Shown one piece after another: positions 1 through 64,000 of a DNA stretch of 64,000 nucleotides. A program made the position numbers and the translations under genes. The stretch is from Bacillota bacterium (GTDB taxonomy: Bacteria > Bacillota > DSM-12270 > Thermacetogeniales > Thermacetogeniaceae): contig JABLXW010000004.1 in the NCBI GenBank assembly GCA_013177945.1, positions 62,001-126,000 of the forward strand, in the 5' to 3' direction. Position 1 is the stretch's first letter; the number at the start of each line of letters is the position of its first letter. The notes under the pieces are model-generated. The model did no database searches. It was not told the origin of the DNA and saw nothing but the letters and a program-made list of their open reading frames with translations.

Positions 1-67
1 CCGGGTCGCCGAGCATCTGCTCCAGCTCCACATAACGGGCCTCTAAAGCTTCAAGTTTTTCCAGCAC
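1..67 (-). CDS. prfA: Peptide chain release factor 1, N-terminal fragment
   Basis: Only the first 22 codons lie in the window; the rest runs off the left edge. They begin (GTG read as Met) MLEKLEALEARYVELE, the usual coiled N-terminus of RF1, which recognises UAA and UAG stop codons on the ribosome. A GGAGGTGAGGAGG Shine-Dalgarno stretch sits just before the GTG. The gene follows rpmE and yqhQ on the same strand, the common Clostridia order rpmE-yqhQ-(prmC)-prfA, which supports the call. No catalytic GGQ region is visible here. Confidence 0.85.
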   Translation of the reverse strand, partial: MLEKLEALEARYVELEQMLGDP

Positions 68-149
68 CCTCCTCACCTCCTCAAACAAGAATTCGTAAAG
101 AAGTCAAAGAATCAGGAGCAACGAGCCTGAGAGGCCGGCCGCTCAGGCT

Positions 150-1028
150 TCAGTTCGCAGCCCTGTCGGGAAGAACGCTCCGCAAGGCTGAAATCGCCAC
201 TTCAAGCTGATCCGGATCGGGCTTCCCGGTCGTCAGTTTCTGGAGCCAGAGGCCGGGGAGAATCAGGAGCCCCAGCCCCCGGCGGCGGCGCCGGGCATAG
301 CGGATAAACTCGTAACCAAGTCCGGCTACAAGGGGAAGGAGCAGCAGGCGCGCCCCGAATTTCCACCACCACGGCCCGTTCCCGAGCAGGGCAAAAACGA
401 AAATGCTGATGACAAGCACAACCAGCAGAAAGGAGGTGCCGCAGCCGGGATGGAGAGGGGAACGCTTCGCCGCCTCGGCCACCGTAAGGCTCGCCCCTTC
501 TTCAAAAGTGTTGATTACCATGTGCTCGGCGCCATGGTACTGAAAAACGCGCCTGATGTCCCGCAAGCGGCCGACCGCGACCAGGTACAGCAGAAAAATC
601 CCCAGCCGGCTGGCCCCTTCGACCGTATTCTGCCCCCACGTTCCCAGCCAGGCACGGGTCAGGTGCCCGGCCCAGGTGGGAAGGAAAATAAAAAGAAAGG
701 TTGCCAGCCCCAGCGCCAGGGCCACCGTCAGCCCGATCTCCAGCGAGCTCAAGCCCTCTCCCTCCTCCTCCCCGGCAACCAGGGAAGCAGAAAGGCTTAA
801 AGCACGGACCCCGAGGATCAGCGACTCGATCAAGACCACCGTGCCCCGCACTAGCGGCCACTTCAGAAAAGGGTAGTTCTCTCCCCAGGGAAGGTATTCC
901 TCTTCATTGACAACGATTTTATCTCCCACCCTGACGGCAACCGCAACCGCGCGCGGGCCGCGCATCATCACTCCTTCAATTACCGCCTGGCCGCCGTATT
1001 GAAAAGGAGTCCCGGAATCTTTCCTCAA
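150..1028 (-). CDS. yqhQ: DUF1385 (YqhQ-type) integral membrane protein
   Basis: 292 residues, the family's normal length. It opens with the conserved block around GGQAVIEGVMMRGP and has four or five hydrophobic segments (about residues 55-75, 100-125, 140-155, 200-225 and 230-245). The centre has the family motif YHGAEHMVIN followed by HPGCGTSFL; the conserved His, Glu and Cys could bind a metal, but the biochemical role of the family is unknown. It lies between rpmE and prfA, where this family usually sits in Clostridia, suggesting co-transcription with translation genes rather than a proven role in translation. Confidence 0.85.
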   Translation of the reverse strand: MRKDSGTPFQYGGQAVIEGVMMRGPRAVAVAVRVGDKIVVNEEEYLPWGENYPFLKWPLVRGTVVLIESLILGVRALSLSASLVAGEEEGEGLSSLEIGLTVALALGLATFLFIFLPTWAGHLTRAWLGTWGQNTVEGASRLGIFLLYLVAVGRLRDIRRVFQYHGAEHMVINTFEEGASLTVAEAAKRSPLHPGCGTSFLLVVLVISIFVFALLGNGPWWWKFGARLLLLPLVAGLGYEFIRYARRRRRGLGLLILPGLWLQKLTTGKPDPDQLEVAISALRSVLPDRAAN

Positions 1029-1082
1029 AGGGCGCGCCCCCTTTTCTCGCGCGAAAAAAGAGCAGCACTTCTGCCACCCTTT

Positions 1083-1283
1083 TCAGCGCCCGTATTTCTT
1101 CCGGAATCTCTCGACACGACCGCCCCTTTCAACTACCCGCTGCCTCGTGCCAGTATAAAAGGGATGGCAGTTGGAGCAGACTTCAACCCTCATGCTCTGC
1201 CTGGTGGAACCCACTTCAAACCTGGCCCCACAGGCGCAGGTAATCACGGCCCTGGTATAGTTCGGATGAATTCCCTTTTTCAC
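1083..1283 (-). CDS. rpmE: 50S ribosomal protein L31, zinc-binding type
   Basis: 66 residues beginning MKKGIHPNY, the standard start of bacterial L31, a protein of the central protuberance of the 50S subunit that helps bridge to the 30S. The Cys pattern CACG ... CSNCHPF marks the zinc-binding (C+) form. I choose the GTG at 1283 because GGAGGTGA lies about five bases upstream; ATG codons at 1307-1298 are possible, but the promoter's predicted transcription start (about 1309) leaves no room for a ribosome site before them. First gene of the rpmE-yqhQ-prfA run. Confidence 0.95.
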
Positions 1284-1315
1284 TTTTCTCACCTCCATGC
1301 CCATCAACGGTGATT

Positions 1316-1344
1316 ATTATAGCATACCCCCCAACCCCTGGCAA
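1316..1344 (-). promoter_or_regulatory. Sigma-A promoter of rpmE
   Basis: On the minus strand TTGCCA (1339-1344), a 17-base spacer and TATAAT (1316-1321), with TGC just before the -10 giving an extended -10 box. Predicted start near 1309, some 25 bases before the GTG of rpmE. Confidence 0.8.
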
Positions 1345-1438
1345 ACCCCCGCGGTCGTTCAGCTGAAATCATACCAGGAGGGAAACGGCTCACTCAAGAA
1401 AATCTTGACCTGGAGGATGAGCTTTATCAGGAGGCTAC

Positions 1439-1467
1439 TTTACCCCCTGTTGATTCTCTGATATGAT
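1439..1467 (+). promoter_or_regulatory. Sigma-A-like promoter of the coiled-coil gene
   Basis: TTTACC (1439-1444), 17-base spacer, TATGAT (1462-1467), about 58 bases before the ATG at 1526. A perfect inverted repeat TCAAGA-AAA-TCTTGA lies upstream at about 1394-1408 and might be a regulator site, but nothing else supports that. Confidence 0.55.
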
Positions 1468-1525
1468 TTGTCTCAAAGGATAATAGAAAAGCGGGAAAAT
1501 TCCGGAGGGGAGAGGAGCAGCAAAG

Positions 1526-2089
1526 ATGAGCGAACAAATGCTCAAAGAAATCCTGAGCGAAATTAAAAACATGAAGGCTCAGATCAACAGGCTCGAAGAG
1601 AGGTATGAAGAGGGCCAGCAGAAGATAGAGCAGGACATCGGTGTGCTGCAGCAGGATATGGCAGTGGTGAAGCAGGACATCGGCGGGATGAAGCAGGACA
1701 TCGGTGTGCTGCAGCAGGACATGGCGGCAGTCAAAGAGGATATCACCGGGATGAAACAGGATATCAGCATTTTACAGCAGGACATGGTAGCGGTGAAGCA
1801 GGATATCGGTGTGCTGCAGCAGGACATGGCAGCTGTAAAGCAGGACATCAATGTGATGCGAGGCGACATCGACAACCTGAAACAGGAGGTTAAAGCAACC
1901 GGCCAGAAGGTTGATAAACTGGAACTCCGCATAGAGAACGAGGTCATCGAGAAGATCCGCGCTTTGTTTGATGCCCGCCAGGTACATGAAGAGAGGTTTC
2001 AGAGAATTATGGACAGGCTGGATGACATCTCGACAGACACCCGCTACCTGGTGGTCCGGGTTGCCAAACTGGAGAAGCTGGCAAAATAA
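1526..2089 (+). CDS. Heptad-repeat coiled-coil protein
   Basis: 187 residues, no signal peptide or membrane segment, so probably cytoplasmic. Almost the whole chain is a predicted coiled coil; residues 36-119 form about twelve near-identical heptads of the types QDIGVLQ, QDMAVVK and QDIGGMK. The C-terminal 60 residues are less regular (LDDISTDTRYLVVRVAKLEK). Such proteins are common and uncharacterised in thermophilic Firmicutes. It is the only plus-strand gene in this block, inserted between rpmE and the M23 peptidase with its own promoter and GGAGGGG ribosome site, so it looks like an insertion into the conserved cluster. Function unknown. Confidence 0.85.
   Translation: MSEQMLKEILSEIKNMKAQINRLEERYEEGQQKIEQDIGVLQQDMAVVKQDIGGMKQDIGVLQQDMAAVKEDITGMKQDISILQQDMVAVKQDIGVLQQDMAAVKQDINVMRGDIDNLKQEVKATGQKVDKLELRIENEVIEKIRALFDARQVHEERFQRIMDRLDDISTDTRYLVVRVAKLEKLAK
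1631..1882 (+). repeat. Tandem 21-bp (heptad) coding repeats
   Basis: About twelve imperfect 21-bp units inside the coiled-coil gene, each encoding one heptad and often grouped in threes (63-bp period). Phrases such as gtgctgcagcaggacatg recur at about 1642, 1705 and 1810. The pattern suggests growth by unequal recombination or slippage. Confidence 0.8.
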
Positions 2090-2107
2090 ATTGTCCGACC
2101 TGGAGAT

Positions 2108-3073
2108 TCAAAAAACATGCAAATAAAAGCGGCTCACCTTATTCGGATGAAGCCGCTTTGTGATTTCTGGCTGTTTTCGTGCACCATTCGCAGTCACCCC
2201 GGGAAGTTGCCTGCTCAGGTAAGGGAGGGGGTTGACAGCCCGGTCGCCCTGTCGCAGTTCAAAGTGAAGGTGGGGGCCTGTCGTCCTTCCGGAAGAACCC
2301 ACCCGGGCGATGATCTCGCCCTTTTCCACGAAATCTCCAACACCAACCAGAACTTCCCGCAGGTGCCCGTACAGAGTTTTGTTTCCGCTGCCATGATCCA
2401 GCATTACGGTCCTCCCGTAGACACCCAGCCACCCGGCGAAAACAACCTCTCCGTCTTGGGCGGCCCTGACCGGATCTCCGGGATCTCCTGCAATGTCAAG
2501 GCCGTGGTGGAACTCTCCCTCGCGGGGGCCGAAAAACGAAGTGATTTCCCCAAGCAGGGGCCAGGCCAGGCCGTCGTCCCAACCCCGCGCTGCACGATGT
2601 GTCTCCTCTAAGGAGCGGGAAGCGGCACCTGTTCCCCCCGGAATGATCAATTCCTTACCCACCGCAAGAAAAGCGGGATCCCTGATCTGATTCCAGGCCA
2701 TCAACCGCGCCACGCTGACGTGGTAGCGCCGCGCCAGCGACCACAGAGTCTCGCCCGGAGCAACCCGGTGCGTCCGTTCCGCCTGAAACGGGAGCACAAG
2801 AATCTGGCCGGGGCGGAGAACCGCCCCGGCTCCAAGCCTGTTTGCGGCACTGATTGCTTCCGGGTTCAAACCGAGGCGCCGGGCGATATCCCACAAAGTA
2901 TCCCCCCGCCGCACCTCATAGGCAAGCGCCCTCCTTTCCGGAAGGGCTCCCCCGGGCTCCTGCCAGTAAGGAGCGAAACTATCCTCCGCAAGGTAGCCTG
3001 AGGCCGGGGAAACAGGGTAAAGGACCGGCCAGAGCAGGAAAAGGACAAAAAAACCGATCCCGATCCATCTCAT
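2108..3073 (-). CDS. Secreted LysM-LysM-M23 cell-wall endopeptidase
   Basis: 321 residues from the ATG at 3073 (GAGGTGA seven bases upstream). Order: hydrophobic signal or anchor (residues 4-25), two LysM peptidoglycan-binding modules (about 52-97, YEVRRGDTLWDIARRLGL; 102-147, HRVAPGETLWSLARRY), then an M23 (LytM) domain at about 170-290. Zinc ligands and active site are visible as HHGLDIAGD and HLHFEL with the central His in YGHL. Family members cleave peptide cross-bridges of peptidoglycan. The C-terminal tail after VNPLPYLSRQLPG is atypical and is encoded through the terminator hairpin. It follows rho on the same strand. Confidence 0.9.
   Translation of the reverse strand: MRWIGIGFFVLFLLWPVLYPVSPASGYLAEDSFAPYWQEPGGALPERRALAYEVRRGDTLWDIARRLGLNPEAISAANRLGAGAVLRPGQILVLPFQAERTHRVAPGETLWSLARRYHVSVARLMAWNQIRDPAFLAVGKELIIPGGTGAASRSLEETHRAARGWDDGLAWPLLGEITSFFGPREGEFHHGLDIAGDPGDPVRAAQDGEVVFAGWLGVYGRTVMLDHGSGNKTLYGHLREVLVGVGDFVEKGEIIARVGSSGRTTGPHLHFELRQGDRAVNPLPYLSRQLPGVTANGARKQPEITKRLHPNKVSRFYLHVF
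2126..2159 (+). terminator. Bidirectional terminator between convergent genes
   Basis: Stem AAAGCGGCT (2126-2134) / AGCCGCTTT (2151-2159) with a 16-base loop. Plus-strand read-out is TTGTGATTT, minus-strand read-out is TTTTATTTG. It closes the coiled-coil gene on the plus strand and lies inside the last codons of the convergent M23 peptidase gene on the minus strand. Confidence 0.65.
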
Positions 3074-3156
3074 TGATTTCACCTCGCAAATGCCCGGTTA
3101 CCCTACTATTTTTGCCTCGCCCCCCAAAATTTATTCACTTCTGCCTCCTCCTGCCT

Positions 3157-3189
3157 GAAAAACAGAAAAGCACCGGTAGTCCGGCGCTT
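3157..3189 (-). terminator. Terminator after rho
   Basis: Minus-strand stem AAGCGCCGG / CCGGTGCTT (one mismatch, loop ACTA) followed by TTTTCTGTTTTT, about 70 bases after the rho stop. Confidence 0.6.
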
Positions 3190-3259
3190 CTACATCGTGA
3201 TTCGGTCCTGCAGTTCTCAAGTCAACCCGCCGCTTCAGGCGGCGCCGCGGCAGAAACGG

Positions 3260-4510
3260 TTATTTGAAGAGCTGGGGCAGGGCGCGCAGGAGATCCCTGT
3301 TCGCCTTTGTCTTCTGCATGGCATCGATCAGCATTTCGATAATTTCGCTCGTGCCGTAAGAAGCGAACATCCTCCGGAAGTTCCAGACCAGTTCCAGCTC
3401 CTCTTTGCTGAGCAAGAGCTCTTCCCGCCTGGTGCCGGAGCGCTTCACGTCGATGGCCGGGAAGATCCGCTTTTCGGACAGCTTCCGGTCCAGGACCAGC
3501 TCCATGTTGCCGGTCCCCTTGAATTCTTCGAAGATCACCTCATCCATCCGGCTTCCCGTTTCGATCAGGGCGGTCGCCAGAATCGTCAGGCTTCCCCCCT
3601 CTTCGATGTTTCTTGCCGCACCGAAGAAGCGCTTCGGCTTGTGAAGGGCTGTGGGATCGACGCCACCCGAAAGGGTGCGCCCGGAGGGGGGGACCACCAG
3701 GTTGTAGGCCCTGGCAAGGCGGGTGATGCTGTCCAGGAGAATCACCACATCCCGTTTGTGCTCCACCAGACGCTTCGCCCGCTCCAATACCATTTCCGAG
3801 ACCTTGACGTGGTTTTCCGGGGGCTCGTCAAAGGTGGAGCTGACCACTTCTCCCTGGACGGAACGCTGCATATCGGTTACCTCTTCAGGACGCTCATCAA
3901 TCAGCAGAACCATCAGGTCGATTTCCGGGTAGTTGGTGGTAATGGCGTTGGCAATTTTCTTCAGCAAAAAGGTTTTCCCGGCCTTGGGGGGAGCTACGAT
4001 CAGGCCGCGCTGACCCCTCCCCAGGGGAGCAATCAGGTCGATAATCCGGCAGGAGATATCGCCGTTTTGGGTCTCCAGCGTGATCCTTTCATTCGGGAAA
4101 ATCGGCGTCAGGGCATCAAAGTGGAGCCGCTCGGCTGCCTGTTCGGGGGCATAACCGTTGACGGTTTCGACCCGCAGGAGCGCATAGAAACGCTCCGTTT
4201 CTTTAGGGGCGCGCACCTGGCCGGCAACCTTGTCTCCTGTTCTCAAATCAAAGCGCCTGATCTGGGAGGGTGAGACGTAGATGTCGTCATGGCTCGGAAC
4301 GTAGGCAAAGGGGCGCAAAAAACCGTAGCCGTCGGGAAGGATTTCCAGAACTCCCTGGGCAAAGAGCAGGCCGTCCTTTTCCGTTTGGACCTTCAGGATC
4401 TCGAAAATCAGCTCTTTCTTGCGAAGCCGTGAGTAACCAGAAATTTCCAATTCCCGGGCAATCTTGTAAAGCTCCGGCATGGTTTTCTGCTCTAATTCTG
4501 CAACGTTCAA
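3260..4510 (-). CDS. rho: Transcription termination factor Rho
   Basis: 416 residues, full length for a short Firmicute Rho. N-terminal Rho_N helix-extended-loop (about 5-45, [16 protein letters not shown]), cold-shock-like RNA-binding domain (50-120), then the RecA-type ATPase with Walker [12 protein letters not shown] (about 175) and [12 protein letters not shown]. The hexamer loads on C-rich RNA and translocates to release RNA polymerase. The start is TTG with AGGGGGAT upstream. It follows glpX and precedes the M23 gene; glpX-rho-rpmE order matches Bacillus. The 193-base leader (4511-4703) contains a small AATCTC/GAGATT hairpin and no clear promoter. Confidence 0.97.
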
Positions 4511-4703
4511 GAAAATCCCCCTTATCCGGTAAATTCTCTCAGCTGGATACTCCGGTGATCCGGAAAAAAACAGACAGGTCAGGTGATGAGGAAAAACTAT
4601 CCTGTGAGCGGCTCACCTGTGGGGTGTTCACGTAATCTCAAAGCAGAGATTAATTCAAGGTAGGTAAACACACTTAAATCATAACACCAGCACACCTGAG
4701 AAG

Positions 4704-5675
4704 TCAAGAACAGGGCCGCGCGTAATCGGGCTTGCGGGAGAAGTGGTGCCGGGCATCAATGAAGCGGATTGTCCCGGTGCGCCCCCGCATCACAACGGAA
4801 TGAGTCCGCGCCCCCCAGGACGTGTAGTGCACCCCCCGCAGCAAGGTGCTGTCCGTGATGCCGGTGGCGGCGAACATGACATCTTCGCCCTTGACCAGGT
4901 CATCCATCGTGAGGATGCGCCGGAAATCTGTAATTCCCATTTTTCTGGCGCGCGCCACCTCATCATCATCCATCGGCCAGAGCCGGGCCTGCATTTCACC
5001 CCCCAGGCAGCGGAGGGCGGCGGCAGCAAGAACGCCTTCGGGCGCCCCGCCGATCCCGAGCAGCATATCAACACCGGTGCCTTCAAAAGCAGCGGCTACG
5101 GCAGGGGCCACATCTCCGTCGGTAATCAGCTGGATGCGGGAGCCTGCCCTTCTCACCCGCCGGATCAGGTCTTCGTGCCGGGGGCGGTCGAGAATGACCA
5201 CGGTCAGATCCTCCACCCCTTTATTCAAAGCATCCGCAACAGCCTTAATGTTTTCCTCAACCGGAGCATCCAGATCAATCCTTCCCGCAGCCTTCGGGCC
5301 CACGGCGATTTTTTCCATGTACATATCCGGGGCACGCAGCAGGCACCCCCGGGGTGCCACCGCCAGCACGGAAATCGCTCCGGTCAGGCCCTTCGCAACG
5401 ATGTTCGTCCCTTCGAGGGGATCGACGGCCACATCCACTTCCGGCGGGACTCCGGCTCCCACCTTCTCTCCGATGTAGAGCATCGGAGCCTCATCCATCT
5501 CCCCTTCCCCGATTACAACGGTTCCGTCGATCTGAACGGTGTCGAACATCCGGCGCATCGCGGTAACAGCAGCCTCGTCTGCCTTTTCCTTGTTCCCCCG
5601 GCCCAGCCAGCGGCCTGCCGCCAGGGCCGCGGCCTCCGTAACCCGGACGAACTCTAAGGTGAGTTCGCGCTCCAT
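4704..5675 (-). CDS. glpX: Fructose-1,6-bisphosphatase, class II
   Basis: 323 residues, matching GlpX. It hydrolyses fructose 1,6-bisphosphate to fructose 6-phosphate in gluconeogenesis, using metal bound by the acidic motif seen here as [12 protein letters not shown] and preceded by [12 protein letters not shown]. The later [15 protein letters not shown] segment is also typical. It sits 19 bases after the transaldolase gene and shares an operon with transaldolase and class II aldolase, so three sugar-phosphate steps are encoded together. Start ATG at 5675 with GGAGGAG upstream. Confidence 0.96.
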
Positions 5676-5694
5676 TCCGGCTCCTCCTGCCTCC

Positions 5695-6342
5695 CTAAAC
5701 TCCCTTCACCTTCTCCCAGTCTGCCTGAAAACGGGCGATTCCCAGGTCGGTGAGGGGGTGCCTGAACATCTGCACAAGCACGTTGAAAGGAACGGTGGCA
5801 ATATCCGCGCCCAGCCGCGCTGCCTCCAGAACATGCCAGGGGTGGCGGATGCTGGCGGCAATGATCCTGGTAGGAAACTGGTAGTTGCGGAAAATTTTGA
5901 TAATATCACCCAGGACGGCGGTCCCTTCCTGTCCGATGTCGTCCATTCTTCCGATGAAAGGGCTCACAAAGGCGGCGCCGGCACGCGCCGCCAGCAGGGC
6001 CTGCGGGGCGGAAAAAACAAGGGTAATATTTACCCGGATCCCCTCCTGCGCCAGAACGCGCGCCGCCTGCAGGCCGGCCGGTACAACAGGGATTTTGACG
6101 ACAATGTTGGGGGCAAGCCGGGCGAGCTCCCTTGCTTCCCGGAGAATTCCTTCGGCGTCTAAGCTCATCGCCTCGGCGCTGACGGGGCCCTGGACAAGTT
6201 CGCAGATTTCCTTCAAAACCTGGCGAAAATTACGCCCTTCTTTTGCCACAAGGGTGGGGTTCGTGGTCACACCTGAAACCACACCCCACTTCACAGCCTC
6301 CCGGATTTCCTCCACATTTGCGGTATCAAGGTAGATTTCCAA
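5695..6342 (-). CDS. fsa: Transaldolase, fructose-6-phosphate aldolase-like (TalC/MipB type)
   Basis: 215 residues, the short transaldolase class. Signature [15 protein letters not shown] at the N-terminus, [13 protein letters not shown], and the Schiff-base lysine region [12 protein letters not shown] at about residue 85. It transfers a dihydroxyacetone unit between sugar phosphates (transaldolase) or cleaves fructose 6-phosphate; the two activities cannot be separated by eye. Lies between fba and glpX as in Bacillus (ywjH), although the murA gene that sits between tal and glpX there is missing at this position. Confidence 0.93.
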
Positions 6343-6415
6343 ATCTGCTCTCTCCTTCCCTTGCCACTTCGAGGATTTTGGCCCGGTTGCAGAGGGTAAA
6401 AGGCAGTCTCCTTAT

Positions 6416-7270
6416 TCAGGCCTTGCCGGCGCAGCCGAAAAGGCGGATCTTCTCCCTGATTACTTCCCGTGCCGCGGCGCGGGCAGGCCCCAGGATCTTC
6501 CTGGGATCAATTTCGCCCGGGTTTTCCTCGAGCACCTGGCGCATCCCCGCCACGAAAGCCTCCCGGATGTTGGTGTCAATGTTGATCTTGCGGACTCCCA
6601 GCGCAATCGCCCGTTTAATGTCCTCGTCGGGGACACCTGAAGAACCGTGAAGCACAAGGGGAACGCCGGTAAGCTCGCGAATTTTCGCAAGGCGCGGAAA
6701 ATCAAGCTCTGGCTTCCCCTTATAGCGCCCGTGCGCAGTGCCGATGGCAACCGCAAGGGCATTCACCCCGGTTTCTCTGACAAAAATCCGGGCTTCCTCC
6801 GGATCGGTAAAAAAGGCTTCCCTTTCCGCGACGCTGATCTCGTCTTCGGTTCCGGTAATCCGACCAAGCTCCCCTTCAACAGAAACCCCTACCGCCTGGG
6901 CAACCTCAACCACCCTCCGGGTCAGGGCGATGTTCTCCAGCAAGGGATAGCGCGACCCATCGATCATCACAGAAGTAAACCCGTGCCTGATACAGAGCAT
7001 CACCTGGGCAAAATCGGTCCCGTGGTCGAGGTGGAGGGCAACGGGAACGCGCGTCCCGGCCGCGGCCTCCCGCGCCAGGGCCACAATGTAATTGATCCCC
7101 GCGTATTTAATCGCCCCCTGGCTTGCCTGCAAGATCACCGGGGATCTCTCTGCCTCGGCTGCTTCCATAATGGCCTGGACTATTTCCATGTTGTTGCAGT
7201 TAAAGGCGCCAACCGCGTACCCGCCCGCCTCGGCCCGGGTCAGGAGTTCGGAAATGCTGACAAGTCCCAC
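6416..7270 (-). CDS. fba: Class II fructose-bisphosphate aldolase
   Basis: 284 residues. Zinc-dependent aldol cleavage or condensation of fructose 1,6-bisphosphate. Visible signatures: GAFNCNNMEIVQAI near residue 22, zinc-binding HLDHG at about 80, TSVMIDGSRYPLLENI, GTAHGRYKGKPELDF at about 180, and VLHGSSGVPDEDI at about 208 with the phosphate-binding NIDTNIR. Starts at GTG 7270 with GGGAGGATC upstream. Neighbours fsa and glpX make a gluconeogenesis/pentose-phosphate unit, and spo0F lies two genes upstream as in Bacillus. Confidence 0.96.
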   Translation of the reverse strand: MGLVSISELLTRAEAGGYAVGAFNCNNMEIVQAIMEAAEAERSPVILQASQGAIKYAGINYIVALAREAAAGTRVPVALHLDHGTDFAQVMLCIRHGFTSVMIDGSRYPLLENIALTRRVVEVAQAVGVSVEGELGRITGTEDEISVAEREAFFTDPEEARIFVRETGVNALAVAIGTAHGRYKGKPELDFPRLAKIRELTGVPLVLHGSSGVPDEDIKRAIALGVRKINIDTNIREAFVAGMRQVLEENPGEIDPRKILGPARAAAREVIREKIRLFGCAGKA

Positions 7271-7287
7271 CGGAATGATCCTCCCTT

Positions 7288-7956
7288 CTACTTCTTGGAA
7301 CCCCTCCGGTTTCGCCCCACCTTCCTGAATCCAAGCAGCTGGAGGCCCCCCGGCCTGAGCCTGATTTCCCAGATATTCTTCAGCGCTTCCAGATCCTCCC
7401 GGGATTCGGCATCAATTACACCGAGAGCACCGCAGCTTGAGCACCTGAGCTCGACCCGTTCCGCAAAGATTTCCACCTCAAGCTGAAGGTTGCCGCACTG
7501 GCAGGAAAGATTCCCTTCTTCCGCAATTTTATGCAGAGAGTCCAGGATTTCATACATGATTTCTGGATTGGCAAAATAATCCGTAAAACCCAGGTCCTCC
7601 GCCATTTCCCGCAAGGACCGCTCCTGGTTGGCAATACATTTTTTCACCTGTTCCCGGGGGCCCAGAAACCCAACCTCGAGACCGGTCTCCTCGCAGGTCA
7701 GGCCGCGCACCTGGGAGGTCCAGATTTCCCTCAAGGAATACTGGAAAAGGTGCTTCCCTTCGCACATCAAGCACTCCAGTTGAAAGTAAAATACCTTGCG
7801 GTCCCTGGTGCTGATCAGGAGAAGGGAGGCCCCGCAGGTGCAGGTGAAACGGATCGTTTTCTGAGCAGAAAAAGAAAAAAGGGACAGGGTATGGTACTGG
7901 ATTTTTCCGCAGCTCGGGCAACGAAGTGCGAGTGCAGTTGTTGTCGCAACGAGCAT
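7288..7956 (-). CDS. Zinc-ribbon (CpXC-like) protein of unknown function
   Basis: 222 residues with four paired-Cys elements: CPSC near residue 13, CTC near 39, LECLMC near 60, and a C-terminal ribbon CQC ... CSSC at about 150-175. The N-terminal arrangement resembles CpXC-type zinc domains. The middle (NQERSLREMAEDLGFTDYF) is helical. No signal or membrane segment. The start ATG is preceded by GAGGAGGTAGGCGAA. It sits between spo0F and fba, an insertion into the conserved pair. A nucleic-acid or protein-binding role is only an inference from the ribbons. Confidence 0.8.
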   Translation of the reverse strand: MLVATTTALALRCPSCGKIQYHTLSLFSFSAQKTIRFTCTCGASLLLISTRDRKVFYFQLECLMCEGKHLFQYSLREIWTSQVRGLTCEETGLEVGFLGPREQVKKCIANQERSLREMAEDLGFTDYFANPEIMYEILDSLHKIAEEGNLSCQCGNLQLEVEIFAERVELRCSSCGALGVIDAESREDLEALKNIWEIRLRPGGLQLLGFRKVGRNRRGSKK

Positions 7957-8052
7957 TTCGCCTACCTCCTCTGCCGCGCGTTCTGCTCTTGGTATTCTTC
8001 ATTTTCGGGAAAATTCCTTTTTGCCATAAAACATTTTGGCCGCTCTGTCATT

Positions 8053-8469
8053 TTATGTCGAAGCAGGCTGTCCTGCCTCTACCGGCCGGAAATAAGGGGA
8101 GACCGCGAGGGCCTGCCGGATCATCTTCCTCAGATCGGCAAGAGCAAAGGGCTTCACCAGGTAACCGATCACCCCTTTTTCCAGGGCGCGCCGGAACAGC
8201 AGCCCATCGCCCCAACCCGTCATCAGGATCACCGGAACCCCGAGCCGCTGCTTCTCCAGCTCAACGAGCACCTCCCACCCCTGCCAGCCCGGCAGGTTCC
8301 AGTCAAGCAGGAGCGCGGCAGGAGGTTTCCGTTTAATTTCAGGGAGGACATCCTTGCCATGCGCCAGCACCCGAACCTGATAACCATCCTGCTCAAGCAC
8401 CTCTTTCAAGAGGAAGCGCACCCCCGGGTGGTTGTCTACAACCAGCAAAAATGCTCCTGAAAAACTCAA
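8053..8469 (-). CDS. spo0F: Spo0F-like single-domain response regulator
   Basis: 138 residues, a lone receiver domain with no output domain. Phosphoacceptor Asp in LLLDWNLPGW (about 55), switch Thr in LMTGW and the conserved Lys in LVKPF are present. The acidic pair near the N-terminus is DN (LLVVDNHPG) rather than the usual DD, so one metal-coordinating acid is replaced. In Bacillus, Spo0F relays phosphate from sporulation kinases through Spo0B to Spo0A. Position next to fba and pyrG is that of Bacillus spo0F, which supports the name over a generic CheY-like call. A second possible TTG start at 8448 (AGGAGC upstream) gives a more usual N-terminus. Confidence 0.8.
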   Translation of the reverse strand: MSFSGAFLLVVDNHPGVRFLLKEVLEQDGYQVRVLAHGKDVLPEIKRKPPAALLLDWNLPGWQGWEVLVELEKQRLGVPVILMTGWGDGLLFRRALEKGVIGYLVKPFALADLRKMIRQALAVSPYFRPVEAGQPAST

Positions 8470-8560
8470 TTTCTAATCCCCTCCAAAATCGCGACCAAAT
8501 CCCTGTCCAGTTTAATGTTTTCTCTGGCCTCTCACCCCCTGCTCCGAAACTACCGGGTTT

Positions 8561-9769
8561 TCAGTCATTTCCGCTCGAATCATGCCGGTTAAAGGGTGAT
8601 TCTCCTTCTGGCTCCCGCAGCGCTGCTTCCCCACCCTTAACGTAAAGGCGGGGAACTGCAGAGCTGATCACGGTGCGCCGGGCGGGCAGCAAAACCGGGG
8701 TTCCAATGCACACCTCCGGTATTTTACCCACATCAACGCAGCACAATCCCATGCCGAGGCGGCCCACAACAGGTGCAGATTTCCCGTTCACCTTTACGTA
8801 GTAAGCACCCCAGGGGAATCCCAAAAAGGCCCCTGCCGTCTTGCCCAGTACCTTCACGAGATCCCACCAGCCTGCGGGGCGTGGAGCCACGTCGAGGCCA
8901 AATCCGTCGCTGTAACCAACGGGCAAGACCGCAAGCACGGTATCCCTGCGCACCCTGTAGGTCCGCCCGTAGCCCACCGTCGCCCCCCGGGGAAGGCGCT
9001 GGAGATGGACAACCCTGGCCCAGAAGGACCAGGTGCCCCGGAGGCTCAGGGGGGCCGACCTGATCCCGGCAGGAAGCTGGCCGTAGAGGAGCGTGCCGGC
9101 CCGGACCAGGTCGAGGTGCATCTCGGGGTAGAGGAGAAGGGCGGCGCTGTTGCAAACGTGCCGGAGGGGGATGCGGATTCCCCGGCCCGCGAGGGTGTTG
9201 ACCACCTCGCGGAAAACCCGGAACTGGCGGCGGGTAAAGGAGGGATCGCCGGCAGCAGCGGAGAAGTGTGTGTAAATTCCCTCCCACTTCAATTCCGGAA
9301 GGCTCAAAAGTTCATCCACCTCACTCCAGAAGGAGGCAGGGGTAAAGCCTGTGCGCCCCATTCCGGTTTCGATTTTCACGTGCATGGGGATTCTTTCCCC
9401 TATCTTACGGGCTGCAGCAGCGAGGCGTTTTGCCTGCTGGAGATCGCTTAAGGTAACGGTCAGACGGTAGGCCGCAGCAATTTCCTCCTCTCCGGGCAGA
9501 AGGGGGCGAAAAATCAAAACGGGAGCGGCAATCCCCGCCTCTCTTAAAACGACCCCCTCCTCGGGGTGGGTAACCCCCAGCATATCGGCGCCCCGGGCGA
9601 GGGCAGCACGCGCCGCGGGAACCAGGCCGTGCCCGTACCCGTCCCCCTTGACAACAGCCATCAACCGCACACCGGGGGAAAGCAGCCCCTTGACCTGGGC
9701 CGTATTGTGGGCGATCGCCTCCAGGTCAACCTCGATCCAGCGCGCCGGGTTGATCTCTTCTTTCATCAC
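8561..9769 (-). CDS. alr: Alanine racemase (PLP-dependent)
   Basis: 402 residues. Interconverts L- and D-alanine for peptidoglycan. Fold type III PLP enzyme: WIEVDLEAIAHN at residue 12, the PLP lysine in VVKGDGYGHG at about 40, HVKIETGMGRTGF near 135, the barrel segment ending in RAGTLLYGQLP, and the catalytic Tyr region VGYGRTYR in the C-terminal beta domain. The last 25 residues (after LYVKGGEAALREP) extend past the normal end. Start GTG 9769 or ATG 9766. Seven bases downstream of the FemX-like gene, so the two wall-synthesis genes are probably co-transcribed. Confidence 0.95.
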   Translation of the reverse strand: MMKEEINPARWIEVDLEAIAHNTAQVKGLLSPGVRLMAVVKGDGYGHGLVPAARAALARGADMLGVTHPEEGVVLREAGIAAPVLIFRPLLPGEEEIAAAYRLTVTLSDLQQAKRLAAAARKIGERIPMHVKIETGMGRTGFTPASFWSEVDELLSLPELKWEGIYTHFSAAAGDPSFTRRQFRVFREVVNTLAGRGIRIPLRHVCNSAALLLYPEMHLDLVRAGTLLYGQLPAGIRSAPLSLRGTWSFWARVVHLQRLPRGATVGYGRTYRVRRDTVLAVLPVGYSDGFGLDVAPRPAGWWDLVKVLGKTAGAFLGFPWGAYYVKVNGKSAPVVGRLGMGLCCVDVGKIPEVCIGTPVLLPARRTVISSAVPRLYVKGGEAALREPEGESPFNRHDSSGND

Positions 9770-9775
9770 CTGATC

Positions 9776-10876
9776 TCACTCCTCCCCGGCAAGAAGCGCT
9801 TCATCCTTTTTCCCGCCCTGGCGCAAAAAGCGCGCGAGCCGCCGGTAAAGAGGAAGAACCCGCGTCCAGAGGAAGTACCAGAAAGGAGAAAGGACCAGGT
9901 CGTACTCCCCGATAAACTCGGTAAACCGCGCCCCAAACCCCTTTTTAAAGCGGTACAACCCGTGCAGGGGGTTTTCAGGATCGGCATCACCGGGTACACC
10001 CCGGAAATCGTAGATCCTGCAGCCCAGCTCCTTGGCCCAACGGATCATCGTCCACTGGAGGAGGTGGTTCGGCATCACGTTCCGGAAGCGGTTGCCTGAA
10101 GCGCCGTACAGGTACCAGACCCGTTCCCCGCAGTGAAAGGCCAGGGCGCCGGCAATCACCTCGCCCTGGTACTCGGCAAGAAAGATCTGGGCCGTCCCGC
10201 GGCTCACGAAAAGATCCCAGATTCTCTCGAAATAGGAGCAGGCCCGGATGAGAAACCTGTCGCGGGCTGCTGTTTCCAAAAGAAGCCTGTAAAAGATTTC
10301 GAGATCGGAGCGGTCGCGGGCGACCCGGACCTGGACCCCCTTGCGCGCTGCGAGGCGAATATTGTACCTGGTCTTGCCTTCCATTGCCGCAAGGATTTTC
10401 TCTTCAGGGGGAGTGAGGTCGAGGCGAAAAACGAAGCGGGGCTGGATTCCCCCGAACCCTACGCGATTTCCGGCAGGGCGGAACCCCCGCTTTTCAAGCC
10501 GGGTGCGGTAGCCCTCGTCCTCTTTGGGGATGTCCGGATCCACCTTTAGAAAAATCGCCCGGTTGAGGCGTGCTATTTTCTTAACCTCACCCCAGAAAAA
10601 GTCCTCGGCTTCTGGATCGCATCCTTCTCCCAGCACGGGACCACGGGGTGCGTAGAGAATCGTGCGGTTGAAAAAGGGGAGGCGGCGCTTCAAGAGGGAA
10701 ACTGCAGCAACCGGAAGCTCTCCCTTGAAGACCATAAGGCGCAGGGGTTCCCAGCCCGTTGCCTTTTTCAATTCACCCCACTCGTAAGTCTGAAGAAAAT
10801 GGGGCTTCGGAGAAGAACGGATGAAATCATTAAAAAAATCTCGTTCTGCATCCCCAATCAGACGCATCCGGTACAC
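9776..10876 (-). CDS. FemAB/FemX-family peptidoglycan bridge aminoacyltransferase
   Basis: 366 residues from GTG 10876, which has GGAGG nine bases upstream; a TTG at 10885 is the alternative. Two tandem GNAT-like domains: the first carries HFLQTYEWGELKKATGW, the second LLQWTMIRWAKELGCRIYDFRGVPG and LYRFKKGFG, which is the FemX/Fmh signature. Members add the first amino acid of the interpeptide bridge to lipid II from aminoacyl-tRNA; the substrate here is not known. No signal peptide, as expected for a cytoplasmic-face enzyme. It is between pyrG and alr. Confidence 0.88.
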   Translation of the reverse strand: MYRMRLIGDAERDFFNDFIRSSPKPHFLQTYEWGELKKATGWEPLRLMVFKGELPVAAVSLLKRRLPFFNRTILYAPRGPVLGEGCDPEAEDFFWGEVKKIARLNRAIFLKVDPDIPKEDEGYRTRLEKRGFRPAGNRVGFGGIQPRFVFRLDLTPPEEKILAAMEGKTRYNIRLAARKGVQVRVARDRSDLEIFYRLLLETAARDRFLIRACSYFERIWDLFVSRGTAQIFLAEYQGEVIAGALAFHCGERVWYLYGASGNRFRNVMPNHLLQWTMIRWAKELGCRIYDFRGVPGDADPENPLHGLYRFKKGFGARFTEFIGEYDLVLSPFWYFLWTRVLPLYRRLARFLRQGGKKDEALLAGEE

Positions 10877-10897
10877 AAAAGCCAACCTCCGCCCAGG

Positions 10898-12544
<1,647 letters not shown>

Positions 12545-12557
12545 TTATACAACGCCC

Positions 12558-12587
12558 ATTCTAAACATAATCTCTCAGGGTTGTCAA
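12558..12587 (-). promoter_or_regulatory. Sigma-A promoter of pyrG
   Basis: Minus strand TTGACA (12582-12587), 18-base spacer, TAGAAT (12558-12563). GGGC follows directly after the -10. Bacillus pyrG initiates at GGGC and uses CTP-sensitive slippage there, but here the GGGC is nearer the -10 than a normal start site, so that control is not established. Confidence 0.75.
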
Positions 12588-12629
12588 GGGGAAGCTGAGG
12601 GCGGGGGTTTCTCTGAGTACGGCAGCCGG

Positions 12630-13265
12630 CTAGTGGATGTAGTCGAGGACCACAACTTCCTGCTCCCCGGGCAGACTTCCACCATCTCCTGCAAATTCTT
12701 TTTCCCGCCGCACCCGGTCAAAAAAGCGGGTAAAATCCTCCACCGGGCCAAGTTCGAAGGTCAGGGCCGGGGTCCGGTAGTGCATCGGGATCACGACCCG
12801 GGGTGCCAGCTGCTCCACTACCTTGCGCGCCCCGGCGGCATCGATCGTATAAACCCCGCCCACCGGAACCATCAAGAGGTCGATTTTCCCCAGCTCCCGG
12901 ACGGTGGCAGGCTCGAGGACGTGCCCCAGGTCCCCCAGGTGACAGAGCCTGATCCCGTCCATCTCCCAAACAAAGATGAGATTCCTGCCCCGCTTCGCAC
13001 CCTTCACCTCATCGTGGAAAACGGAAAAACCCTCCACCTGGAGCCCCCGCACGCGGTGGCGACCCGGCTCCCTGATCACAGCCGGACGCCCCGGCAGCCC
13101 CTCAACCGCGTTGTGGTCGTAGTGGTCGTGGCTCACAGTCACCAGATCCACTTTCTCCCGGGGCGGAGCGTAACCCACCTCTTTGCTGAAAGGATCCGTC
13201 AGGAGGCGAACCCCGCTCCCTTCACAAACAAAACAGGCATGTCCAAACCAGCGAATCCGCATCAC
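12630..13265 (-). CDS. UPF0173 metal-dependent hydrolase (YtkL-like, beta-lactamase fold)
   Basis: 211 residues. Metallo-beta-lactamase fold with the motif SHDHYDHNA near residue 45, a second metal His in HLGDLGH near 115 and a C-terminal VIPMHYRTPA. MRIRWFGHACF is the family's N-terminal phrase. Substrate unknown. GTG or ATG start after GGGAGGTGG. It sits between the rpoE-like gene (15 bases) and pyrG. No signal peptide, so cytoplasmic. Confidence 0.88.
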   Translation of the reverse strand: MMRIRWFGHACFVCEGSGVRLLTDPFSKEVGYAPPREKVDLVTVSHDHYDHNAVEGLPGRPAVIREPGRHRVRGLQVEGFSVFHDEVKGAKRGRNLIFVWEMDGIRLCHLGDLGHVLEPATVRELGKIDLLMVPVGGVYTIDAAGARKVVEQLAPRVVIPMHYRTPALTFELGPVEDFTRFFDRVRREKEFAGDGGSLPGEQEVVVLDYIH

Positions 13266-13280
13266 GCCACCTCCCTGAGT

Positions 13281-13700
13281 TTAGTAATCTTCTCCTTCCA
13301 GTTCCCCCTGCTCTAGATGCCCTCCTTTATCCCGGAGCACTTCATGGGCAGGAAAATAGTCCTCCTCCAGCTGCTCCCGACCTGAAAGCCGGGGCGCCCC
13401 GTCATCGTATTCCACCGTCTTGTGCATCAGTGAAAGGAGGGGAACACGCCGCCCCCCCTTTTCAGGCGACCAGCTCCGCAGCCCCCACCGCCCCTGGCCC
13501 AAACAGGTAAAGCGGGGATCAAGATTGAGCCAGGTATAAAACCTGGCTTTTGCCCGCACCAGATCCTCTTCCTCACCGAAGAACCTTTTTGCCACTTCTT
13601 CCATCAAGATCGAATAGTGAAGAGGGTGGCCGCTGGTCTTGATCAGTTCGTAAACGAAATTGAGGATTTCGGTTTTTTCTTCCCATCCTTCTCCGTACAT
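13281..13700 (-). CDS. RNA polymerase delta-subunit-like HARE-HTH protein
   Basis: 139 residues. The N-terminal 75 residues match the HARE-HTH (RpoE delta) winged-helix domain: YELIKTSGHPLHYSILMEEVAKRFF ... ARFYTWLNLDPRFTCLGQGRWGL. A very acidic tail follows (EEDYFPAHEVLRD ... EGEDY), short compared with the Bacillus delta subunit. Delta displaces RNA from polymerase and speeds recycling; whether this shorter protein does so is inferred from domain and location. Upstream of pyrG and downstream of argS, as rpoE is placed in many Firmicutes. Confidence 0.8.
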   Translation of the reverse strand: MYGEGWEEKTEILNFVYELIKTSGHPLHYSILMEEVAKRFFGEEEDLVRAKARFYTWLNLDPRFTCLGQGRWGLRSWSPEKGGRRVPLLSLMHKTVEYDDGAPRLSGREQLEEDYFPAHEVLRDKGGHLEQGELEGEDY

Positions 13701-13720
13701 CTCCCCGACCCCCTTTGCTG

Positions 13721-15397
13721 TTACATCCTCTCCGGTGCTGAAACTCCTAAAAGCTTCAGGGTGTTCCGCAAAGCAATGCGGGATGCGTTTACGAGCACAA
13801 GACGTGCCGCGCGCAAAACAGGGTCCTCCGTGAGGACGCGGCAGGTTGTATAAAAACCGTGAAAAAGGGTGGCCAGTTCGTACGCGTAATGGGCAAGACG
13901 GTGAGGTTCGAGGTGGGTTGCCGCAAAAAGGATCTCCCCCGGCAGTTCAGCGATCTTCCGGATCAGGGCAAGCTCCGCGGGGTCCCGAAGAACCTCCAGA
14001 ACCGCCTCCTCCGCCCGGGGCGGAGGGGCGTCACTCTGGCGCAGGATGCTGCAGATCCGGGCATGGGCGTACTGGATGTAGTAAACCGGGTTTTCACTGG
14101 ACTGCTCCCGGGCCAGGTCAAGATCGAAATCAAGGTGGCTGTCCGCGCTCCGCATCACAAAAAAGTAGCGCGCGGCATCCCGCCCAACCTCCTCCATAAG
14201 TTCCCTTAAAGTTATGTACTCCCCGGTCCGCTTCGACATCCGGACCAGCTCGCCGCCTCTAAAAAGCCTGACGAGCTGCATGATAATTACTTCGAGCCGG
14301 TCCGGGTCTAACCCCAGGGCGCGCAGCGCCCCCTTCAAGCGGGAGACGTGGCCGTGGTGGTCTGCTCCCCAGATGTTGATAACCCGGCTGAAGCCCCGCC
14401 GGAACTTATTCTGGTGGTAGGCGATGTCGGCTGCAAAGTATGTGGGGGTCCCGTTGCTCCGCACCAGGACCTCGTCCTTTTCTTCCCCGAAAAGGGTGGA
14501 ACGAAACCAGAGCGCGCCCTCTTCTTCGTAAAGATACCCCTTCGCCTGCAGCTCCCTCAAGACCTCTTCTACGGCCCCGGAGTCGTGAAGGGACTGCTCG
14601 GAAAACCAGACATCATAAACAACCCCGAAGTCGGCAAGATCCCGTTCCATTTGCGCCAGTTTTTCCTTGAGGGCGTATTTAATCAGCCTCTCCCGCCTGA
14701 GATCCGGGTCAATCCCCACATACCTGTCGCCAACCTGCGCAATCAAGCCCTTCATGCTTTCAATCAGATCTTCACCGGGGTAGCCGTCTTCCGGAAAGGG
14801 CACATCATAGCCCAGCAACTGGAGATACCTGGCCTCAAGGGACAGCCCGAAGGTTTCAATTTGATTTCCAGCATCATTGATGTAAAACTCCCGCGTCACG
14901 TCGTAGCCTGCTGCGGTGAGGATGTTGGCAAGAGTATCTCCCAGGGCGGCGCCCCGGGCGTTCCCCATGTGCAGGAGGCCGGTAGGGTTCGCGCTGACAA
15001 ATTCCACCTGGACCTTCTCCCCCTGCCCCAGGTCGGAGCAGCCGTAGCGTTCATCCTGGGCCTCCACCTCAACCAAAACCTCATAAAGCCAGGAGGGATC
15101 CAGAAAAAAGTTGATAAACCCCGGCCCCGCCACCTCCGTTCGGGAAAGGTAAGCCACCTCACCGGCAGGAAAAAACTGCAGGAGTGCCTGCGCAACGGCG
15201 CGCGGGGGCCGCCCCAGCTCCCTGGCAAGAAGCAAAGCCAGGTTTGTGGCAAAATCCCCGTGCGCCCTTTCGCGGGGCACCTCAAGGGCAAAAGAGGGCA
15301 GGGACTCCCAGGCAATTTCCCCTTGTTCCCGCGCCCCCCGTGCCGCCCTGACCAATCCCTGATAGATCTCACTTCTGATCCGCTCTAAAACCCCCAT
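13721..15397 (-). CDS. argS: Arginyl-tRNA synthetase
   Basis: 558 residues from ATG 15397 (AAGGAG six bases upstream). Class I synthetase: N-terminal Add1 domain, HIGH-like signature SANPTGLLHMGNARGA at about 130, the KMSK-equivalent region RMSKRTGEYITLREL at about 360, then the DALR anticodon-binding domain ending in ALRNTLKLLGVSAPERM. Charges tRNA-Arg. First gene of block 1, with its own promoter, followed 20 bases later by the delta-subunit-like gene. Confidence 0.97.
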   Translation of the reverse strand: MGVLERIRSEIYQGLVRAARGAREQGEIAWESLPSFALEVPRERAHGDFATNLALLLARELGRPPRAVAQALLQFFPAGEVAYLSRTEVAGPGFINFFLDPSWLYEVLVEVEAQDERYGCSDLGQGEKVQVEFVSANPTGLLHMGNARGAALGDTLANILTAAGYDVTREFYINDAGNQIETFGLSLEARYLQLLGYDVPFPEDGYPGEDLIESMKGLIAQVGDRYVGIDPDLRRERLIKYALKEKLAQMERDLADFGVVYDVWFSEQSLHDSGAVEEVLRELQAKGYLYEEEGALWFRSTLFGEEKDEVLVRSNGTPTYFAADIAYHQNKFRRGFSRVINIWGADHHGHVSRLKGALRALGLDPDRLEVIIMQLVRLFRGGELVRMSKRTGEYITLRELMEEVGRDAARYFFVMRSADSHLDFDLDLAREQSSENPVYYIQYAHARICSILRQSDAPPPRAEEAVLEVLRDPAELALIRKIAELPGEILFAATHLEPHRLAHYAYELATLFHGFYTTCRVLTEDPVLRAARLVLVNASRIALRNTLKLLGVSAPERM

Positions 15398-15435
15398 CGC
15401 CAACTCCTTCAGCCTGAAATTTTTTTCGCTTTTCT

Positions 15436-15465
15436 ATTATCTGGCATGAAAAACCTTTTATGCAA
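15436..15465 (-). promoter_or_regulatory. Putative sigma-A promoter of argS
   Basis: Minus strand TTGCAT (15460-15465), 18-base spacer, GATAAT (15436-15441), about 40 bases before the argS start. It lies just after the end of the histidine kinase gene. Confidence 0.5.
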
Positions 15466-15486
15466 GGCCCCGTTTCAACCCCAAAA

Positions 15487-16563
15487 CTATCTCAACGGGA
15501 GATGGATGACAACCCTGCAGCCTCGATCCGGGTTATTTTCAATTTTAATCGTTCCACCATGGTTTTGAACAATTGCCCGGGAAATGTAAAGCCCCAGGCC
15601 GGTCCCCGTCTCTTTCGTGGTAAAGAAGGGCTCAAAGACCTGGGCCTGAATCGCCTCTGGAACCCCCGGCCCCGTATCCCGGACCGCAATCTGAACCCCA
15701 TCCTCCTCCCGGTCCAGCTCTACCGCAACCCCGATTTCCCCTCCCTCCGGCATCACCTCAAAAGCGTTGGTAAAAACATTTAAAAGCACCTGTTTGAACT
15801 GCTCTTCATCCAGGGAAACCGGCGGCAGGTCCGGCGCAAAGCATGTTTTGACAGCAATCCTCCGGCGTCCCCACTCGCTTCCCAGCAGCTTGACGACGCT
15901 TTCGATCAGGCTTTCCAAACGGCAGGGCTTGCGCTGGGGGAGGCCGGGTTTCGCCAGACGGAGAAAGTCCCCGATAATGGAGTTTACGCGCCTCAAAGCA
16001 TCCAGCATAATATCCACATACTCGACGCGGGGCGTCCCCTCCAGCTCTTTCTTGAGCAGCTGCAGGAACCCTCCCACCGCAGTCAGGTGGTTCCTGATTT
16101 CATGAACCGCCCCTGCCGCCAGCTGGCCCATGATCGCAAGGCGCTCGGCCCGGATCACCGCCTGTTCCAGCTCATTCTGGTGCCTGGCGTCCCAGAGAAC
16201 GGCCATTGCCCCTACCCTCTCCCCGTCTTCGGCAACCAGGGTATGGGTGCTCACATAGGCGGGAAAAGGGCAGATAAAGGGGAACAATGCCTCCGGAGGA
16301 ACCCGGCCGAATTCCTTTCCGGTGGCCAGAGTAACCAGCAACGGGTGCTCCCCCGGGAACTCCTTCTCCCCAAAAAGCTCCCGAAGATCGCGCCCCAGGA
16401 CCTCTTGCCCGGCAATCCCCGCCAGTTCTCCAAGAAAACGGTTCAACCCGACAATCTTCTCCCACCGGTCGATGATGAGCACCCCTGCCGGAAAACCGTT
16501 TAAAACCTCGTGAAGCGTGGGTCGCAGCAACTGATGGTATCCCAAGAACGGTTCCTCCCTCAT
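15487..16563 (-). CDS. PAS sensor histidine kinase, soluble, sporulation-kinase-like
   Basis: 358 residues, no membrane segment. N-terminal PAS domain (about 20-130, VLNGFPAGVLIIDRWEKIVGLNRF), then HisKA with phosphoacceptor in GAVHEIRNHLTAVGGF at about 155, and HATPase with N box NVFTNAFEVMPEGG (about 265), G1 DTGPGVPE, F box FEPFFTTK and G2 GTGLGLYIS. The HEIRN form is typical of NtrB-like kinases and sporulation kinases. It is the last gene of a five-gene operon with two KaiC-like ATPases, a V4R protein and a winged-helix protein, and no response regulator is adjacent. Spo0F, seven kb away, is a possible but unproven partner. Confidence 0.9.
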   Translation of the reverse strand: MREEPFLGYHQLLRPTLHEVLNGFPAGVLIIDRWEKIVGLNRFLGELAGIAGQEVLGRDLRELFGEKEFPGEHPLLVTLATGKEFGRVPPEALFPFICPFPAYVSTHTLVAEDGERVGAMAVLWDARHQNELEQAVIRAERLAIMGQLAAGAVHEIRNHLTAVGGFLQLLKKELEGTPRVEYVDIMLDALRRVNSIIGDFLRLAKPGLPQRKPCRLESLIESVVKLLGSEWGRRRIAVKTCFAPDLPPVSLDEEQFKQVLLNVFTNAFEVMPEGGEIGVAVELDREEDGVQIAVRDTGPGVPEAIQAQVFEPFFTTKETGTGLGLYISRAIVQNHGGTIKIENNPDRGCRVVIHLPLR

Positions 16564-16572
16564 TTTTCCCCG

Positions 16573-16851
16573 CTAACCCTCAAAATAAGCCCTGATCAGC
16601 TCCCCGTGTCGCAAACGGTAAACAGTATACGGGCCGCTCCCGTTCTTCTCCAGAATCCCGATCTTCGCCAGCATCGCGGCGGCAGCAGCAACATCCTCAA
16701 GCGGACGGTGGAGGCGCCGCGCCAGACCTGCAGCGGTATCTCTGGTATGAGGATTCGCCTGAAAAAAGGTCAGGAGTTCGATGCGAATAATGCTCCCCCT
16801 GACCCCCCCTTTTTCCGGGAGAGAATAGTGCTGGTCAGACAAGGGGCTCAC
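16573..16851 (-). CDS. Small winged-helix protein
   Basis: 92 residues or fewer. IIRIELLTFFQANPHTRDTAAGLARRLHRPLEDVAAAAAMLAKIGIL is a helix-turn-helix layout and KNGSGPYTVYRLRH the wing strand pair. The start overlaps the end of the V4R gene by 17 bases and the stop is nine bases before the kinase, so it is part of the same transcript. It may bind DNA or another operon product. A TTG a few codons in (after GGGAGTGA) is an alternative start. Confidence 0.7.
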   Translation of the reverse strand: MSPLSDQHYSLPEKGGVRGSIIRIELLTFFQANPHTRDTAAGLARRLHRPLEDVAAAAAMLAKIGILEKNGSGPYTVYRLRHGELIRAYFEG

Positions 16852-17854
16852 TCCCTACCGCCTGCGCTTCACTTTCATCAGGCAAAGCGTGGAATTCGCA
16901 GTAGTCCCCCTCCAGCGACTCGCACCTCATTTCTTCGCACAGGATGGGACGCCCAAGAATAACGGTTAAATAGGCGGAGAACATCCCCCGGAGCAGGTCG
17001 CAGACAACCCGCGGCGACCGGTAAAGCTCGCCGTACTTTCTGATTGTCGCCACTTCGAAGGAATTGTAGCACCTGATCACAGCCCTCCCGGCCTCGGGTT
17101 CCAGGAAGATTAGCTCCACCCGGGCCAGGCCGCAGTTTTTAACCTCTTCGAAGAGGGCTTCGAGGGCTTCGAGGGGAGTGCTGTAATAGCTTTTCGCCTG
17201 CCGGGCAACCGTGAAGGCGGACTGGTAGCCTGCATCGTAAAGCACGGTCTTGAGGATATGGGGGGCGTACTCTTTTATCGCAACAAGGATCGAGTTGTAG
17301 GTCTCCTTGGGCAAAAGGATCGCCCTTTCTCCCGCAATCTTTAAAAGATCCCCTTCGCGGGTGACGATTTCCGTCTTCAGGCGCCTGGCGGGGAAAATCC
17401 GGCCGCGGCAAGAATCTGCCTCCACATCGATTTCCACCGCCGTAGAATACTCGACTCCCAGCACCTGCTGGAGGGCGGCCTGGAGCGCACCCAGGCGGGG
17501 GCAGTAAAAGAAAAGCTCCTCTTTTTCTGCCCCCCGGCAGAAATCCTGGTAAACGCAGCGGCTCCGGCTCAAGTGCACCAGAACGCTGTCCCCCTCTTCC
17601 TCCAGATGGTAGGCGCTCGCCCGCAAGAAACCCTCGCGGTCGAGGACGTTCAAATAGGCTTTGCAGATATCTACAGGGCGCCGGCTGGACAGCTCCAGCT
17701 TTTTCCCGTACTCGGCCAGGACCCGCTCCCCGACGCCGCGGGTCACCTCCTCCAGCCAGTACTTCCCGCTGAAAGGAATCGCAGCAACCGTTTTGCTCAG
17801 CGTCAAATAAAGGTAATTCAAGACCTTCCGGTAAATTTCCACGCTTTCGTCCAC
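16835..17854 (-). CDS. V4R-domain (hydrocarbon-binding-like) sensor protein
   Basis: 339 residues, cytoplasmic. The C-terminal 150 residues are a V4R domain: SPRVVCDLLRGMFSAYL, then a Cys-rich close GRPILCEEMRCESLEGDYCEFHAL. The N-terminal half seems to be a diverged second copy, with CVYQDFC and VEADSCRGRIFP at about 100-155. V4R domains bind small hydrophobic ligands in some regulators and a tetrapyrrole intermediate in others; the ligand here is unknown. Start GTG 17854 has CTGGAGGTG upstream, four bases after the KaiC-like gene. Its place between ATPases and a kinase suggests a sensory role. Confidence 0.78.
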   Translation of the reverse strand: MDESVEIYRKVLNYLYLTLSKTVAAIPFSGKYWLEEVTRGVGERVLAEYGKKLELSSRRPVDICKAYLNVLDREGFLRASAYHLEEEGDSVLVHLSRSRCVYQDFCRGAEKEELFFYCPRLGALQAALQQVLGVEYSTAVEIDVEADSCRGRIFPARRLKTEIVTREGDLLKIAGERAILLPKETYNSILVAIKEYAPHILKTVLYDAGYQSAFTVARQAKSYYSTPLEALEALFEEVKNCGLARVELIFLEPEAGRAVIRCYNSFEVATIRKYGELYRSPRVVCDLLRGMFSAYLTVILGRPILCEEMRCESLEGDYCEFHALPDESEAQAVGSEPLV

Positions 17855-17857
17855 TGC

Positions 17858-18574
17858 CTACACCTCCAGTTCTGTTGCAACGAGGATTCCGAAAACGGGG
17901 CTGATCCCGAACATATAGGGGGTGGAACTGAATTTCCCGCTCCGGACCTTCCCCACCTGCAAAATCCGAACCGGCCGCGTTTCCGTACCGCCGAACTTCA
18001 TTTTCAGGATTACGTTGTAAAGGTGGCTGGCGATGGTCATCACCCTGTCCTCAAGCACCCCGTCCACAAAGATGTCGAGGGTGAGGATTTCGTTTTTCCG
18101 GAGGTATTTCAAACGGCTCCGGTGAAATTCCAGAATCTCTGGAGGGTCAAAGGGAGTGAAGATGGTGCTCAGGCTGTCCACAACAAGCCGGATGCGCCGG
18201 CCGGCATAGCGCCTGATAAGCTCTCTTTCCAGGGCGAAATATTTATCAAGGCTCCGCTGATCGGCGATGTGAAATTTTTCGGAACTGGCCTCCTCTTCGT
18301 AGGCATCCACAAAGATCAAGCGTTCGACCTCTTCGTAGGCCCGGGTCCCCACCCTGAAGGTCCCCAGGTGCTGGCGCATCACGGCCGGAGGCTCGTCGCA
18401 GGCGACATAAATGCAGACATCGCCGCACCGGAGCCCCTCTTTGATGAATTCTCCTGCCAGCACCGTCTTTCCCACACCGGTGTCGCCGTGCACCATGATC
18501 TGCGACCCGTAATTCATGCCTTTAGAAATAAGCCGGTCCAAACCTTCGACGCCAAAATACGCCCTCGACTTCAC
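17858..18574 (-). CDS. Single-domain KaiC/RAD55-like ATPase
   Basis: 238 residues, one RecA-fold domain. Walker A VHGDTGVGKTVLAGEF near residue 30, Walker B IRLVVDSLSTIF near 145. The residues at the KaiC catalytic Glu pair position are DE (YVACDEPP) rather than EE. I chose GTG 18574, nine bases after AGGAGG; a TTG at 18583 would overlap the upstream ATPase. Bacterial KaiC homologues outside cyanobacteria are signalling ATPases of mostly unknown role. Operon with the two-domain KaiC homologue and the V4R protein. Confidence 0.88.
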   Translation of the reverse strand: MKSRAYFGVEGLDRLISKGMNYGSQIMVHGDTGVGKTVLAGEFIKEGLRCGDVCIYVACDEPPAVMRQHLGTFRVGTRAYEEVERLIFVDAYEEEASSEKFHIADQRSLDKYFALERELIRRYAGRRIRLVVDSLSTIFTPFDPPEILEFHRSRLKYLRKNEILTLDIFVDGVLEDRVMTIASHLYNVILKMKFGGTETRPVRILQVGKVRSGKFSSTPYMFGISPVFGILVATELEV

Positions 18575-18576
18575 TC

Positions 18577-19968
18577 CTACCAACCTCCTACCCGGGGAAA
18601 GACTTGGACTCCGTTTTTCGTGATCTCCATGAGATGATTGCCGGTGGCATGACTGACTCCCCGCAACTTGTAAAGCTCAAGATAGCGCAGGCGCCTGTTG
18701 TGGAACAGGCTGGATTTGAGGAAAATGCTCCCCTGAACCAGGGACTGGACAATATCCAGCTGCTCACCGGGAATCCCGGTTCCAGTCGGATAGAGAAACA
18801 GGCTTGTGCACCCCAGATTATTGAGATAGGTCACCAGATAGAAGAGTTTTTCCCGGAGCACGAAGGGATCCCGCAGGCGGGTGATTAAGGCGGGCAAGGT
18901 GTCGACCACGACCCGTACGATCCGGTGCTCCCGGATGATGCTTCCCAGCCGCACGAGCAGTTCGTCGAAATCCACATCCACCAGGGGTGCGAAGAGCAGG
19001 TGAACCATTCCCTTCTGGGCGAGATCTGCCAGGTCCCAATCAAAGGCCGCGGCATGGGCCCGGACTTTCTGGGGGGTTTCCTCCAGCGAAACAAAGAGCC
19101 CTTTTTCCTGCTGGGCCAGCGCCCCCCGGACCAGGAATTCCAGGCCCAGAACGGTTTTTCCGGTCCCGGCCTCTCCTGCAACGAGAATGCTTACACCCCG
19201 CGGGAGCCCGCCCTCCAGGAGTTCGTCCAGGCCCCGGACCCCCGTCTTTAACAGGGGCACTGCAGCATAATCTTCCCCGGGTTCCAGGAGCAGGGGACGC
19301 AGGGAAAAAACCTGAATTCCTTCTTCACTTATCTTAAAGCTGTGCCGCCCGGAAAGATGGGGCTGCCCCCGGCTCTTGATGATTTCCACGGTGCGCTGGC
19401 GCTGGAGCCCCCCGTCTGCCCCGTACTGGAGCCGCACGACAACATCCACCAGAAACTCCTCGAAACTGTAAAAATCCCCCTCTTCCTGCTCCTGCTCCTT
19501 CACAAGCATCGAGATCAGTTCGAGCCGGCGCAGTCCGTTGCAAAAGGCATACACCGCCTGGCGCAGCGCCAGCGGATTGTCCACAACCTGGCGGAAATGC
19601 GAGACGCTGTCAACCAGCACCCGGCGCGCCCCGATCTCCTTCACGGCCTCCTCCAGCAGACTCGATTCCGGCCGCAGCACAACCTCCGGAGAAGTACAGA
19701 TCACCCGGAGTTTATTCTGTCTCTCCAGGGCCTGAAGATCCCAGCCGAAATTCAAAGCATCTCTGTAAAGGGAGGCCGGAAACTGCTCGAAGGTCAGAAC
19801 AACACCCGGCTCCTCGAACTTGAGGGCGCCCCGGTAGATGAACTCTACTCCAAAGGTGGTTTTCCCTGCTCCGGGAATTCCCTCCACAAGGATGATGCTC
19901 CCGGCCAGGATTCCACCGTAAAAAAGTTCATCAAAACCGGCAATCCCGGTGCGAATCTTCGTCATCAT
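18577..19968 (-). CDS. Two-domain KaiC-like ATPase
   Basis: 463 residues, two tandem RecA/KaiC domains (about 1-225 and 230-463), as in KaiC. Walker A motifs VEGIPGAGKTTFGVEF (about 28) and VAGEAGTGKTVLGLEF (about 265); Walker B strands RRVLVDSVSHF and VRVVVDTLPALI. The catalytic-Glu position reads EQ in domain 1 (LTFEQFP) and EE in domain 2 (VSLEETP). It is shorter than cyanobacterial KaiC (about 519), no KaiA or KaiB is in the window, and a clock function should not be assumed. First gene of the operon; ATG after AAGGGGGGAGC, 223 bases downstream of rlmH. Confidence 0.9.
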   Translation of the reverse strand: MMTKIRTGIAGFDELFYGGILAGSIILVEGIPGAGKTTFGVEFIYRGALKFEEPGVVLTFEQFPASLYRDALNFGWDLQALERQNKLRVICTSPEVVLRPESSLLEEAVKEIGARRVLVDSVSHFRQVVDNPLALRQAVYAFCNGLRRLELISMLVKEQEQEEGDFYSFEEFLVDVVVRLQYGADGGLQRQRTVEIIKSRGQPHLSGRHSFKISEEGIQVFSLRPLLLEPGEDYAAVPLLKTGVRGLDELLEGGLPRGVSILVAGEAGTGKTVLGLEFLVRGALAQQEKGLFVSLEETPQKVRAHAAAFDWDLADLAQKGMVHLLFAPLVDVDFDELLVRLGSIIREHRIVRVVVDTLPALITRLRDPFVLREKLFYLVTYLNNLGCTSLFLYPTGTGIPGEQLDIVQSLVQGSIFLKSSLFHNRRLRYLELYKLRGVSHATGNHLMEITKNGVQVFPRVGGW

Positions 19969-20191
19969 GCTCCCCCCCTTATCCGATCCTGCAAAATCCC
20001 GAAATCACGCAGCCATAAAGTTGTTCGACGCAAAAGGTGTTTTTCCTTTATCTTTGACAACCTTTTCCGCGCCTTTCCCCCGAGAAACCCGATTAAAACA
20101 GGATCCCGCCAGGCACCCGCGCATTTGAGAGATTTTCAGCCTTTGTTTTGCCTGTTTCGGCGCTTTTTGCCTGACAACAAACGTACCGGTG

Positions 20192-20665
20192 CTAGTAATG
20201 GTAGGGTTCCCCCCGCAGGATGCGGAAGGCGCGGTACAACTGTTCCAGCAAAATCACGCGGGCGAGCTGATGGGGAAAAGTAAGGGGGGACAAAGAAAGG
20301 ACAAGATCTGCTCCTTCTAAAAGAAACGAGGGCAAACCCAGAGTTCCCCCAAGCAAAAAGGCAGGCTCTGCCTTTCCGGCATCAAGCAGGGAACCGAGCC
20401 AGGCGGCGAATTCTTCAGAACTGAACAGCCTTCCCTGCGGAGCAAGGGCGACCTTAAAAGAATGGGGAGGGATTCTTTTCTGAAGGCGTTCACCCTCTTT
20501 GATTTTCACCTGCTCCCGCTCCTTTTGGCCGGGAGGAACAGGCTCGTCAGGAACCTCAACCAGGGTCAGGGAGGTGTACCTTTTCAAGCGCCTGCCGTAC
20601 TCTGCCTGGGCCATCCGGTAAAAGGGCTCTTTAAGCCTGCCCACCGCTCCGATCCAGAGGTGCAT
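20192..20665 (-). CDS. rlmH: 23S rRNA (pseudouridine1915-N3)-methyltransferase RlmH
   Basis: 157 residues from the ATG at 20665 (AGGAGTGAG seven bases before it), the family length. SPOUT knot methyltransferase that methylates helix 69 of the 50S subunit on assembled 70S ribosomes using SAM. Signatures: MHLWIGAVGRLKEPFY, LAPQGRLFSSEEFA, the SAM loop FLLGGTLGLPSF, and the C-terminal LSLSPLTFPHQLARVILLEQLYRAFRI. Follows a methyltransferase gene by eight bases. Confidence 0.96.
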   Translation of the reverse strand: MHLWIGAVGRLKEPFYRMAQAEYGRRLKRYTSLTLVEVPDEPVPPGQKEREQVKIKEGERLQKRIPPHSFKVALAPQGRLFSSEEFAAWLGSLLDAGKAEPAFLLGGTLGLPSFLLEGADLVLSLSPLTFPHQLARVILLEQLYRAFRILRGEPYHY

Positions 20666-20673
20666 TAAGTGTC

Positions 20674-21318
20674 TCACTCCTGTTTTTCGCTGATCAGGTG
20701 GTGAATGTCGATTTCATAAAAAGGGAAATAGGGGTGATCGACGAGGACCGGAATGTGGCTCTGCTTTTCCTTCATCCCCTTTTGCCGGACGAGTTCCCGC
20801 AAAAAATCGTGCGTCACCTTCCGCCCCGGGTGGGCAAAAAGAAGCTGGCCGCCGGGAATAAGGTTGCGGTCGATAATTTTCGCCACATAGGGATTAAGCT
20901 TGGGGTTGTAAAGAACATCGGAACCGATGATCCAGTCAAAACGGGTTGTCAACGAAAAATTTCGCCAGTCTGCCAGAACAAAGTTGATGCCCTGAATCTC
21001 GTTCTTTGTCGCATTGCGGGCCGCAAATTCCAGGGCCTCGGGCTTGTAGTCGGTCATGGTGACCCTGCCGCCCTTCAGGGCGGCCACCAGACCCGGCAAC
21101 CCCATGCCCGCCCCCAGCTCTAAAACCGTTGCCCCTTGAAAATCCACGCTCTCCCAGATGTACTGGGCGAGGCCGCGCGCCGCCGGCCAGAGCTCGGCCC
21201 AGTACGGGATCTGATCATCATCCTCCGGGTCCGTAATCAACTGCTCCATCTCGGCAACAACTTCCAGAGAAAGGGTTAAACCCGGGAGGCAGAATTCAAG
21301 CTCCCTCCTGCTGATCAT
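20674..21318 (-). CDS. SAM-dependent methyltransferase (METTL21/FAM86-like)
   Basis: 214 residues from ATG 21318 (GGAGG six bases upstream). Class I Rossmann methyltransferase: motif I VLELGAGMGLPGL near 85, acidic motif II MTDYKPEAL, LADWRNF and the DVLYNPK region after motif IV. The PYWAELWPAARGLA stretch before motif I is the mark of the Methyltransf_16 (protein-lysine methyltransferase) group. Substrate unknown; a neighbouring ribosome modification gene (rlmH) is suggestive only. Confidence 0.82.
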   Translation of the reverse strand: MISRRELEFCLPGLTLSLEVVAEMEQLITDPEDDDQIPYWAELWPAARGLAQYIWESVDFQGATVLELGAGMGLPGLVAALKGGRVTMTDYKPEALEFAARNATKNEIQGINFVLADWRNFSLTTRFDWIIGSDVLYNPKLNPYVAKIIDRNLIPGGQLLFAHPGRKVTHDFLRELVRQKGMKEKQSHIPVLVDHPYFPFYEIDIHHLISEKQE

Positions 21319-21338
21319 CTTCCCCCTCCCGCTTTCCT

Positions 21339-21875
21339 TTAACTCCACACCACCGCAACCGCACAGAGCACCCCGATTAAAATTCCCACCGAGGCCTCGG
21401 TCAGTGTGTGCCCAATCATTTCACCGAAAAAGGGGCACGCTTTTGTCTTTTCCCGGAGCAGCTCCTTCAAAAGGCGGGAGTGCTCTCCCACCACCCGCCG
21501 CAGGGTAACCGCGTCATAGACCACGATCCCTCCCAGCACTGCTGCAATTTGAAAAAAGGGGGAAGTCCAGCCGTAGTCGATCCCCAGAGAAGTGGCGAGA
21601 GCGGCTGCCACTGCGGCGTGGGAACTCGGCATCCCGCCGCACTTGAAGACCCGCCTCCAGGCAAACCCCTCTCCTCCGTTTCTTGCTGCCGTAAAAGGCT
21701 TCATCCCCTGGGCGCAGAAAACGCTCAGGACGCCGGACAGCAGGTAACGGTCGTGAAAAAGGATCGGGAGGACGCGGGGCCCACCCCACAAAACCATGCT
21801 CATCACCGCCAGGATGTAAAAGAGGCGGTGCCGGGTAAAACTCCAAAGACGCGCCATCACGCTCCCTACAGTCAT
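21339..21875 (-). CDS. DUF212 / divergent PAP2 family membrane protein (YuiD-like)
   Basis: 178 residues with about four membrane segments. Signature GGMPSSHAAVAAALATSLG followed by the C-terminal GHTLTEASVGILIGV and an FFGEMIGHT block, as in Bacillus YuiD, distantly related to acid phosphatase/haloperoxidase proteins. It may act on a lipid pyrophosphate, but activity is unproven. The start overlaps the polysaccharide deacetylase stop (ATGA), implying translational coupling. Confidence 0.88.
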   Translation of the reverse strand: MTVGSVMARLWSFTRHRLFYILAVMSMVLWGGPRVLPILFHDRYLLSGVLSVFCAQGMKPFTAARNGGEGFAWRRVFKCGGMPSSHAAVAAALATSLGIDYGWTSPFFQIAAVLGGIVVYDAVTLRRVVGEHSRLLKELLREKTKACPFFGEMIGHTLTEASVGILIGVLCAVAVVWS

Positions 21876-22588
21876 CCCTCTCCTTCACCCTTTCTCAAGT
21901 TCAGAAGCTCGCCAACGGAAACCGGCAGGAAGCCCCTTTCCAGCAGCTTTTCCAGCAAAAGGGGCAGCGCCTCCAGGAGGGCCGTACCCGTGCGTCCCGC
22001 CCCCCGGCCGTCGTGAAACAGGATCACCGAACCCTCCCGCACCTGCCGCAGGACCCGGTTGAGAATCAGCCGGCCCGGAGTCAGGAAAAACCAGTCGCAG
22101 GAATCAAGCGTCCAGAGAACGATCTTCTGGGCCTCCTGCTCTGCATAAAACGGAGCAGCCAGATTAAAGCTTCCCCAGGGCGGCCTGAAGCAGCGGACAG
22201 GCTGACCGGTCAGTTTTCTTAAACATTCCGCTGCCTCTTTGATTTCAAATCGCGTCCGCCCCGGAGGGAGAAGCCAGAAGGGAAGGTGGTTCATCCCGTG
22301 GCTTCCCACCTCGTGCCCCTCCCTGACAATGGCGCGGACGAGATCCGGGTGCTCCCGCGCCTTCCTTGCGACAAGAAAAAAAGTGGCGGAAACGCCCTGC
22401 CTTGCCAGGAGATCCAGAACCAGGGGCGTGACACGGGGGTCCGGCCCGTCATCAAAGGTAAGGGCGATCCTCCCTCCCGCCCTCCTCCCGCTGCCTAAAG
22501 CACGGCAGCTCCTCCGGCGCAGCCAGATGTCGGGAAGAAGGGCCCATGTTCCGAATAAAGCCAGAAGGACACCTGCCAGCTCCTCCAC
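21872..22588 (-). CDS. Membrane-anchored polysaccharide deacetylase (NodB domain)
   Basis: 238 residues. A single N-terminal hydrophobic anchor (about 5-20), then the NodB domain with IALTFDDGPDP (motif 1), VGSHGMNHLPFW (metal-binding motif 2), RCFRPPWGSFN (motif 3) and SVILFHDGRGAGRTG (motif 5). Such enzymes remove N-acetyl groups from peptidoglycan or another wall polymer; in Firmicutes they are often sporulation enzymes (PdaA/PdaB-like). Start GTG 22588. Fourteen bases after murA, overlapping DUF212. Confidence 0.92.
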   Translation of the reverse strand: MEELAGVLLALFGTWALLPDIWLRRRSCRALGSGRRAGGRIALTFDDGPDPRVTPLVLDLLARQGVSATFFLVARKAREHPDLVRAIVREGHEVGSHGMNHLPFWLLPPGRTRFEIKEAAECLRKLTGQPVRCFRPPWGSFNLAAPFYAEQEAQKIVLWTLDSCDWFFLTPGRLILNRVLRQVREGSVILFHDGRGAGRTGTALLEALPLLLEKLLERGFLPVSVGELLNLRKGEGEG

Positions 22589-22602
22589 CCGGGTTCAGCT
22601 CC

Positions 22603-23853
22603 TCAGAGAGTGCTCTCCACCCGGGCTCCCAGGCCCCTAAATTTTTCGACCACCCTCTCATACCCCCGCGCGATAAGTTCCGCCTGACAGATCTCCGTTT
22701 CTCCTTCGGCGGCAAGCCCTGCCAGAAGGAGGGCAGCCCCGGCCCGGAGGTCAGATGCCTTCACCTGGGCCCCGAAGAGCTTCACCCCGCCCTCGACCAC
22801 GGCAGTGTGCCCCTTGACCCTGATCCGGGCTCCCATCCGCTTCAGTTCGTCAGCCACCTGGAAGCGGTTTTCAAAAACGTTCTCCACAATCAGACTGGTG
22901 CCGCGGGCCAGGCAGAGGAGAGACATCATCGGTGACTGCAGATCGGTTGGGAAGCCCGGGTAGGGGAGGGTCTTAATGTCGGTCGCCCGGAGTTCTCCTT
23001 TATTTCTTACGGTTAAAAAGTCTTCCCCGGGCTCAACCTCGAGGCCCACATCCTCCAGCTTTGCGACGACAGACTGGAGGTGGGCAACGATGACGTTTTC
23101 AACGGTAACCTCTCCCCCCGCCACCCCGGCCGCAATCATGTAAGTGCCAGCCTCGATGCGGTCCGGGATCACGGTGAATCTGGTGCCCCCCAGTTCCCGG
23201 ACCCCCTCGATCCTGATGAGGTCCGTCCCTGCGCCCCGGATGCGAGCCCCCAGGGCGTTCAGGAAGCTTGCAAGGTCCACAATCTCCGGCTCCTTGGCGG
23301 CATTTTCGATCACCGTGGTTCCGGGAATTCCGACGGCAGCCATGATCAGGTTCTCCGTCGCCCCCACACTGGGGAAATCCAAATAAACCCGGGCTCCCTG
23401 CAGCTGCCGGGCCCGGGCCTTGATCATACCGTGTTCCAGGGAAACCTCAAAGCCTAAAAGGTGGAGGCCCTTTAAGTGGAGATCCATCGGGCGGGATCCG
23501 ATGTTGCAGCCGCCGGGCAGGGGAATTTCCGTCCTCCCCTCCCTGGCAGCAAGCGCACCCAAAAAAAGGTTGGAGGCACGGAGCTTTTTGGCAAGTTCAT
23601 AGGGGGGTGCGCCCTCAATCCGGTCGGGCCAGGTCAGGGAAACGGTATTCTGACCTGTCCAGGCAACCCTTCCCCCAAGGGCGCGGACAATCTCCAGCTG
23701 GGTATCTACATCAGAAATGTGCGGAACATTATCCAAAACGACCTCGCCCCGCGCCAGGGCACTTGCGGCGATCAGAACAAGGGCGGCATTCTTTGCGCCA
23801 CTGATCCGAACCCTCCCCCGGAGGGAGCAACCCCCTTTAATCAGCAGCTTCAT
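22603..23853 (-). CDS. murA: UDP-N-acetylglucosamine 1-carboxyvinyltransferase
   Basis: 416 residues. First committed step of peptidoglycan: transfers enolpyruvate from PEP to UDP-GlcNAc. KGGCSLRGRVRISGAKNAAL at the N-terminus, the active-site Cys in LPGGCNIGSRPMDLHLKGL at about 115 (the fosfomycin target), and AGTYMIAAG and YPGFPTDLQSPMM in the second lobe. In Bacillus this gene sits between tal and glpX; here it is about 17 kb away in a wall-gene run. Confidence 0.97.
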   Translation of the reverse strand: MKLLIKGGCSLRGRVRISGAKNAALVLIAASALARGEVVLDNVPHISDVDTQLEIVRALGGRVAWTGQNTVSLTWPDRIEGAPPYELAKKLRASNLFLGALAAREGRTEIPLPGGCNIGSRPMDLHLKGLHLLGFEVSLEHGMIKARARQLQGARVYLDFPSVGATENLIMAAVGIPGTTVIENAAKEPEIVDLASFLNALGARIRGAGTDLIRIEGVRELGGTRFTVIPDRIEAGTYMIAAGVAGGEVTVENVIVAHLQSVVAKLEDVGLEVEPGEDFLTVRNKGELRATDIKTLPYPGFPTDLQSPMMSLLCLARGTSLIVENVFENRFQVADELKRMGARIRVKGHTAVVEGGVKLFGAQVKASDLRAGAALLLAGLAAEGETEICQAELIARGYERVVEKFRGLGARVESTL

Positions 23854-23907
23854 TTCGATTGAATCCTCCAGTCGCCGGTACCAGTAAATGGCCCCTTTCG
23901 TAACTTT

Positions 23908-24135
23908 TTATATTCTCCCCGCTCTTGGATATTCCTTCCCTTCCAGCGGCTTCTTTTCCCCTTCAGCCGAAATGCCGGCCTCTGCCTGCCGCCGGCACAC
24001 CTGGTCTGAAAGGGGAGCCGCCTGGCTAGAAACCGGAAGGCAGCACCCGGCGCGCCGTGCCAAACCGGTTATTCCAAAAACGGCAGCGAGAAAAAGGAGA
24101 ATCCCCAGAATAAGCGCGAAGATGCGCGGTGCCAC
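23908..24135 (-). CDS. Small single-span membrane protein, unknown
   Basis: 75 residues from GTG 24135, preceded by AAGGGGTGAG; a TTG at 24168 extends it by 11. One membrane helix at residues 4-20 (FALILGILLFLAAVFG), a Cys pair after it (RAGCCLP), then a charged tail. It lies 45 bases after the gluzincin peptidase gene on the same strand, so it may be co-transcribed. No family recognised; it could be non-coding, but codon use and the ribosome site favour a gene. Confidence 0.5.
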   Translation of the reverse strand: MAPRIFALILGILLFLAAVFGITGLARRAGCCLPVSSQAAPLSDQVCRRQAEAGISAEGEKKPLEGKEYPRAGRI

Positions 24136-24180
24136 CGGCTCACCCCTTCTGCCGTTAGTCTTAGGCAAAAGGAGGAAAAA

Positions 24181-25023
24181 TTATTCGGCCAGGCTCTCTC
24201 TGTAGTTCTCCAAAAATTCGGAAACCCCGACCCCCAGGGTTTCCCTGAAGGCCTCATCCAGACTCCGCCCCCGGCCGAGGGATTCCAGCAGGAGAGGAAT
24301 TTTCTCCGGTCCGTATTTCTGCACGAGATGCTCCACCATCTCCCGCGCCAGGGCGTAGCTGTAATCCTGCCAGGCAGGATCATCAAATTTCCTTTCCAGT
24401 TCGTTTAAAGGGAGAGGCGCCGGGTCAGGGCACCCGGACTCCAGAGGTGCAGCCTGCGCAATGCGCTCCTCCCCGATCTGGGCAAGACCCTCCGTCAGCC
24501 AGCGCGGGTAGTTCCCCCTGGTCTTATAGTCCACCAGGAAATGAATGTACTCGTGGGCGACGGGGCCCCGCGCCCTGAAGACCGCCTCCCTTTCCTCCTC
24601 AGGCACATCTCCCAGCCACTCGCGGGGGGACAAAATTCTAATGATGCCGGCCCAGTAAACCCCCATCGCGCTTTCTTCGCTCCCCCAGCCAAAAATCCTG
24701 TTAAGGGAGACCCGGTCGGGATAAATGAGAATCGGCACCTTTTCTCCAGGAAAGCAGGCAAAAAAAGCACCCAGCGGGCGGTAAACCCTTTCCGCCTCCT
24801 GCAGAACCATGCGGGCGCTCACCTCATCGCCGGGCCGGTATTTTACCAAAAAATGCTCCCCGGCCAGCGCGGGCCAGGAGGAGGTTTCAAGCCGGAGCAA
24901 AAACCGCTGGTACTCCTGAAAGACGGTGTATCCGAAGGCGCGGACCGGGTTCGGCTGTACGCAATTCAGGACCAGCAGGAAAACAAGCAAGAGAACCAGG
25001 CAAGAAACGAAAAAGCGGTCCAT
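24181..25023 (-). CDS. Peptidase MA-like metalloprotease, secreted or membrane-anchored
   Basis: 280 residues. N-terminal hydrophobic segment (residues 5-22) is a signal or anchor; the C in VLNC is not in a good lipobox. The gluzincin motif HEYIHF at about 165 with downstream RWLTEGLAQ gives zinc ligands and the Glu ligand, as in the peptidase_MA family. Substrate unknown. Start ATG after GAGGAAGGAGG. Followed by the small membrane protein and murA; preceded by the TPR protein. Confidence 0.82.
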   Translation of the reverse strand: MDRFFVSCLVLLLVFLLVLNCVQPNPVRAFGYTVFQEYQRFLLRLETSSWPALAGEHFLVKYRPGDEVSARMVLQEAERVYRPLGAFFACFPGEKVPILIYPDRVSLNRIFGWGSEESAMGVYWAGIIRILSPREWLGDVPEEEREAVFRARGPVAHEYIHFLVDYKTRGNYPRWLTEGLAQIGEERIAQAAPLESGCPDPAPLPLNELERKFDDPAWQDYSYALAREMVEHLVQKYGPEKIPLLLESLGRGRSLDEAFRETLGVGVSEFLENYRESLAE

Positions 25024-25116
25024 TCCTCCTTCCTCCTCTCTCCTCCCCCATTATACTAAAAGAATGAGGAGTGCGGGGCTAACAATTAAATCCAGGGAAA
25101 AGAGCCCATCAGGGCC

Positions 25117-25752
25117 TTACATCTTTTCCCGGACCGCTTTTAACCTGGCCCGGGCGAACTCGCGCACCGTGGGGTCGGTGCCTTCGCGGGCCAGAGCCTG
25201 CCAGATCTCTGCTGCCCCGGGCCAGTCCTGCCGCGCCTCCCGCAGCAGCCCCCTCTGCACCTGGGCCTGGACGTTATCGGGGTCCTTAGCTAGCACCTTC
25301 CGGAGCTGCTCCTCCGCCTGCTCAAAGGATCCCGCTGCCTGATACACCTCTGCAAGCTCCAGGCGGAGGCTCGCATCCTCCTGCCGGGCCAGGACCGCTT
25401 CGAAATGCCCGGCGGCGCGCCGGTAAAACTCCCTTCCCTCCTCCTGCCTCCCCTGCTCCAGATAGAAGCGCCCCAGCTCTGCCTCCACCCTGGCGAATCC
25501 CGTGAGCACCGCGGGATCCTCCGGCCTCTCTTTCTGCATCGCCTCATACCGGGCCAGGAGCAACCTGAGTTCGGCTTCTTCAGACTGCTGCTCCGCTTCT
25601 GGGGCATCTCGCCGGGAGGAACCCGAGGGGCTCCGGCCTGGCTCCAGGTACCAGGCAACCGTCGACCCGATCAAACCCAGGGCCAGCATTCCTACCAGAA
25701 CCCCGAGCACCACCCGCGCCAAAAGGCGCCGCTCCCGGAAAATTCTCAGCAT
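25117..25752 (-). CDS. Membrane-anchored TPR-repeat protein
   Basis: 211 residues from ATG 25752, which has AAAGGAG upstream; a longer start at 25803 has no ribosome site. One membrane helix (about 13-33), a short linker rich in Ser, Arg and Glu, then about four tetratricopeptide repeats (70-205) with phrases such as FYLEQGRQEEGREFYRRAAGHFEAVL. TPRs bind peptides or partner proteins. It may be a scaffold for the adjacent wall enzymes, but this is inference. Confidence 0.82.
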   Translation of the reverse strand: MLRIFRERRLLARVVLGVLVGMLALGLIGSTVAWYLEPGRSPSGSSRRDAPEAEQQSEEAELRLLLARYEAMQKERPEDPAVLTGFARVEAELGRFYLEQGRQEEGREFYRRAAGHFEAVLARQEDASLRLELAEVYQAAGSFEQAEEQLRKVLAKDPDNVQAQVQRGLLREARQDWPGAAEIWQALAREGTDPTVREFARARLKAVREKM

Positions 25753-25853
25753 CCTCCCCGCTCCTTTTCTCTCCGCTAATTCCCTGTACATTGATGTCAA
25801 CATTATACCATAAAGCGGGGCGGTTCCCGGAAATTATCCAGGTTCATCCTGGC

Positions 25854-25887
25854 ATAAAAATGCGGCCAACCCTCCGGGGTGAGCCGC
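25854..25887 (-). terminator. Terminator after the M23/G5 peptidase
   Basis: Minus-strand stem GCGGCTCACCC / GGGTTGGCCGC (one mismatch, one G-T pair), loop CGGA, then ATTTTTATG. It lies about 50 bases after the stop at 25936. Confidence 0.8.
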
Positions 25888-25935
25888 GTATTCCAAACGT
25901 TCTAAAATGTGAACTTCTCAAATTTAATCAGTCGC

Positions 25936-27555
25936 TTACCTTAAATAATGATAGGGATTTACCCTTGCTCCATTCACCAGCACCTCAAAGTGGAGGTGGG
26001 GGCCCGAGGCCCGCCCCGTTGCGCCTACAGCCCCGATTGCCTCGCCCCGGCCGACCGCCTCGCCGCTGCTTACATCAACCCGGGAGAGGTGGGCATACCG
26101 GGTGGCCAGCCCGTTTCCGTGGTCGATGACAACAGTGCGCCCGTAGCCTCCGTCCCAGCCTGCGAACACAACCTGGCCCCCGGCTGCCGCCGCCACCGGG
26201 GCTCCGTAGTCCGCAGCGATGTCGATCCCCCCGTGAAACTCTCTCCCCCGGTAACCGTACCCCGAGGTGATGCTTCCTCCCACAGGCCAGCCCAGAGTCC
26301 CGCTCCCGGAACCCCGCGAAACCCGCATCCTGGCCGTTGCCACCATGCGCCGCGTTCCCTGCACCACAACCCTGGCAACGGGTTCCTTCAAAACACGGCG
26401 CGCGGCAACTTCCCGGGAGATGACGGCCCCGTTCTGGCGTACAAGGCGATAGGTCACCTCCGCCTCTCCTTCCGCGCCGGCCTGATGGATCCGGGTCTGG
26501 CCGCGCCAGAGGCGGGAATCAAGCTCCACCTGAACTTCGTAAGGTATGGTCTCCTTTTTCACGGCGGTGCTGGTAATCATCACGTTGAGGAGCGGCTCGC
26601 TCGCCGCCAGTTTCAATTCCTGGCCGATGTCCAGGCGGTCTGAAGTCAACTCCGGGTTTGCCCTGAAAAGGTCCTCCACCAGGAGGCTGTGCGCCCGGGC
26701 GATGCTCCAGAGAGAATCCCCCTCTTTAACGCGGTACCGCCTTGCCTGAACTCTCCCCTGCTGCAGGAGCGCGACGGCCTCCTGGAGCGGTGCAACCTCT
26801 TGCGCCGGCACCAGGCGGGAGCGGAGGCTCACGCTTTCCCGGAATTCGATCTTTTCGATCCTTTCCCCGGCAAGCTCCTTCCGGTACCTCTCCTTTACCC
26901 TGGCCAGCACCCGATCTGCCGCTTCTCCGCTCTGGACCACCAGGACAGGCTCCCCGTTGATCACGATTTCGACGCCCCGGAGCAGCCAGGGGAGCTCCCG
27001 ATAGGCTTTCAGGAGTTCACCTTGAGAAGTCAGCCTTGTGCGGGGCAAAAAACAGGCTTCGTAGGCCAGGGAAACCGGAAGGAAGACGTCCTGGCCGAGG
27101 CGCCTTTCCAGTTCCCTCTCAACCTGGGCCTTCAATTCCTCCCCTGCACGCCGGGAGGCAACATACCCGATTTCTTTTCCCTGATAGGACACGGCGTAAA
27201 CGAGGCGGTTCTGGAGGAGGTAAAAATTTCCCCCGAGCAACAAAAAACCGGCCAAAACGGCCGCGTAGAAACGGGGAGTTTTCGCAAAAGCCGGAATCTC
27301 TACCCGCCGCTTCCCGGTGCGGAGATCCTGCAGGAAAAGGCAAGCCCGGGCGGTTCTCTCTTTGAGATCCCCCTTCATCCAGTGCCAGCACTCCTCCCCC
27401 CAGGCCCGGGCCGCTTCCCCTAACTCCATCAGGTGCGGCAAGATCAGGTCTGCCTGCCGGGCAAGCCAACCCTTAAATCCATACTCCAGTTCCAGGTAAA
27501 GTTGGCGCAAGCGCAACAGAAAAGAAGAGGCTCTCTTCCTCCTGTTCAACCCCAT
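25936..27555 (-). CDS. LysM-G5-M23 cell-wall endopeptidase, membrane-anchored
   Basis: 539 residues from ATG 27555. The longer in-frame start at 27669 lies upstream of the predicted transcription start, so it is rejected. Layout: charged N-terminus, membrane helix near 97-113 (FYAAVLAGFLLLGGNFYLL), a 150-residue extracellular stretch, LysM (about 280-325), G5 (330-405), and M23 (430-535) with FHGGIDIAAD and HLHFEV metal and catalytic motifs. Similar proteins in Firmicutes (SpoIIQ/SpoIVFA-like and wall hydrolases) cut cross-links. It has its own promoter and a 3' terminator. Confidence 0.9.
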   Translation of the reverse strand: MGLNRRKRASSFLLRLRQLYLELEYGFKGWLARQADLILPHLMELGEAARAWGEECWHWMKGDLKERTARACLFLQDLRTGKRRVEIPAFAKTPRFYAAVLAGFLLLGGNFYLLQNRLVYAVSYQGKEIGYVASRRAGEELKAQVERELERRLGQDVFLPVSLAYEACFLPRTRLTSQGELLKAYRELPWLLRGVEIVINGEPVLVVQSGEAADRVLARVKERYRKELAGERIEKIEFRESVSLRSRLVPAQEVAPLQEAVALLQQGRVQARRYRVKEGDSLWSIARAHSLLVEDLFRANPELTSDRLDIGQELKLAASEPLLNVMITSTAVKKETIPYEVQVELDSRLWRGQTRIHQAGAEGEAEVTYRLVRQNGAVISREVAARRVLKEPVARVVVQGTRRMVATARMRVSRGSGSGTLGWPVGGSITSGYGYRGREFHGGIDIAADYGAPVAAAAGGQVVFAGWDGGYGRTVVIDHGNGLATRYAHLSRVDVSSGEAVGRGEAIGAVGATGRASGPHLHFEVLVNGARVNPYHYLR

Positions 27556-27646
27556 CCTATTTCCTCTCCCGTCAACTGTTTTGCGCGCCGGAAGCCGTCG
27601 TTCCAGGCGCCGATCAGCAACGCATGAGTGAAAAACAGCCAGTTGA

Positions 27647-27675
27647 ATTATAGCACACGAAAATCGCAATGTAAA
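27647..27675 (-). promoter_or_regulatory. Sigma-A promoter of the M23/G5 gene
   Basis: Minus strand TTTACA (27670-27675), 17-base spacer, TATAAT (27647-27652), with TGC before the -10. Start about 27640, giving an 85-base leader. The rest of the space to the chromate transporter end (27676-27792) shows no gene. Confidence 0.85.
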
Positions 27676-27792
27676 GGCAAGAAATTCCGCAAAAGCTAAA
27701 TATTAGGAGTTTATCCGGTTAAAATGCCAGAACACATCAGCTTGCAACCTCAAACGCCCCAGGGCCCGGGCCGGGCTGGCGCCGGACCCCTG

Positions 27793-28308
27793 CTACAAGA
27801 GCCAGCCCAAAAAGGCCGCCCCGACCAGAACCCAAAAGGGGTCAAGACGCCGCGTTGCCAGGACTCCGCAGGCCAGGGCGGCGATTAACGGTACCTTCCA
27901 GGAGAAAGGGGTGCTTTGGGCAAAAAAGAAGGCAGCACCGGCAAGGAGGGCGACAACGACCGGGTAAAGGCCCCGAAGCAAACGGCGGACGAGAGCGCAA
28001 TCCCGAAAGACCTGGTGGTAGTGGGTGATGGCAAGCATGAGCAAAAAGGCGGGAAGGATCACGCCGAGGGTTCCCAGGACCGCCCCGGGTACTCCCGCGA
28101 CCCGGTAGCCGATAAAGGTTGCAGCATTGACCATCAGCGGGCCCGGGGTAAGCTGGGAGAGGGCAAGGAGGTCGGCGAACTGGGAAGGCGTCAGCCAGTG
28201 GTGGTGCTGGACGACCTCGGCAGCGATCAGGGGAATAACGGCATACCCCCCTCCGAAGCTGAAAAGACCGATTTTTAAAAAAGTGAAGAGGAAATCAAGG
28301 AGGTTCAA
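27793..28308 (-). CDS. Chromate transporter half, ChrA family (second gene)
   Basis: 171 residues, about five membrane helices. Signature LKIGLFSFGGGYAVIPLI then LTPSQFADLLALSQLTPGPLMVNAATFIGYRV, the CHR family consensus. Single CHR-domain proteins are thought to work as an antiparallel pair with a partner. Here two adjacent single-domain genes overlap by four bases and so probably make one transporter. Substrate chromate or another oxyanion; only family knowledge supports this. Confidence 0.88.
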   Translation of the reverse strand: MNLLDFLFTFLKIGLFSFGGGYAVIPLIAAEVVQHHHWLTPSQFADLLALSQLTPGPLMVNAATFIGYRVAGVPGAVLGTLGVILPAFLLMLAITHYHQVFRDCALVRRLLRGLYPVVVALLAGAAFFFAQSTPFSWKVPLIAALACGVLATRRLDPFWVLVGAAFLGWLL

Positions 28309-28886
28309 GATGGCTCCTCCCTTTCTTCATCTCGATCTTCCCCGGCAAGCAGCAGGCCCAGCAGGGCGCCCCCGGTAATCACCGCAATAGGGTGCCATTT
28401 CAACACCAGCAGGGCAAAAAGAGCCAGGGCGAAGAGGGCAAAAGCTTTAAAATCGCGAAACAAGGGGCGGCTCCAGCTTCCCAAAAAATAGAGAAGAACG
28501 CCCAGGATCCCCGCCCGGAGGCCCAGAAAAATGCCGGCAACCGCGGGGTGGCGCGCGATCCGGAAGATGAGCAGCCCGAGCCCCAGGATAATCAAAAACG
28601 AGGGGAGGATGCAGGCCAGCGCCGCAACGCCGGCTCCCGCCAGGCCCGCCCGCCGGTACCCGACAAAAACGGCGGTGTTTACCGCATTCGCCCCGGGCAC
28701 CCCCTGGGCAAGCATGGCCCCGGCAAAAAAGGTTTCCCGGTCAAGCCAGCGCCGGCTCTCCACCACCTCGTGATAAATCAAAGGAATCATGGCATACCCC
28801 CCGCCTAAAGTGAAGGCGCCGATCCGGAAGAAGGTCCAGAAAAGCTCAAGCCAGGGGCGCACCGCCCTGCAAATCTTCTCAGGCAA
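28305..28886 (-). CDS. Chromate transporter half, ChrA family (first gene)
   Basis: 193 residues from TTG 28886, which has GGGAGGGAGG upstream; this start overlaps the maturase stop by eight bases, so the transporter seems coupled to the SCIFF operon. CHR signature WTFFRIGAFTLGGGYAMIPLIYHEV and FFAGAMLAQGVPGANAVNTAVFVGYRRAG, about five membrane helices. Pairs with the downstream half gene. A longer in-frame start at 28925 exists. Confidence 0.88.
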   Translation of the reverse strand: MPEKICRAVRPWLELFWTFFRIGAFTLGGGYAMIPLIYHEVVESRRWLDRETFFAGAMLAQGVPGANAVNTAVFVGYRRAGLAGAGVAALACILPSFLIILGLGLLIFRIARHPAVAGIFLGLRAGILGVLLYFLGSWSRPLFRDFKAFALFALALFALLVLKWHPIAVITGGALLGLLLAGEDRDEEREEPS

Positions 28887-30279
28887 GGGCCTCCCTCCCC
28901 TTTCCGGCTTCTGCACCCAAAGCAAGGTAGTAAAGCGCGCCCTCCAGGCGCGCCCGCATCAAGGCGCAGGCGAGGGGATCGGGCCGGAAGAGGTCGCCCT
29001 GCCGCAGCAGGGCCTGGGCGCGGCACCCGCCCCCGCACAAAAAACGCGCCCAGCAGGAGCGGCACGGTTCTTTCCGGTAGACGTGGGCCTCCCGGAATTT
29101 TTTCTGCAGCTCAGGAGATGTCACCCCCCGCCAGACATCCCCCATCCGGCAGGCAGGGTTCCCGGCAAGCTGGTGGCAGGGGTAAAGCTCGCCGTTTGGA
29201 GTGACACAAAGATACTGGTACCCCGCGCCGCAGCCGGTGAGGCGCTTGGCAACGCAGGGCCCGCCCTGGAGGTCCAGGCAAAAATGGTAAAAAGCAAACC
29301 CTTTTCCCTCCCGCTCCCGCGCTCTCAGAATTCTTGCCAGCTTCAAATATTCTTCCTTAAGAACGGGCAGGTCCTCCAACCTGAGGGCGTAAGGCTCCCC
29401 CTCGGGAGCCACAACCGGCTCCAGCGAGATGCTCTTTGCTCCCAGATCCGCAAGATAGAGTACATCTTCGGTGAAATGGAGATTCCGGCGGGTATAAGTT
29501 CCCCGGATGTAGTATTCTCCGATTCCCCCGGTTGCTAAAAAATCCCGGATCCGCTCCTCCACCCGGGCGGCGCTGCCTCCCCCTTCCGGCATCACCCGGT
29601 AGCGGTCGTGGGTCTCGGGCCTCCCGTCGCAGCTCAGAACGAGGCAAAAATTGTGCTTCCTGAGAAAAGAAAGGACTTCTTCATCAAGCAGGAGGGCATT
29701 GGTGGTCAGCGTAAACTTCCACTTTTTATGTTTTCCGGCATCAAGGGCATAGGCGACCGCCTCCTGAACCCCCGCGAAGTTGAGGAGGGGCTCCCCCCCG
29801 AAAAAGTCGACCGCCAGAAACTCATAGGGGGTTTCCCGGATTAAAAAATCAAGGGCGGCCCGCACCACCTCAAGAGGCATGATTTCTTCCGAATTCCGGA
29901 GCCCGGAGGGAACAAAGCAGTACCTGCAGGCCAGGTTGCAGCTGTGGGCAACGTTCAGGCAGAGCGCTTTCAGGCCCAGATCGGCGCCGGGTGCAAAGGA
30001 GTGCCACTCGTCTTCCCCGAAGAGAAGCCCTTCTTCTGCCAGGGCGCGGATCTCCGCAGCAGCCTCCTCAACCTCCCCGGCCCGGAAAAACTTCGCCGCT
30101 TCCTCCCGCGCCCCGGCCCAGTCGCCGGCTGCGACCAGGTGCTTCAGGAAGGTCCAGGCCACCTGGTCCAGCCTGTGAAGAGAACCGCTGCCGACATCAA
30201 AGGCCAGGCGAAGCCCATCAGCTGCAAAAAGGTGAAGGTATGCACTTAAAGGGCTGCCTGCTTTGGCCTGGTTTCGCAA
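28879..30279 (-). CDS. SCIFF peptide radical SAM maturase (thioether-forming)
   Basis: 466 residues from TTG 30279; a start at 30336 would lie deeper inside the SCIFF gene. Layout: N-terminal RiPP-recognition-like region (about 10-100, LRLAFDVGSGSLHRLD), radical SAM core with the 4Fe-4S motif CNLACRYCF near 115, and a SPASM region with Cys clusters in CGAGYQYLCV, ELYPCHQLAGNPAC and CRSCWARFLCGGGC. Enzymes of this group (CteB of Clostridium thermocellum is the model) join a Cys sulfur to a Thr carbon in SCIFF. The precursor gene directly upstream makes the call secure. Followed by the two-part chromate transporter. Confidence 0.93.
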   Translation of the reverse strand: MRNQAKAGSPLSAYLHLFAADGLRLAFDVGSGSLHRLDQVAWTFLKHLVAAGDWAGAREEAAKFFRAGEVEEAAAEIRALAEEGLLFGEDEWHSFAPGADLGLKALCLNVAHSCNLACRYCFVPSGLRNSEEIMPLEVVRAALDFLIRETPYEFLAVDFFGGEPLLNFAGVQEAVAYALDAGKHKKWKFTLTTNALLLDEEVLSFLRKHNFCLVLSCDGRPETHDRYRVMPEGGGSAARVEERIRDFLATGGIGEYYIRGTYTRRNLHFTEDVLYLADLGAKSISLEPVVAPEGEPYALRLEDLPVLKEEYLKLARILRAREREGKGFAFYHFCLDLQGGPCVAKRLTGCGAGYQYLCVTPNGELYPCHQLAGNPACRMGDVWRGVTSPELQKKFREAHVYRKEPCRSCWARFLCGGGCRAQALLRQGDLFRPDPLACALMRARLEGALYYLALGAEAGKGREALA

Positions 30280-30413
30280 GTTTGATTCCCTACCGTGCAG
30301 GAGGTTTTGCAGGCCGATTGACACGAGGTCTGGCATTCACCGCACCCCGGCCGGCGGTGGGGCTTCCGAAGACTGCCCGCAATCAAGGTCTTTACGTGTT
30401 TTCCTTTCTTCAT
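30246..30413 (-). CDS. SCIFF ribosomal peptide precursor
   Basis: 55 residues, ATG at 30413 preceded by AAGGAGGGAAAAG. Positively charged leader (residues 1-23), then six cysteines at 24, 27, 31, 35, 39 and 46 in the pattern CGECQTSCQSACKTSC followed by TVGNQTC, the hallmark of SCIFF (six Cys in forty-five residues). Known members are modified by a dedicated radical SAM enzyme that links a Cys to a Thr; the biological role is unknown. Its 3' end overlaps the proposed maturase start by 34 bases in another frame, which suggests coupled translation. Confidence 0.95.
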   Translation of the reverse strand: MKKGKHVKTLIAGSLRKPHRRPGCGECQTSCQSACKTSCTVGNQTCETRPKQAAL

Positions 30414-30463
30414 TAATCTTTTCCCTCCTTAAAAAAGTTGCCCTGGCAGGAACTACCGCAGCT

Positions 30464-30472
30464 ATTATAGCA
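30464..30472 (-). promoter_or_regulatory. Extended -10 promoter of the SCIFF operon
   Basis: Minus strand TGCTATAAT, an extended -10 box, with no good -35. Predicted start about 30457 gives a leader of about 44 bases before the SCIFF ATG. Confidence 0.7.
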
Positions 30473-30645
30473 CACCGGGAGCCAAACAGTGAACTCCGGG
30501 CTGTGCTGGGGAGATCCGGGAAAGAACATCTAAAAGCAAAAATCTTTTCGGAATATTTAAGTAATTCTCAAGATTAAAAAGGAATTTCGCCACATAAATT
30601 AAAATAGAAAATTTTTGAAAGTCAACCCGGGGTGATCGGAGTACG

Positions 30646-30816
30646 GTGGAACGCGAGAAACTGATCGAGGAAATCGAAAAACTGAGACGCGAACTGGAGC
30701 AAAAAAGCAGCATGGTGGCGCTTACCGCACGGGAAATGCTCCTGATCTCGGAAAGGCTCGACGATCTCATCAACAGGTATCTCCGGATGAAAGCTCAGAA
30801 AAACGAGGAAAATTAA
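30646..30816 (+). CDS. Spo0E-family aspartyl-phosphate phosphatase
   Basis: 56 residues, starting GTG at 30646 with GGGGTGATC upstream, close to a full anti-Shine-Dalgarno match. The C-terminal half holds the family signature LLISERLDDLINRYLR, the motif that in Spo0E and YnzD contacts and dephosphorylates Spo0A-P. Two helices are predicted, as in the family. Since Spo0F-type and sporulation genes are nearby, control of sporulation entry is a fair inference. Too short for most automated calls. Plus strand, divergent from SCIFF. Confidence 0.88.
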   Translation: MEREKLIEEIEKLRRELEQKSSMVALTAREMLLISERLDDLINRYLRMKAQKNEEN

Positions 30817-30872
30817 CCTTCACTCCAGCAAAAAGCCGCCAATTTTTTTAATTTTTTTAAAGAAGGTTTCCT

Positions 30873-30973
30873 TCAGGTGAGGGATGACACCGGGGGACGG
30901 CTCTAAAGCCGCTGCCGGGAGCAGTTGCAACGATTCAACCGGCTCCTTCAGCCGGTAATTTTTTTTCACCTGA
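30873..30973 (+). ncRNA. Candidate structured RNA, unclassified
   Basis: A closing stem TCAGGTGA (30873-30880) / TCACCTGA (30966-30973) encloses several local hairpins: GGTG/CACC, CGGCT-CTAA-AGCCG, CTGC/GCAG and ACCGGCT/AGCCGGT. The last one is followed by a T tract, so it can also act as a terminator. No match to a riboswitch class I know. It could be the 3' region of the Spo0E-family transcript, an attenuator or an independent RNA. Confidence 0.35.
30938..30966 (+). terminator. Strong rho-independent terminator
   Basis: ACCGGCT-CCTTC-AGCCGGT (30938-30956) followed by AATTTTTTTT. It is about 120 bases after the Spo0E-family stop and before the MBL promoter. Confidence 0.85.
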
Positions 30974-31026
30974 TCTTTCTGGCGCTTTTTCGATTGCCTG
31001 ACAGGTGATGGAAATTATTGCTTTTA

Positions 31027-31035
31027 TGCTATAAT
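31027..31035 (+). promoter_or_regulatory. Extended -10 promoter of the MBL gene
   Basis: TGCTATAAT (-10 TATAAT at 31030-31035), the same extended box as at SCIFF, rpmE and the M23/G5 gene. No strong -35. About 37 bases before the TTG at 31073. Confidence 0.7.
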
Positions 31036-31072
31036 AAAACTTGTATCCAAATTCAGACGGGGGGAGAAGTAA

Positions 31073-32095
31073 TTGGGAGGAGTTGAAGGCTCTCAAGGGG
31101 AAATTTTGCCGAACTTTCAGGGTGATAAATGGAAAGAGGGCGGGCATGGCCCCCGGGTGGCACAGGCGCTGCTGGAACTGCGCCGCCCGGAGAACCGGCT
31201 GGAGGTGCTGGATCTCGCCCTTCCCTACCAGGAGCAGGTGCTCTCCTTAATCGGGATCGAAGACAGGGATCCCCAGCGGAATCTGGGTGACTACCAAAAC
31301 ATTGGGTACTTCCTGATTCGGGAAAAAAGCGAAAACAGAGACGGAAGAACTGCTGAGGCCCCGGAGGTTGTGGTCATCGACCCCGGCCTCCGGGATGGGC
31401 ACTGGATCCGGAGTGTGCTGGGCATCAAAAAGTGCCACGTGATTTTCACCCACTTCCACCTCGATCACTGGATCGGGTACGAGCCGTACCAGGGAGAGGC
31501 CTTTTTCGCTTCTCCGCTTTGCAAAATGGTGCTGACGCAGATGGCCGGAGCGGAAAAAACGGGGAAAAGCATCTTCGTGGAAGGGCGCCTGACAGATTAC
31601 CACCGCCGCCCGCTCCCGCTCCGGGCCGCAAACGATGCCGAGCGGCTCCTTCCCCTTAAAGAAGAGATCCATGAGGTCACAGGACGGCAGCCCTACCGCA
31701 ACCAGTCCCTGGCGCTGGAATTCTTCGAACTTCCCTACGGCCAGACAGAAGGAACTTTATACGGGCTCCTGGAAACCGGGGAAGTGAAAATCCTCTTTGC
31801 CAGCGATCTTTTCGTCAGCATCAACAACGAACTGAAAATTGAACCTCATTATGCCTTCAAACCAAAGGGAATGGTCATCGAAGATATCGTCATCGTCCTG
31901 CGTGCCCTGCTGGGAAAGGAACTCCGCATATCCGCCGATCCCCCGACCCTGACCTACCTGAAAAGGATCGCCCAACCGGACAAGATCGCCCTGGGCCACG
32001 GCCTGATCGACTTTTGGGAATACCGCGAAAAAATCGCTCACCTCCTGGAAGAACTGGAGGAAATGCTCCGGATCAACAGGGAGCACATCATCTAG
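31073..32095 (+). CDS. Metallo-beta-lactamase-fold hydrolase
   Basis: 340 residues, TTG start after GGGGGGAGAAGTAA. MBL fold with the metal motif THFHLDHW near 130, a later Asp in FASDLF near 245 and a C-terminal ALGHGLIDFW. The HxHxDH motif is complete, so two metals can be bound. No signal peptide, so cytoplasmic. The substrate is not recognised; the family includes glyoxalase II, lactonases and RNases. It stands alone between a terminator and the sigma factor gene. Confidence 0.85.
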   Translation: MGGVEGSQGEILPNFQGDKWKEGGHGPRVAQALLELRRPENRLEVLDLALPYQEQVLSLIGIEDRDPQRNLGDYQNIGYFLIREKSENRDGRTAEAPEVVVIDPGLRDGHWIRSVLGIKKCHVIFTHFHLDHWIGYEPYQGEAFFASPLCKMVLTQMAGAEKTGKSIFVEGRLTDYHRRPLPLRAANDAERLLPLKEEIHEVTGRQPYRNQSLALEFFELPYGQTEGTLYGLLETGEVKILFASDLFVSINNELKIEPHYAFKPKGMVIEDIVIVLRALLGKELRISADPPTLTYLKRIAQPDKIALGHGLIDFWEYREKIAHLLEELEEMLRINREHII

Positions 32096-32243
32096 GAAAC
32101 CGGGCAGGTGCCCTCCCGGCGCCCCTGGCTCCAGCAGGAGGCAATTGGTAATTGCAGGGAAGAAAAAATTGGGTTAAAGTATAAAGAGAAATCTGTACTT
32201 TCCCGGACCTTTCCTGATCTCTGGAGAATCTTTCGGAATTAAG

Positions 32244-32272
32244 GGAACTTTTTTGCTTCTTTTGCTGTCTAA
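32244..32272 (+). promoter_or_regulatory. ECF (sigma-E/SigW-type) autoregulatory promoter
   Basis: GGAACTT (32244-32250), 16-base spacer, GTCTAA (32267-32272), an almost exact match to the ECF sigma-E consensus and placed directly upstream of the ECF sigma gene. Suggests autoregulation. Confidence 0.8.
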
Positions 32273-32312
32273 TAGATCAGGAGGGTACCCGGAATCCGGG
32301 GTGTGATTCTCC

Positions 32313-32975
32313 TTGTTTAAGAAACCACGGCAGAGCGGCCCGGGGGCCGGCAAAGCCGACACGCAGGCGCTCATCCGGCGCGCCCGCGCCGGAGATGTCA
32401 GGGCCTTTGAAGAGCTGGTGACCCTCTACGAGGAAAAAATATACACGCTCAGTTTTTATCTGGCCGGAAATCACGCGGATGCCCAGGATCTCGCCCAGGA
32501 AGTTTTCGTAAAGGCATACCTGGGTCTAAAAAGTTTCCGGCAGGAAGCGGATTTGGGTACCTGGCTGCACCGCATCGCGGTCAACCTGTGGCTGAACATG
32601 CAGCGCCGCCAGAAGGCTTCTGAAACCCTTTCCCTTGACGATCCAATCCGGACCTTTGAAGGGGAAATTACCCGGGCGGTGGCTGCAGCCGACCCGGCAG
32701 GAGATCCGGCAGAGGCCCTGGAGGGAAAAGAACTGCAGAGGCTGGTGCAGAAGGCTCTGCTGAATCTTCCCGAGGAATTTCGCACGGTGCTGGTCCTGCG
32801 GGAAATGGAAGGTTACAGCTACGAAGAAATTGCCGCCATAATGGAGTGCTCCCTTGGCACGGTAAAGTCCCGGCTGAACCGGGCACGCCAGGCGATCAGA
32901 GAAAAAATCGAAGCAGAACTAAAGGAGTTCAATGCTGCCGACACAAAAACCACCCTGGTCTCGAACCAGAATTAA
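32313..32975 (+). CDS. ECF RNA polymerase sigma factor
   Basis: 220 residues, TTG start with GGGGTG upstream. Region 2 (residues 25-95) with YEEKIYTLSFYLAGNHADAQDLAQEVFVKAYLGLKSF, then region 4 (150-200) ending in EEIAAIMECSLGTVKSRLNRARQAIREKI, the sigma-70 family DNA-binding helix-turn-helix. No region 1.1 or 3, so an ECF type. The near-consensus GGAACTT-GTCTAA promoter before it suggests it transcribes its own gene. Paired with the zinc-finger anti-sigma gene 33 bases later. Confidence 0.94.
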   Translation: MFKKPRQSGPGAGKADTQALIRRARAGDVRAFEELVTLYEEKIYTLSFYLAGNHADAQDLAQEVFVKAYLGLKSFRQEADLGTWLHRIAVNLWLNMQRRQKASETLSLDDPIRTFEGEITRAVAAADPAGDPAEALEGKELQRLVQKALLNLPEEFRTVLVLREMEGYSYEEIAAIMECSLGTVKSRLNRARQAIREKIEAELKEFNAADTKTTLVSNQN

Positions 32976-33008
32976 GGCGGCCCGGAGCCGACAAAGGGGG
33001 TGAGCAGG

Positions 33009-34148
33009 ATGGGCAGGGAGCCTAAAGGAAAGCAGAGGGGCGCGGAGAAAACCGCGGCGCGGGAGGCGGGCTTCGGGCTTAAGTGCATTGAGGCGCAGGA
33101 GCTTTTTTACAATATCGGAGAGGAGAAACTGAATCCGGAAGCTGCGCGAAAGCTGCGCGCTCATGAAGCATCCTGCCCAGACTGCTGCACCGCGTTCCGC
33201 GCCTGGCGCGAGGTCCGGTCCGCCCTCCGGGAGGCAAAGGTTTCCCCTCCCCCGGCGTTTGCCGCCGGGGTGGTGGCCCGCATTACAGAGCAGGGATGCA
33301 GAAATTCCGCCGCCGGCAGGGAAACGCGCAGGGCAGGCTGGCTTCGATGGGATTGGGCAAAGGGTCTGGCTGCTGCAGCAGTGATTCTGGCGCTGCTCAC
33401 CGGGTCGGTCAGCTTCGCTGTCAAATACTGGCCGGCGAAGGCAGGAAACTACATCGCGGAAAGAAAGGAAAACGCGGTAGGCAAGAACGCGAGCGCCCCA
33501 GGGAAACCGGCTCCCAGGGCCGATGAAACCAGGGGCGATACAGAGAATCCCGGCACCCGGGAGCAAAATCCAGACTCCCCCGGCACGGCAACGGAAGAAA
33601 GCGGGAGCCCGCAGCACCCAGATGCGCCCAGGCAGATGCCGGCAGTGAAAGAGCCGAACAAAAACCCCGTTGTTGCTGCAAATAATCCCGGCAAAACAGA
33701 GGAAAGAAAGGTGTTTTTGAACAAAACCCGGATTATTAAAACAACGATGCTGAAGGTCGCGGTGGCAGATCTGGAGTCCGCCCGGGACAGGAGCCGGGAA
33801 ATTGCCCGCAGCGCAGGAGCAGAAGTATCCTCAGAGCTTTCGGCCCAGAGCAACGGGCACAGGAGCATCATCCTCCGCTTTACCCTCGCTCCCGAGCGCG
33901 CCGAAAGGTTCCTTGCCGATCTGGCAGCACTGGGTGAAGTAAGCGCCAGGGATGCAACCACTCAGGATGTAACGGCCAGTTTCGCCCGCGCCCTTGAAGA
34001 ATACCAGGCGCTGAAAGCGCAGCAGGCGGCGGCCCCGGAAAGCGAAAGGGCGCGGCTTGAGAGCCAGATTAATTTCCTTGAACAGCAGCTCCAAAACTGG
34101 GATCAGGAGGCCGGAAGGCAGGTCGTGATCCTCTGGCTTGAACAGTAA
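33009..34148 (+). CDS. Zinc-finger anti-sigma factor with DUF4349 extracytoplasmic domain
   Basis: 379 residues from ATG 33009, about five bases after AAAGGGGGTGAG. N-terminal zinc anti-sigma (zf-HC2) module with HEASCPDC at about 53, then a membrane helix near 118-136 (AAAAVILALLTGSVSFAVKY), a long low-complexity linker rich in Pro, Glu, Asn and Thr, and a C-terminal DUF4349 domain with a coiled stretch (about 245-375). The module binds the sigma factor in the cytoplasm and the outside domain presumably senses wall or membrane stress. This domain mix is unusual; signal and protease are unknown. Confidence 0.88.
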   Translation: MGREPKGKQRGAEKTAAREAGFGLKCIEAQELFYNIGEEKLNPEAARKLRAHEASCPDCCTAFRAWREVRSALREAKVSPPPAFAAGVVARITEQGCRNSAAGRETRRAGWLRWDWAKGLAAAAVILALLTGSVSFAVKYWPAKAGNYIAERKENAVGKNASAPGKPAPRADETRGDTENPGTREQNPDSPGTATEESGSPQHPDAPRQMPAVKEPNKNPVVAANNPGKTEERKVFLNKTRIIKTTMLKVAVADLESARDRSREIARSAGAEVSSELSAQSNGHRSIILRFTLAPERAERFLADLAALGEVSARDATTQDVTASFARALEEYQALKAQQAAAPESERARLESQINFLEQQLQNWDQEAGRQVVILWLEQ

Positions 34149-34191
34149 CAATTGAACATTAGCACTCTGGGATAAATTAAGCAAAAAAGAC

Positions 34192-34227
34192 CCGGAGAGG
34201 AACCGCCACCTCTCCGGTTTTGTTTTC
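34192..34227 (+). terminator. Terminator of the sigma/anti-sigma operon
   Basis: CCGGAGAGG / CCTCTCCGG nine-base stem with an eight-base loop, then TTTTGTTTTC. Strong rho-independent terminator 43 bases after the anti-sigma stop. Confidence 0.93.
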
Positions 34228-34443
34228 TCGCAGCAGCCGCCGGCTGGTCCGCCGGAAAGCGGAAAAACAGCTCGAGAGCGCTTTCCCCACTAAAAAACGG
34301 GCCTGGTGCAGTTCTGATTTTTCATACGAATCAGGAATAAAGACATATATTACCAGGCAGGTGCATCGGACAGAAAACGGTATTTTGCAGGCGCCATACG
34401 GCCTTCCCCTCCGGAGACCCCGTCTGGCGGAGAAGCTGTCGAA
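34228..34443 (+). other. Non-coding space between terminator and CAP promoter
   Basis: Part of the only stretch over 300 bases without a gene (34149-34502). Besides the terminator at its left and the promoter at its right, I see no open reading frame with a ribosome site and no convincing structure. Confidence 0.6.
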
Positions 34444-34472
34444 TTGATTTAACCAGCTTCATATTGTTTAAT
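34444..34472 (+). promoter_or_regulatory. Sigma-A promoter of the CAP-domain gene
   Basis: TTGATT (34444-34449), 17-base spacer, TTTAAT (34467-34472). Start predicted near 34479, which makes the ATG at 34503 more likely than the one at 34485. Confidence 0.65.
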
Positions 34473-34502
34473 ATAAGCCAATAAATGCTTGAAAAGGAGT
34501 GG

Positions 34503-35315
34503 ATGATCATTAACAGGTCAGTGTTATCAAGAGTTGCTTTCGCGGCGATCTTTTTCTGTTTCTCAAGCTGGATCTTCGCTCCCAGGGCCGGCGCTTTTAC
34601 AATAGAAGAATACCAGCAGGCCGTTCTTAACAACAAGGCCTTGCCTTCGCAATCCAATCCCGCCTTCCCGGTTCCCTCTGGTCAGAAGGCGGCCACCTCC
34701 CAGGCGCCCCTGCAAACCCCCGCCGCTCAGCCGGTACCCACGTATGCAGAAAGCAGGCCGACCACCAGCATCGATGATTATTATCATGCCATAATAAACA
34801 GGCAGCGTACACCTATCTACTATTCAAACCAACCTGTCTTGCCGGCGCCCCAGCCCTCCGCCCCTTCAAACCAGGGAGGTTCAAAAGGCCCGGCCGCACC
34901 GCCGGCAGCGCCTTCTCCGGCTCCTGAGGAGTTAAGCGCTCAGGAGGCCCGCCTGTTCGAACTGATCAACAGCGCCCGCACAAATGAAGGGGTTCGGCCC
35001 GTGGTAATCGACATGAAGCTGGTGGAAATAGCCCACATCAAAGCCCAGGACATGATCGACAACAACTATTTCGGTCACTTTTCTCCGACTTACGGTTCGC
35101 CGGGACAGATGCTGAGGAAATTCGGCGTCAGTTTTCGGAGCGCAGGCGAAAACCTGGCCAAGGCAGGGGATGTCTCCAGGGCCCACCTTCTCTTCCTGAC
35201 CAGCACCCAGGGGCACCGGGAGATCATGCTGAATCCGAATTACAATAAGGTGGGTGTTGCCGTGGTCCCGCGGGGAAGCTATGTGCTGGTAGTGGAGTTG
35301 TTTGCCGAGTTGTAA
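34503..35315 (+). CDS. Secreted CAP-domain (SCP/PR-1-like) protein
   Basis: 270 residues from ATG 34503, with AAAAGGAG close upstream; an ATG at 34485 is an alternative. Signal peptide (about 1-32, ending in APRAGA), a Pro- and Ala-rich linker containing two copies of a short TIEEYQQAVLNN / SIDDYYHAIINR element, then the CAP domain (145-270): LFELINSARTNEGVRPV, HFSPTYGSPG, GENLAKAG and GHREIMLNPNYNKVGV. Similar YkwD/SafA-associated proteins in spore formers are wall-bound or spore-surface proteins, but the function is unproven. The repeated linker element may bind a partner. Confidence 0.9.
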   Translation: MIINRSVLSRVAFAAIFFCFSSWIFAPRAGAFTIEEYQQAVLNNKALPSQSNPAFPVPSGQKAATSQAPLQTPAAQPVPTYAESRPTTSIDDYYHAIINRQRTPIYYSNQPVLPAPQPSAPSNQGGSKGPAAPPAAPSPAPEELSAQEARLFELINSARTNEGVRPVVIDMKLVEIAHIKAQDMIDNNYFGHFSPTYGSPGQMLRKFGVSFRSAGENLAKAGDVSRAHLLFLTSTQGHREIMLNPNYNKVGVAVVPRGSYVLVVELFAEL

Positions 35316-35424
35316 TTGGCCAAATGCATATAAACGCCCCCGTCATAATAAAATTTAAAGTAAATAAGTCCGACAGGCGAACCGTCCCCTCCTTGCAACC
35401 CAAGTAGCACTCTATCGAAATCTT

Positions 35425-35433
35425 CATATAATA
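35425..35433 (+). promoter_or_regulatory. Sporulation-type -10 box (CATATAATA)
   Basis: CATATAATA matches the mother-cell sigma-E/sigma-K -10 consensus (CATAnnnTA). The matching -35 is not clear. It is 53 bases before the next gene's ATG. Confidence 0.4.
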
Positions 35434-35486
35434 ACCAGGAAAGGAGAAATTATTCCAGATTCATTGTGAACATAGGAGGGGTTTAA

Positions 35487-36002
35487 ATGAAGCCTGTCGA
35501 GCAGGATATGACTCAATTACCTGAAGATGAGCTAACAGATGCAAAGCAACTCGAGGAAGAGGATGCCTGCGTGTCCGAAGCCGCGGTAGCACAAGAGAGC
35601 ATCTGGCATGAAGCTGCAACAGCAGGAAAGGAAAAAGGGCAGCAGGACAGAGAGGGCGACACCCGGGATATAGAAAAAGAAGAGGAATCTCAAACAAAAC
35701 AAAACCAATGCGCCCAGGAAACAACCCCCGCGCCGGAAGCCAGGGAGGAAGCAGAGAAAAAGGCAGGCGCACCTGTTTCGCAGATTAAACAGAAATACGT
35801 AGCCTTCTCGGAGTTGCCTGGTAATACCGTTGATTTGGCTCGAAATTCCGTAATTCCTCCTGCCATCATGGAGTATTACAAGCAGTTCGGACTTGATGAG
35901 GAAACCATTAAACTGATATTTCAAGTGCAGCCGTCCGAGGCGGCCTCCCACAAACCAGTTGACCTTCCACCTTTGCAGGGTAGTCCTAAACCGGGCGGCT
36001 GA
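35487..36002 (+). CDS. Acidic, low-complexity protein, putative spore-surface
   Basis: 171 residues, ATG after AGGAGGGG. The first 95 residues are extremely rich in Glu, Lys, Gln and Asp and look disordered; the C-terminal part (VSQIKQKYVAFSELPGNTVDLARNSVIPPAIMEYYKQFGLDEETIKLIFQ split in short phrases) is more ordered. No signal peptide. No family recognised. It starts a group that shares sporulation-type promoters and DUF2642-like neighbours, which suggests, but does not prove, a spore component. Confidence 0.75.
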   Translation: MKPVEQDMTQLPEDELTDAKQLEEEDACVSEAAVAQESIWHEAATAGKEKGQQDREGDTRDIEKEEESQTKQNQCAQETTPAPEAREEAEKKAGAPVSQIKQKYVAFSELPGNTVDLARNSVIPPAIMEYYKQFGLDEETIKLIFQVQPSEAASHKPVDLPPLQGSPKPGG

Positions 36003-36042
36003 GGCAAACCCGTCAGAGCGCGGTAGGATACCGCAGGCACGC

Positions 36043-36067
36043 AAAAGGGAGGAGCGCCTCCCTTTTT
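36043..36067 (+). terminator. Rho-independent terminator
   Basis: AAAAGGGAGG-AGCG-CCTCCCTTTT plus extra T. It separates the acidic protein gene from the next gene. Confidence 0.92.
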
Positions 36068-36113
36068 ATCTGGAACCCGGATGTCATGAAAACTTTAGGG
36101 GGGAGGGACAGGA

Positions 36114-37235
36114 GTGCCAGATCCGATTATCGCCTCCACCAGGGAAGAATTCCGGTCTGTTTTCCATCTTGCTTTTGCCGACCATCCCCTCGCCGGCAGG
36201 ATCGCAAACGCGGTCCTGTTCGGGGAGCTGCTGTCCGACGGGACGGTCCTGGTCTTCGGAGGGTACGACCTGGTTTTGTGCCATCGCAGACGGAGAAACA
36301 AAGGTGATGAAGACTGTTACACTACAGTTGTCCCTCGTACCTTTGTCGAAAAAGTACCCCTGGATGTATCCGGAATGGCAGGAAAGGCGGTGCAGGTCCG
36401 TATTTCCGTCAACCGTCCATTCCAGGCCAGGCTCAAAGCCGACAGGCCGCCCAGGGTGAGATTCTGGGACCTTTTAAAAAGCGTGATCTGGAATGGTAGA
36501 TGGGTGCAGATCCAGGTTGAGGGCGAGATAACCGTTGATCTCCTGCCCGCCGGGGAGTTCATTCCGGAGAAGCGCCTTGTCGATCTTGCAGGTGCGAGGA
36601 CCGATAAAAGAGATGCGGGTGAGATCAAGTCCGTTGGCGAGGGAGTTTTGGCGGGAGAAAAAGCGAAGAGAGCGGCAAAGAAGAAGGATGGCGAGATTAC
36701 GATCGAACTGGATGCCCTTGCGGACCTGATACTTGAAGTCATCCGGCGGCGCCAGGGAGACACGGCCGCCGGGCCAGCCGGCACCGTCTCCGCACAGGGT
36801 CTTCCTGCGGCTCTTAAGGACTCGGGGGGAGCGCCCCCGGAGCAGGGGAACGGCGGGGTACCGGCTGCAGAACCGGAAGCATCCCAGACAATAAACCCGG
36901 AAATGCTGGCGGACCTGGTGAAAAAAGTTATCCGCGCATACGAGGAGGAAAAGCGCATTAAATCCGCCGCGGTGCTCCCGGAACCAGAAAAGGGGGCGCA
37001 GCTCATGCAGGGCCTGGACCTCTCCGGGCTGCCACTGGAACAGATCCCTAGCCGTCCTGGTCTTTACCGGACCTTTACCCCATCAAACCTTCCCCCTCCA
37101 AAACCGCACAGCAGCAGCGTTTCTGGAGAACAGGGAAAAGCGCCCGGCTGGGCGGAAATCTGCTCCCTTTTGAAAAACATCCCGGTCTACCCTCCCGGCA
37201 AGCCCACCGATCCAAAAGAAACAGGCAGCGGATAA
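36114..37235 (+). CDS. Uncharacterised protein, possible spore component
   Basis: 373 residues, GTG start after GGGGGGAGGGACAGGA. Residues 1-150 look like one beta-rich domain (VLFGELLSDGTVLVFGGYDLVLC, VRISVNRPFQARL, VQIQVEGEITVDLLP). Next come a charged linker, two short similar helices (EITIELDALADLILEVIRR and MLADLVKKVIRAYEEEK) and a Pro-rich tail. No signal or membrane segment. I do not recognise a family; placement among Cys-rich and DUF2642-like genes suggests a spore-coat role. Confidence 0.75.
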   Translation: MPDPIIASTREEFRSVFHLAFADHPLAGRIANAVLFGELLSDGTVLVFGGYDLVLCHRRRRNKGDEDCYTTVVPRTFVEKVPLDVSGMAGKAVQVRISVNRPFQARLKADRPPRVRFWDLLKSVIWNGRWVQIQVEGEITVDLLPAGEFIPEKRLVDLAGARTDKRDAGEIKSVGEGVLAGEKAKRAAKKKDGEITIELDALADLILEVIRRRQGDTAAGPAGTVSAQGLPAALKDSGGAPPEQGNGGVPAAEPEASQTINPEMLADLVKKVIRAYEEEKRIKSAAVLPEPEKGAQLMQGLDLSGLPLEQIPSRPGLYRTFTPSNLPPPKPHSSSVSGEQGKAPGWAEICSLLKNIPVYPPGKPTDPKETGSG

Positions 37236-37247
37236 GAAATCGCTGCC
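37224..37247. terminator. Hairpin between convergent genes
   Basis: GGCAGCG-GATAAGAAAT-CGCTGCC. It overlaps the last codons of the plus-strand gene and lies before the minus-strand DUF2642-like gene's end. No long T tract, so only a possible terminator. The same seven-base stem recurs at 37942-37962. Confidence 0.4.
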
Positions 37248-37264
37248 CTTGAGCGGCCCATGTC

Positions 37265-37480
37265 CTATGTTGTCTCAACAGTAACTTGCACAATGTAGTT
37301 AAGGACAAGATAAACCGGCGGTGCCCCGGGAGGGGTGACCTGTATCAGATTTCCGTTAATAGAATCCAGGACACCAGTTACCGGGCTGCCTACAACTGGA
37401 ATAACGGTCACGGTAGCCCCGACATTCGTCCGCAGCAGTGCAAAAAGCTCAGGAGAAGCACCAGTTGGTATTACAGCCAT
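37265..37480 (-). CDS. Small DUF2642-like (YuzF-type) protein, copy B
   Basis: 71 residues from ATG 37480 (AAGGAGG seven bases upstream). Predicted small beta barrel: VGATVTVIPVVGSPVTGVLDSINGNLIQVTP, closed by VYLVLNYIVQVTVETT. It is a paralogue of the next upstream gene (37510-37731): same order of strands and a G-x-L-x-x-x-x-x-x-L-I-x-V core. Bacillus relatives are spore-associated. Co-transcribed, 29 bases after copy A. Confidence 0.7.
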   Translation of the reverse strand: MAVIPTGASPELFALLRTNVGATVTVIPVVGSPVTGVLDSINGNLIQVTPPGAPPVYLVLNYIVQVTVETT

Positions 37481-37509
37481 GCTCATTCCTCCTTCTTTGA
37501 TTCTCTTGT

Positions 37510-37731
37510 TTATACCGGCGTGCCCGGAGGGAGGGTATGCAGGTAATCAATCCGGGCGAAAGGAATATGAACATCTACTATCCTTGTGTTTTCCGGAAAG
37601 GAAACAATCAAATAATCGCTTCCCACCAGAGTGAGTGCCCCTGTTACTGTAGCGACAGCCCCGGTGTGAACGAGTACCAGTTTGCCCACTAAACTGCGGA
37701 CCTGGGTTTCAAAGGATGATACGGCAGGCAT
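37510..37731 (-). CDS. Small DUF2642-like (YuzF-type) protein, copy A
   Basis: 73 residues, ATG after AAGGAGGACAG. FETQVRSLVGKLVLVHT ... VTGALTLVGSDYLIVSFP ... VDVHIPFARIDYLHTLPPG resembles the DUF2642/YuzF group, which also has a small Sm-like beta fold. The function is unknown. First of a two-gene unit with copy B, facing away from the Cys-rich protein. Confidence 0.75.
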   Translation of the reverse strand: MPAVSSFETQVRSLVGKLVLVHTGAVATVTGALTLVGSDYLIVSFPENTRIVDVHIPFARIDYLHTLPPGTPV

Positions 37732-37938
37732 AATATCTGTCCTCCTTCCAGTGTTTTCCAGATACTAATAGAGTACCGCCAGGGAATCCTGCTGTCTGGT
37801 CATGTTTCCTGTTCAGTTGCAGATTGCCATATTATGTCCATTTTTGTCACAGAGCGGCAGGTGATTCAACATAAAGATTGGGGACAGGTTTCCTGTACCT
37901 GTTCTCTTTGAATTTCATTGAATCGGATTGTAAACCGG

Positions 37939-37965
37939 AAAGGCAGCGTATCAACCGCTGCCTTT
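37939..37965 (-). terminator. Candidate terminator after the Cys-rich gene
   Basis: AAAGGCAGCG-TATCAAC-CGCTGCCTTT, a ten-base stem 24 bases after the gene stop. The T residues lie within the stem foot rather than after it. Confidence 0.5.
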
Positions 37966-37988
37966 CGCACGGCTTTCTCAGTTGCGGC

Positions 37989-38966
37989 TTATGGATCAAC
38001 CGTTCCGTTCTGGATGCCGTCAATGAAGACGTTGAAGGTGGCGAGCCCGACCCCTGCTCTGACGAAGAGAATGGTGCAGGCAGTGCTGCTGTCGTGGAGG
38101 GCTCCGGTCGGATCGGTGAACTCCACCGGCAGGGCGAAACTCACAACTTTTGTTGTAACAGGATCCGTGAACTGGATGGTGTCAATGCCGCCTGCAAACC
38201 CGCCCACGGTTGGGAAGGGGGCATTGCCGGTGACATCCGTTACAGCCGTGATGGTAGTCCCGGCGCGGATCAGCGAAACGGTTACGCCGCCAAGCCCCAC
38301 ACCGGGTGCAGTTTGAACCGTAACCACCGGAGTGTCCTGGCACTTCTGGGGCGGGAAGAGCGGCTGGGTCGGCGGGCAGGGAAACTCGGGCTGCGGTACG
38401 GCGACGCACGGGTTCAGTTCGCAGAAGCCGTAGCTCGGTACGAGCAGTTTCACCAGGGCCTTGATCTGGATCTCCTTGCAGACCTTCACCCGGCAGCAGA
38501 TGAGCTGGTCTCCTGTTGCCGGGTCGGTGGTGACATCGCAGGTGCAGGGGCCCACGGCGAGGACCTGGCACTGCACGAAGGTCCCGTCCGGCGCCCACAT
38601 GAATGCCTGGGTGATTCCCTGCAGGGTGATGGTAAAGGTCGGGCAGATGACGGTGCCGTCCGAGGTGACCGTAACGCTGACCTGCACTTCATTGAACACC
38701 AGCACCGGCCTGAAGAAAGGCGGGTTGAAGGGCCCGAACCCGACAAAGAAACACCTGGCGGTGTTCGGCACCACGTTGCAGGTAATTGTAGCCCCCGGAG
38801 GAATGGGGGCAGTGCAATGATCCGCCGCTCTCACGCAGCTTCCAAGCAGTTCTTCCGTCGCGCACTGGTCGTAAACTTTAAAAACCTCAATGCAGTCCTT
38901 TTCGGTAAACGGCGGGCAGTTCGGGATGCCGCCGACTTGCGGGCACTTGCCCGGTGGGATTGCCAT
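37989..38966 (-). CDS. Cys-rich putative spore-coat/exosporium protein
   Basis: 325 residues from ATG 38966 (AAAGGAGGGAATC upstream). About twenty cysteines, spread over residues 8-240, with phrases KCPQVGGIPNCPPF, KDCIEVFKVYDQC, TGDQLICCRVKVC. The C-terminal 100 residues (VGLGGVTVSLIRAGTTITAVTDVTG) look like an Ig-like or CNA-B-like domain. No signal peptide, which suits a coat protein loaded from the mother cell rather than a secreted one. Similar Cys-rich proteins with the KVYDQC phrase occur in spore formers of this lineage, to my recollection. Function not demonstrated. Confidence 0.75.
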   Translation of the reverse strand: MAIPPGKCPQVGGIPNCPPFTEKDCIEVFKVYDQCATEELLGSCVRAADHCTAPIPPGATITCNVVPNTARCFFVGFGPFNPPFFRPVLVFNEVQVSVTVTSDGTVICPTFTITLQGITQAFMWAPDGTFVQCQVLAVGPCTCDVTTDPATGDQLICCRVKVCKEIQIKALVKLLVPSYGFCELNPCVAVPQPEFPCPPTQPLFPPQKCQDTPVVTVQTAPGVGLGGVTVSLIRAGTTITAVTDVTGNAPFPTVGGFAGGIDTIQFTDPVTTKVVSFALPVEFTDPTGALHDSSTACTILFVRAGVGLATFNVFIDGIQNGTVDP

Positions 38967-39032
38967 AAGATTCCCTCCTTTGAGATCAGGTTGCAAGATC
39001 TTTTGCCAACTATTTTCAGCTGCTGGTATTAC

Positions 39033-39058
39033 ATTATATGGAAGCAATTGAAATGTGT
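39033..39058 (-). promoter_or_regulatory. Candidate sigma-K-type promoter
   Basis: Minus strand AC, 16-base spacer, CATATAAT(G), close to the sigma-K form AC-N16/17-CATAnnnTA. It lies about 67 bases before the Cys-rich gene. Confidence 0.45.
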
Positions 39059-39227
39059 TACTCTAATCTCCAGAGAGGAAGGGAGGTCCGGCCAGGTTTC
39101 ACAGGAAACAAATGCCTCGAATATTATAGATTAAAGAGCAATCAACAAGGGGGCCGTTTGGTCGCAACCATAATGCTCCTCTCAGCGGCGCAAAGCAACG
39201 GCGAGGAGGGCAGAGGAGGAAGGGATC

Positions 39228-39410
39228 TTGACCGCCATCAAAGACCGGTTGGAAAAAGCGCTTAAAACTGAGCAGGCTCTTTTCAGGGTTTACCAGGACC
39301 TGGCAAACAGATTGAGCGATACAGAACTGGGCCAGGCATGCCAGCAAATGGCTTTAAGGGCGGAAGAAAACATAAGACTGATCAATCGCTGGTTGATCTG
39401 CCCGGCATGA
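39228..39410 (+). CDS. Small helical protein, unknown
   Basis: 60 residues, TTG start after AGAGGAGGAAGG. Two amphipathic helices (KDRLEKALKTEQALFRVYQDLANRLSDTELGQACQQMALR given here as a phrase in parts: KDRLEKALKTEQALF and GQACQQMALRAEENIRLI). It looks like half of a ferritin-like or DUF2383-like bundle, but the metal residues are not clear. A terminator follows. Possibly spore-associated from its location. Confidence 0.65.
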   Translation: MTAIKDRLEKALKTEQALFRVYQDLANRLSDTELGQACQQMALRAEENIRLINRWLICPA

Positions 39411-39461
39411 CCCGAAAAGAAGCCTGCCGGGGGCAGGGAAATTTGAAGGGTATGTGCGGGA

Positions 39462-39498
39462 AAAAAATCAAGGCTTCCACGAATCGGGAAGCCTTTTT
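39462..39498. terminator. Bidirectional terminator
   Basis: AAGGCTTCC (39470-39478) / GGAAGCCTT (39487-39495). TTTC follows on the plus strand and TGATTTTTTT on the minus strand, so it can stop both the small helical gene and the ABC permease gene. Confidence 0.88.
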
Positions 39499-39520
39499 CA
39501 CCCGTTCTTGCCGATCTACC

Positions 39521-40372
39521 TCAGGCAACCACACAGTGGTACAAGCGTGCCGCTGCGATTTGAATTACTGCCGCAGCCCCCAGGAGGACGATCCAATCGA
39601 CTTCAGGCCGGGGTACGCTGCCGCTTACCAGGTAGCCCCGCAACAACTCTACTACGTAACTCAGAGGATTTACCGCAGCCAGAAAACGCAGCCAGGCAGG
39701 CATGACCGCAACAGGGTAAAGGGCATTGCTGGCGAAAAATAAGGGCATGGTAATTACCTGACCAAAACCCATAAACCGCTCCCTCGTCTTTAAGATTGCG
39801 GCAAAGATCATGGACAGCGTAGCAAAAAACATGGCCCCCACGATCAACACCAGCACACTGAGAACTATGCTCTTGGGGCTCCAATGGATCTTGAGCCTCA
39901 ACAACAGGGCCAAAAGGAAAATGAACGCTACCTGGACGACGGCACGGATCCCGGCGCCCAGTGCCTTGCCGGTGACAAGGGCCGCACGCGGCACTGGCAT
40001 GGCCAGCAGTTTCTGCAGGATGCCCTGGTCCCGCTCCCAGATAGTATTCAGCCCGTAAAAAATCGCGATAAACATCATGGACTGCGCGAGAATACCTGGG
40101 GTGATAAAGGTCTGGTAGTCCACGCCGCCGGTCGGCACAGCCCGGATGCGGGAAAAAGCCTGGCCGAATACCAGCAACCATAAAACCGGTTGCACCGCCC
40201 GGGTGAACAGTTCTGTGGGATCGTGGCGCAACTTGCGGATTTCCATCTCAGCCACGGCCAGCAAGCCGGACAGGTAATCGGCGATACCATTCCCCAGTGA
40301 CCGCCGGCAAATCGCAGGGATTCCGGTTTCAATTGAAGCGCTGGACACGGCGCCGCACCTGGCGCATTTCAC
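39521..40372 (-). CDS. ABC-2 type transporter permease (DrrB-like)
   Basis: 283 residues, GTG start 40372 with GGGAG five bases upstream; it overlaps the ATPase gene by 44 bases. About six membrane helices: LWLLVFGQAFSRI, FMFIAIFYGLN-like region (ILAQSMMFIAIFYGL), AFIFLLALLL, IVLSVLVLIVGAMF, VITMPLFFASNALYPV and the last VLLGAAAVIQIAA. Belongs to the drug-export ABC-2 family. The N-terminal 25 residues are unlike the family and may not be translated; V9 or a later codon could be the start. Confidence 0.85.
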   Translation of the reverse strand: MKCARCGAVSSASIETGIPAICRRSLGNGIADYLSGLLAVAEMEIRKLRHDPTELFTRAVQPVLWLLVFGQAFSRIRAVPTGGVDYQTFITPGILAQSMMFIAIFYGLNTIWERDQGILQKLLAMPVPRAALVTGKALGAGIRAVVQVAFIFLLALLLRLKIHWSPKSIVLSVLVLIVGAMFFATLSMIFAAILKTRERFMGFGQVITMPLFFASNALYPVAVMPAWLRFLAAVNPLSYVVELLRGYLVSGSVPRPEVDWIVLLGAAAVIQIAAARLYHCVVA

Positions 40373-41129
40373 GGAAGCTCCCTCCCGACTCCATCTGGCT
40401 ACCGGTAAAATAGGTGAAGACGTCTTCCAGGGTTGCCTGAGGATTGCCTGTCCTGGCTTTCAACTCTGCCGGCGTCCCCTGGACAGCAATCCTGCCCCTG
40501 TCCATAATGGCCACCCTCCTGCAGAGGGCTTCTGCTTCCTCCATGTAGTGGGTAGTAATCAGAATGGTGAGGCCGGTTTCCTCCCGGAGCAATTCCAGAG
40601 CCTTCCAGACGGTGTGCCGGGCTACCGGGTCCAGGCCCACCGTGGGTTCGTCCAAAATTAACACTCTAGGACGGTGCAGGATCGCCTGGCCGATTTCCAG
40701 CCGCCGCACCATGCCGCCCGAATACTGCCGTACCAGTCGGCTGGCTGCTTCTTGCAAATTAAGGAGGGTCAGAATTTCCCGGATCCGCTGCTCCCGTTCG
40801 CGTTTAGGTATGCGTAATAATTTTGCAAGGAAAAGCAGGTTTTCATAGCCGGTCAGGCTGCTATCGGCCGAAAGCACCTGTGGTACATAGCCAATAAGCC
40901 GGCGCACCAAGGCCCCCTGCCGGCTGCAGTCTATCCCTTCGACCTTTATCTGGCCGGCAGTAGGCGGCAAAAGGGTTGCCAGGATCCTGATGGTCGTGGT
41001 CTTCCCGGCGCCATTAGGGCCTAAAAGGCCGAATACCTCCCCCTCTTCGACGGCAAAGCTAATGCCGGCTACTGCCTCATGGTCGCCAAACCGTTTTACC
41101 AGGTTCCTCACTTCAATAGCCAAACCCAT
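40329..41129 (-). CDS. ABC transporter ATPase (DrrA-like drug exporter)
   Basis: 266 residues. Walker A LLGPNGAGKTTT near 40, Q-loop GYVPQVLSADSSL, signature YSGGMVRRLEIGQ near 140, Walker B RVLILDEPTVGLD and His in ITTHYMEEAEALC. Nucleotide-binding partner of the downstream permease. Together with the MarR gene 18 bases upstream it resembles drug efflux operons; substrate unknown. Confidence 0.96.
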   Translation of the reverse strand: MGLAIEVRNLVKRFGDHEAVAGISFAVEEGEVFGLLGPNGAGKTTTIRILATLLPPTAGQIKVEGIDCSRQGALVRRLIGYVPQVLSADSSLTGYENLLFLAKLLRIPKREREQRIREILTLLNLQEAASRLVRQYSGGMVRRLEIGQAILHRPRVLILDEPTVGLDPVARHTVWKALELLREETGLTILITTHYMEEAEALCRRVAIMDRGRIAVQGTPAELKARTGNPQATLEDVFTYFTGSQMESGGSFREMRQVRRRVQRFN

Positions 41130-41146
41130 GGCAGGACCTCTTCCCG

Positions 41147-41581
41147 CTAAACTCGCTTAAGCAGTTTTTTTAGCAGTTCCAATAACAAGGCACGGTCCTC
41201 CAGGCTGAGGGGGGCCAAAAGGGCTGCCATGGCCTGGCGCTTTTCGCTCGCCCACTGTTCCAGCACTGCCTGGCCTGCCTCGGTCAGGCTCACCTCGACC
41301 ACGCGTTCATCCTCGATCTTTCGCCGGCGGGCCACTAAACCCATTTTTTCTAAGCGCTTGGTAGCCGCCGTTACCGAACTGTTGGTGATGCCCAGGCCCT
41401 CAGCCAGGTCGCTTACGTTCGCCGGACCAGTCCTCTTAAGCCGCTTTAGGAGCCAGTATTGTTCCGGGGTAATTTTCCCCTTGCGCACCGGATGCGCAGC
41501 CTGGCGCCACTGTTGCCAGAACTGCCAGAACGCATTTACCAGCCGTTCGGTCAGCGAATCCGAATCCCGATCTATCGCCAA
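41147..41581 (-). CDS. MarR-family transcriptional regulator
   Basis: 144 residues, TTG start after GGAGGTGGCGAC. Winged helix: ITPEQYWLLKRLKRTGPANVSDLAEGLGITNSSVTAATKRLEKMGLVARRRKIEDERVVEVSLTEAGQAVL in parts, the wing being the RRKIEDERVVEV segment. First gene of the ABC exporter operon; probably represses it from the palindrome in its own promoter and releases it when a ligand binds. Confidence 0.93.
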   Translation of the reverse strand: MAIDRDSDSLTERLVNAFWQFWQQWRQAAHPVRKGKITPEQYWLLKRLKRTGPANVSDLAEGLGITNSSVTAATKRLEKMGLVARRRKIEDERVVEVSLTEAGQAVLEQWASEKRQAMAALLAPLSLEDRALLLELLKKLLKRV

Positions 41582-41608
41582 GTCGCCACCTCCAGGAATC
41601 GCACTTAA

Positions 41609-41637
41609 ATTTTATCTTCTAATAGTTTGACTGTCAA
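41609..41637 (-). promoter_or_regulatory. MarR operon promoter with palindromic operator
   Basis: Minus strand TTGACA (41632-41637), 17-base spacer, TAAAAT (41609-41614). The -35 lies inside the inverted repeat TTGAC-A-GTCAA (41627-41637), a likely repressor site. Confidence 0.75.
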
Positions 41638-41803
41638 TATATTTCACGGCCGGCGCATCCCTGCTTTCTGCTGGGGAGGCCTGCCTCCCTCCTGCGAAGC
41701 AGGAGACTTTCCGGCTAAGGCCCAAATCGGGGTTTTTGCGAAAACAAACCGGCAACGGTACGGATGGAAAGAGACGAGAGGTCCGGCCCCATGAAGCCTC
41801 AGG

Positions 41804-44800
41804 CTACCCCCCGGCACGGAGGGCCTCCAGGAGGCGGCTGACCGCAGCAGCCGCCTCGGCGCGGGTGAGGGGGGCTGTGGGAGCAAAGGCCTGCGCGGAC
41901 CGGCCGCGCAGGACCCCGGCCTGGAAAGCCTGTGCTGCCGCTTCCTGAGCCCAGGCAGGAATCTGAGGCCAATCCTGCCAGGCTGGCCGGGTAAGGAATT
42001 CCTCCTGCCCTTCAAGCTCGGGGGCAAAAAAGGCCAGCACCCTGGCAAAGAGCACCGCCGCCTCAGCGCGGCTGAGGAAGCGGTTCGGCCTGAAGCAGCC
42101 GTCAGGATAGCCGCGGACAAGGCCGCGCTGCACCGCCTGCGCCACGGCAGGCCGCGCCCATGCGGGAATCAGCGAAGCATCGGGAAACTTAAGAGAACCG
42201 GATGCACCAGACCAGCCGAGGGCCGCGCTTAAAAGCACCACCATCTCGGCGCGGGTGACCGGGGCGTCGGGCCGGAAAGTTCCGTCAGGATACCCTTTCA
42301 ATAAGCCCTGTGCAAGAAGGGCCTCCACATCCCCGGCCGCCCAGTGCCCTCCAAGGTCCCTGAACACGCCCCCGGAGCGTGGGGGAAGGGTGAGATACTG
42401 GCCGGCGACCCCGCCGGTGCGGGAATCAACGGCAACGATTTGCAGCACCAGGCCCTCCGGCTCTTCCCCGGCGCCTGGATCGAAAGCATAGACAAACCGG
42501 CCCCCCCTGCCGGGAGAAACAGCTTCACGCTCCCCTTCCGGCCGGAAAAGGTAAAGCCGATCGGCCGAAGTCACGCCCGAAAGGATCGCGTAACCGTCGC
42601 GTCGGGAAGCCGCCACTTCAAGGCGAGGAGGCATCACGCCCGGCCGCGTCCTGGCAGCAACAGCCGCAAGGAGGGGTCCCCCGCTCCCCTCCACCAGGAA
42701 GGGCGTCAGTGCTGCTTCTTCTCCTGCCGCAAGGTCCTCCGGGGCTACGGGATACCCGTTTTTCGTCACCTGCGTTCGCTTGCTTACCTGGTAAGTGCCG
42801 CCTTCTGCTCTCAGGATCCCGCTCCCAGGGTCGTAGCCGCGCAGCACTTCCTTCCTCTCTCCTGTTGTTTCGGCCAGATCAACGCGCCAGGCAGTGCTGC
42901 TCCCCGGATCCAGATAGAGGCGCGCCCAGTCTCCAGGCTCGACTGCCGCCACCTGGGCGGGGAGGCCCCAGCGGTAGAACCTGGTATCGGGCGCAAGGTG
43001 AAGAATCCGGAACTTATTCTGGTCATCGATCAGGTAGAGCACCCGGTTCTGCAGGTTCAGATAAACAACACGCCCGTAGACAACGCGGCTGTGCGCTTTA
43101 AGAGCCAGGATCTCCCGGGTGCCGGGGAGCAAAACCGCAACCAGATGCTGCCCGGGGCGGAGTTGTGCAGGTGCAATCTCCTTTTGGTCCAACCGGAGAG
43201 AGATGCCAGGATGGAACCGGTAAGTGTATCCGTTGGACAAAACAATCTCCCCCGCTTCCGGTTCCACCTGGACAATGGTGCCTACTGCCAGCCGGCGCCG
43301 CGCCCCAACGTACATCACCTCTCCGCTGCCGGGTTTGGATACAAGCTTCACCTTCAAGCCGGGGAGAAGCTCTTCCCAGGCGGGGCAGGAGCCTGCACCA
43401 AAGGGGAGGTCGGCCGGGTCGGCCTCAGCCAGTTCGTCCAGGTAGGCAAGGGCGGCGCGGGGCGCGAGCGGGAAGGGGCGGGGATTCCCCAAAAGAAAAA
43501 TCTCGCGCCTTTCCAGATCCACCTTATTTAAGAAGCCCTCCGTTTCCGAATACGAGAAAACGCCCCCCCAGAGGGTCTGGGTGGAGGGGTTGAGCCAGCC
43601 CCTGAACGCTCCCCCCGGCGGGAGGGAGGCAGGTTCTGCAGCTGCTCCGTTGGCCCAGAGAAACTGGTCTGCCCCGGGGGCGAGATAAAAGCCCCCCGTG
43701 TAAGCCCCGGGATCGACCTCCGTGACCAGGTAACCATGCTCTGTCTTCAGCACCTGAACGCCATCCTCCTGCCAGGTACGCGCCACGACGTAGGAGCAGC
43801 CTGGGCCGGAGCCCCCCTCGGGCCGCAGGTAAATGTCCGCCCCGCGCGGCGATTCTCCTCCGGATGAAAGCCTCTCCCGGGCCGGACGCGGCGCCTCCCC
43901 GGGGGAAGAGGCGGGCCAGGGGAAAAGCCGCCCGTCCCGCACAAACCGGACCCTGTCGGGGGCGAGGGCTACCTCCCGCCCGGAGGCGAGGGAAACCCGG
44001 TCTCCCGCAGCTGCAACAATCACATCCTGCACCAGGGGCTGCCCGTAAACGAGCGCAAAATCCTGCGCCTTCCCGGCAGCCCCGGGCACCGTATTCTGGG
44101 TGATTTCCGTTCCCCTGACGTAAATGGTGTAGGAGCCCGGGACCGGCTCAGGGATCAAGACCTGCTCCACATTGTTAACGTCATCAGCTTTTTCGGGAAA
44201 GAGGAAGGCATTCCCCCGGAACTCCCTCCCTGCCGGGTCGCGCACCACAAGGTCAAGGTTGTTCACAAGGGGGCGCACCGAGCCAGGCGCCACCCCGGGG
44301 TCCGTCCAGGCGAGGGTGACTTTCAGGGGCGCCTTTTCGTCCCGGACCTGGTAGGTGTAGCTCAGGACCTGACCGGCCGCGACGCCCTCCCTGGCATCCC
44401 GGAATTGAAAAGACCTTTCCCGGAGGGCAAGAACCGTCCCCCCCAGGTCGAGAATTCCAAACCCCGCGCTGCCGGGTCCCTTTTCCAGGGGGCGCGCCCC
44501 GCAGATCAATGCCGCCTTGAGCAGGGCCGCCGAGGGGTTCGCAAGCGCCTCGTACTTCTGGAAATACTCCCGGAGGAGGGCGGCGCTCCCCCCGGCCACC
44601 GCCGCCGCCATGCTGGTTCCCTCCCTGTAGGTGTAATAAGAGCTGGGTACGGATTTTCCCGCAAGCAGGCTGGAGCGCGCGGAGATTGCCGCACCGGGAG
44701 CAAGAATTTCTGGTTTCAGCCTCCCGTCGCGGGTGGGCCCCCGGCTGGAAAACTCCGCAGGCATCCGGGCGTCAACCTGGCCGGGATTAAACAGAGGGTG

Positions 44801-46018
44801 AGGACTCTGGCTCGCCCCCACCACAAGGCCATTTTTCGTTGCGGCCTCCGGAGTCAGGCTCCCCTCCCCTGGACCGCCGTTTCCGGCGCCAAAAATCACG
44901 AGAAAATCGGGATGGCGCCGCACAAACTGGTCGGTCTGGGCTGCCGCCGCGAGATAACCGCTCCCCTCGCCCCCCCAACCGTTCACGTGGATCCGTACAC
45001 CTGCAGCATAGGCAGGCTCAAAAAGGGCGGTCAGGTCGGGAGGAGGCTCCAGCTTCCCCTGGGGGTTCAAAAGCGCCTGGAAGTAAATGCTGGCCCCGGG
45101 GGCGATCCCCCGGAACCTCCCCTGGGAGGCTGCCCCGCTTCCGGCGATCGTCGCCGCCATGTGGGTGCCGTGCCCGTCGGGATCTGCCGCCTTAGGAGCC
45201 CCCGCCCAGGACTTCAGCATCACCACCTTCGGCATCTCCCCGGGCAGGCTCTTCAAATCAGGGTGGATCTCCTCCGGCGAGCCCCGGTCCAGGCCGCTGT
45301 CCGCCAGGCCGATAATCTGCCTCGCCCCGGTGAGCACCCCCTCCGGCCCGGCAGGAGATGGGAGGAAACCGGAAACACCCAAAGGCGCGGCCCCCACAAG
45401 ATCCCGGGCGCGGTCGTTCAAGAAGCGGTAGGAGGAGGCCGGCTCGATAAAGACGACATCAGGGCGGCCTGCCAGGTCGAGGAGGCGCCCGGCGGGAATG
45501 GACACCCGGAGCACCCGCCCCGGTTCCCCCATCCCCCGGAGCACGGCCCCCCCGAGGCCCTCCACAACCCGCGCCATCCCTTTCTTTTCGGCAGCCCGGA
45601 AAAGGGTAATATTCACCACAACGGGCCGGGCTCCAGAAGCGCGCGTCTCTTTTAGAAGCTCCGGGGCCAGGCGCGCCTCCGGGCGGAAAGGCTCCAGAGC
45701 TTCACCCAACGCCTCCCTCGCCCCGGGCAGCCGGCCGGCGGGGATCCGGACGAGCAGGAGGCCCTTTTCCAGCAGGTCCCCGCTTTCGGCGCCCAGTCTG
45801 GCAAGAGCGAGCCGGAAATCTCCCTCAACTTTTTGTAAATAGACCACAAATAAACTACCGGCTGCGCCGGTCCCGCCGCCACCCGGTTCTGCATCTCCGG
45901 GAGGCCCTGCACGCCCCCCAGGGGGCTCCCCGTCTCCAGGAGCAAGGAGCAGGCTTCCGGCAACCAGGCAACCGGTTAAAAGAAACAAAAGGCAAAACCC
46001 GAGCAGCTTTTTCCCCAA
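41804..46018 (-). CDS. Giant SLH-anchored subtilase (S8 protease)
   Basis: 1404 residues. N-terminal signal with a lipobox-like LLTGC at residue 17. Propeptide-like region to about 200. S8 domain about 230-530 with Asp in IIGLADSGLD (about 240), His in DPDGHGTHMAATIAG (about 283) and Ser in REGTSMAAAVAGG (about 469), all present. Then a beta domain (TLAWTDPG ... NNLDLVVRDP), a long beta-rich region (700-1200, repeating phrases such as VVYGRVVYLNLQNRV), and three SLH modules at the C-terminus (GGHWAAGDVEALLAQGLLKGYPDGTF type). A surface protease held to the S-layer/secondary polymer. A lipobox and SLH together are odd. TTG start after GGAGAGGAG. Confidence 0.93.
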   Translation of the reverse strand: MGKKLLGFCLLFLLTGCLVAGSLLLAPGDGEPPGGRAGPPGDAEPGGGGTGAAGSLFVVYLQKVEGDFRLALARLGAESGDLLEKGLLLVRIPAGRLPGAREALGEALEPFRPEARLAPELLKETRASGARPVVVNITLFRAAEKKGMARVVEGLGGAVLRGMGEPGRVLRVSIPAGRLLDLAGRPDVVFIEPASSYRFLNDRARDLVGAAPLGVSGFLPSPAGPEGVLTGARQIIGLADSGLDRGSPEEIHPDLKSLPGEMPKVVMLKSWAGAPKAADPDGHGTHMAATIAGSGAASQGRFRGIAPGASIYFQALLNPQGKLEPPPDLTALFEPAYAAGVRIHVNGWGGEGSGYLAAAAQTDQFVRRHPDFLVIFGAGNGGPGEGSLTPEAATKNGLVVGASQSPHPLFNPGQVDARMPAEFSSRGPTRDGRLKPEILAPGAAISARSSLLAGKSVPSSYYTYREGTSMAAAVAGGSAALLREYFQKYEALANPSAALLKAALICGARPLEKGPGSAGFGILDLGGTVLALRERSFQFRDAREGVAAGQVLSYTYQVRDEKAPLKVTLAWTDPGVAPGSVRPLVNNLDLVVRDPAGREFRGNAFLFPEKADDVNNVEQVLIPEPVPGSYTIYVRGTEITQNTVPGAAGKAQDFALVYGQPLVQDVIVAAAGDRVSLASGREVALAPDRVRFVRDGRLFPWPASSPGEAPRPARERLSSGGESPRGADIYLRPEGGSGPGCSYVVARTWQEDGVQVLKTEHGYLVTEVDPGAYTGGFYLAPGADQFLWANGAAAEPASLPPGGAFRGWLNPSTQTLWGGVFSYSETEGFLNKVDLERREIFLLGNPRPFPLAPRAALAYLDELAEADPADLPFGAGSCPAWEELLPGLKVKLVSKPGSGEVMYVGARRRLAVGTIVQVEPEAGEIVLSNGYTYRFHPGISLRLDQKEIAPAQLRPGQHLVAVLLPGTREILALKAHSRVVYGRVVYLNLQNRVLYLIDDQNKFRILHLAPDTRFYRWGLPAQVAAVEPGDWARLYLDPGSSTAWRVDLAETTGERKEVLRGYDPGSGILRAEGGTYQVSKRTQVTKNGYPVAPEDLAAGEEAALTPFLVEGSGGPLLAAVAARTRPGVMPPRLEVAASRRDGYAILSGVTSADRLYLFRPEGEREAVSPGRGGRFVYAFDPGAGEEPEGLVLQIVAVDSRTGGVAGQYLTLPPRSGGVFRDLGGHWAAGDVEALLAQGLLKGYPDGTFRPDAPVTRAEMVVLLSAALGWSGASGSLKFPDASLIPAWARPAVAQAVQRGLVRGYPDGCFRPNRFLSRAEAAVLFARVLAFFAPELEGQEEFLTRPAWQDWPQIPAWAQEAAAQAFQAGVLRGRSAQAFAPTAPLTRAEAAAAVSRLLEALRAGG

Positions 46019-46134
46019 TTCGAGTTCTCCTCTCCAACCGCCCCGTGAAGCTTATTTCCATATTTAACAATACGTCTGCGGAGGAGTTTTTCTTACAACA
46101 TGAACCTGCAAAAGGGTGCCTGCACCGGGACAGC

Positions 46135-46956
46135 CTACACCCCGCGCCGGAAGGCTTCCTCCCGGGCGCCGCGGCAGGCCGCCCGGAGAACCATCCAGAC
46201 AAAGCGGGGAAGAACCAGGGCGCGCCGCCAGCGGGCAGGCTCCTGCAAAATGCGGTAAAACCACTCCAGCCGCAGCCGCCGGAAAAAGGGAGGTGCCCGG
46301 CGCAGCCGCCCGGCCAGGACATCAAAGCTGCCTCCGACTCCGATGGCAACCAGCGCTCCCAGTTCCTGCCGGTGCACCCAGATAAAGAATTCCTGCTTCG
46401 GCGAACCCAGCGCCACCAGCAACAAATCAGGCCGGGCTGCCCGGATCTTGCGGATTACCGCCAGGATCTCGGCCTCGGGAAAATAACCGTGCTCCGTCCC
46501 GGCCACCCGCAGGCCGGGGTACTGCCGCCGCAGGTTCAACGCTGCAGCCTCGGCAACCCCGGGCGCCGCCCCGAGCAAAAAAACACGCCACTTCTCCCGC
46601 GCCGCGTGGGCGGCAAGGGCATGGATCAAATCAATCCCGGTGACGCGCTCCGGAAAGGGGCAGCCAAGCCGGCGCCCCGCCCAGATCACTCCGTGGCCGT
46701 CCGGCACCACCAGATCCGCCTGATTGACAAGGTCCCGGAAGGAGGCGTCGTGCTGCGCCCTGTAAAGCATCTCAGCGTTCAGGGTAACGACCTGGCGCGT
46801 TGCGGCGGGAGGAAAAAAATCGCTGCCCGTGAGCTCCCCCCACAGATACTGCTCCCGGATCCAGCCCCGAATCACGGATGCAGCTTCCGCTAAAGTTAAA
46901 GGGTGGATGCCCACCCCCAAAACCCTTTTCTTCTCAGGTAGCACTGCTCCTGCCAT
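46135..46956 (-). CDS. WecG/TagA/CpsF family glycosyltransferase
   Basis: 273 residues from ATG 46956; a longer frame to 47175 overlaps the LCP gene and lacks a ribosome site. Signatures: VTLNAEMLYRAQHDASFRDLVNQADLVVPDGHGVIWAGRRLG and RVFLLGAAPGVAEAAALNLRRQYPGLRVAGTEHGY and PDLLLVALGSPKQEFFI in parts, characteristic of TagA-type beta-N-acetylmannosaminyltransferases that make wall-polymer linkage units. Neighbours are an LCP ligase and SLH proteins, so it probably makes the secondary wall polymer that SLH domains bind. Confidence 0.92.
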   Translation of the reverse strand: MAGAVLPEKKRVLGVGIHPLTLAEAASVIRGWIREQYLWGELTGSDFFPPAATRQVVTLNAEMLYRAQHDASFRDLVNQADLVVPDGHGVIWAGRRLGCPFPERVTGIDLIHALAAHAAREKWRVFLLGAAPGVAEAAALNLRRQYPGLRVAGTEHGYFPEAEILAVIRKIRAARPDLLLVALGSPKQEFFIWVHRQELGALVAIGVGGSFDVLAGRLRRAPPFFRRLRLEWFYRILQEPARWRRALVLPRFVWMVLRAACRGAREEAFRRGV

Positions 46957-46981
46957 CTTTTCCCGACTGCCCGGCCCTCCT

Positions 46982-48019
46982 TCAAACCTGCCCGGCACCG
47001 GCGGAGGCCGGAGCGGGGGCATCCTCACCGGGTGTTCCGGCCTCGGGAGAGAAGCCTTCGTGGAGGGCGCGCACAAGATCAGGAATCTCCTCCAGTTTGG
47101 GCACCCAGTAGCTGCCGCCGTTGATGGTCTCCGGGTGCCCGGGCAAAATGCAGCCTTCCACCCCCGAGCTGTCAATTTTATAGAACAACCTGGCGAGTTC
47201 GATCATCTGGGAAACACCCAGGTTCGTCTTCACCTCATCCGAGAGAATGCTCACCAGCTCCGGGATCCGCCAGAGGTTTCGCCACTGCAGGGCTTCATCG
47301 GCAAGGGCCGAAAAGAAGCGCTGCTGCTGCTTGATCCGGTCGATATCCCCCAGCGGGTAGTTCCGGTACCGGACGAAGGCGAGGGCATCAGAGCCGTTGA
47401 GCCGCTGCACGCCCGGGTAGAGGTTGATCCCCTCCTCAGGGTAGTACATCCGCTGCTGGACCTCAATGGTTACGCCGCCCAGGGTGTCCACAATCTTCCG
47501 GAACCCCTCAAAATTGGTCTCGATGTAGTACTTCACATCGATTCCAAGCAGATCGCTCACCGCCCGGGCTGTTGCTTCGGGCCCTCCCAGGGCGTGGGAA
47601 ACATTGATCTTGTCCTTGTGAAGGCGCCCCGGCACATAGGTGTAAGTGTCCCGGGGAACCGACAGCAGCCGCACCTTCTTTTCCTTCCGGTCCAGGAAAG
47701 CCACAATAATGGTATCAGCGCGGGAGGGTTCCTGGGGCTCCCGCTGGTCGACCCCCAGGAGAAGCACCGGAACCACACGCTCGGCAGCAGCAGCCGGCGG
47801 CGTGATGGTTCCCGTCCTGGAAAAGGGAATGCGGCCCCCCGCCAGCAAGTATCCTGCCAGCAGCAGGGCAAGGAAAAACAGGACCAGGAACAGCGACCAC
47901 CCGGCGCGCCGCAGCTTTTTGCCCCGTTTTTTCTTCGCGCTCCCCAATCCCCGCAGCCTTGTGGGTTCGACCAGGCCCCAGTCTCTCGTTTCCTCCCAGT
48001 CGCTAAACTCAAAATCCAA
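46982..48019 (-). CDS. LytR-CpsA-Psr (LCP) family wall-polymer ligase
   Basis: 345 residues, TTG start after GGTGAT. Cytoplasmic head (1-35), one membrane helix (about 38-60), then the extracellular LCP domain (90-300): ADTIIVAFLDRKEKKVRLLSVPRDTYTYVP, KINVSHALGGPE, VDTLGGVTIEV, ALAFVRYRNYPLGDIDRIKQQQ. LCP proteins transfer undecaprenyl-linked polymers to peptidoglycan. Directly upstream of WecG/TagA, supporting a shared pathway. Confidence 0.95.
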   Translation of the reverse strand: MDFEFSDWEETRDWGLVEPTRLRGLGSAKKKRGKKLRRAGWSLFLVLFFLALLLAGYLLAGGRIPFSRTGTITPPAAAAERVVPVLLLGVDQREPQEPSRADTIIVAFLDRKEKKVRLLSVPRDTYTYVPGRLHKDKINVSHALGGPEATARAVSDLLGIDVKYYIETNFEGFRKIVDTLGGVTIEVQQRMYYPEEGINLYPGVQRLNGSDALAFVRYRNYPLGDIDRIKQQQRFFSALADEALQWRNLWRIPELVSILSDEVKTNLGVSQMIELARLFYKIDSSGVEGCILPGHPETINGGSYWVPKLEEIPDLVRALHEGFSPEAGTPGEDAPAPASAGAGQV

Positions 48020-48074
48020 CCGGCATCACCAACCCTCTCCCTGCGAGGGCCTCCTCCCTATCGACCCTCGCCTC

Positions 48075-48914
48075 TTACTCCAGCGCCAGCACCCGCGCCA
48101 GCGCCACCGCCAGTTCCGCCCTGGTCATGGCGCGCTGGGGGCGGAAGGTGCCGTCGGGATAACCACCGAGGATTCCGGCTGCGGCCAGTTCTGCCACATC
48201 GCCGGCAGCCCAGTGCCCCTTCAGGTCCCGAAAAACACCGGAACCCCCGCTCCCTGCCCGGGGACTGAAGGCCCTGTTCAGAACAACCGCCGCTTCGGCA
48301 CGGGTCACCCCTTTTTCGGGACGAAAGGTTCCGTCCGGATACCCCTGCAGGTATCCTGCGGCCCGCGCCGCCCCTATCGCCCCCGCCGCCCAGTGGCCCG
48401 GTCCAAGATCGGAAAAAACCGCCTCGCCAGGCCGCGGGGAAAGATTTTTCGCCCTGGCCAGCATCACGGCCAGCTCCGCCCGCGCGACCGGCCGCTCGGG
48501 ATAAAACCTGCCGTCAGGGTAGCCGCCGATGATTCCCCGCGCCCGCAGGGCAATCACGGCCCGCTCCGCCCAATGGCCCCGCAGATCCGGAAAGGATGCG
48601 GCAAAACTTTCCTGCACCGCCCGGATTCCCTGTTCGACCAGGGCAAGGCGCCTCTCCAGTGCGCTCAATTTCCGGCGCGGCTCTTCGAAAAGGCCCTCCA
48701 GGTGCCGCAGCAGCGAACTCCGCGTCAGGACCGGATCGGAGGCCGAACCGGGCTCCCCGCTTCCCGGCGCCACCACTGCCCCCTGCCCGGCCCCTGGTTC
48801 CAGGACCTGCGCCAGAACCTGGCCGGTGCGGGGCGCCCCCCAGAAGACGGAGGTGCAGAGGAAAACCGCTGCCATTGAAACTAAAAAACATAATGATCTT
48901 CTTATATTATCCAT
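48075..48914 (-). CDS. Three-SLH-domain cell-surface protein
   Basis: 279 residues from ATG 48914 (AGGGGG nine bases upstream). Signal peptide (about 1-35, AAVFLCTSVFWGAPRTGQVLA), a coiled segment (80-120, LEGLFEEPRRKLSALERRLALVEQG), then three SLH modules at about 125-280, each with the GGYPDGRF/GYPDGTFRP loop and ARAE helix. SLH modules bind pyruvylated wall polymer. No enzymatic domain, so a structural or spacer protein, perhaps an S-layer component. Confidence 0.93.
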   Translation of the reverse strand: MDNIRRSLCFLVSMAAVFLCTSVFWGAPRTGQVLAQVLEPGAGQGAVVAPGSGEPGSASDPVLTRSSLLRHLEGLFEEPRRKLSALERRLALVEQGIRAVQESFAASFPDLRGHWAERAVIALRARGIIGGYPDGRFYPERPVARAELAVMLARAKNLSPRPGEAVFSDLGPGHWAAGAIGAARAAGYLQGYPDGTFRPEKGVTRAEAAVVLNRAFSPRAGSGGSGVFRDLKGHWAAGDVAELAAAGILGGYPDGTFRPQRAMTRAELAVALARVLALE

Positions 48915-49022
48915 CAAACTTTTCCCCCTGGAAACCCATCGCGACAATTTTCCTAAATCTTTTCCACTTTTAATTTTTACTTTCGGCAGCCCCTTTTTGA
49001 ATTCCTTCCTGAAACAAAAAAG

Positions 49023-49093
49023 AAAAAAGGCCAGGGCCCTTTGTCGAATAAACTCGGGCCGCCTGGCGGCGCCGCGCGCTGGCCTGGCTTTTT
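49023..49093. terminator. Bidirectional terminator after SpoIID-like gene
   Basis: GGCCAG (49029-49034) pairs with CTGGCC (49079-49084); the minus-strand exit is TTTTTTCTTTTTT and the plus-strand exit GGCTTTTTTC. The intervening GC-rich loop has further pairs. Confidence 0.6.
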
Positions 49094-49127
49094 TCTCCCG
49101 AATTAAGAAACAACAGAAGGCGCGGGT

Positions 49128-50105
49128 TCAGCGCCAGATCTTTTCGAGGGTCACGCCCCGGTAATAATAGCGGATGATCTCGGCCGGGGACTTCCCCTGT
49201 TTTGCGAAGTAGTAAGCTCCCCACTGGCTCATGCCTACCCCATGCCCGCGCCCGCGGCCCGAGATCACCAGCGTCTGATCTCGCACCTCCAGGCGGTCGA
49301 GCAGCGTTGAGCGCATCACCTCCGGCCCCAAAGCAAGGCGCAGGGCGGGGCCGCTGATGGTCACGCTTCCCAATCTGATCTGGACTGCCCGTCCGGAGGG
49401 TCCCCGCTTGAGAATCGCCGCGGTCCCAAGCGCGCCCGGGTCCCGTCCGGTCTGGCTCCGCACCCTCTCCCGGACCTGGCCCAGGGGAAGGGAAACAGTC
49501 CAGCTCCGCTCCGGAGGAGGAGCAACCCGCTGGCCGGGATCGGGAACGCTTTTAATGTAAGGAGTTGGCTCTTTGGTAAAGTTTAATCCTTCAGGGGCAG
49601 TGGCGGTGCGCCCCCCGGCATTGGAATGGAACCATGCCCGCACGTACCGGCCGCGGTATTTGATTACCATGCCCCGCGTCATCTCAACCGCCCTGCGGAC
49701 GTTCTCGTTGATCCGGGCGGGGTCGTAGGCCTGAAACTCCTGGGCGCTGGTGGAGGCGTCCGCGCCGCGCTGGGGAACACCCCCTTCGTATTTGATTTTA
49801 TGCAGGGTGAAGGTGCGGGCAAGAATCGCCTGGGCGGCAAGGGCTTCCCGCGGCCAGGTTGGCTCCATTTCGGCCGCCACGACCCCCGCAATGTACGTTT
49901 CAAGCTTAATCTTCTTCTTTTCTCCCGTCCTGTTGTCGTAGAGGGTAATTGTGGGCTCGGTGTAGCGAAATTCGCGCCCCGGCCTTCCCGGCAGGGGCTG
50001 CCGCGCCGGCGGCCTCCCGCCCCGGAGCGCCCCCCAGAACGCCGCAAGCGCCAGTACGGCAATAACTGCGAAGGTTAATAAATGACCCCTCTTCGTCTGT
50101 TTCAT
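49128..50105 (-). CDS. SpoIID/LytB-domain protein
   Basis: 325 residues. N-terminal anchor (about 10-25, LLTFAVIAVLALAAFWG), then the SpoIID domain (65-320): LETYIAGVVAAEMEPTWPREALAAQAILARTFTLH, the Tyr/Arg-containing region, WFHSNAGGRTA, and the C-terminal GRGRGHGVGMSQWGAYYFAKQGKSPAEII in parts. SpoIID is a lytic transglycosylase of engulfment; this one may be SpoIID itself or a paralogue (LytB-like wall modifier). It follows rqcP in the sporulation block. Confidence 0.92.
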   Translation of the reverse strand: MKQTKRGHLLTFAVIAVLALAAFWGALRGGRPPARQPLPGRPGREFRYTEPTITLYDNRTGEKKKIKLETYIAGVVAAEMEPTWPREALAAQAILARTFTLHKIKYEGGVPQRGADASTSAQEFQAYDPARINENVRRAVEMTRGMVIKYRGRYVRAWFHSNAGGRTATAPEGLNFTKEPTPYIKSVPDPGQRVAPPPERSWTVSLPLGQVRERVRSQTGRDPGALGTAAILKRGPSGRAVQIRLGSVTISGPALRLALGPEVMRSTLLDRLEVRDQTLVISGRGRGHGVGMSQWGAYYFAKQGKSPAEIIRYYYRGVTLEKIWR

Positions 50106-50182
50106 CCCGATATTCCCTCCCGGAATTTCATCTAACCTCGCGGTCTTATTATAAACAGGAGGGAATCCTTGTATACCACTTT

Positions 50183-50464
50183 TCAGCCATTCTCTTCCCC
50201 GGGACAGGGAAGGCGCTCCTCCCCCAGCAGCCTGTAAAGGAACCGGGCCTGTGCTGCCGGAACATTGCGCTCCGGAACAACCAGAACCTCCACGCGGGTG
50301 ATTTTTCTACCCCAGGTCAGGGTGATCACATCCCCGGCCTTGATTTCGGAGCCGGGCTTCGCCACCCTCCCGTTAAGCTGCACACGTCCGGCGAGGCAGG
50401 CCTCCTTTGCGGACGTGCGCCGCTTGAGGAGGCGGCTCACCTGCAGGAATTTATCAAGCCGCAT
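50183..50464 (-). CDS. rqcP: RqcP (YabO-like) S4-domain RNA-binding protein
   Basis: 93 residues. S4 fold: MRLDKFLQVSRLLKRRTSAKEACLAGRVQLNGRVAKPGSEIKAGDVITL, given in parts, with the conserved RLDKFL and GRV motifs. RqcP works with RqcH in ribosome quality control, moving nascent chains with C-terminal Ala tails. Position after mazG and hup matches Bacillus yabN-yabO apart from hup. Confidence 0.92.
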   Translation of the reverse strand: MRLDKFLQVSRLLKRRTSAKEACLAGRVQLNGRVAKPGSEIKAGDVITLTWGRKITRVEVLVVPERNVPAAQARFLYRLLGEERLPCPGEENG

Positions 50465-50490
50465 TTCCTTCTCCGAATCCCTCCCCCTAA

Positions 50491-50517
50491 GAAAAGAAAA
50501 AAGGTCCTCAGACCTTT
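50491..50517 (-). terminator. Terminator after hup
   Basis: Minus-strand stem AAAGGTC-TGAG-GACCTTT followed by TTTTCTTTTC, about 100 bases after the hup stop. Confidence 0.85.
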
Positions 50518-50617
50518 CCGGTGAAACGCAACAAAACCATTACCTGCTTCATCACAAAAGGAGTTTGCTCCGCAGGTAATTGCAGCTGCCTTGTTGAGAA
50601 TTTTTTGTTTGAATCTT

Positions 50618-50893
50618 TTATGAAGAAATTGCATCCCTCAGCGCCTTGCCGGGCCGGAAGGCAGGCACCTTTGTAGCCGCGATCTGGATTTCTTCACCCG
50701 TCTGAGGGTTGCGGCCCGTCCTTGCCGCCCTGTTGCGAACCTCAAAGGTGCCAAAGCCAACAAGCTGAACCTTTTCCCCCCGGGAAAGCGCCTCTTCAAT
50801 GGTGGCAAAAACCGCGTTCACCGCCTTTTCGGCATCCTTCTTGCTCATTTCCGACTTGTCCGCGACGCTGCTGATCAGTTCGGCCTTGTTCAA
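50618..50893 (-). CDS. hup: HU-family DNA-binding protein
   Basis: 91 residues, TTG start after [42 protein letters not shown] helices, [26 protein letters not shown], the DNA-contacting arm and the C-terminal [14 protein letters not shown], complete HU signature. Nucleoid-associated dimer. Located between mazG and rqcP. Confidence 0.97.
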
Positions 50894-51001
50894 AAAAAAC
50901 CCTCCTTTTTCTTAATTTTTTGCCTTTTGGAAGTCCATATTCGCCAGGATCCTTGAAACTCCTGCTGCCTGGGACTGATCTTTGAAAATTTTCCGGAAAG
51001 G

Positions 51002-52534
51002 TTAATGCCCCCGGGCCTTTGCCTCGTCCCAGAGAGCATCGAGCTCCAGGAGGGAAAGGTCCTGCAGCTTCAACCCCTGCGCCCGGGCCCTTTCCTCCAT
51101 GTACTGAAATCTCCTGACAAACCTGTCTACAGCCAGGCGCAAGGCCTCCTCGGCGTTGACCTGGAGGAGCCGGGCAACGTTCACGGCAGCAAAAAAGAAG
51201 TCGCCGACCTCCGCCTGAAGCGCCTCCCGGTCCCCCCGCGCCCAGGCCGCACGGAACTCCTCCCATTCCTCCTCAAGCTTGGCTGCCGCGCCCCGGGCAT
51301 CGGGCCAGTCGAAACCGACCAGAGCGGCTTTCCCCTGCACCTTTTGGGCGCGCTGCAGGGCGGGAAGATGGCGGGGGATTTCCCCCAGCAGCGACCGCGC
51401 TCCCGCCCCTGCTCCCCTCCCCCTTTCTTCCTGTTTGATGGCCTCCCAGTTCACCAGGACTTCGGCTGCACTCTCAACCTCTCTCGCCCCGAAAACATGG
51501 GGATGGCGGCGCTTCAATTTCTCGGTAATCCCTGCGATCACCTGATTTATGGTGAATTTTTGCTCCCTTGCCGCAAGGGCGGCATGGAAGACGACCTGCA
51601 GTAATAAGTCTCCCAACTCCTCGCAGAGTTTATGCGTGTTTCCTTCTTCGATGGCATCGATGACCTCGTAAGCCTCTTCGATCAGGTAATTTTTCAGGGT
51701 TTCGTGGGTCTGCTGGCGATCCCAGGGGCACCCCCCGGGGCCCAGCAGCCGGTTCATCACCTCCACCAGGGGATCCAGGATGTAGCGCGGCGCCGGCTCA
51801 TCCTTCGGGTCAAAGGGCGGGAGGTAAAGGGTGGTCAGGTGGTCCAGCTCCTGCTCGCGGTCCAGCTGGTAAAGGGGGATTTCTTTGATCCTTTCCTCCC
51901 CCCGCACCCCCGCCGCCCGGACGAGGGTGACGGGGTGGTCGTCGGGAAAATGCTCCATCAGGGTGAGCTTGACCTCTGAGGCAAGAACCTGGTTGTAAAC
52001 CTGGACCACAAGAACCCCCGTCCCGCCGGGAACGGAGAAAGGGGAGGCCGCCGGAGAGAAACGGCACAACTCAAAGGCGTCCACAATCAGCAGGCCCTCC
52101 GCGGGGTCGAGCCCGAGAACTTCGCAAACCACCTCAAGAAAACTCGGGGCAGAAAAGGTGCGCACCCGCACCTTCTCCCGCGGGCCCGCCTCCAGGAGAT
52201 GCCTGACAACGGTCTCCCCCACCAGGGGGTGGCCCGGAACCCCAAAAACAACGGGGGTGTCATTTTCCCGCGCCGTCTTGATGAGGAAATCCGCCATTTT
52301 CCGGTAGACTTCTTCAAAGGATCTTGCCTTTTCATAAAAATCGTCGAGCGGCAGGAGCTTCACACCCTCTTTTTCTAAAAAGGGGACAACGGGGTGACAC
52401 CGGGTGCGCAGGTAGACCTTCCGGCCTGCCTGCATCAGGCTGAGGTTGAGCGGGGGCAGCTGCATGGGATCACCCGGCCCCAATCCCACCACGTAGATTT
52501 CTCCGGCAGCAGCTTTTCCAGCTTGTTCGAACAC
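51002..52534 (-). CDS. mazG: YabN-type fusion: tetrapyrrole methylase domain + MazG
   Basis: 510 residues from GTG 52534 (AAGGAG five bases upstream); an in-frame extension to 52699 lies inside the spoVB-like gene and is unlikely. N-terminal half (10-235) is a SAM-type tetrapyrrole methylase fold with IYVVGLGPGDPMQLPPLNL; C-terminal half (240-500) holds two MazG NTP pyrophosphohydrolase modules with LGPGGCPWDRQQTHETLKNYLIEEAYEVIDAIE and a second LEEEWEEFRAAW. The fusion is known as YabN; MazG cleaves NTPs to NMPs. Whether the methylase domain is active is unknown. Confidence 0.95.
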   Translation of the reverse strand: MFEQAGKAAAGEIYVVGLGPGDPMQLPPLNLSLMQAGRKVYLRTRCHPVVPFLEKEGVKLLPLDDFYEKARSFEEVYRKMADFLIKTARENDTPVVFGVPGHPLVGETVVRHLLEAGPREKVRVRTFSAPSFLEVVCEVLGLDPAEGLLIVDAFELCRFSPAASPFSVPGGTGVLVVQVYNQVLASEVKLTLMEHFPDDHPVTLVRAAGVRGEERIKEIPLYQLDREQELDHLTTLYLPPFDPKDEPAPRYILDPLVEVMNRLLGPGGCPWDRQQTHETLKNYLIEEAYEVIDAIEEGNTHKLCEELGDLLLQVVFHAALAAREQKFTINQVIAGITEKLKRRHPHVFGAREVESAAEVLVNWEAIKQEERGRGAGAGARSLLGEIPRHLPALQRAQKVQGKAALVGFDWPDARGAAAKLEEEWEEFRAAWARGDREALQAEVGDFFFAAVNVARLLQVNAEEALRLAVDRFVRRFQYMEERARAQGLKLQDLSLLELDALWDEAKARGH

Positions 52535-52595
52535 GTTTTCTCCTTCTTCCGCCTGAATCAGTCTCTGGCAAAAGCAGCCTGTCCCCTTTTCTTCC

Positions 52596-54143
52596 CTAGC
52601 GGAAGATCCGGCGCACCTCAGATAGCCTGAGTTCACCGGTCCCCAGAAGAACTGCGAAATAGGTCGCCCCGCCGGCGAGTACGGCGCCGCAGGTTGCAAC
52701 CAGATCTCCCGCCGGGCTCAGAAAGCTGTAAAAACCGGGGAGCCCTGCACCCATTATTGTAGCAGCCAGCAGGGGGCGGAGCAAGAAAAACATCGGCTCT
52801 TCGTATTTTATAAGGTGCCGCAAGGAAAGGTGATTGAGCAGAGAGGCGGTAAAAAACCCGAAAATGCTCCCCAGAGCCGCTCCTTTAATCCCCAGGCCCG
52901 GCAGCACGGTCAAATAATAATTGCAGAGGATCTTCACCCCGCACCCGACCATGAGGTTAACCATCGGAAGCCAGGTGAATCCGAGGCCCTGAAGCGCCCC
53001 CGAGGTTGTCTGCTGGAGGCCTGAAAAAAAAGCGGCCGGTGCGAGCCAGGCGGTAACCGGCCCGGCACCCGGATCGCCGAAGAGGAGAGCCGTAATCGGA
53101 GCGGCGAGGACCCCGAGCCCGACCGCAGCGGGGAGGCAGAATATGACCGTAATCCGGAGGGCAGTTGCCACCTGCCTCCTGATTTCCTTCCTGTCCCCCC
53201 GCGCCAGGGCCGCCGCCACGTTGGGAACAAGGCTGCTGGCGAGGGAAACGGTAAAAACTGCGGGAAGGTAGACCAGCGTGCCGGCCATCCCGGAGAGTTC
53301 TCCAAAAAGGGAGGTGGCCTCGCGGGCGGCGTAACCCGCCGCCCGCAGGCGGTTGGGAATCATCACGGCATCTATCGTCTGCACGAGGGGCATCACCAGA
53401 GAGCCTGCGGAAACCGGAAAGGCGTAGGCAAAGAGGCGCTTGAGCAGGTGCCCCGCGCCTCCCGAAAGCGCGGGGCCCACCCGCCGCGGCTTCGCGTTCA
53501 CCGGCGCGGTTTTTTCGAACCAGAGAAAAATGCCAAATAAAACCAGCAGGCTCCCGAAACCGCCGGAAAAGGCTCCAAAGGCTGCCCCGGCGGCCGCGAA
53601 CTCAACCCCCCGCGGGAGAAGCGCCAGAGCCGCCCAGAAGATCGTGCCCACCCGGACCAGCTGCTCCACAAACTGGGAAAGGGCGGTCGGCCACATCAGC
53701 TGCCAGCCCTGAAAGTAGCCCCGGAAGGCGGAAACCACCGAAATCACCAGAACGGCGGGAGCCACCGCGATCAGCGCGTAATAGGCCCTGACATCCCCCA
53801 AGACCTCCGTCGCGAGGTACGGTGCGAGTTCAAAAAGGCCGAGAGAGAGGAGCAGCCCCAGAACAAACAAAACCATAAGAGATAAAAAAAAGGTCTGGCA
53901 CGCCCCCTGGCGGTCCCCCAGGGCCCCTTTTTCCGCCACCAGAAGCGAAATGGCGACGGGAAGCCCGGAGGTGGAAAGGGCAAGCAGAGTGGCGTAAATG
54001 GGGTAAGCCATCTGGTACAGCCCCACCCCCTCGCTCCCCACCAAACGGGTAAAGGGAATCCGGTAAAGGGCGCCCAGCACTTTAACAAGCAATCCTGCAG
54101 CCGTCAGGATGAAAGCACCGCGTAAAAAAGAATCCGGCTTCAC
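52596..54143 (-). CDS. SpoVB/MurJ-like polysaccharide flippase (YabM-like)
   Basis: 515 residues, about 14 membrane helices, MOP/MVF superfamily. N-terminal FLRGAFILTAAGLLVKVLGALYRIPFTRLVGSEGVGLYQMAYPIY, middle LVPNVAAALARGDRKEIRRQVATALRITVIFCLPAAVGLG, in parts, as in SpoVB. SpoVB/YabM proteins flip lipid II-like precursors, in sporulation for cortex. Location next to spoVT and mazG matches Bacillus yabM; whether this is SpoVB or YabM in function is undecided. Confidence 0.93.
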   Translation of the reverse strand: MKPDSFLRGAFILTAAGLLVKVLGALYRIPFTRLVGSEGVGLYQMAYPIYATLLALSTSGLPVAISLLVAEKGALGDRQGACQTFFLSLMVLFVLGLLLSLGLFELAPYLATEVLGDVRAYYALIAVAPAVLVISVVSAFRGYFQGWQLMWPTALSQFVEQLVRVGTIFWAALALLPRGVEFAAAGAAFGAFSGGFGSLLVLFGIFLWFEKTAPVNAKPRRVGPALSGGAGHLLKRLFAYAFPVSAGSLVMPLVQTIDAVMIPNRLRAAGYAAREATSLFGELSGMAGTLVYLPAVFTVSLASSLVPNVAAALARGDRKEIRRQVATALRITVIFCLPAAVGLGVLAAPITALLFGDPGAGPVTAWLAPAAFFSGLQQTTSGALQGLGFTWLPMVNLMVGCGVKILCNYYLTVLPGLGIKGAALGSIFGFFTASLLNHLSLRHLIKYEEPMFFLLRPLLAATIMGAGLPGFYSFLSPAGDLVATCGAVLAGGATYFAVLLGTGELRLSEVRRIFR

Positions 54144-54213
54144 CAGTTCTCCTCCCGTTTCCTTATTTCTTTTAATTAATGCTTACGATGGGGGGCCGCC
54201 TGTTAGACCATAC

Positions 54214-54241
54214 TAAAAAATTAAAGGCGGCTGATAACGCC
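54214..54241 (-). terminator. Candidate terminator after spoVT
   Basis: Minus-strand GGCG-TTATCAGC-CGCC followed by TTTAATTTTTTAG. About 70 bases after the spoVT stop. Confidence 0.5.
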
Positions 54242-54310
54242 ACCCTTTCTCCTCCCTGAAGGGGAGGCAACAGCTTGTTTTGAGGATCAAGCAACAGCCC
54301 GGGCCCGGTT

Positions 54311-54874
54311 CTATTGCTCCATCTGCTTCGCGAGGAAACCCGCTGCCGTTTCGGCAAGTTTGAGTTCCAGCTCACCCATCCGGACGTTGGGCTCTTTGGA
54401 GCAAATAATCACGGCCCCGATCGGGTCTCCCTCGGCAATAATCGGAGCGATCACCTCGCTGGAAAATTTACACCGTTCCTCTTCTTCATCGGTCAGGCAA
54501 CCTTTGCAAAAGGGGTGTTCTCCGGCCTTTTCAATGAGGACAGGCTTGCGCTCCTCCATCACCCGTTCGACCGCAGGACCAATGGGCTTGTTAAGGAACT
54601 CCTTCTTTGGGGCGCCTGCTACGGCAATAATGTTGTCCCTGTCGGCGATGCAAGCAATGTGGCCAATCGCCTCGTGCAGAGAGTCTGCGTATTCCTTTGC
54701 AAAATCCCCTAATTCCCCAATTGGTGAATACTTTTTAAGGATAACCTCTCCTTCCCGGTCTACAAAGATTTCGAGGGGATCACCCTCCCGAATCCGTAGG
54801 GTCCGGCGGATCTCTTTGGGTATTACCACGCGGCCTAGATCATCAATGCGACGAACAATACCTGTTGCTTTCAA
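54311..54874 (-). CDS. spoVT: Stage V sporulation regulator SpoVT
   Basis: 187 residues, TTG start. N-terminal AbrB swapped-hairpin DNA-binding domain (MKATGIVRRIDDLGRVVIPKEIRRTLRIREGDPLEIFV, given in parts, residues 1-50), then a GAF-like domain (60-185) as in SpoVT. In Bacillus SpoVT controls sigma-G genes in the forespore. A sigma-G-type promoter is placed just upstream here. Between PPIase and spoVB-like genes, as in Bacillus apart from the PPIase. Confidence 0.96.
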   Translation of the reverse strand: MKATGIVRRIDDLGRVVIPKEIRRTLRIREGDPLEIFVDREGEVILKKYSPIGELGDFAKEYADSLHEAIGHIACIADRDNIIAVAGAPKKEFLNKPIGPAVERVMEERKPVLIEKAGEHPFCKGCLTDEEEERCKFSSEVIAPIIAEGDPIGAVIICSKEPNVRMGELELKLAETAAGFLAKQMEQ

Positions 54875-54927
54875 GTGCTTTTATCCCCCCTTCATTCCAA
54901 GATAAGGTTGAGCAGTGTCCTCACGAA

Positions 54928-54958
54928 TAGTATATAACGAGAATGGGGGACTTATTCA
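54928..54958 (-). promoter_or_regulatory. Sigma-G-type promoter of spoVT
   Basis: Minus strand TGAATA (54953-54958), 18-base spacer, TATACTA (54928-54934), close to the sigma-G consensus. In Bacillus spoVT is sigma-G dependent, so this is consistent. Confidence 0.65.
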
Positions 54959-54990
54959 TTTTTTTCCATGCTCCGGTCAAAATTTAAACG

Positions 54991-55965
54991 CTAGAGGTGG
55001 TGCATAATCCGGCTGTTTTTGCGAAGCCCTTCCAGGAAGGCAAGAAAAACCTCATTCCTTTTGCGGGCAAGGAGTTCCTGCCGGAGGGCCTCCCGCACCT
55101 CCCCGTACCCGGCCTGAACGGCAGCCTTTTTTTCGAAGACGAAAAGAACATGGTAGCCCAGCTCGGTCTGGACCGGCTTCCGGCTGTAGCTCCCCGCCGG
55201 AATCCGGAAGGCCGCCTCCCGGAGTTTTTCCGGGAGGCGGGGATCGTCCCGCGTAATGTACCCGAGGTCCCCCCTGTTCTGAGAAGCGGCAGGATCCAGG
55301 GAGAACTGCACGGCAAGCTCCCTGAAATCCGCCCCCCGGTCCAGGGCGCGGATGATCTCGAGGGCCGCTGCCTCTGTTTTCACGAGAATATGGCCGACCC
55401 TGACCTGTTCCGGGGCTCCCAGACTTTCCTGCCGGGCGCGGTAGGCCTGCCTGATTTCTTCCTCTTCTACCGTTACGCTCCGGGTTAATTGCTTCCACAG
55501 CTTTTCGATCGCGATCATTTCGTAAAGCTGCCTGCGGTATTCCTCCCGGGTCAGCCCCCGCGTGTTCAAAATCCGCCGGAACTCCCGGGGGCCCCCGCTC
55601 CGCTTTTCATCTGCGGCAAGGCGGGCGTCCACCTCCGCCGCGGCCACTTCAATCCCGGTCCGGACCGCCGCCTGGTAGAGCAGAACCCGGTCCACCAGGC
55701 GCTGGAGGGTTTCCTGCTTCACCTGCTCCCGCAGGTGCTTCGCCTCCGGTCCCTGCAAATTGAGCCCGTAAACCCTGGCAAGAAACTCCTCGGTACGGGC
55801 GGTCTCCTCTTCCCATGCCGCGCGGGAAATCTTCGTCCCGTTCACCCGCAGCACCCAATCCCCCCGCTCCGACCACCAGAACCAGACGCCACCCAGCGCC
55901 AGCAAGAAGAGGAGAAGGAGCAGCTGGAGCAGCACGATACGCCTTGCCGGTTTCAAATCCAACAT
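54991..55965 (-). CDS. PrsA/SurA-type peptidyl-prolyl isomerase, membrane-anchored
   Basis: 324 residues. N-terminal membrane helix (about 10-28, IVLLQLLLLLFLLALGGVWFWW), no lipobox Cys, so anchored not lipoprotein, unlike Bacillus PrsA. SurA N-terminal-like helical domain (40-170, with RAAWEEETARTEEFL), then a parvulin domain (180-290) with EQVRVGHILVKTEAAALEII and VQTELGYHVLFVFEKK. Catalyses proline isomerisation of exported proteins outside the membrane. Sits between mfd and spoVT, an insertion relative to Bacillus. Confidence 0.92.
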   Translation of the reverse strand: MLDLKPARRIVLLQLLLLLFLLALGGVWFWWSERGDWVLRVNGTKISRAAWEEETARTEEFLARVYGLNLQGPEAKHLREQVKQETLQRLVDRVLLYQAAVRTGIEVAAAEVDARLAADEKRSGGPREFRRILNTRGLTREEYRRQLYEMIAIEKLWKQLTRSVTVEEEEIRQAYRARQESLGAPEQVRVGHILVKTEAAALEIIRALDRGADFRELAVQFSLDPAASQNRGDLGYITRDDPRLPEKLREAAFRIPAGSYSRKPVQTELGYHVLFVFEKKAAVQAGYGEVREALRQELLARKRNEVFLAFLEGLRKNSRIMHHL

Positions 55966-56063
55966 CCCCCTTTCGCGCCCGGGGCGGCCCTGCCTCCCGG
56001 GCCGGCCCGCTCACAATTCCTTCAGGTAAAGTTTCGCCTTCCTCTTCCCCAATCCCTGCAAAT

Positions 56064-59582
<3,519 letters not shown>

Positions 59583-59859
59583 CGCGCCTCTCCTCTGTCC
59601 AGACCGTTCTCTTCGGGCCACACCAAAAAAGGCAGGTCTTCCCAAAACCCCCCTGTCAGGCCCTTCATTTTCCAGAGTTTTAAGCATCTTAAAACATTAT
59701 ATCACCATTTCCCCTAAGAATATACCCGCCCCCGCAAACACCCTATAACCACAACTCCCTAAGCACCGCCCCCCTTCCTTCCCGAGGCGCGGGAACAAGA
59801 AGGTGTCGCACCCGAAGCCAAAGAGAACGGCCACCCCGTCGCTGCCGGGAAAAGCAAAC

Positions 59860-60423
59860 TTACTCTAGCCAGGTGACTTTCTGCTTCAAATCGGGGTCTT
59901 GCCTTGGCGGCGCAGGGGGCACTACCTCAGGGTAGCCGAGGGGGGTAATCGCCACAATTTCCTTTTCTCCGGGAATATTCAGGATCTGTCTGACTGCCGA
60001 TTCCTCAAGCAGGGGAGCCAGCATCCAGCAGGTGCCCAGCCCCTCGGCGCAGGCCGCGAGGAGCAGGTTTTCAAAGGCCGCGCAAACGCTCTCCAGGTGC
60101 ATCTTGCGCTGGAAAGGATCTTCTGCGGCCGGCGCCAAGGCCACAACCGCCAGAGGTGCTCCCCCGTAGTTTCTGGCAAACTGGAGCATCTGCTCTTTTC
60201 TCTCAGGGTCGCCCGGGATTTTCTCCACCACCCGCGCGTAGCTTTCCCCGAGAGCCTTCAGCTTCTCTCCTCCTACCACAAGGAACTCCCACTGCTGCAG
60301 ATTAATTCCCGAGGGTGCCCAGTTGGCAGCACCCAGGATCCGCATCACCACCTCGCGCGGGACCGGATCTGGTTTGTATTTCCTGACCGAACGCCGCCGG
60401 TAAACTGCCTCGTAAAAATCCAC
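59860..60423 (-). CDS. Nitroreductase-family FMN oxidoreductase
   Basis: 187 residues from GTG 60423 (CGGAGG eight bases upstream). Motifs FYEAVYRRRSVRKYKPDPVPREVV and GAANWAPSGINLQQWEFLVV (FMN pocket), and late GTCWMLAPL. Family reduces nitro compounds or quinones or acts in cofactor work; the substrate is unknown. Not part of the Bacillus order here, so an insertion between mfd and pth. The 277-base stretch between it and mfd has no gene. Confidence 0.93.
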   Translation of the reverse strand: MDFYEAVYRRRSVRKYKPDPVPREVVMRILGAANWAPSGINLQQWEFLVVGGEKLKALGESYARVVEKIPGDPERKEQMLQFARNYGGAPLAVVALAPAAEDPFQRKMHLESVCAAFENLLLAACAEGLGTCWMLAPLLEESAVRQILNIPGEKEIVAITPLGYPEVVPPAPPRQDPDLKQKVTWLE

Positions 60424-60601
60424 CAGCTCCACCTCCGGAATAAAGTCAGGTTCATGTCAATTTTACCAAAATTCTAACGCAAGAAAACAGGGGGAAGCCT
60501 AAGCATCCCCGCCTTTTTGCTCTCCCTGTTCTGGCTCCCGCCCGCTCCGCGAGCCTTGCGGGCCAAACAGGCTTAAAGGCCGTCTTGCGAAAACGCCGGT
60601 G

Positions 60602-60636
60602 TAAAAATTACGAACCCCGCTTTTCCAGCGGGGTTC
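60602..60636 (-). terminator. Terminator after the holin-like gene
   Basis: GAACCCCGC-TGGAAAA-GCGGGGTTC on the minus strand followed by GTAATTTTTAC, about 50 bases after the stop. Confidence 0.8.
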
Positions 60637-60683
60637 CCTGAGCTGCCAGAAAGCAGTGCCGGAAGGCTTGGGCAGGGCCGGCT

Positions 60684-61073
60684 TCAGCGGAGCCCTGTGG
60701 GCACAAACATATCGATGATACCGACGATCGCTGCGGCAATCAAGGCCCCGATGACCGTAACCCGCATCCCAGGGATGACGAACTGGATCAGGTAAAAGAT
60801 TACCGCAGAGACGAGAAAGCCGACGCCGCCCCGCGCGTAAGGAGAGATGTTGCGCCCGAAGATGGCCTCGAGGCCGTAGCCGATGACGGCAATCAAAACC
60901 GCAGCCAGCAGGGCGTACCAGAAGCTGAGCCGCGTAAAACCGGGCGTAATGTAGCTTACCACCATGAGCACTATTGCCGCCACGATGAATCTGATGATGT
61001 GGGCGAGCCAGCCTTCACCCACAACCCGGGACCAGCCACCGGCGTTCCCGCGGTTTCCTCCCTCTTCTGCCAT
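60684..61073 (-). CDS. Phage-holin-family-4-like four-helix membrane protein (YvlD-like)
   Basis: 129 residues, ATG after GAAGGAGGTG. Four membrane helices (about 25-43, 48-68, 80-100, 105-122): IIRFIVAAIVLMVVSYITPGF, VLIAVIGYGLEAIFG, FLVSAVIFYLIQFVIPG, VIGALIAAAIVGIIDMFVP. Similar to the Mycobacterium-type 4TM holin superfamily and Bacillus YvlD; no lysis role is implied. Function unknown. Confidence 0.85.
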   Translation of the reverse strand: MAEEGGNRGNAGGWSRVVGEGWLAHIIRFIVAAIVLMVVSYITPGFTRLSFWYALLAAVLIAVIGYGLEAIFGRNISPYARGGVGFLVSAVIFYLIQFVIPGMRVTVIGALIAAAIVGIIDMFVPTGLR

Positions 61074-61170
61074 GATTTCACCTCCTTCAGGTGCCAGTTG
61101 CCCCCCGCCTTCGAAAAAAATTAAAGAATAAGGCGGTGAGCAATCTTAGTTTAACCAGAAAGAGGAGAAT

Positions 61171-61812
61171 TCATGCAAAAAAGGTTCTGCCGCGGCGCCT
61201 GTTGAAGCGGTTCATGGCGGCTTCAATTCCCTCCGTCGCCCAGACCCGGACCGCGGCCGCAGCCTGGCCGAGAACCTCTTCCAGCAGATTCCGCTCTTCC
61301 TTCGTAAAAGGACTCAGGACATATGCCGCCTCATCCTCCCCCGAAGAAGGGCGGCCGATCCCGATGCGGAGCCGCGGGAACTCCTGGGTTTCCAGGTGGT
61401 CGATGATCGACTGGACGCCCCGGTGGCCCCCGGCGCCCCCCCGCGGCCGGAGGCGCAGGGCCCCGAAAGGCAGATCAAGGTCGTCGTAAACAACCAGCAG
61501 CGCCCCGGGCGCAAGCCCCCATTCCTGCATCAGGGGCCGGAGGGCGCGCCCGCTCAGATTCATAAAGGTCAAAGGCTGAACCAGCAGGACGGGCACACCT
61601 TCGATCTCCAGGGAAGAGAGGCGTGCCAGGTCGCGGTAAACCCGCCAGCCGCCCTGGCAAGCCTTTGCCAGCCGCGCCACCACTTCATACCCCACATTGT
61701 GGCGCGTCCCTGTATAGCGGGGGCCGGGGTTCCCCAATCCGCAGACAATTCTCTTTTCCCGCGCACTTTCCCGAACCGGGCGGAAAAAGAGGCTCCGGAA
61801 GAGATCAGGCAT
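61171..61812 (-). CDS. pth: Peptidyl-tRNA hydrolase
   Basis: 213 residues, ATG overlapping the rplY stop (GGATAGATG). Signatures IVCGLGNPGPRYTGTRHNVGYEV (catalytic His), VVYDDLDLPFG (Asp) and GGHRGVQSIIDHL. Cleaves peptidyl-tRNA released by stalled ribosomes. The N-terminal 20 residues before RIVCGLGNPG are an extra extension. In Bacillus it is called spoVC. Downstream of rplY. Confidence 0.97.
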   Translation of the reverse strand: MPDLFRSLFFRPVRESAREKRIVCGLGNPGPRYTGTRHNVGYEVVARLAKACQGGWRVYRDLARLSSLEIEGVPVLLVQPLTFMNLSGRALRPLMQEWGLAPGALLVVYDDLDLPFGALRLRPRGGAGGHRGVQSIIDHLETQEFPRLRIGIGRPSSGEDEAAYVLSPFTKEERNLLEEVLGQAAAAVRVWATEGIEAAMNRFNRRRGRTFFA

Positions 61813-62445
61813 CTATCCTTCTCCGGGCTCTGGAGCAGCCCCGGCCTCCCCGGCCGCCTCCTCCTCTTCAGAAACCTCAAGGACAGGCGGCACCACAAGG
61901 ACGATGATGCTCTCCGGATCATCCACAATTTTAACGCCGGGCGGCACCTGAAGGTCTGCCACGGTCAACTGGTCTCCGATGCCCAGGCCGCTGATATCGG
62001 CATCAATCCGCTCGGGCAGCTGGGTCGGCAGGCAAGAGACCGTAACCTCCCGGAGCATGTGCTGAAGCACGCCCCCTTCTTTGACTCCCGGCGCCTCCCC
62101 TACCAGGTGGACGGGGATTTCTGTTTCGATTTCCTCTGTCAGCGAAACCTGGTAAAAGTCCACATGCAGCAGTTCCTGGCGCAGGGGTTCCCGCTGGACC
62201 TCCCGGATCATCACGAGGTAGGATTTCGGGGCCTCCCCATCAGAAATCTCAAGGTTAATCAAAGTGCCCCCGATGCTGTGGGTGGCGAGGATGTTGGCCA
62301 GGGCCTGGGTGGGCACCTGAACGAGAAGGTTTCCCGCCTCCTTTCCGTAGACAACCCCCGGCAGCATCCTCTCGCGGCGCAGCTTTTTCAGGCTTCCCTT
62401 GGTTCCGCGCGCCCGCGGCCGGGCGTGCAGGGTGATGCTTTCCAT
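61813..62445 (-). CDS. rplY: Ribosomal protein L25 / general stress protein Ctc
   Basis: 210 residues, the long TL5/CTC form. N-terminal L25 domain (1-90, ITLHARPRARGTKGSLKKLRRERMLPGVVYGKE) binding 5S rRNA, then the TL5 C-terminal domain (95-185, VPVHL-type sheet: EIPVHLVGEAPGVKEGGVLQHMLREVTVSCLP). Stop TAG overlaps the pth start, so translational coupling is likely. The last 25 residues are acidic. Confidence 0.95.
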   Translation of the reverse strand: MESITLHARPRARGTKGSLKKLRRERMLPGVVYGKEAGNLLVQVPTQALANILATHSIGGTLINLEISDGEAPKSYLVMIREVQREPLRQELLHVDFYQVSLTEEIETEIPVHLVGEAPGVKEGGVLQHMLREVTVSCLPTQLPERIDADISGLGIGDQLTVADLQVPPGVKIVDDPESIIVLVVPPVLEVSEEEEAAGEAGAAPEPGEG

Positions 62446-62500
62446 CTCTAAACCCCCTTTTCCTCAAGTGGTTCCACAAAGGCGGTCAGAACCTCTTACT

Positions 62501-62530
62501 AGTTTAGCGTTACTTTCGGGTAAAAATCAA
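62501..62530 (-). promoter_or_regulatory. Putative sigma-A promoter of rplY-pth
   Basis: Minus strand TTGATT (62525-62530), 18-base spacer, TAAACT (62501-62506), about 60 bases before the rplY ATG. No similar element is clear for the divergent PRC gene. Confidence 0.5.
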
Positions 62531-62653
62531 GCTTCCGGCCCGGGTTGGTGCAGGCATACCTGCAGGCGCGGGCCAATATACTTTAAACAAAGCTTTTTCT
62601 GGACTCTTCAGGCAGGATCAACGATCTCAAGGAAACCAGGGAGGCGAATCAAG

Positions 62654-63328
62654 ATGCGGAAGGGACGGCAGTTCCTTTCCCTCCCCGTTGTGACTTTGGA
62701 GGAGGGAAAAGAAATCGGGCGGATCCGGGGGCTCGTCATCAATCCCAAAACCGTCGAGGTGGCCGCGCTCATCGTCCAGCAGAGCGGCTTCTTTTCAGAA
62801 CAGAAGGTGATCCCCTACCCCCGCGTGGCCAGCGTCGGAAACAACGCCCTCACCATCCAGAAAATTGCCAGCGCAGAAAAGATCACAAGTCTCCCCGAAA
62901 TCCTGAACCTGGTTAAGGAACAGGTCAAACTGCGCGGCGCGCGCGTTATCACCGAGGGGGGAACCGCCCTCGGCTACGTGGAGGAGTTCTTCGTGGACCC
63001 CGGCACAGGGAAAATTACGGCATTTGAGGTGGGAGGGCGCTTTGGAGAGTTCCTGAAGGGAAAAGGGGTCCTTCCCGCCGGGGAGGTCCGCACCATCGGC
63101 AGAGATGTTCTTGTGGTCCGGAACGGAGCCGAGGCCAGGCTAACCCGGAGCGAAGGAAAGCTGACGGAGACCGTGAAAAGCCTCAGGGAGGGAACAACGC
63201 GCCTCCTGCAAAGGGCGCGGCAGATCCCGCACCGCTCCCCCGGCGAGGCGTCGCCTGACGGGAGCCCCGCCCCCTCACAAAAAGAGAACGGAATTCAGGA
63301 GGACCAGGAGCCGCCGGAAGGGAACTAG
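62654..63328 (+). CDS. PRC-barrel domain protein
   Basis: 224 residues from ATG 62654 (GGGAGG nine bases upstream); a longer frame from 62399 crosses the rplY gene and is rejected. Two PRC-barrel modules (about 8-75 and 90-165) with [23 protein letters not shown] and [24 protein letters not shown], then a charged Arg/Pro/Ser-rich tail. PRC barrels occur in RimM and photosynthetic H-subunit; a role in RNA or ribosome assembly is possible. Its stop overlaps the convergent prs stop. Confidence 0.85.
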
Positions 63329-64000
63329 TCAAAGAGTTTGCTCACAGAAAGATCCTCGTGGATCCTGATAATCGCCTCACCCAGGAGAGGTGCCACCGAG
63401 AGCACCTTCAATTTTGAAAAGAACTTTTCCGGGGGCACCGGAATTGTATTGGTGACAACAACCTCTTTGAGCGGGGAGGCCTCGAGGCGCGCCCGGGCAG
63501 GGCCGGAAAAGACAGGATGAGTGCAGCAGGCATAAACCTCGCGCGCCCCGTGCCGCAAAAGGGCCTCCGCCCCCTGCGTGATCGTGCCGGCGGTATCGAT
63601 AATATCGTCAATAATTATGGCCGTTTTCCCCTCTACTTCCCCGATGATGTGGAGCACCTCCGAGACGTTCGGCTTTGGCCTGCGCTTGTCAATAATGGCG
63701 ATGGGTGCGCCCAGGCGATTGGCCAGGTCCCCCGCCCGGGTTACCCCCCCCACGTCGGGGGAGACGACGACCGTGTCGATCAGCTCCAGGCTCAGGAAAT
63801 ACTCCGCCAGAATCGGCACCCCCGGCAGGTGGTCCACCGGGATGTCGAAGAACCCCTGAATCTGGCCGGCATGAAGATCCATCGTGACAACCCGCCCTGC
63901 CCCGGCGGCGGTGATCAGATTGGCCAGGAGCTTTGCGGTGATGGGGTCCCGGGCCTTGAGCTTCCGGTCCTGCCGCGCGTAGCCGTAATAAGGGAGGACG
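63325..64000 (-). CDS. prs: Ribose-phosphate pyrophosphokinase (C-terminal three quarters)
   Basis: The reading frame runs to the window edge with no start codon inside; the first 90 or so residues are missing. Visible: [25 protein letters not shown] (catalytic flexible loop), [20 protein letters not shown] (the dimer loop), [19 protein letters not shown] with the PRPP-binding [18 protein letters not shown] motif, and the C-terminal FKVLSVAP-type close ([28 protein letters not shown], in parts). It makes PRPP from ribose 5-phosphate and ATP. Start of block 2 as in Bacillus prs-ctc-pth. Confidence 0.95.

Follow-up and report, generated by a model that had tools for sequence, protein, structure and literature searches.

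The window analysed here, a 64,000-nucleotide stretch of a Bacillota genome, carries on its minus strand five abutting ORFs that code two KaiC-like ATPases (KaiCC and KaiC1), a V4R sensor protein, a small winged-helix protein (wHTH) and a PAS histidine kinase (HK) (Table 1). This gene content, proposed in an earlier note on the same DNA, was confirmed by ORF and domain analysis. The spacing given there also stands for three of the junctions (KaiC1 and V4R separated by 3 nt, V4R and wHTH overlapping by 17 nt, wHTH and HK separated by 9 nt). The 2-nt gap assigned to KaiCC and KaiC1 holds only with a later GTG start; if KaiC1 begins at the TTG codon at position 18583, the two genes overlap by 7 nt. 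Purifying selection acts on each of the five genes, with dN/dS values of 0.07–0.18 relative to one congener.

Table 1. Features of the KaiC-V4R locus and of a candidate partner in the window.
Feature	Positions	Strand	Evidence
KaiCC, double-domain KaiC-like ATPase, 463 aa	18577-19968	-	Pfam KaiC, alignment, PDB KaiC matches
KaiC1, single-domain KaiC-like ATPase, 241 aa	17858-18583	-	Pfam, alignment
V4R sensor protein, 339 aa	16835-17854	-	Pfam V4R, alignment, profile against MopR/DmpR, fold match to PoxR/MopR/DmpR
wHTH, small winged-helix protein, 92 aa	16573-16851	-	Conservation, AlphaFold model
HK, orphan soluble PAS-HisKA-HATPase histidine kinase, 358 aa	15487-16563	-	HisKA, HATPase and PAS matches
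-35 element of sigma-H-like promoter, AAAGGAAAA	20041-20049	-	Matrix score 21.0, conserved in relatives
-10 element of sigma-H-like promoter, GTCGAACAA	20021-20029	-	Conserved in relatives
Divergent Spo0F-like receiver; candidate, doubtful partner	8053-8469	-	Best PDB matches are Spo0F

The order KaiCC-KaiC1-V4R-wHTH-HK is kept in 12 genomes of the window's own family (Thermacetogenium/Syntrophaceticus-like), which make up most of it, and in two unrelated families where the surroundings are different (genomes G053 and G388). In a fourth family the genes stand in another order and carry other fusions; G094 and G129 have HK-REC-Hpt, wHTH, KaiCC, KaiC1 and a V4R fused to a substrate-binding domain. 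The single-KaiC family of KaiC1 was found in 14 of 398 sampled genomes of the phylum, one weak outlier aside, and in all 14 it lies within the cassette. Gene set, order and conservation, like the active-site residues and the V4R fold and metal-site residues presented below, are read from sequence. The order kept in relatives, together with the low dN/dS values, indicates that the gene set is more than a chance assembly and supports its assignment to a single conserved operon, encoding a signalling system that has apparently not been characterised. Two findings had been named in the earlier note as fatal to a single operon: absence of homologous operons elsewhere and independent transcription of the genes. 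The one-operon reading survives this test because gene-neighbourhood comparison found intact cassettes in other families and a single conserved promoter-like element stands ahead of the first gene. A search of the open-access literature for KaiC with V4R, histidine kinases or Spo0A retrieved no description of such a system. Assignment to a defence system was rejected, PADLOC having given only weak P-loop matches, to mad8.

The promoter-like element is a predicted sigma-H-type promoter, another sequence-based assignment, as are the orphan status and the specificity residues of the kinase (see below). It has an 11-nt spacer, begins 81 nt before the start codon of KaiCC and matches the pattern used (RnAGGAwWW, 11–12 nt, RnnGAAT), except for a C in place of the final T of GAAT in its -10 element. 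Scores come from a matrix built on 30 SigH promoters of C. difficile. Such an element lies upstream of all 15 cassettes with readable upstream sequence and is the best site of this type at its locus for nine of them; in G094 and G129, where wHTH is the gene that follows the kinase, it lies in front of wHTH. Nine of 12 neighbouring genes lack the element throughout (0 of 102 upstream regions with a score of at least 15). The cassette and its promoter in G053 and G388 may have been acquired jointly by transfer. SigH of a member of the window's family (G006; gene at about 520 kb) shares 74% identity with that of B. subtilis. The recurrence of the predicted promoter upstream of every readable cassette would connect the five genes with the transition state and with the initiation of sporulation. 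A conserved TGTCGAA upstream of KaiCC was considered as a Spo0A box. This candidate was dropped because the motif reads GGCGAAT in one member and CGTCGAAC in the window, while the two-part sigma-H pattern with its 11–12 nt spacing accounts for all members. No Rfam match to a structured RNA was found upstream of the operon.

KaiCC has two KaiC domains (Pfam, E 1e-105), both with intact Walker A and Walker B motifs in the alignment, keeps the CII glutamate pair and has KaiC proteins as its closest PDB relatives. KaiC1 has one KaiC domain (Pfam, E 7e-27), in which the GDTGxGKT, CDE and Walker B motifs are conserved. This double-domain architecture, its intact Walker motifs and glutamates, and the presence of a histidine kinase in the operon recall cyanobacterial KaiC and SasA, and could point to a Kai-type timekeeper, with KaiCC as an hourglass or oscillator driving the kinase in the way that SasA is driven by KaiC. 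Such a device is very improbable here. The positions of the S431/T432 pair are occupied by Gln/Ser (Gln/Ala in G015) and do not form a conserved pair, KaiCC ends without a C-terminal tail after its last strand, and the kinase bears a PAS domain in place of the KaiB-like sensor of SasA. Moreover, KaiB, stated in the earlier note to be lacking, had no match above the cut-off in 13 cassette-bearing genomes, that of the window included, while the S. elongatus control was matched. Its absence above the cut-off and the missing S431/T432 pair led us to discard a Kai clock. The single-domain KaiC1 and the V4R partner are additions relative to the cyanobacterial system.

The V4R domain (PF02830) scores 32.1 bits against a cut-off of 31.0. 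The protein has 10 invariant Cys in total; C285, E308, C311 and C319 are invariant and correspond in the alignment to the Cys/Glu/Cys/Cys set of MopR. A model of moderate confidence (pLDDT 65) matches the DmpR/PoxR/MopR fold (Foldseek E 2e-8). The protein thus resembles these aromatic sensors in its fold and in its Cys/Glu/Cys/Cys set, but it is stand-alone, has an extra N-terminal half and lacks a fused AAA+ activator or DNA-binding domain.

The wHTH protein had no match above the cut-off to curated families; its AlphaFold model (pLDDT 79) matches winged helices. It is conserved in relatives and recurs beside KaiC genes elsewhere, with varied outputs. This recurrence, and the fact that V4R serves as input domain in MopR, PoxR, MsvR and other transcription regulators, would fit a system in which V4R and the KaiC proteins act on transcription through wHTH, as a ligand-controlled repressor or activator, the kinase being merely co-transcribed. 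We regard this as unlikely, as kinases are found in all four cassette lineages and as, in G012, which has lost KaiCC, KaiC1 and V4R, wHTH and the kinase are still found together. The persistence of this pair after loss of the other three genes suggests that wHTH and HK are functionally tied.

Domain analysis confirmed PAS, HisKA and HATPase domains in HK. No receiver gene adjoins the kinase, in agreement with the earlier observation that the operon has no response regulator, and among the seven HisKA kinases of this genome HK alone is an orphan that has residues of the KinA type. By the criteria and reference table for verified Spo0 kinases (PMC6136694), its specificity residues TAGFQL, found in the window, G001 and G053 (TAGFQI in G002), are equal to those of KinA/KinE, but the residues diverge in other genera. 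The HK of the window is similar to KinA–KinE and to clostridial orphan kinases in domain organisation, in these residues and in its sigma-H-like promoter, and differs from them in being encoded by the last gene of a KaiC-V4R operon. The KinA–KinE relay partners Spo0F and Spo0B are largely missing in the window's family. Canonical Spo0B was not found between rpmA and obg in any of 10 family genomes checked, while G053 retains it; membrane proteins with a SPOB_a domain were rejected as Spo0B, since they have full GHKL ATPase motifs and do not lie between rpmA and obg. The Spo0F-like receiver is confined to the window's genus, is frameshifted in the draft genome of one congener and was not found at pyrG-fba in those other genera with a cassette that were checked. 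In the window it has lost an acidic-pocket residue (D-to-N). Its restriction to one genus, this loss and the missing Spo0B make it a poor general target of the kinase, and Spo0F was dropped in that role. Of the route towards Spo0F suggested earlier there remains the link to sporulation, which the sigma-H-like promoter and the KinA-like residues support.

Spo0A is present in 27 of 28 genomes, including all cassette hosts except one draft genome. Several family members with an absent or broken cassette also have it, so the cassette is not needed to retain the Spo0A pathway. In C. difficile sigma-H has many targets outside sporulation, including division and metabolism (PMC7438776). Since the role of sigma-H is not confined to sporulation, the module may be connected with stationary phase at large, and the kinase of a sigma-H stationary-phase module could act on a receiver unrelated to sporulation, with wHTH perhaps as main output. 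We hold this as a possible, rather doubtful alternative. It would accommodate the GAF/HD-GYP/LuxR regulators carried by related wHTH-KaiC loci, the further stand-alone receivers of this genome (or a regulator elsewhere) as potential targets, and the drift of specificity residues within the family (SLGLQL, SSGIQL, AAGYQL, TTLSQL). Against it stand the KinA/KinE residues of the window's genus and of the Spo0B-bearing G053, as well as the near-universal Spo0A of the hosts. The relative S. schinkii forms endospores (PMC5113046).

The best explanation as a whole, to which we give about an even chance, is a sigma-H operon in which a V4R/KaiC signal sets the kinase, with output to sporulation initiation. 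The five genes would be transcribed together by sigma-H RNA polymerase when growth ends. V4R would bind a small ligand, hydrophobic or redox/metal-linked, and KaiCC and KaiC1 would form ATPase ring assemblies that integrate its signal with the ATP/ADP state. These assemblies would set the activity of the PAS kinase, which may thus be controlled by ligand binding or by ATPase state. The phosphoryl group would reach sporulation initiation directly at Spo0A in the majority of family members and might pass by way of Spo0F in the window's genus, with wHTH as transcriptional arm or adaptor. What we infer here is the use of sigma-H, the formation of a complex, the ligand, the target and the direction of control, and with them the function of the system.

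The cue that times sporulation in Clostridia is a long-standing question, which stays open since few of the kinase inputs are known. The five-gene set may be an unrecognised input to this decision, as it recurs in spore-forming anaerobes behind a predicted sporulation-type promoter. We would only tentatively go further and propose a KaiC-based, V4R-ligand-gated checkpoint that sets the time at which syntrophic and related anaerobes initiate sporulation, with rings made under sigma-H controlling the main sporulation kinase. To our knowledge, no use of KaiC-family ATPases in endospore formation has been described. If correct, the proposal would join these ATPases to the Spo0 pathway, offer in V4R a defined sensor with an identifiable ligand and make the cue question testable with five co-oriented genes. 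KaiC-type signalling, familiar from cyanobacterial clocks and proposed for archaeal hubs, would then reach a bacterial developmental switch. In the archaeal signalling hubs, as far as they are outlined in PMC5847659 from Makarova et al. 2017, KaiC-like ATPases are likewise tied to sensor, receiver and output domains, whereas here they belong to a fixed five-gene cassette of endospore-forming Bacillota with a sigma-H-like promoter and a sporulation-type kinase.

The earlier note had described five packed genes on one strand, encoding a double and a single KaiC-type ATPase (KaiCC and KaiC1), a V4R sensor protein, a small winged-helix protein (wHTH) and a soluble PAS histidine kinase. All five are present (see table), and Pfam bears out their domains: KaiC twice in KaiCC and once in KaiC1, V4R in the sensor, and HisKA, HATPase and PAS in the kinase, whose layout has no membrane segment. 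The spacings claimed stood for the gaps of 3 and 9 nt and the 17 nt overlap, while the supposed 2 nt gap becomes a 7 nt overlap if KaiC1 begins at the TTG. The 92-residue wHTH has no Pfam family above the cut-off; its AlphaFold model (pLDDT 79) resembles winged-helix proteins, Zalpha and ArsR among them (best E 2e-3), a likeness that is not evidence for Z-DNA binding.

Coordinates of the features discussed (positions within the window unless prefixed by a comparison locus)
Feature	Coordinates	Strand	Remark
Five-ORF cassette	15487-19968	minus	gaps/overlaps -7, 3, -17, 9 nt
rlmH	20192-20677		flank of cassette
argS	13721-15403		opposite flank
sigma-H-like site, argS	15427-15458	minus
Spo0F-like receiver	8053-8469	minus
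222-aa protein	7288-7956	minus	no Pfam family; between Spo0F-like gene and fba
sigma-H-like promoter, 222-aa protein	8020-7992
murA	22603-23853
sigma-H-like promoter, murA	23907-23938	minus
wHTH and split kinase, G012	L107:8149-9722
wHTH and kinase fragment, G117	L099:8558-9372
V4R fusion	L068:2075-3865		family f61 cassette
V4R fusion	L098:4698-6479		family f61 cassette

The operon is real and conserved. The concern that homologous operons might be absent elsewhere is answered by cassettes of the same order across the window's Thermacetogenium/Syntrophaceticus-like family, flanked by the same housekeeping genes, and by full sets in different genomic surroundings in two unrelated families (G053 and G388). 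A fourth lineage (G094, G129) encodes a hybrid kinase that carries a receiver and an Hpt domain, followed by wHTH, KaiCC, KaiC1 and a V4R fusion protein. Among 398 sampled genomes of the phylum, the KaiC1 profile matched 14 genomes at E < 1e-80, all in cassette-type sets, and gave one weak match (1e-23) in a longer ORF. The V4R profile matched the same genomes minus the fused G129 form, seen in the locus scan only; beyond these it picked up one decayed copy, a relative of half length in G117 and a few distantly related V4R proteins. Relative to a congener, dN/dS lies at 0.07-0.12 in the first four genes and at 0.18 in the kinase. Decay is also found. Within the family, G005 misses the kinase and has a broken KaiCC; in G013, KaiC1 and part of V4R are missing and the kinase is broken; G012 has only wHTH and a split kinase left, with no KaiCC, KaiC1, V4R or rlmH at the locus; G019 retains the kinase and V4R remnants; and the V4R and KaiC1 proteins have no match in G003, G010, G011 and G014. 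The G053 cassette carries a TAG within KaiCC and an early truncated kinase.

In both KaiCC domains and in KaiC1, the Walker A and B residues are fully or almost invariant. The catalytic pair is E-Q in KaiCC domain 1 and E-E in domain 2, and C-D-E is invariant in KaiC1. Membership in the KaiC clock was rejected: no KaiB passed the cut-off in the 13 cassette-bearing genomes searched, in line with the earlier note, and the S431/T432 pair is not kept. Ten cysteines of the V4R protein are invariant, and its model is similar to the sensor domains of PoxR, MopR and DmpR (E down to 2e-8). C285, E308, C311 and C319 align onto the Cys, Glu, Cys and Cys of the MopR sensor, which bind zinc there. A tandem arrangement of two halves is likely, because the modelled N-terminal half has a comparable succession of helices and hairpins and G117 encodes a half-length homologue (L195, away from the G117 locus where wHTH adjoins a PAS-DHp kinase fragment lacking the ATPase domain). 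In the fused V4R proteins of G094 and G129 the partner is an SsuA/NMT1-like binding domain; this substrate-binding fusion, in the cassette of family f61 (L068 and L098), is a possible clue to the ligand.

Relatives share upstream of KaiCC the sigma-H pattern RnAGGAwWW, 11-12 nt, RnnGAA(T). With a matrix trained on 30 promoters of the C. difficile SigH table (PMC7438776), predicted scores are 14.6-25.3 in the 11 family members with readable upstream sequence, 17.0 in G053, 20.8 in G388, 23.6 in G094 and 17.5 in G129; in the last two the site precedes wHTH, the first gene downstream of the kinase. It is the single best of its locus on both strands in 9 of 15 loci. When the upstream region is shuffled by dinucleotides, 0-1 of 500 shuffles attain its score in 13 of the 15 (exceptions: G015, 43/500; G013, 5/500), and across 800 kb of G006 the window's score occurs at a frequency of 1e-5 per position. 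In a control on 13 neighbourhood genes, sites recurred in nearly all relatives for just KaiCC, murA and the gene of a 222-aa unknown protein (one low KaiCC value, in L056, comes from a gene truncated at a contig end); nine others gave none scoring at least 15 in 102 upstream regions, and argS showed one in the window alone. The site is lost in G012. SigH of the family member G006 shares 74% identity with B. subtilis SigH, and the promoter language should therefore carry over. The operon is probably transcribed by sigma-H.

The kinase keeps phosphoacceptor H154 and the ATP-site motifs. Spo0 kinases that have been verified are orphans and often contain PAS; they share specificity residues such as TAGFQL (KinA, KinE; PMC6136694). 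The window kinase has TAGFQL and, counting the HisKA class only, is the sole orphan with such residues among the genome's seven HisKA kinases; the other likely orphan has AVGNQL. Congeners have TAGFQL or TAGFQI, G053 TAGFQL, G388 TVGFKL, and other genera of the family SAGFQL, SLGLQL, SSGIQL, AAGYQL and TTLSQL.

The earlier note had suggested Spo0F as target. Located between alr and fba, the Spo0F-like gene is limited to the window's genus, has a D-to-N change in its acidic pocket in the window, is intact in congener G001 and frameshifted in congener G002 (a draft); it may be a relay component in decay. Spo0B lies between rpmA and obg in G053 and G388 and is absent there from all ten family genomes checked. 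Set against Spo0B and Spo0F-like occurrence, kinase residues are KinA-like where relay proteins persist and drift where these were lost. Of 28 genomes tested, 27 have Spo0A (a 410-contig draft is the exception), and the specificity positions of the window's Spo0A receiver, NEFIEYD, are close to the direct-type NEFIDYD of C. acetobutylicum (PMC6136694). Since kinase residues drift upon relay loss and the receiver is near the direct type, the kinase of most family members is inferred to act directly on Spo0A. Membrane kinases with a SPOB_a domain were seen in this family lacking canonical Spo0B (L141, L142, L143); those of L141 and L142 adjoin a small membrane protein.

The explanation of the operon with most support is a role in initiating sporulation or in the transition state, with about an even chance of being right. 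The system appears uncharacterised, as proposed earlier: no description was found in the open-access papers searched, and we know of no Bacillota system of this make-up. By analogy, it resembles a KaiC-type signalling hub with putative V4R input and His-Asp output; such hubs were proposed in archaea in work cited in PMC5847659. KaiC ring assembly, the V4R ligand and the direction of control are putative only.

The wHTH profile also matches loci with other outputs: KaiC and wHTH genes stand beside GAF/HD-GYP/LuxR-type regulators in G122 and G355, beside GAF/HD-GYP regulators without LuxR in G086, and with a receiver in G038; in G127, wHTH adjoins GAF/HD-GYP/LuxR-type regulators with no KaiC gene in view. 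A sigma-H-like site of 27.4, top of its locus, precedes KaiCC in G355. These wHTH loci of other Bacillota, most of which also hold KaiC-like genes, include L101, L102 and L103, as well as L100 with no KaiC gene in view; the site before KaiC is very strong in L103.

Near the cassette, the argS site scores 22.4 in the window; it is probably not conserved, being weaker in congeners and absent from other genera. The sigma-H-like murA promoter is conserved in 9/9 relatives. For the 222-aa protein, a candidate unknown transition-state gene, a sigma-H-like promoter stands in 18/18 of the upstream regions examined, a count in which some genomes occur twice.
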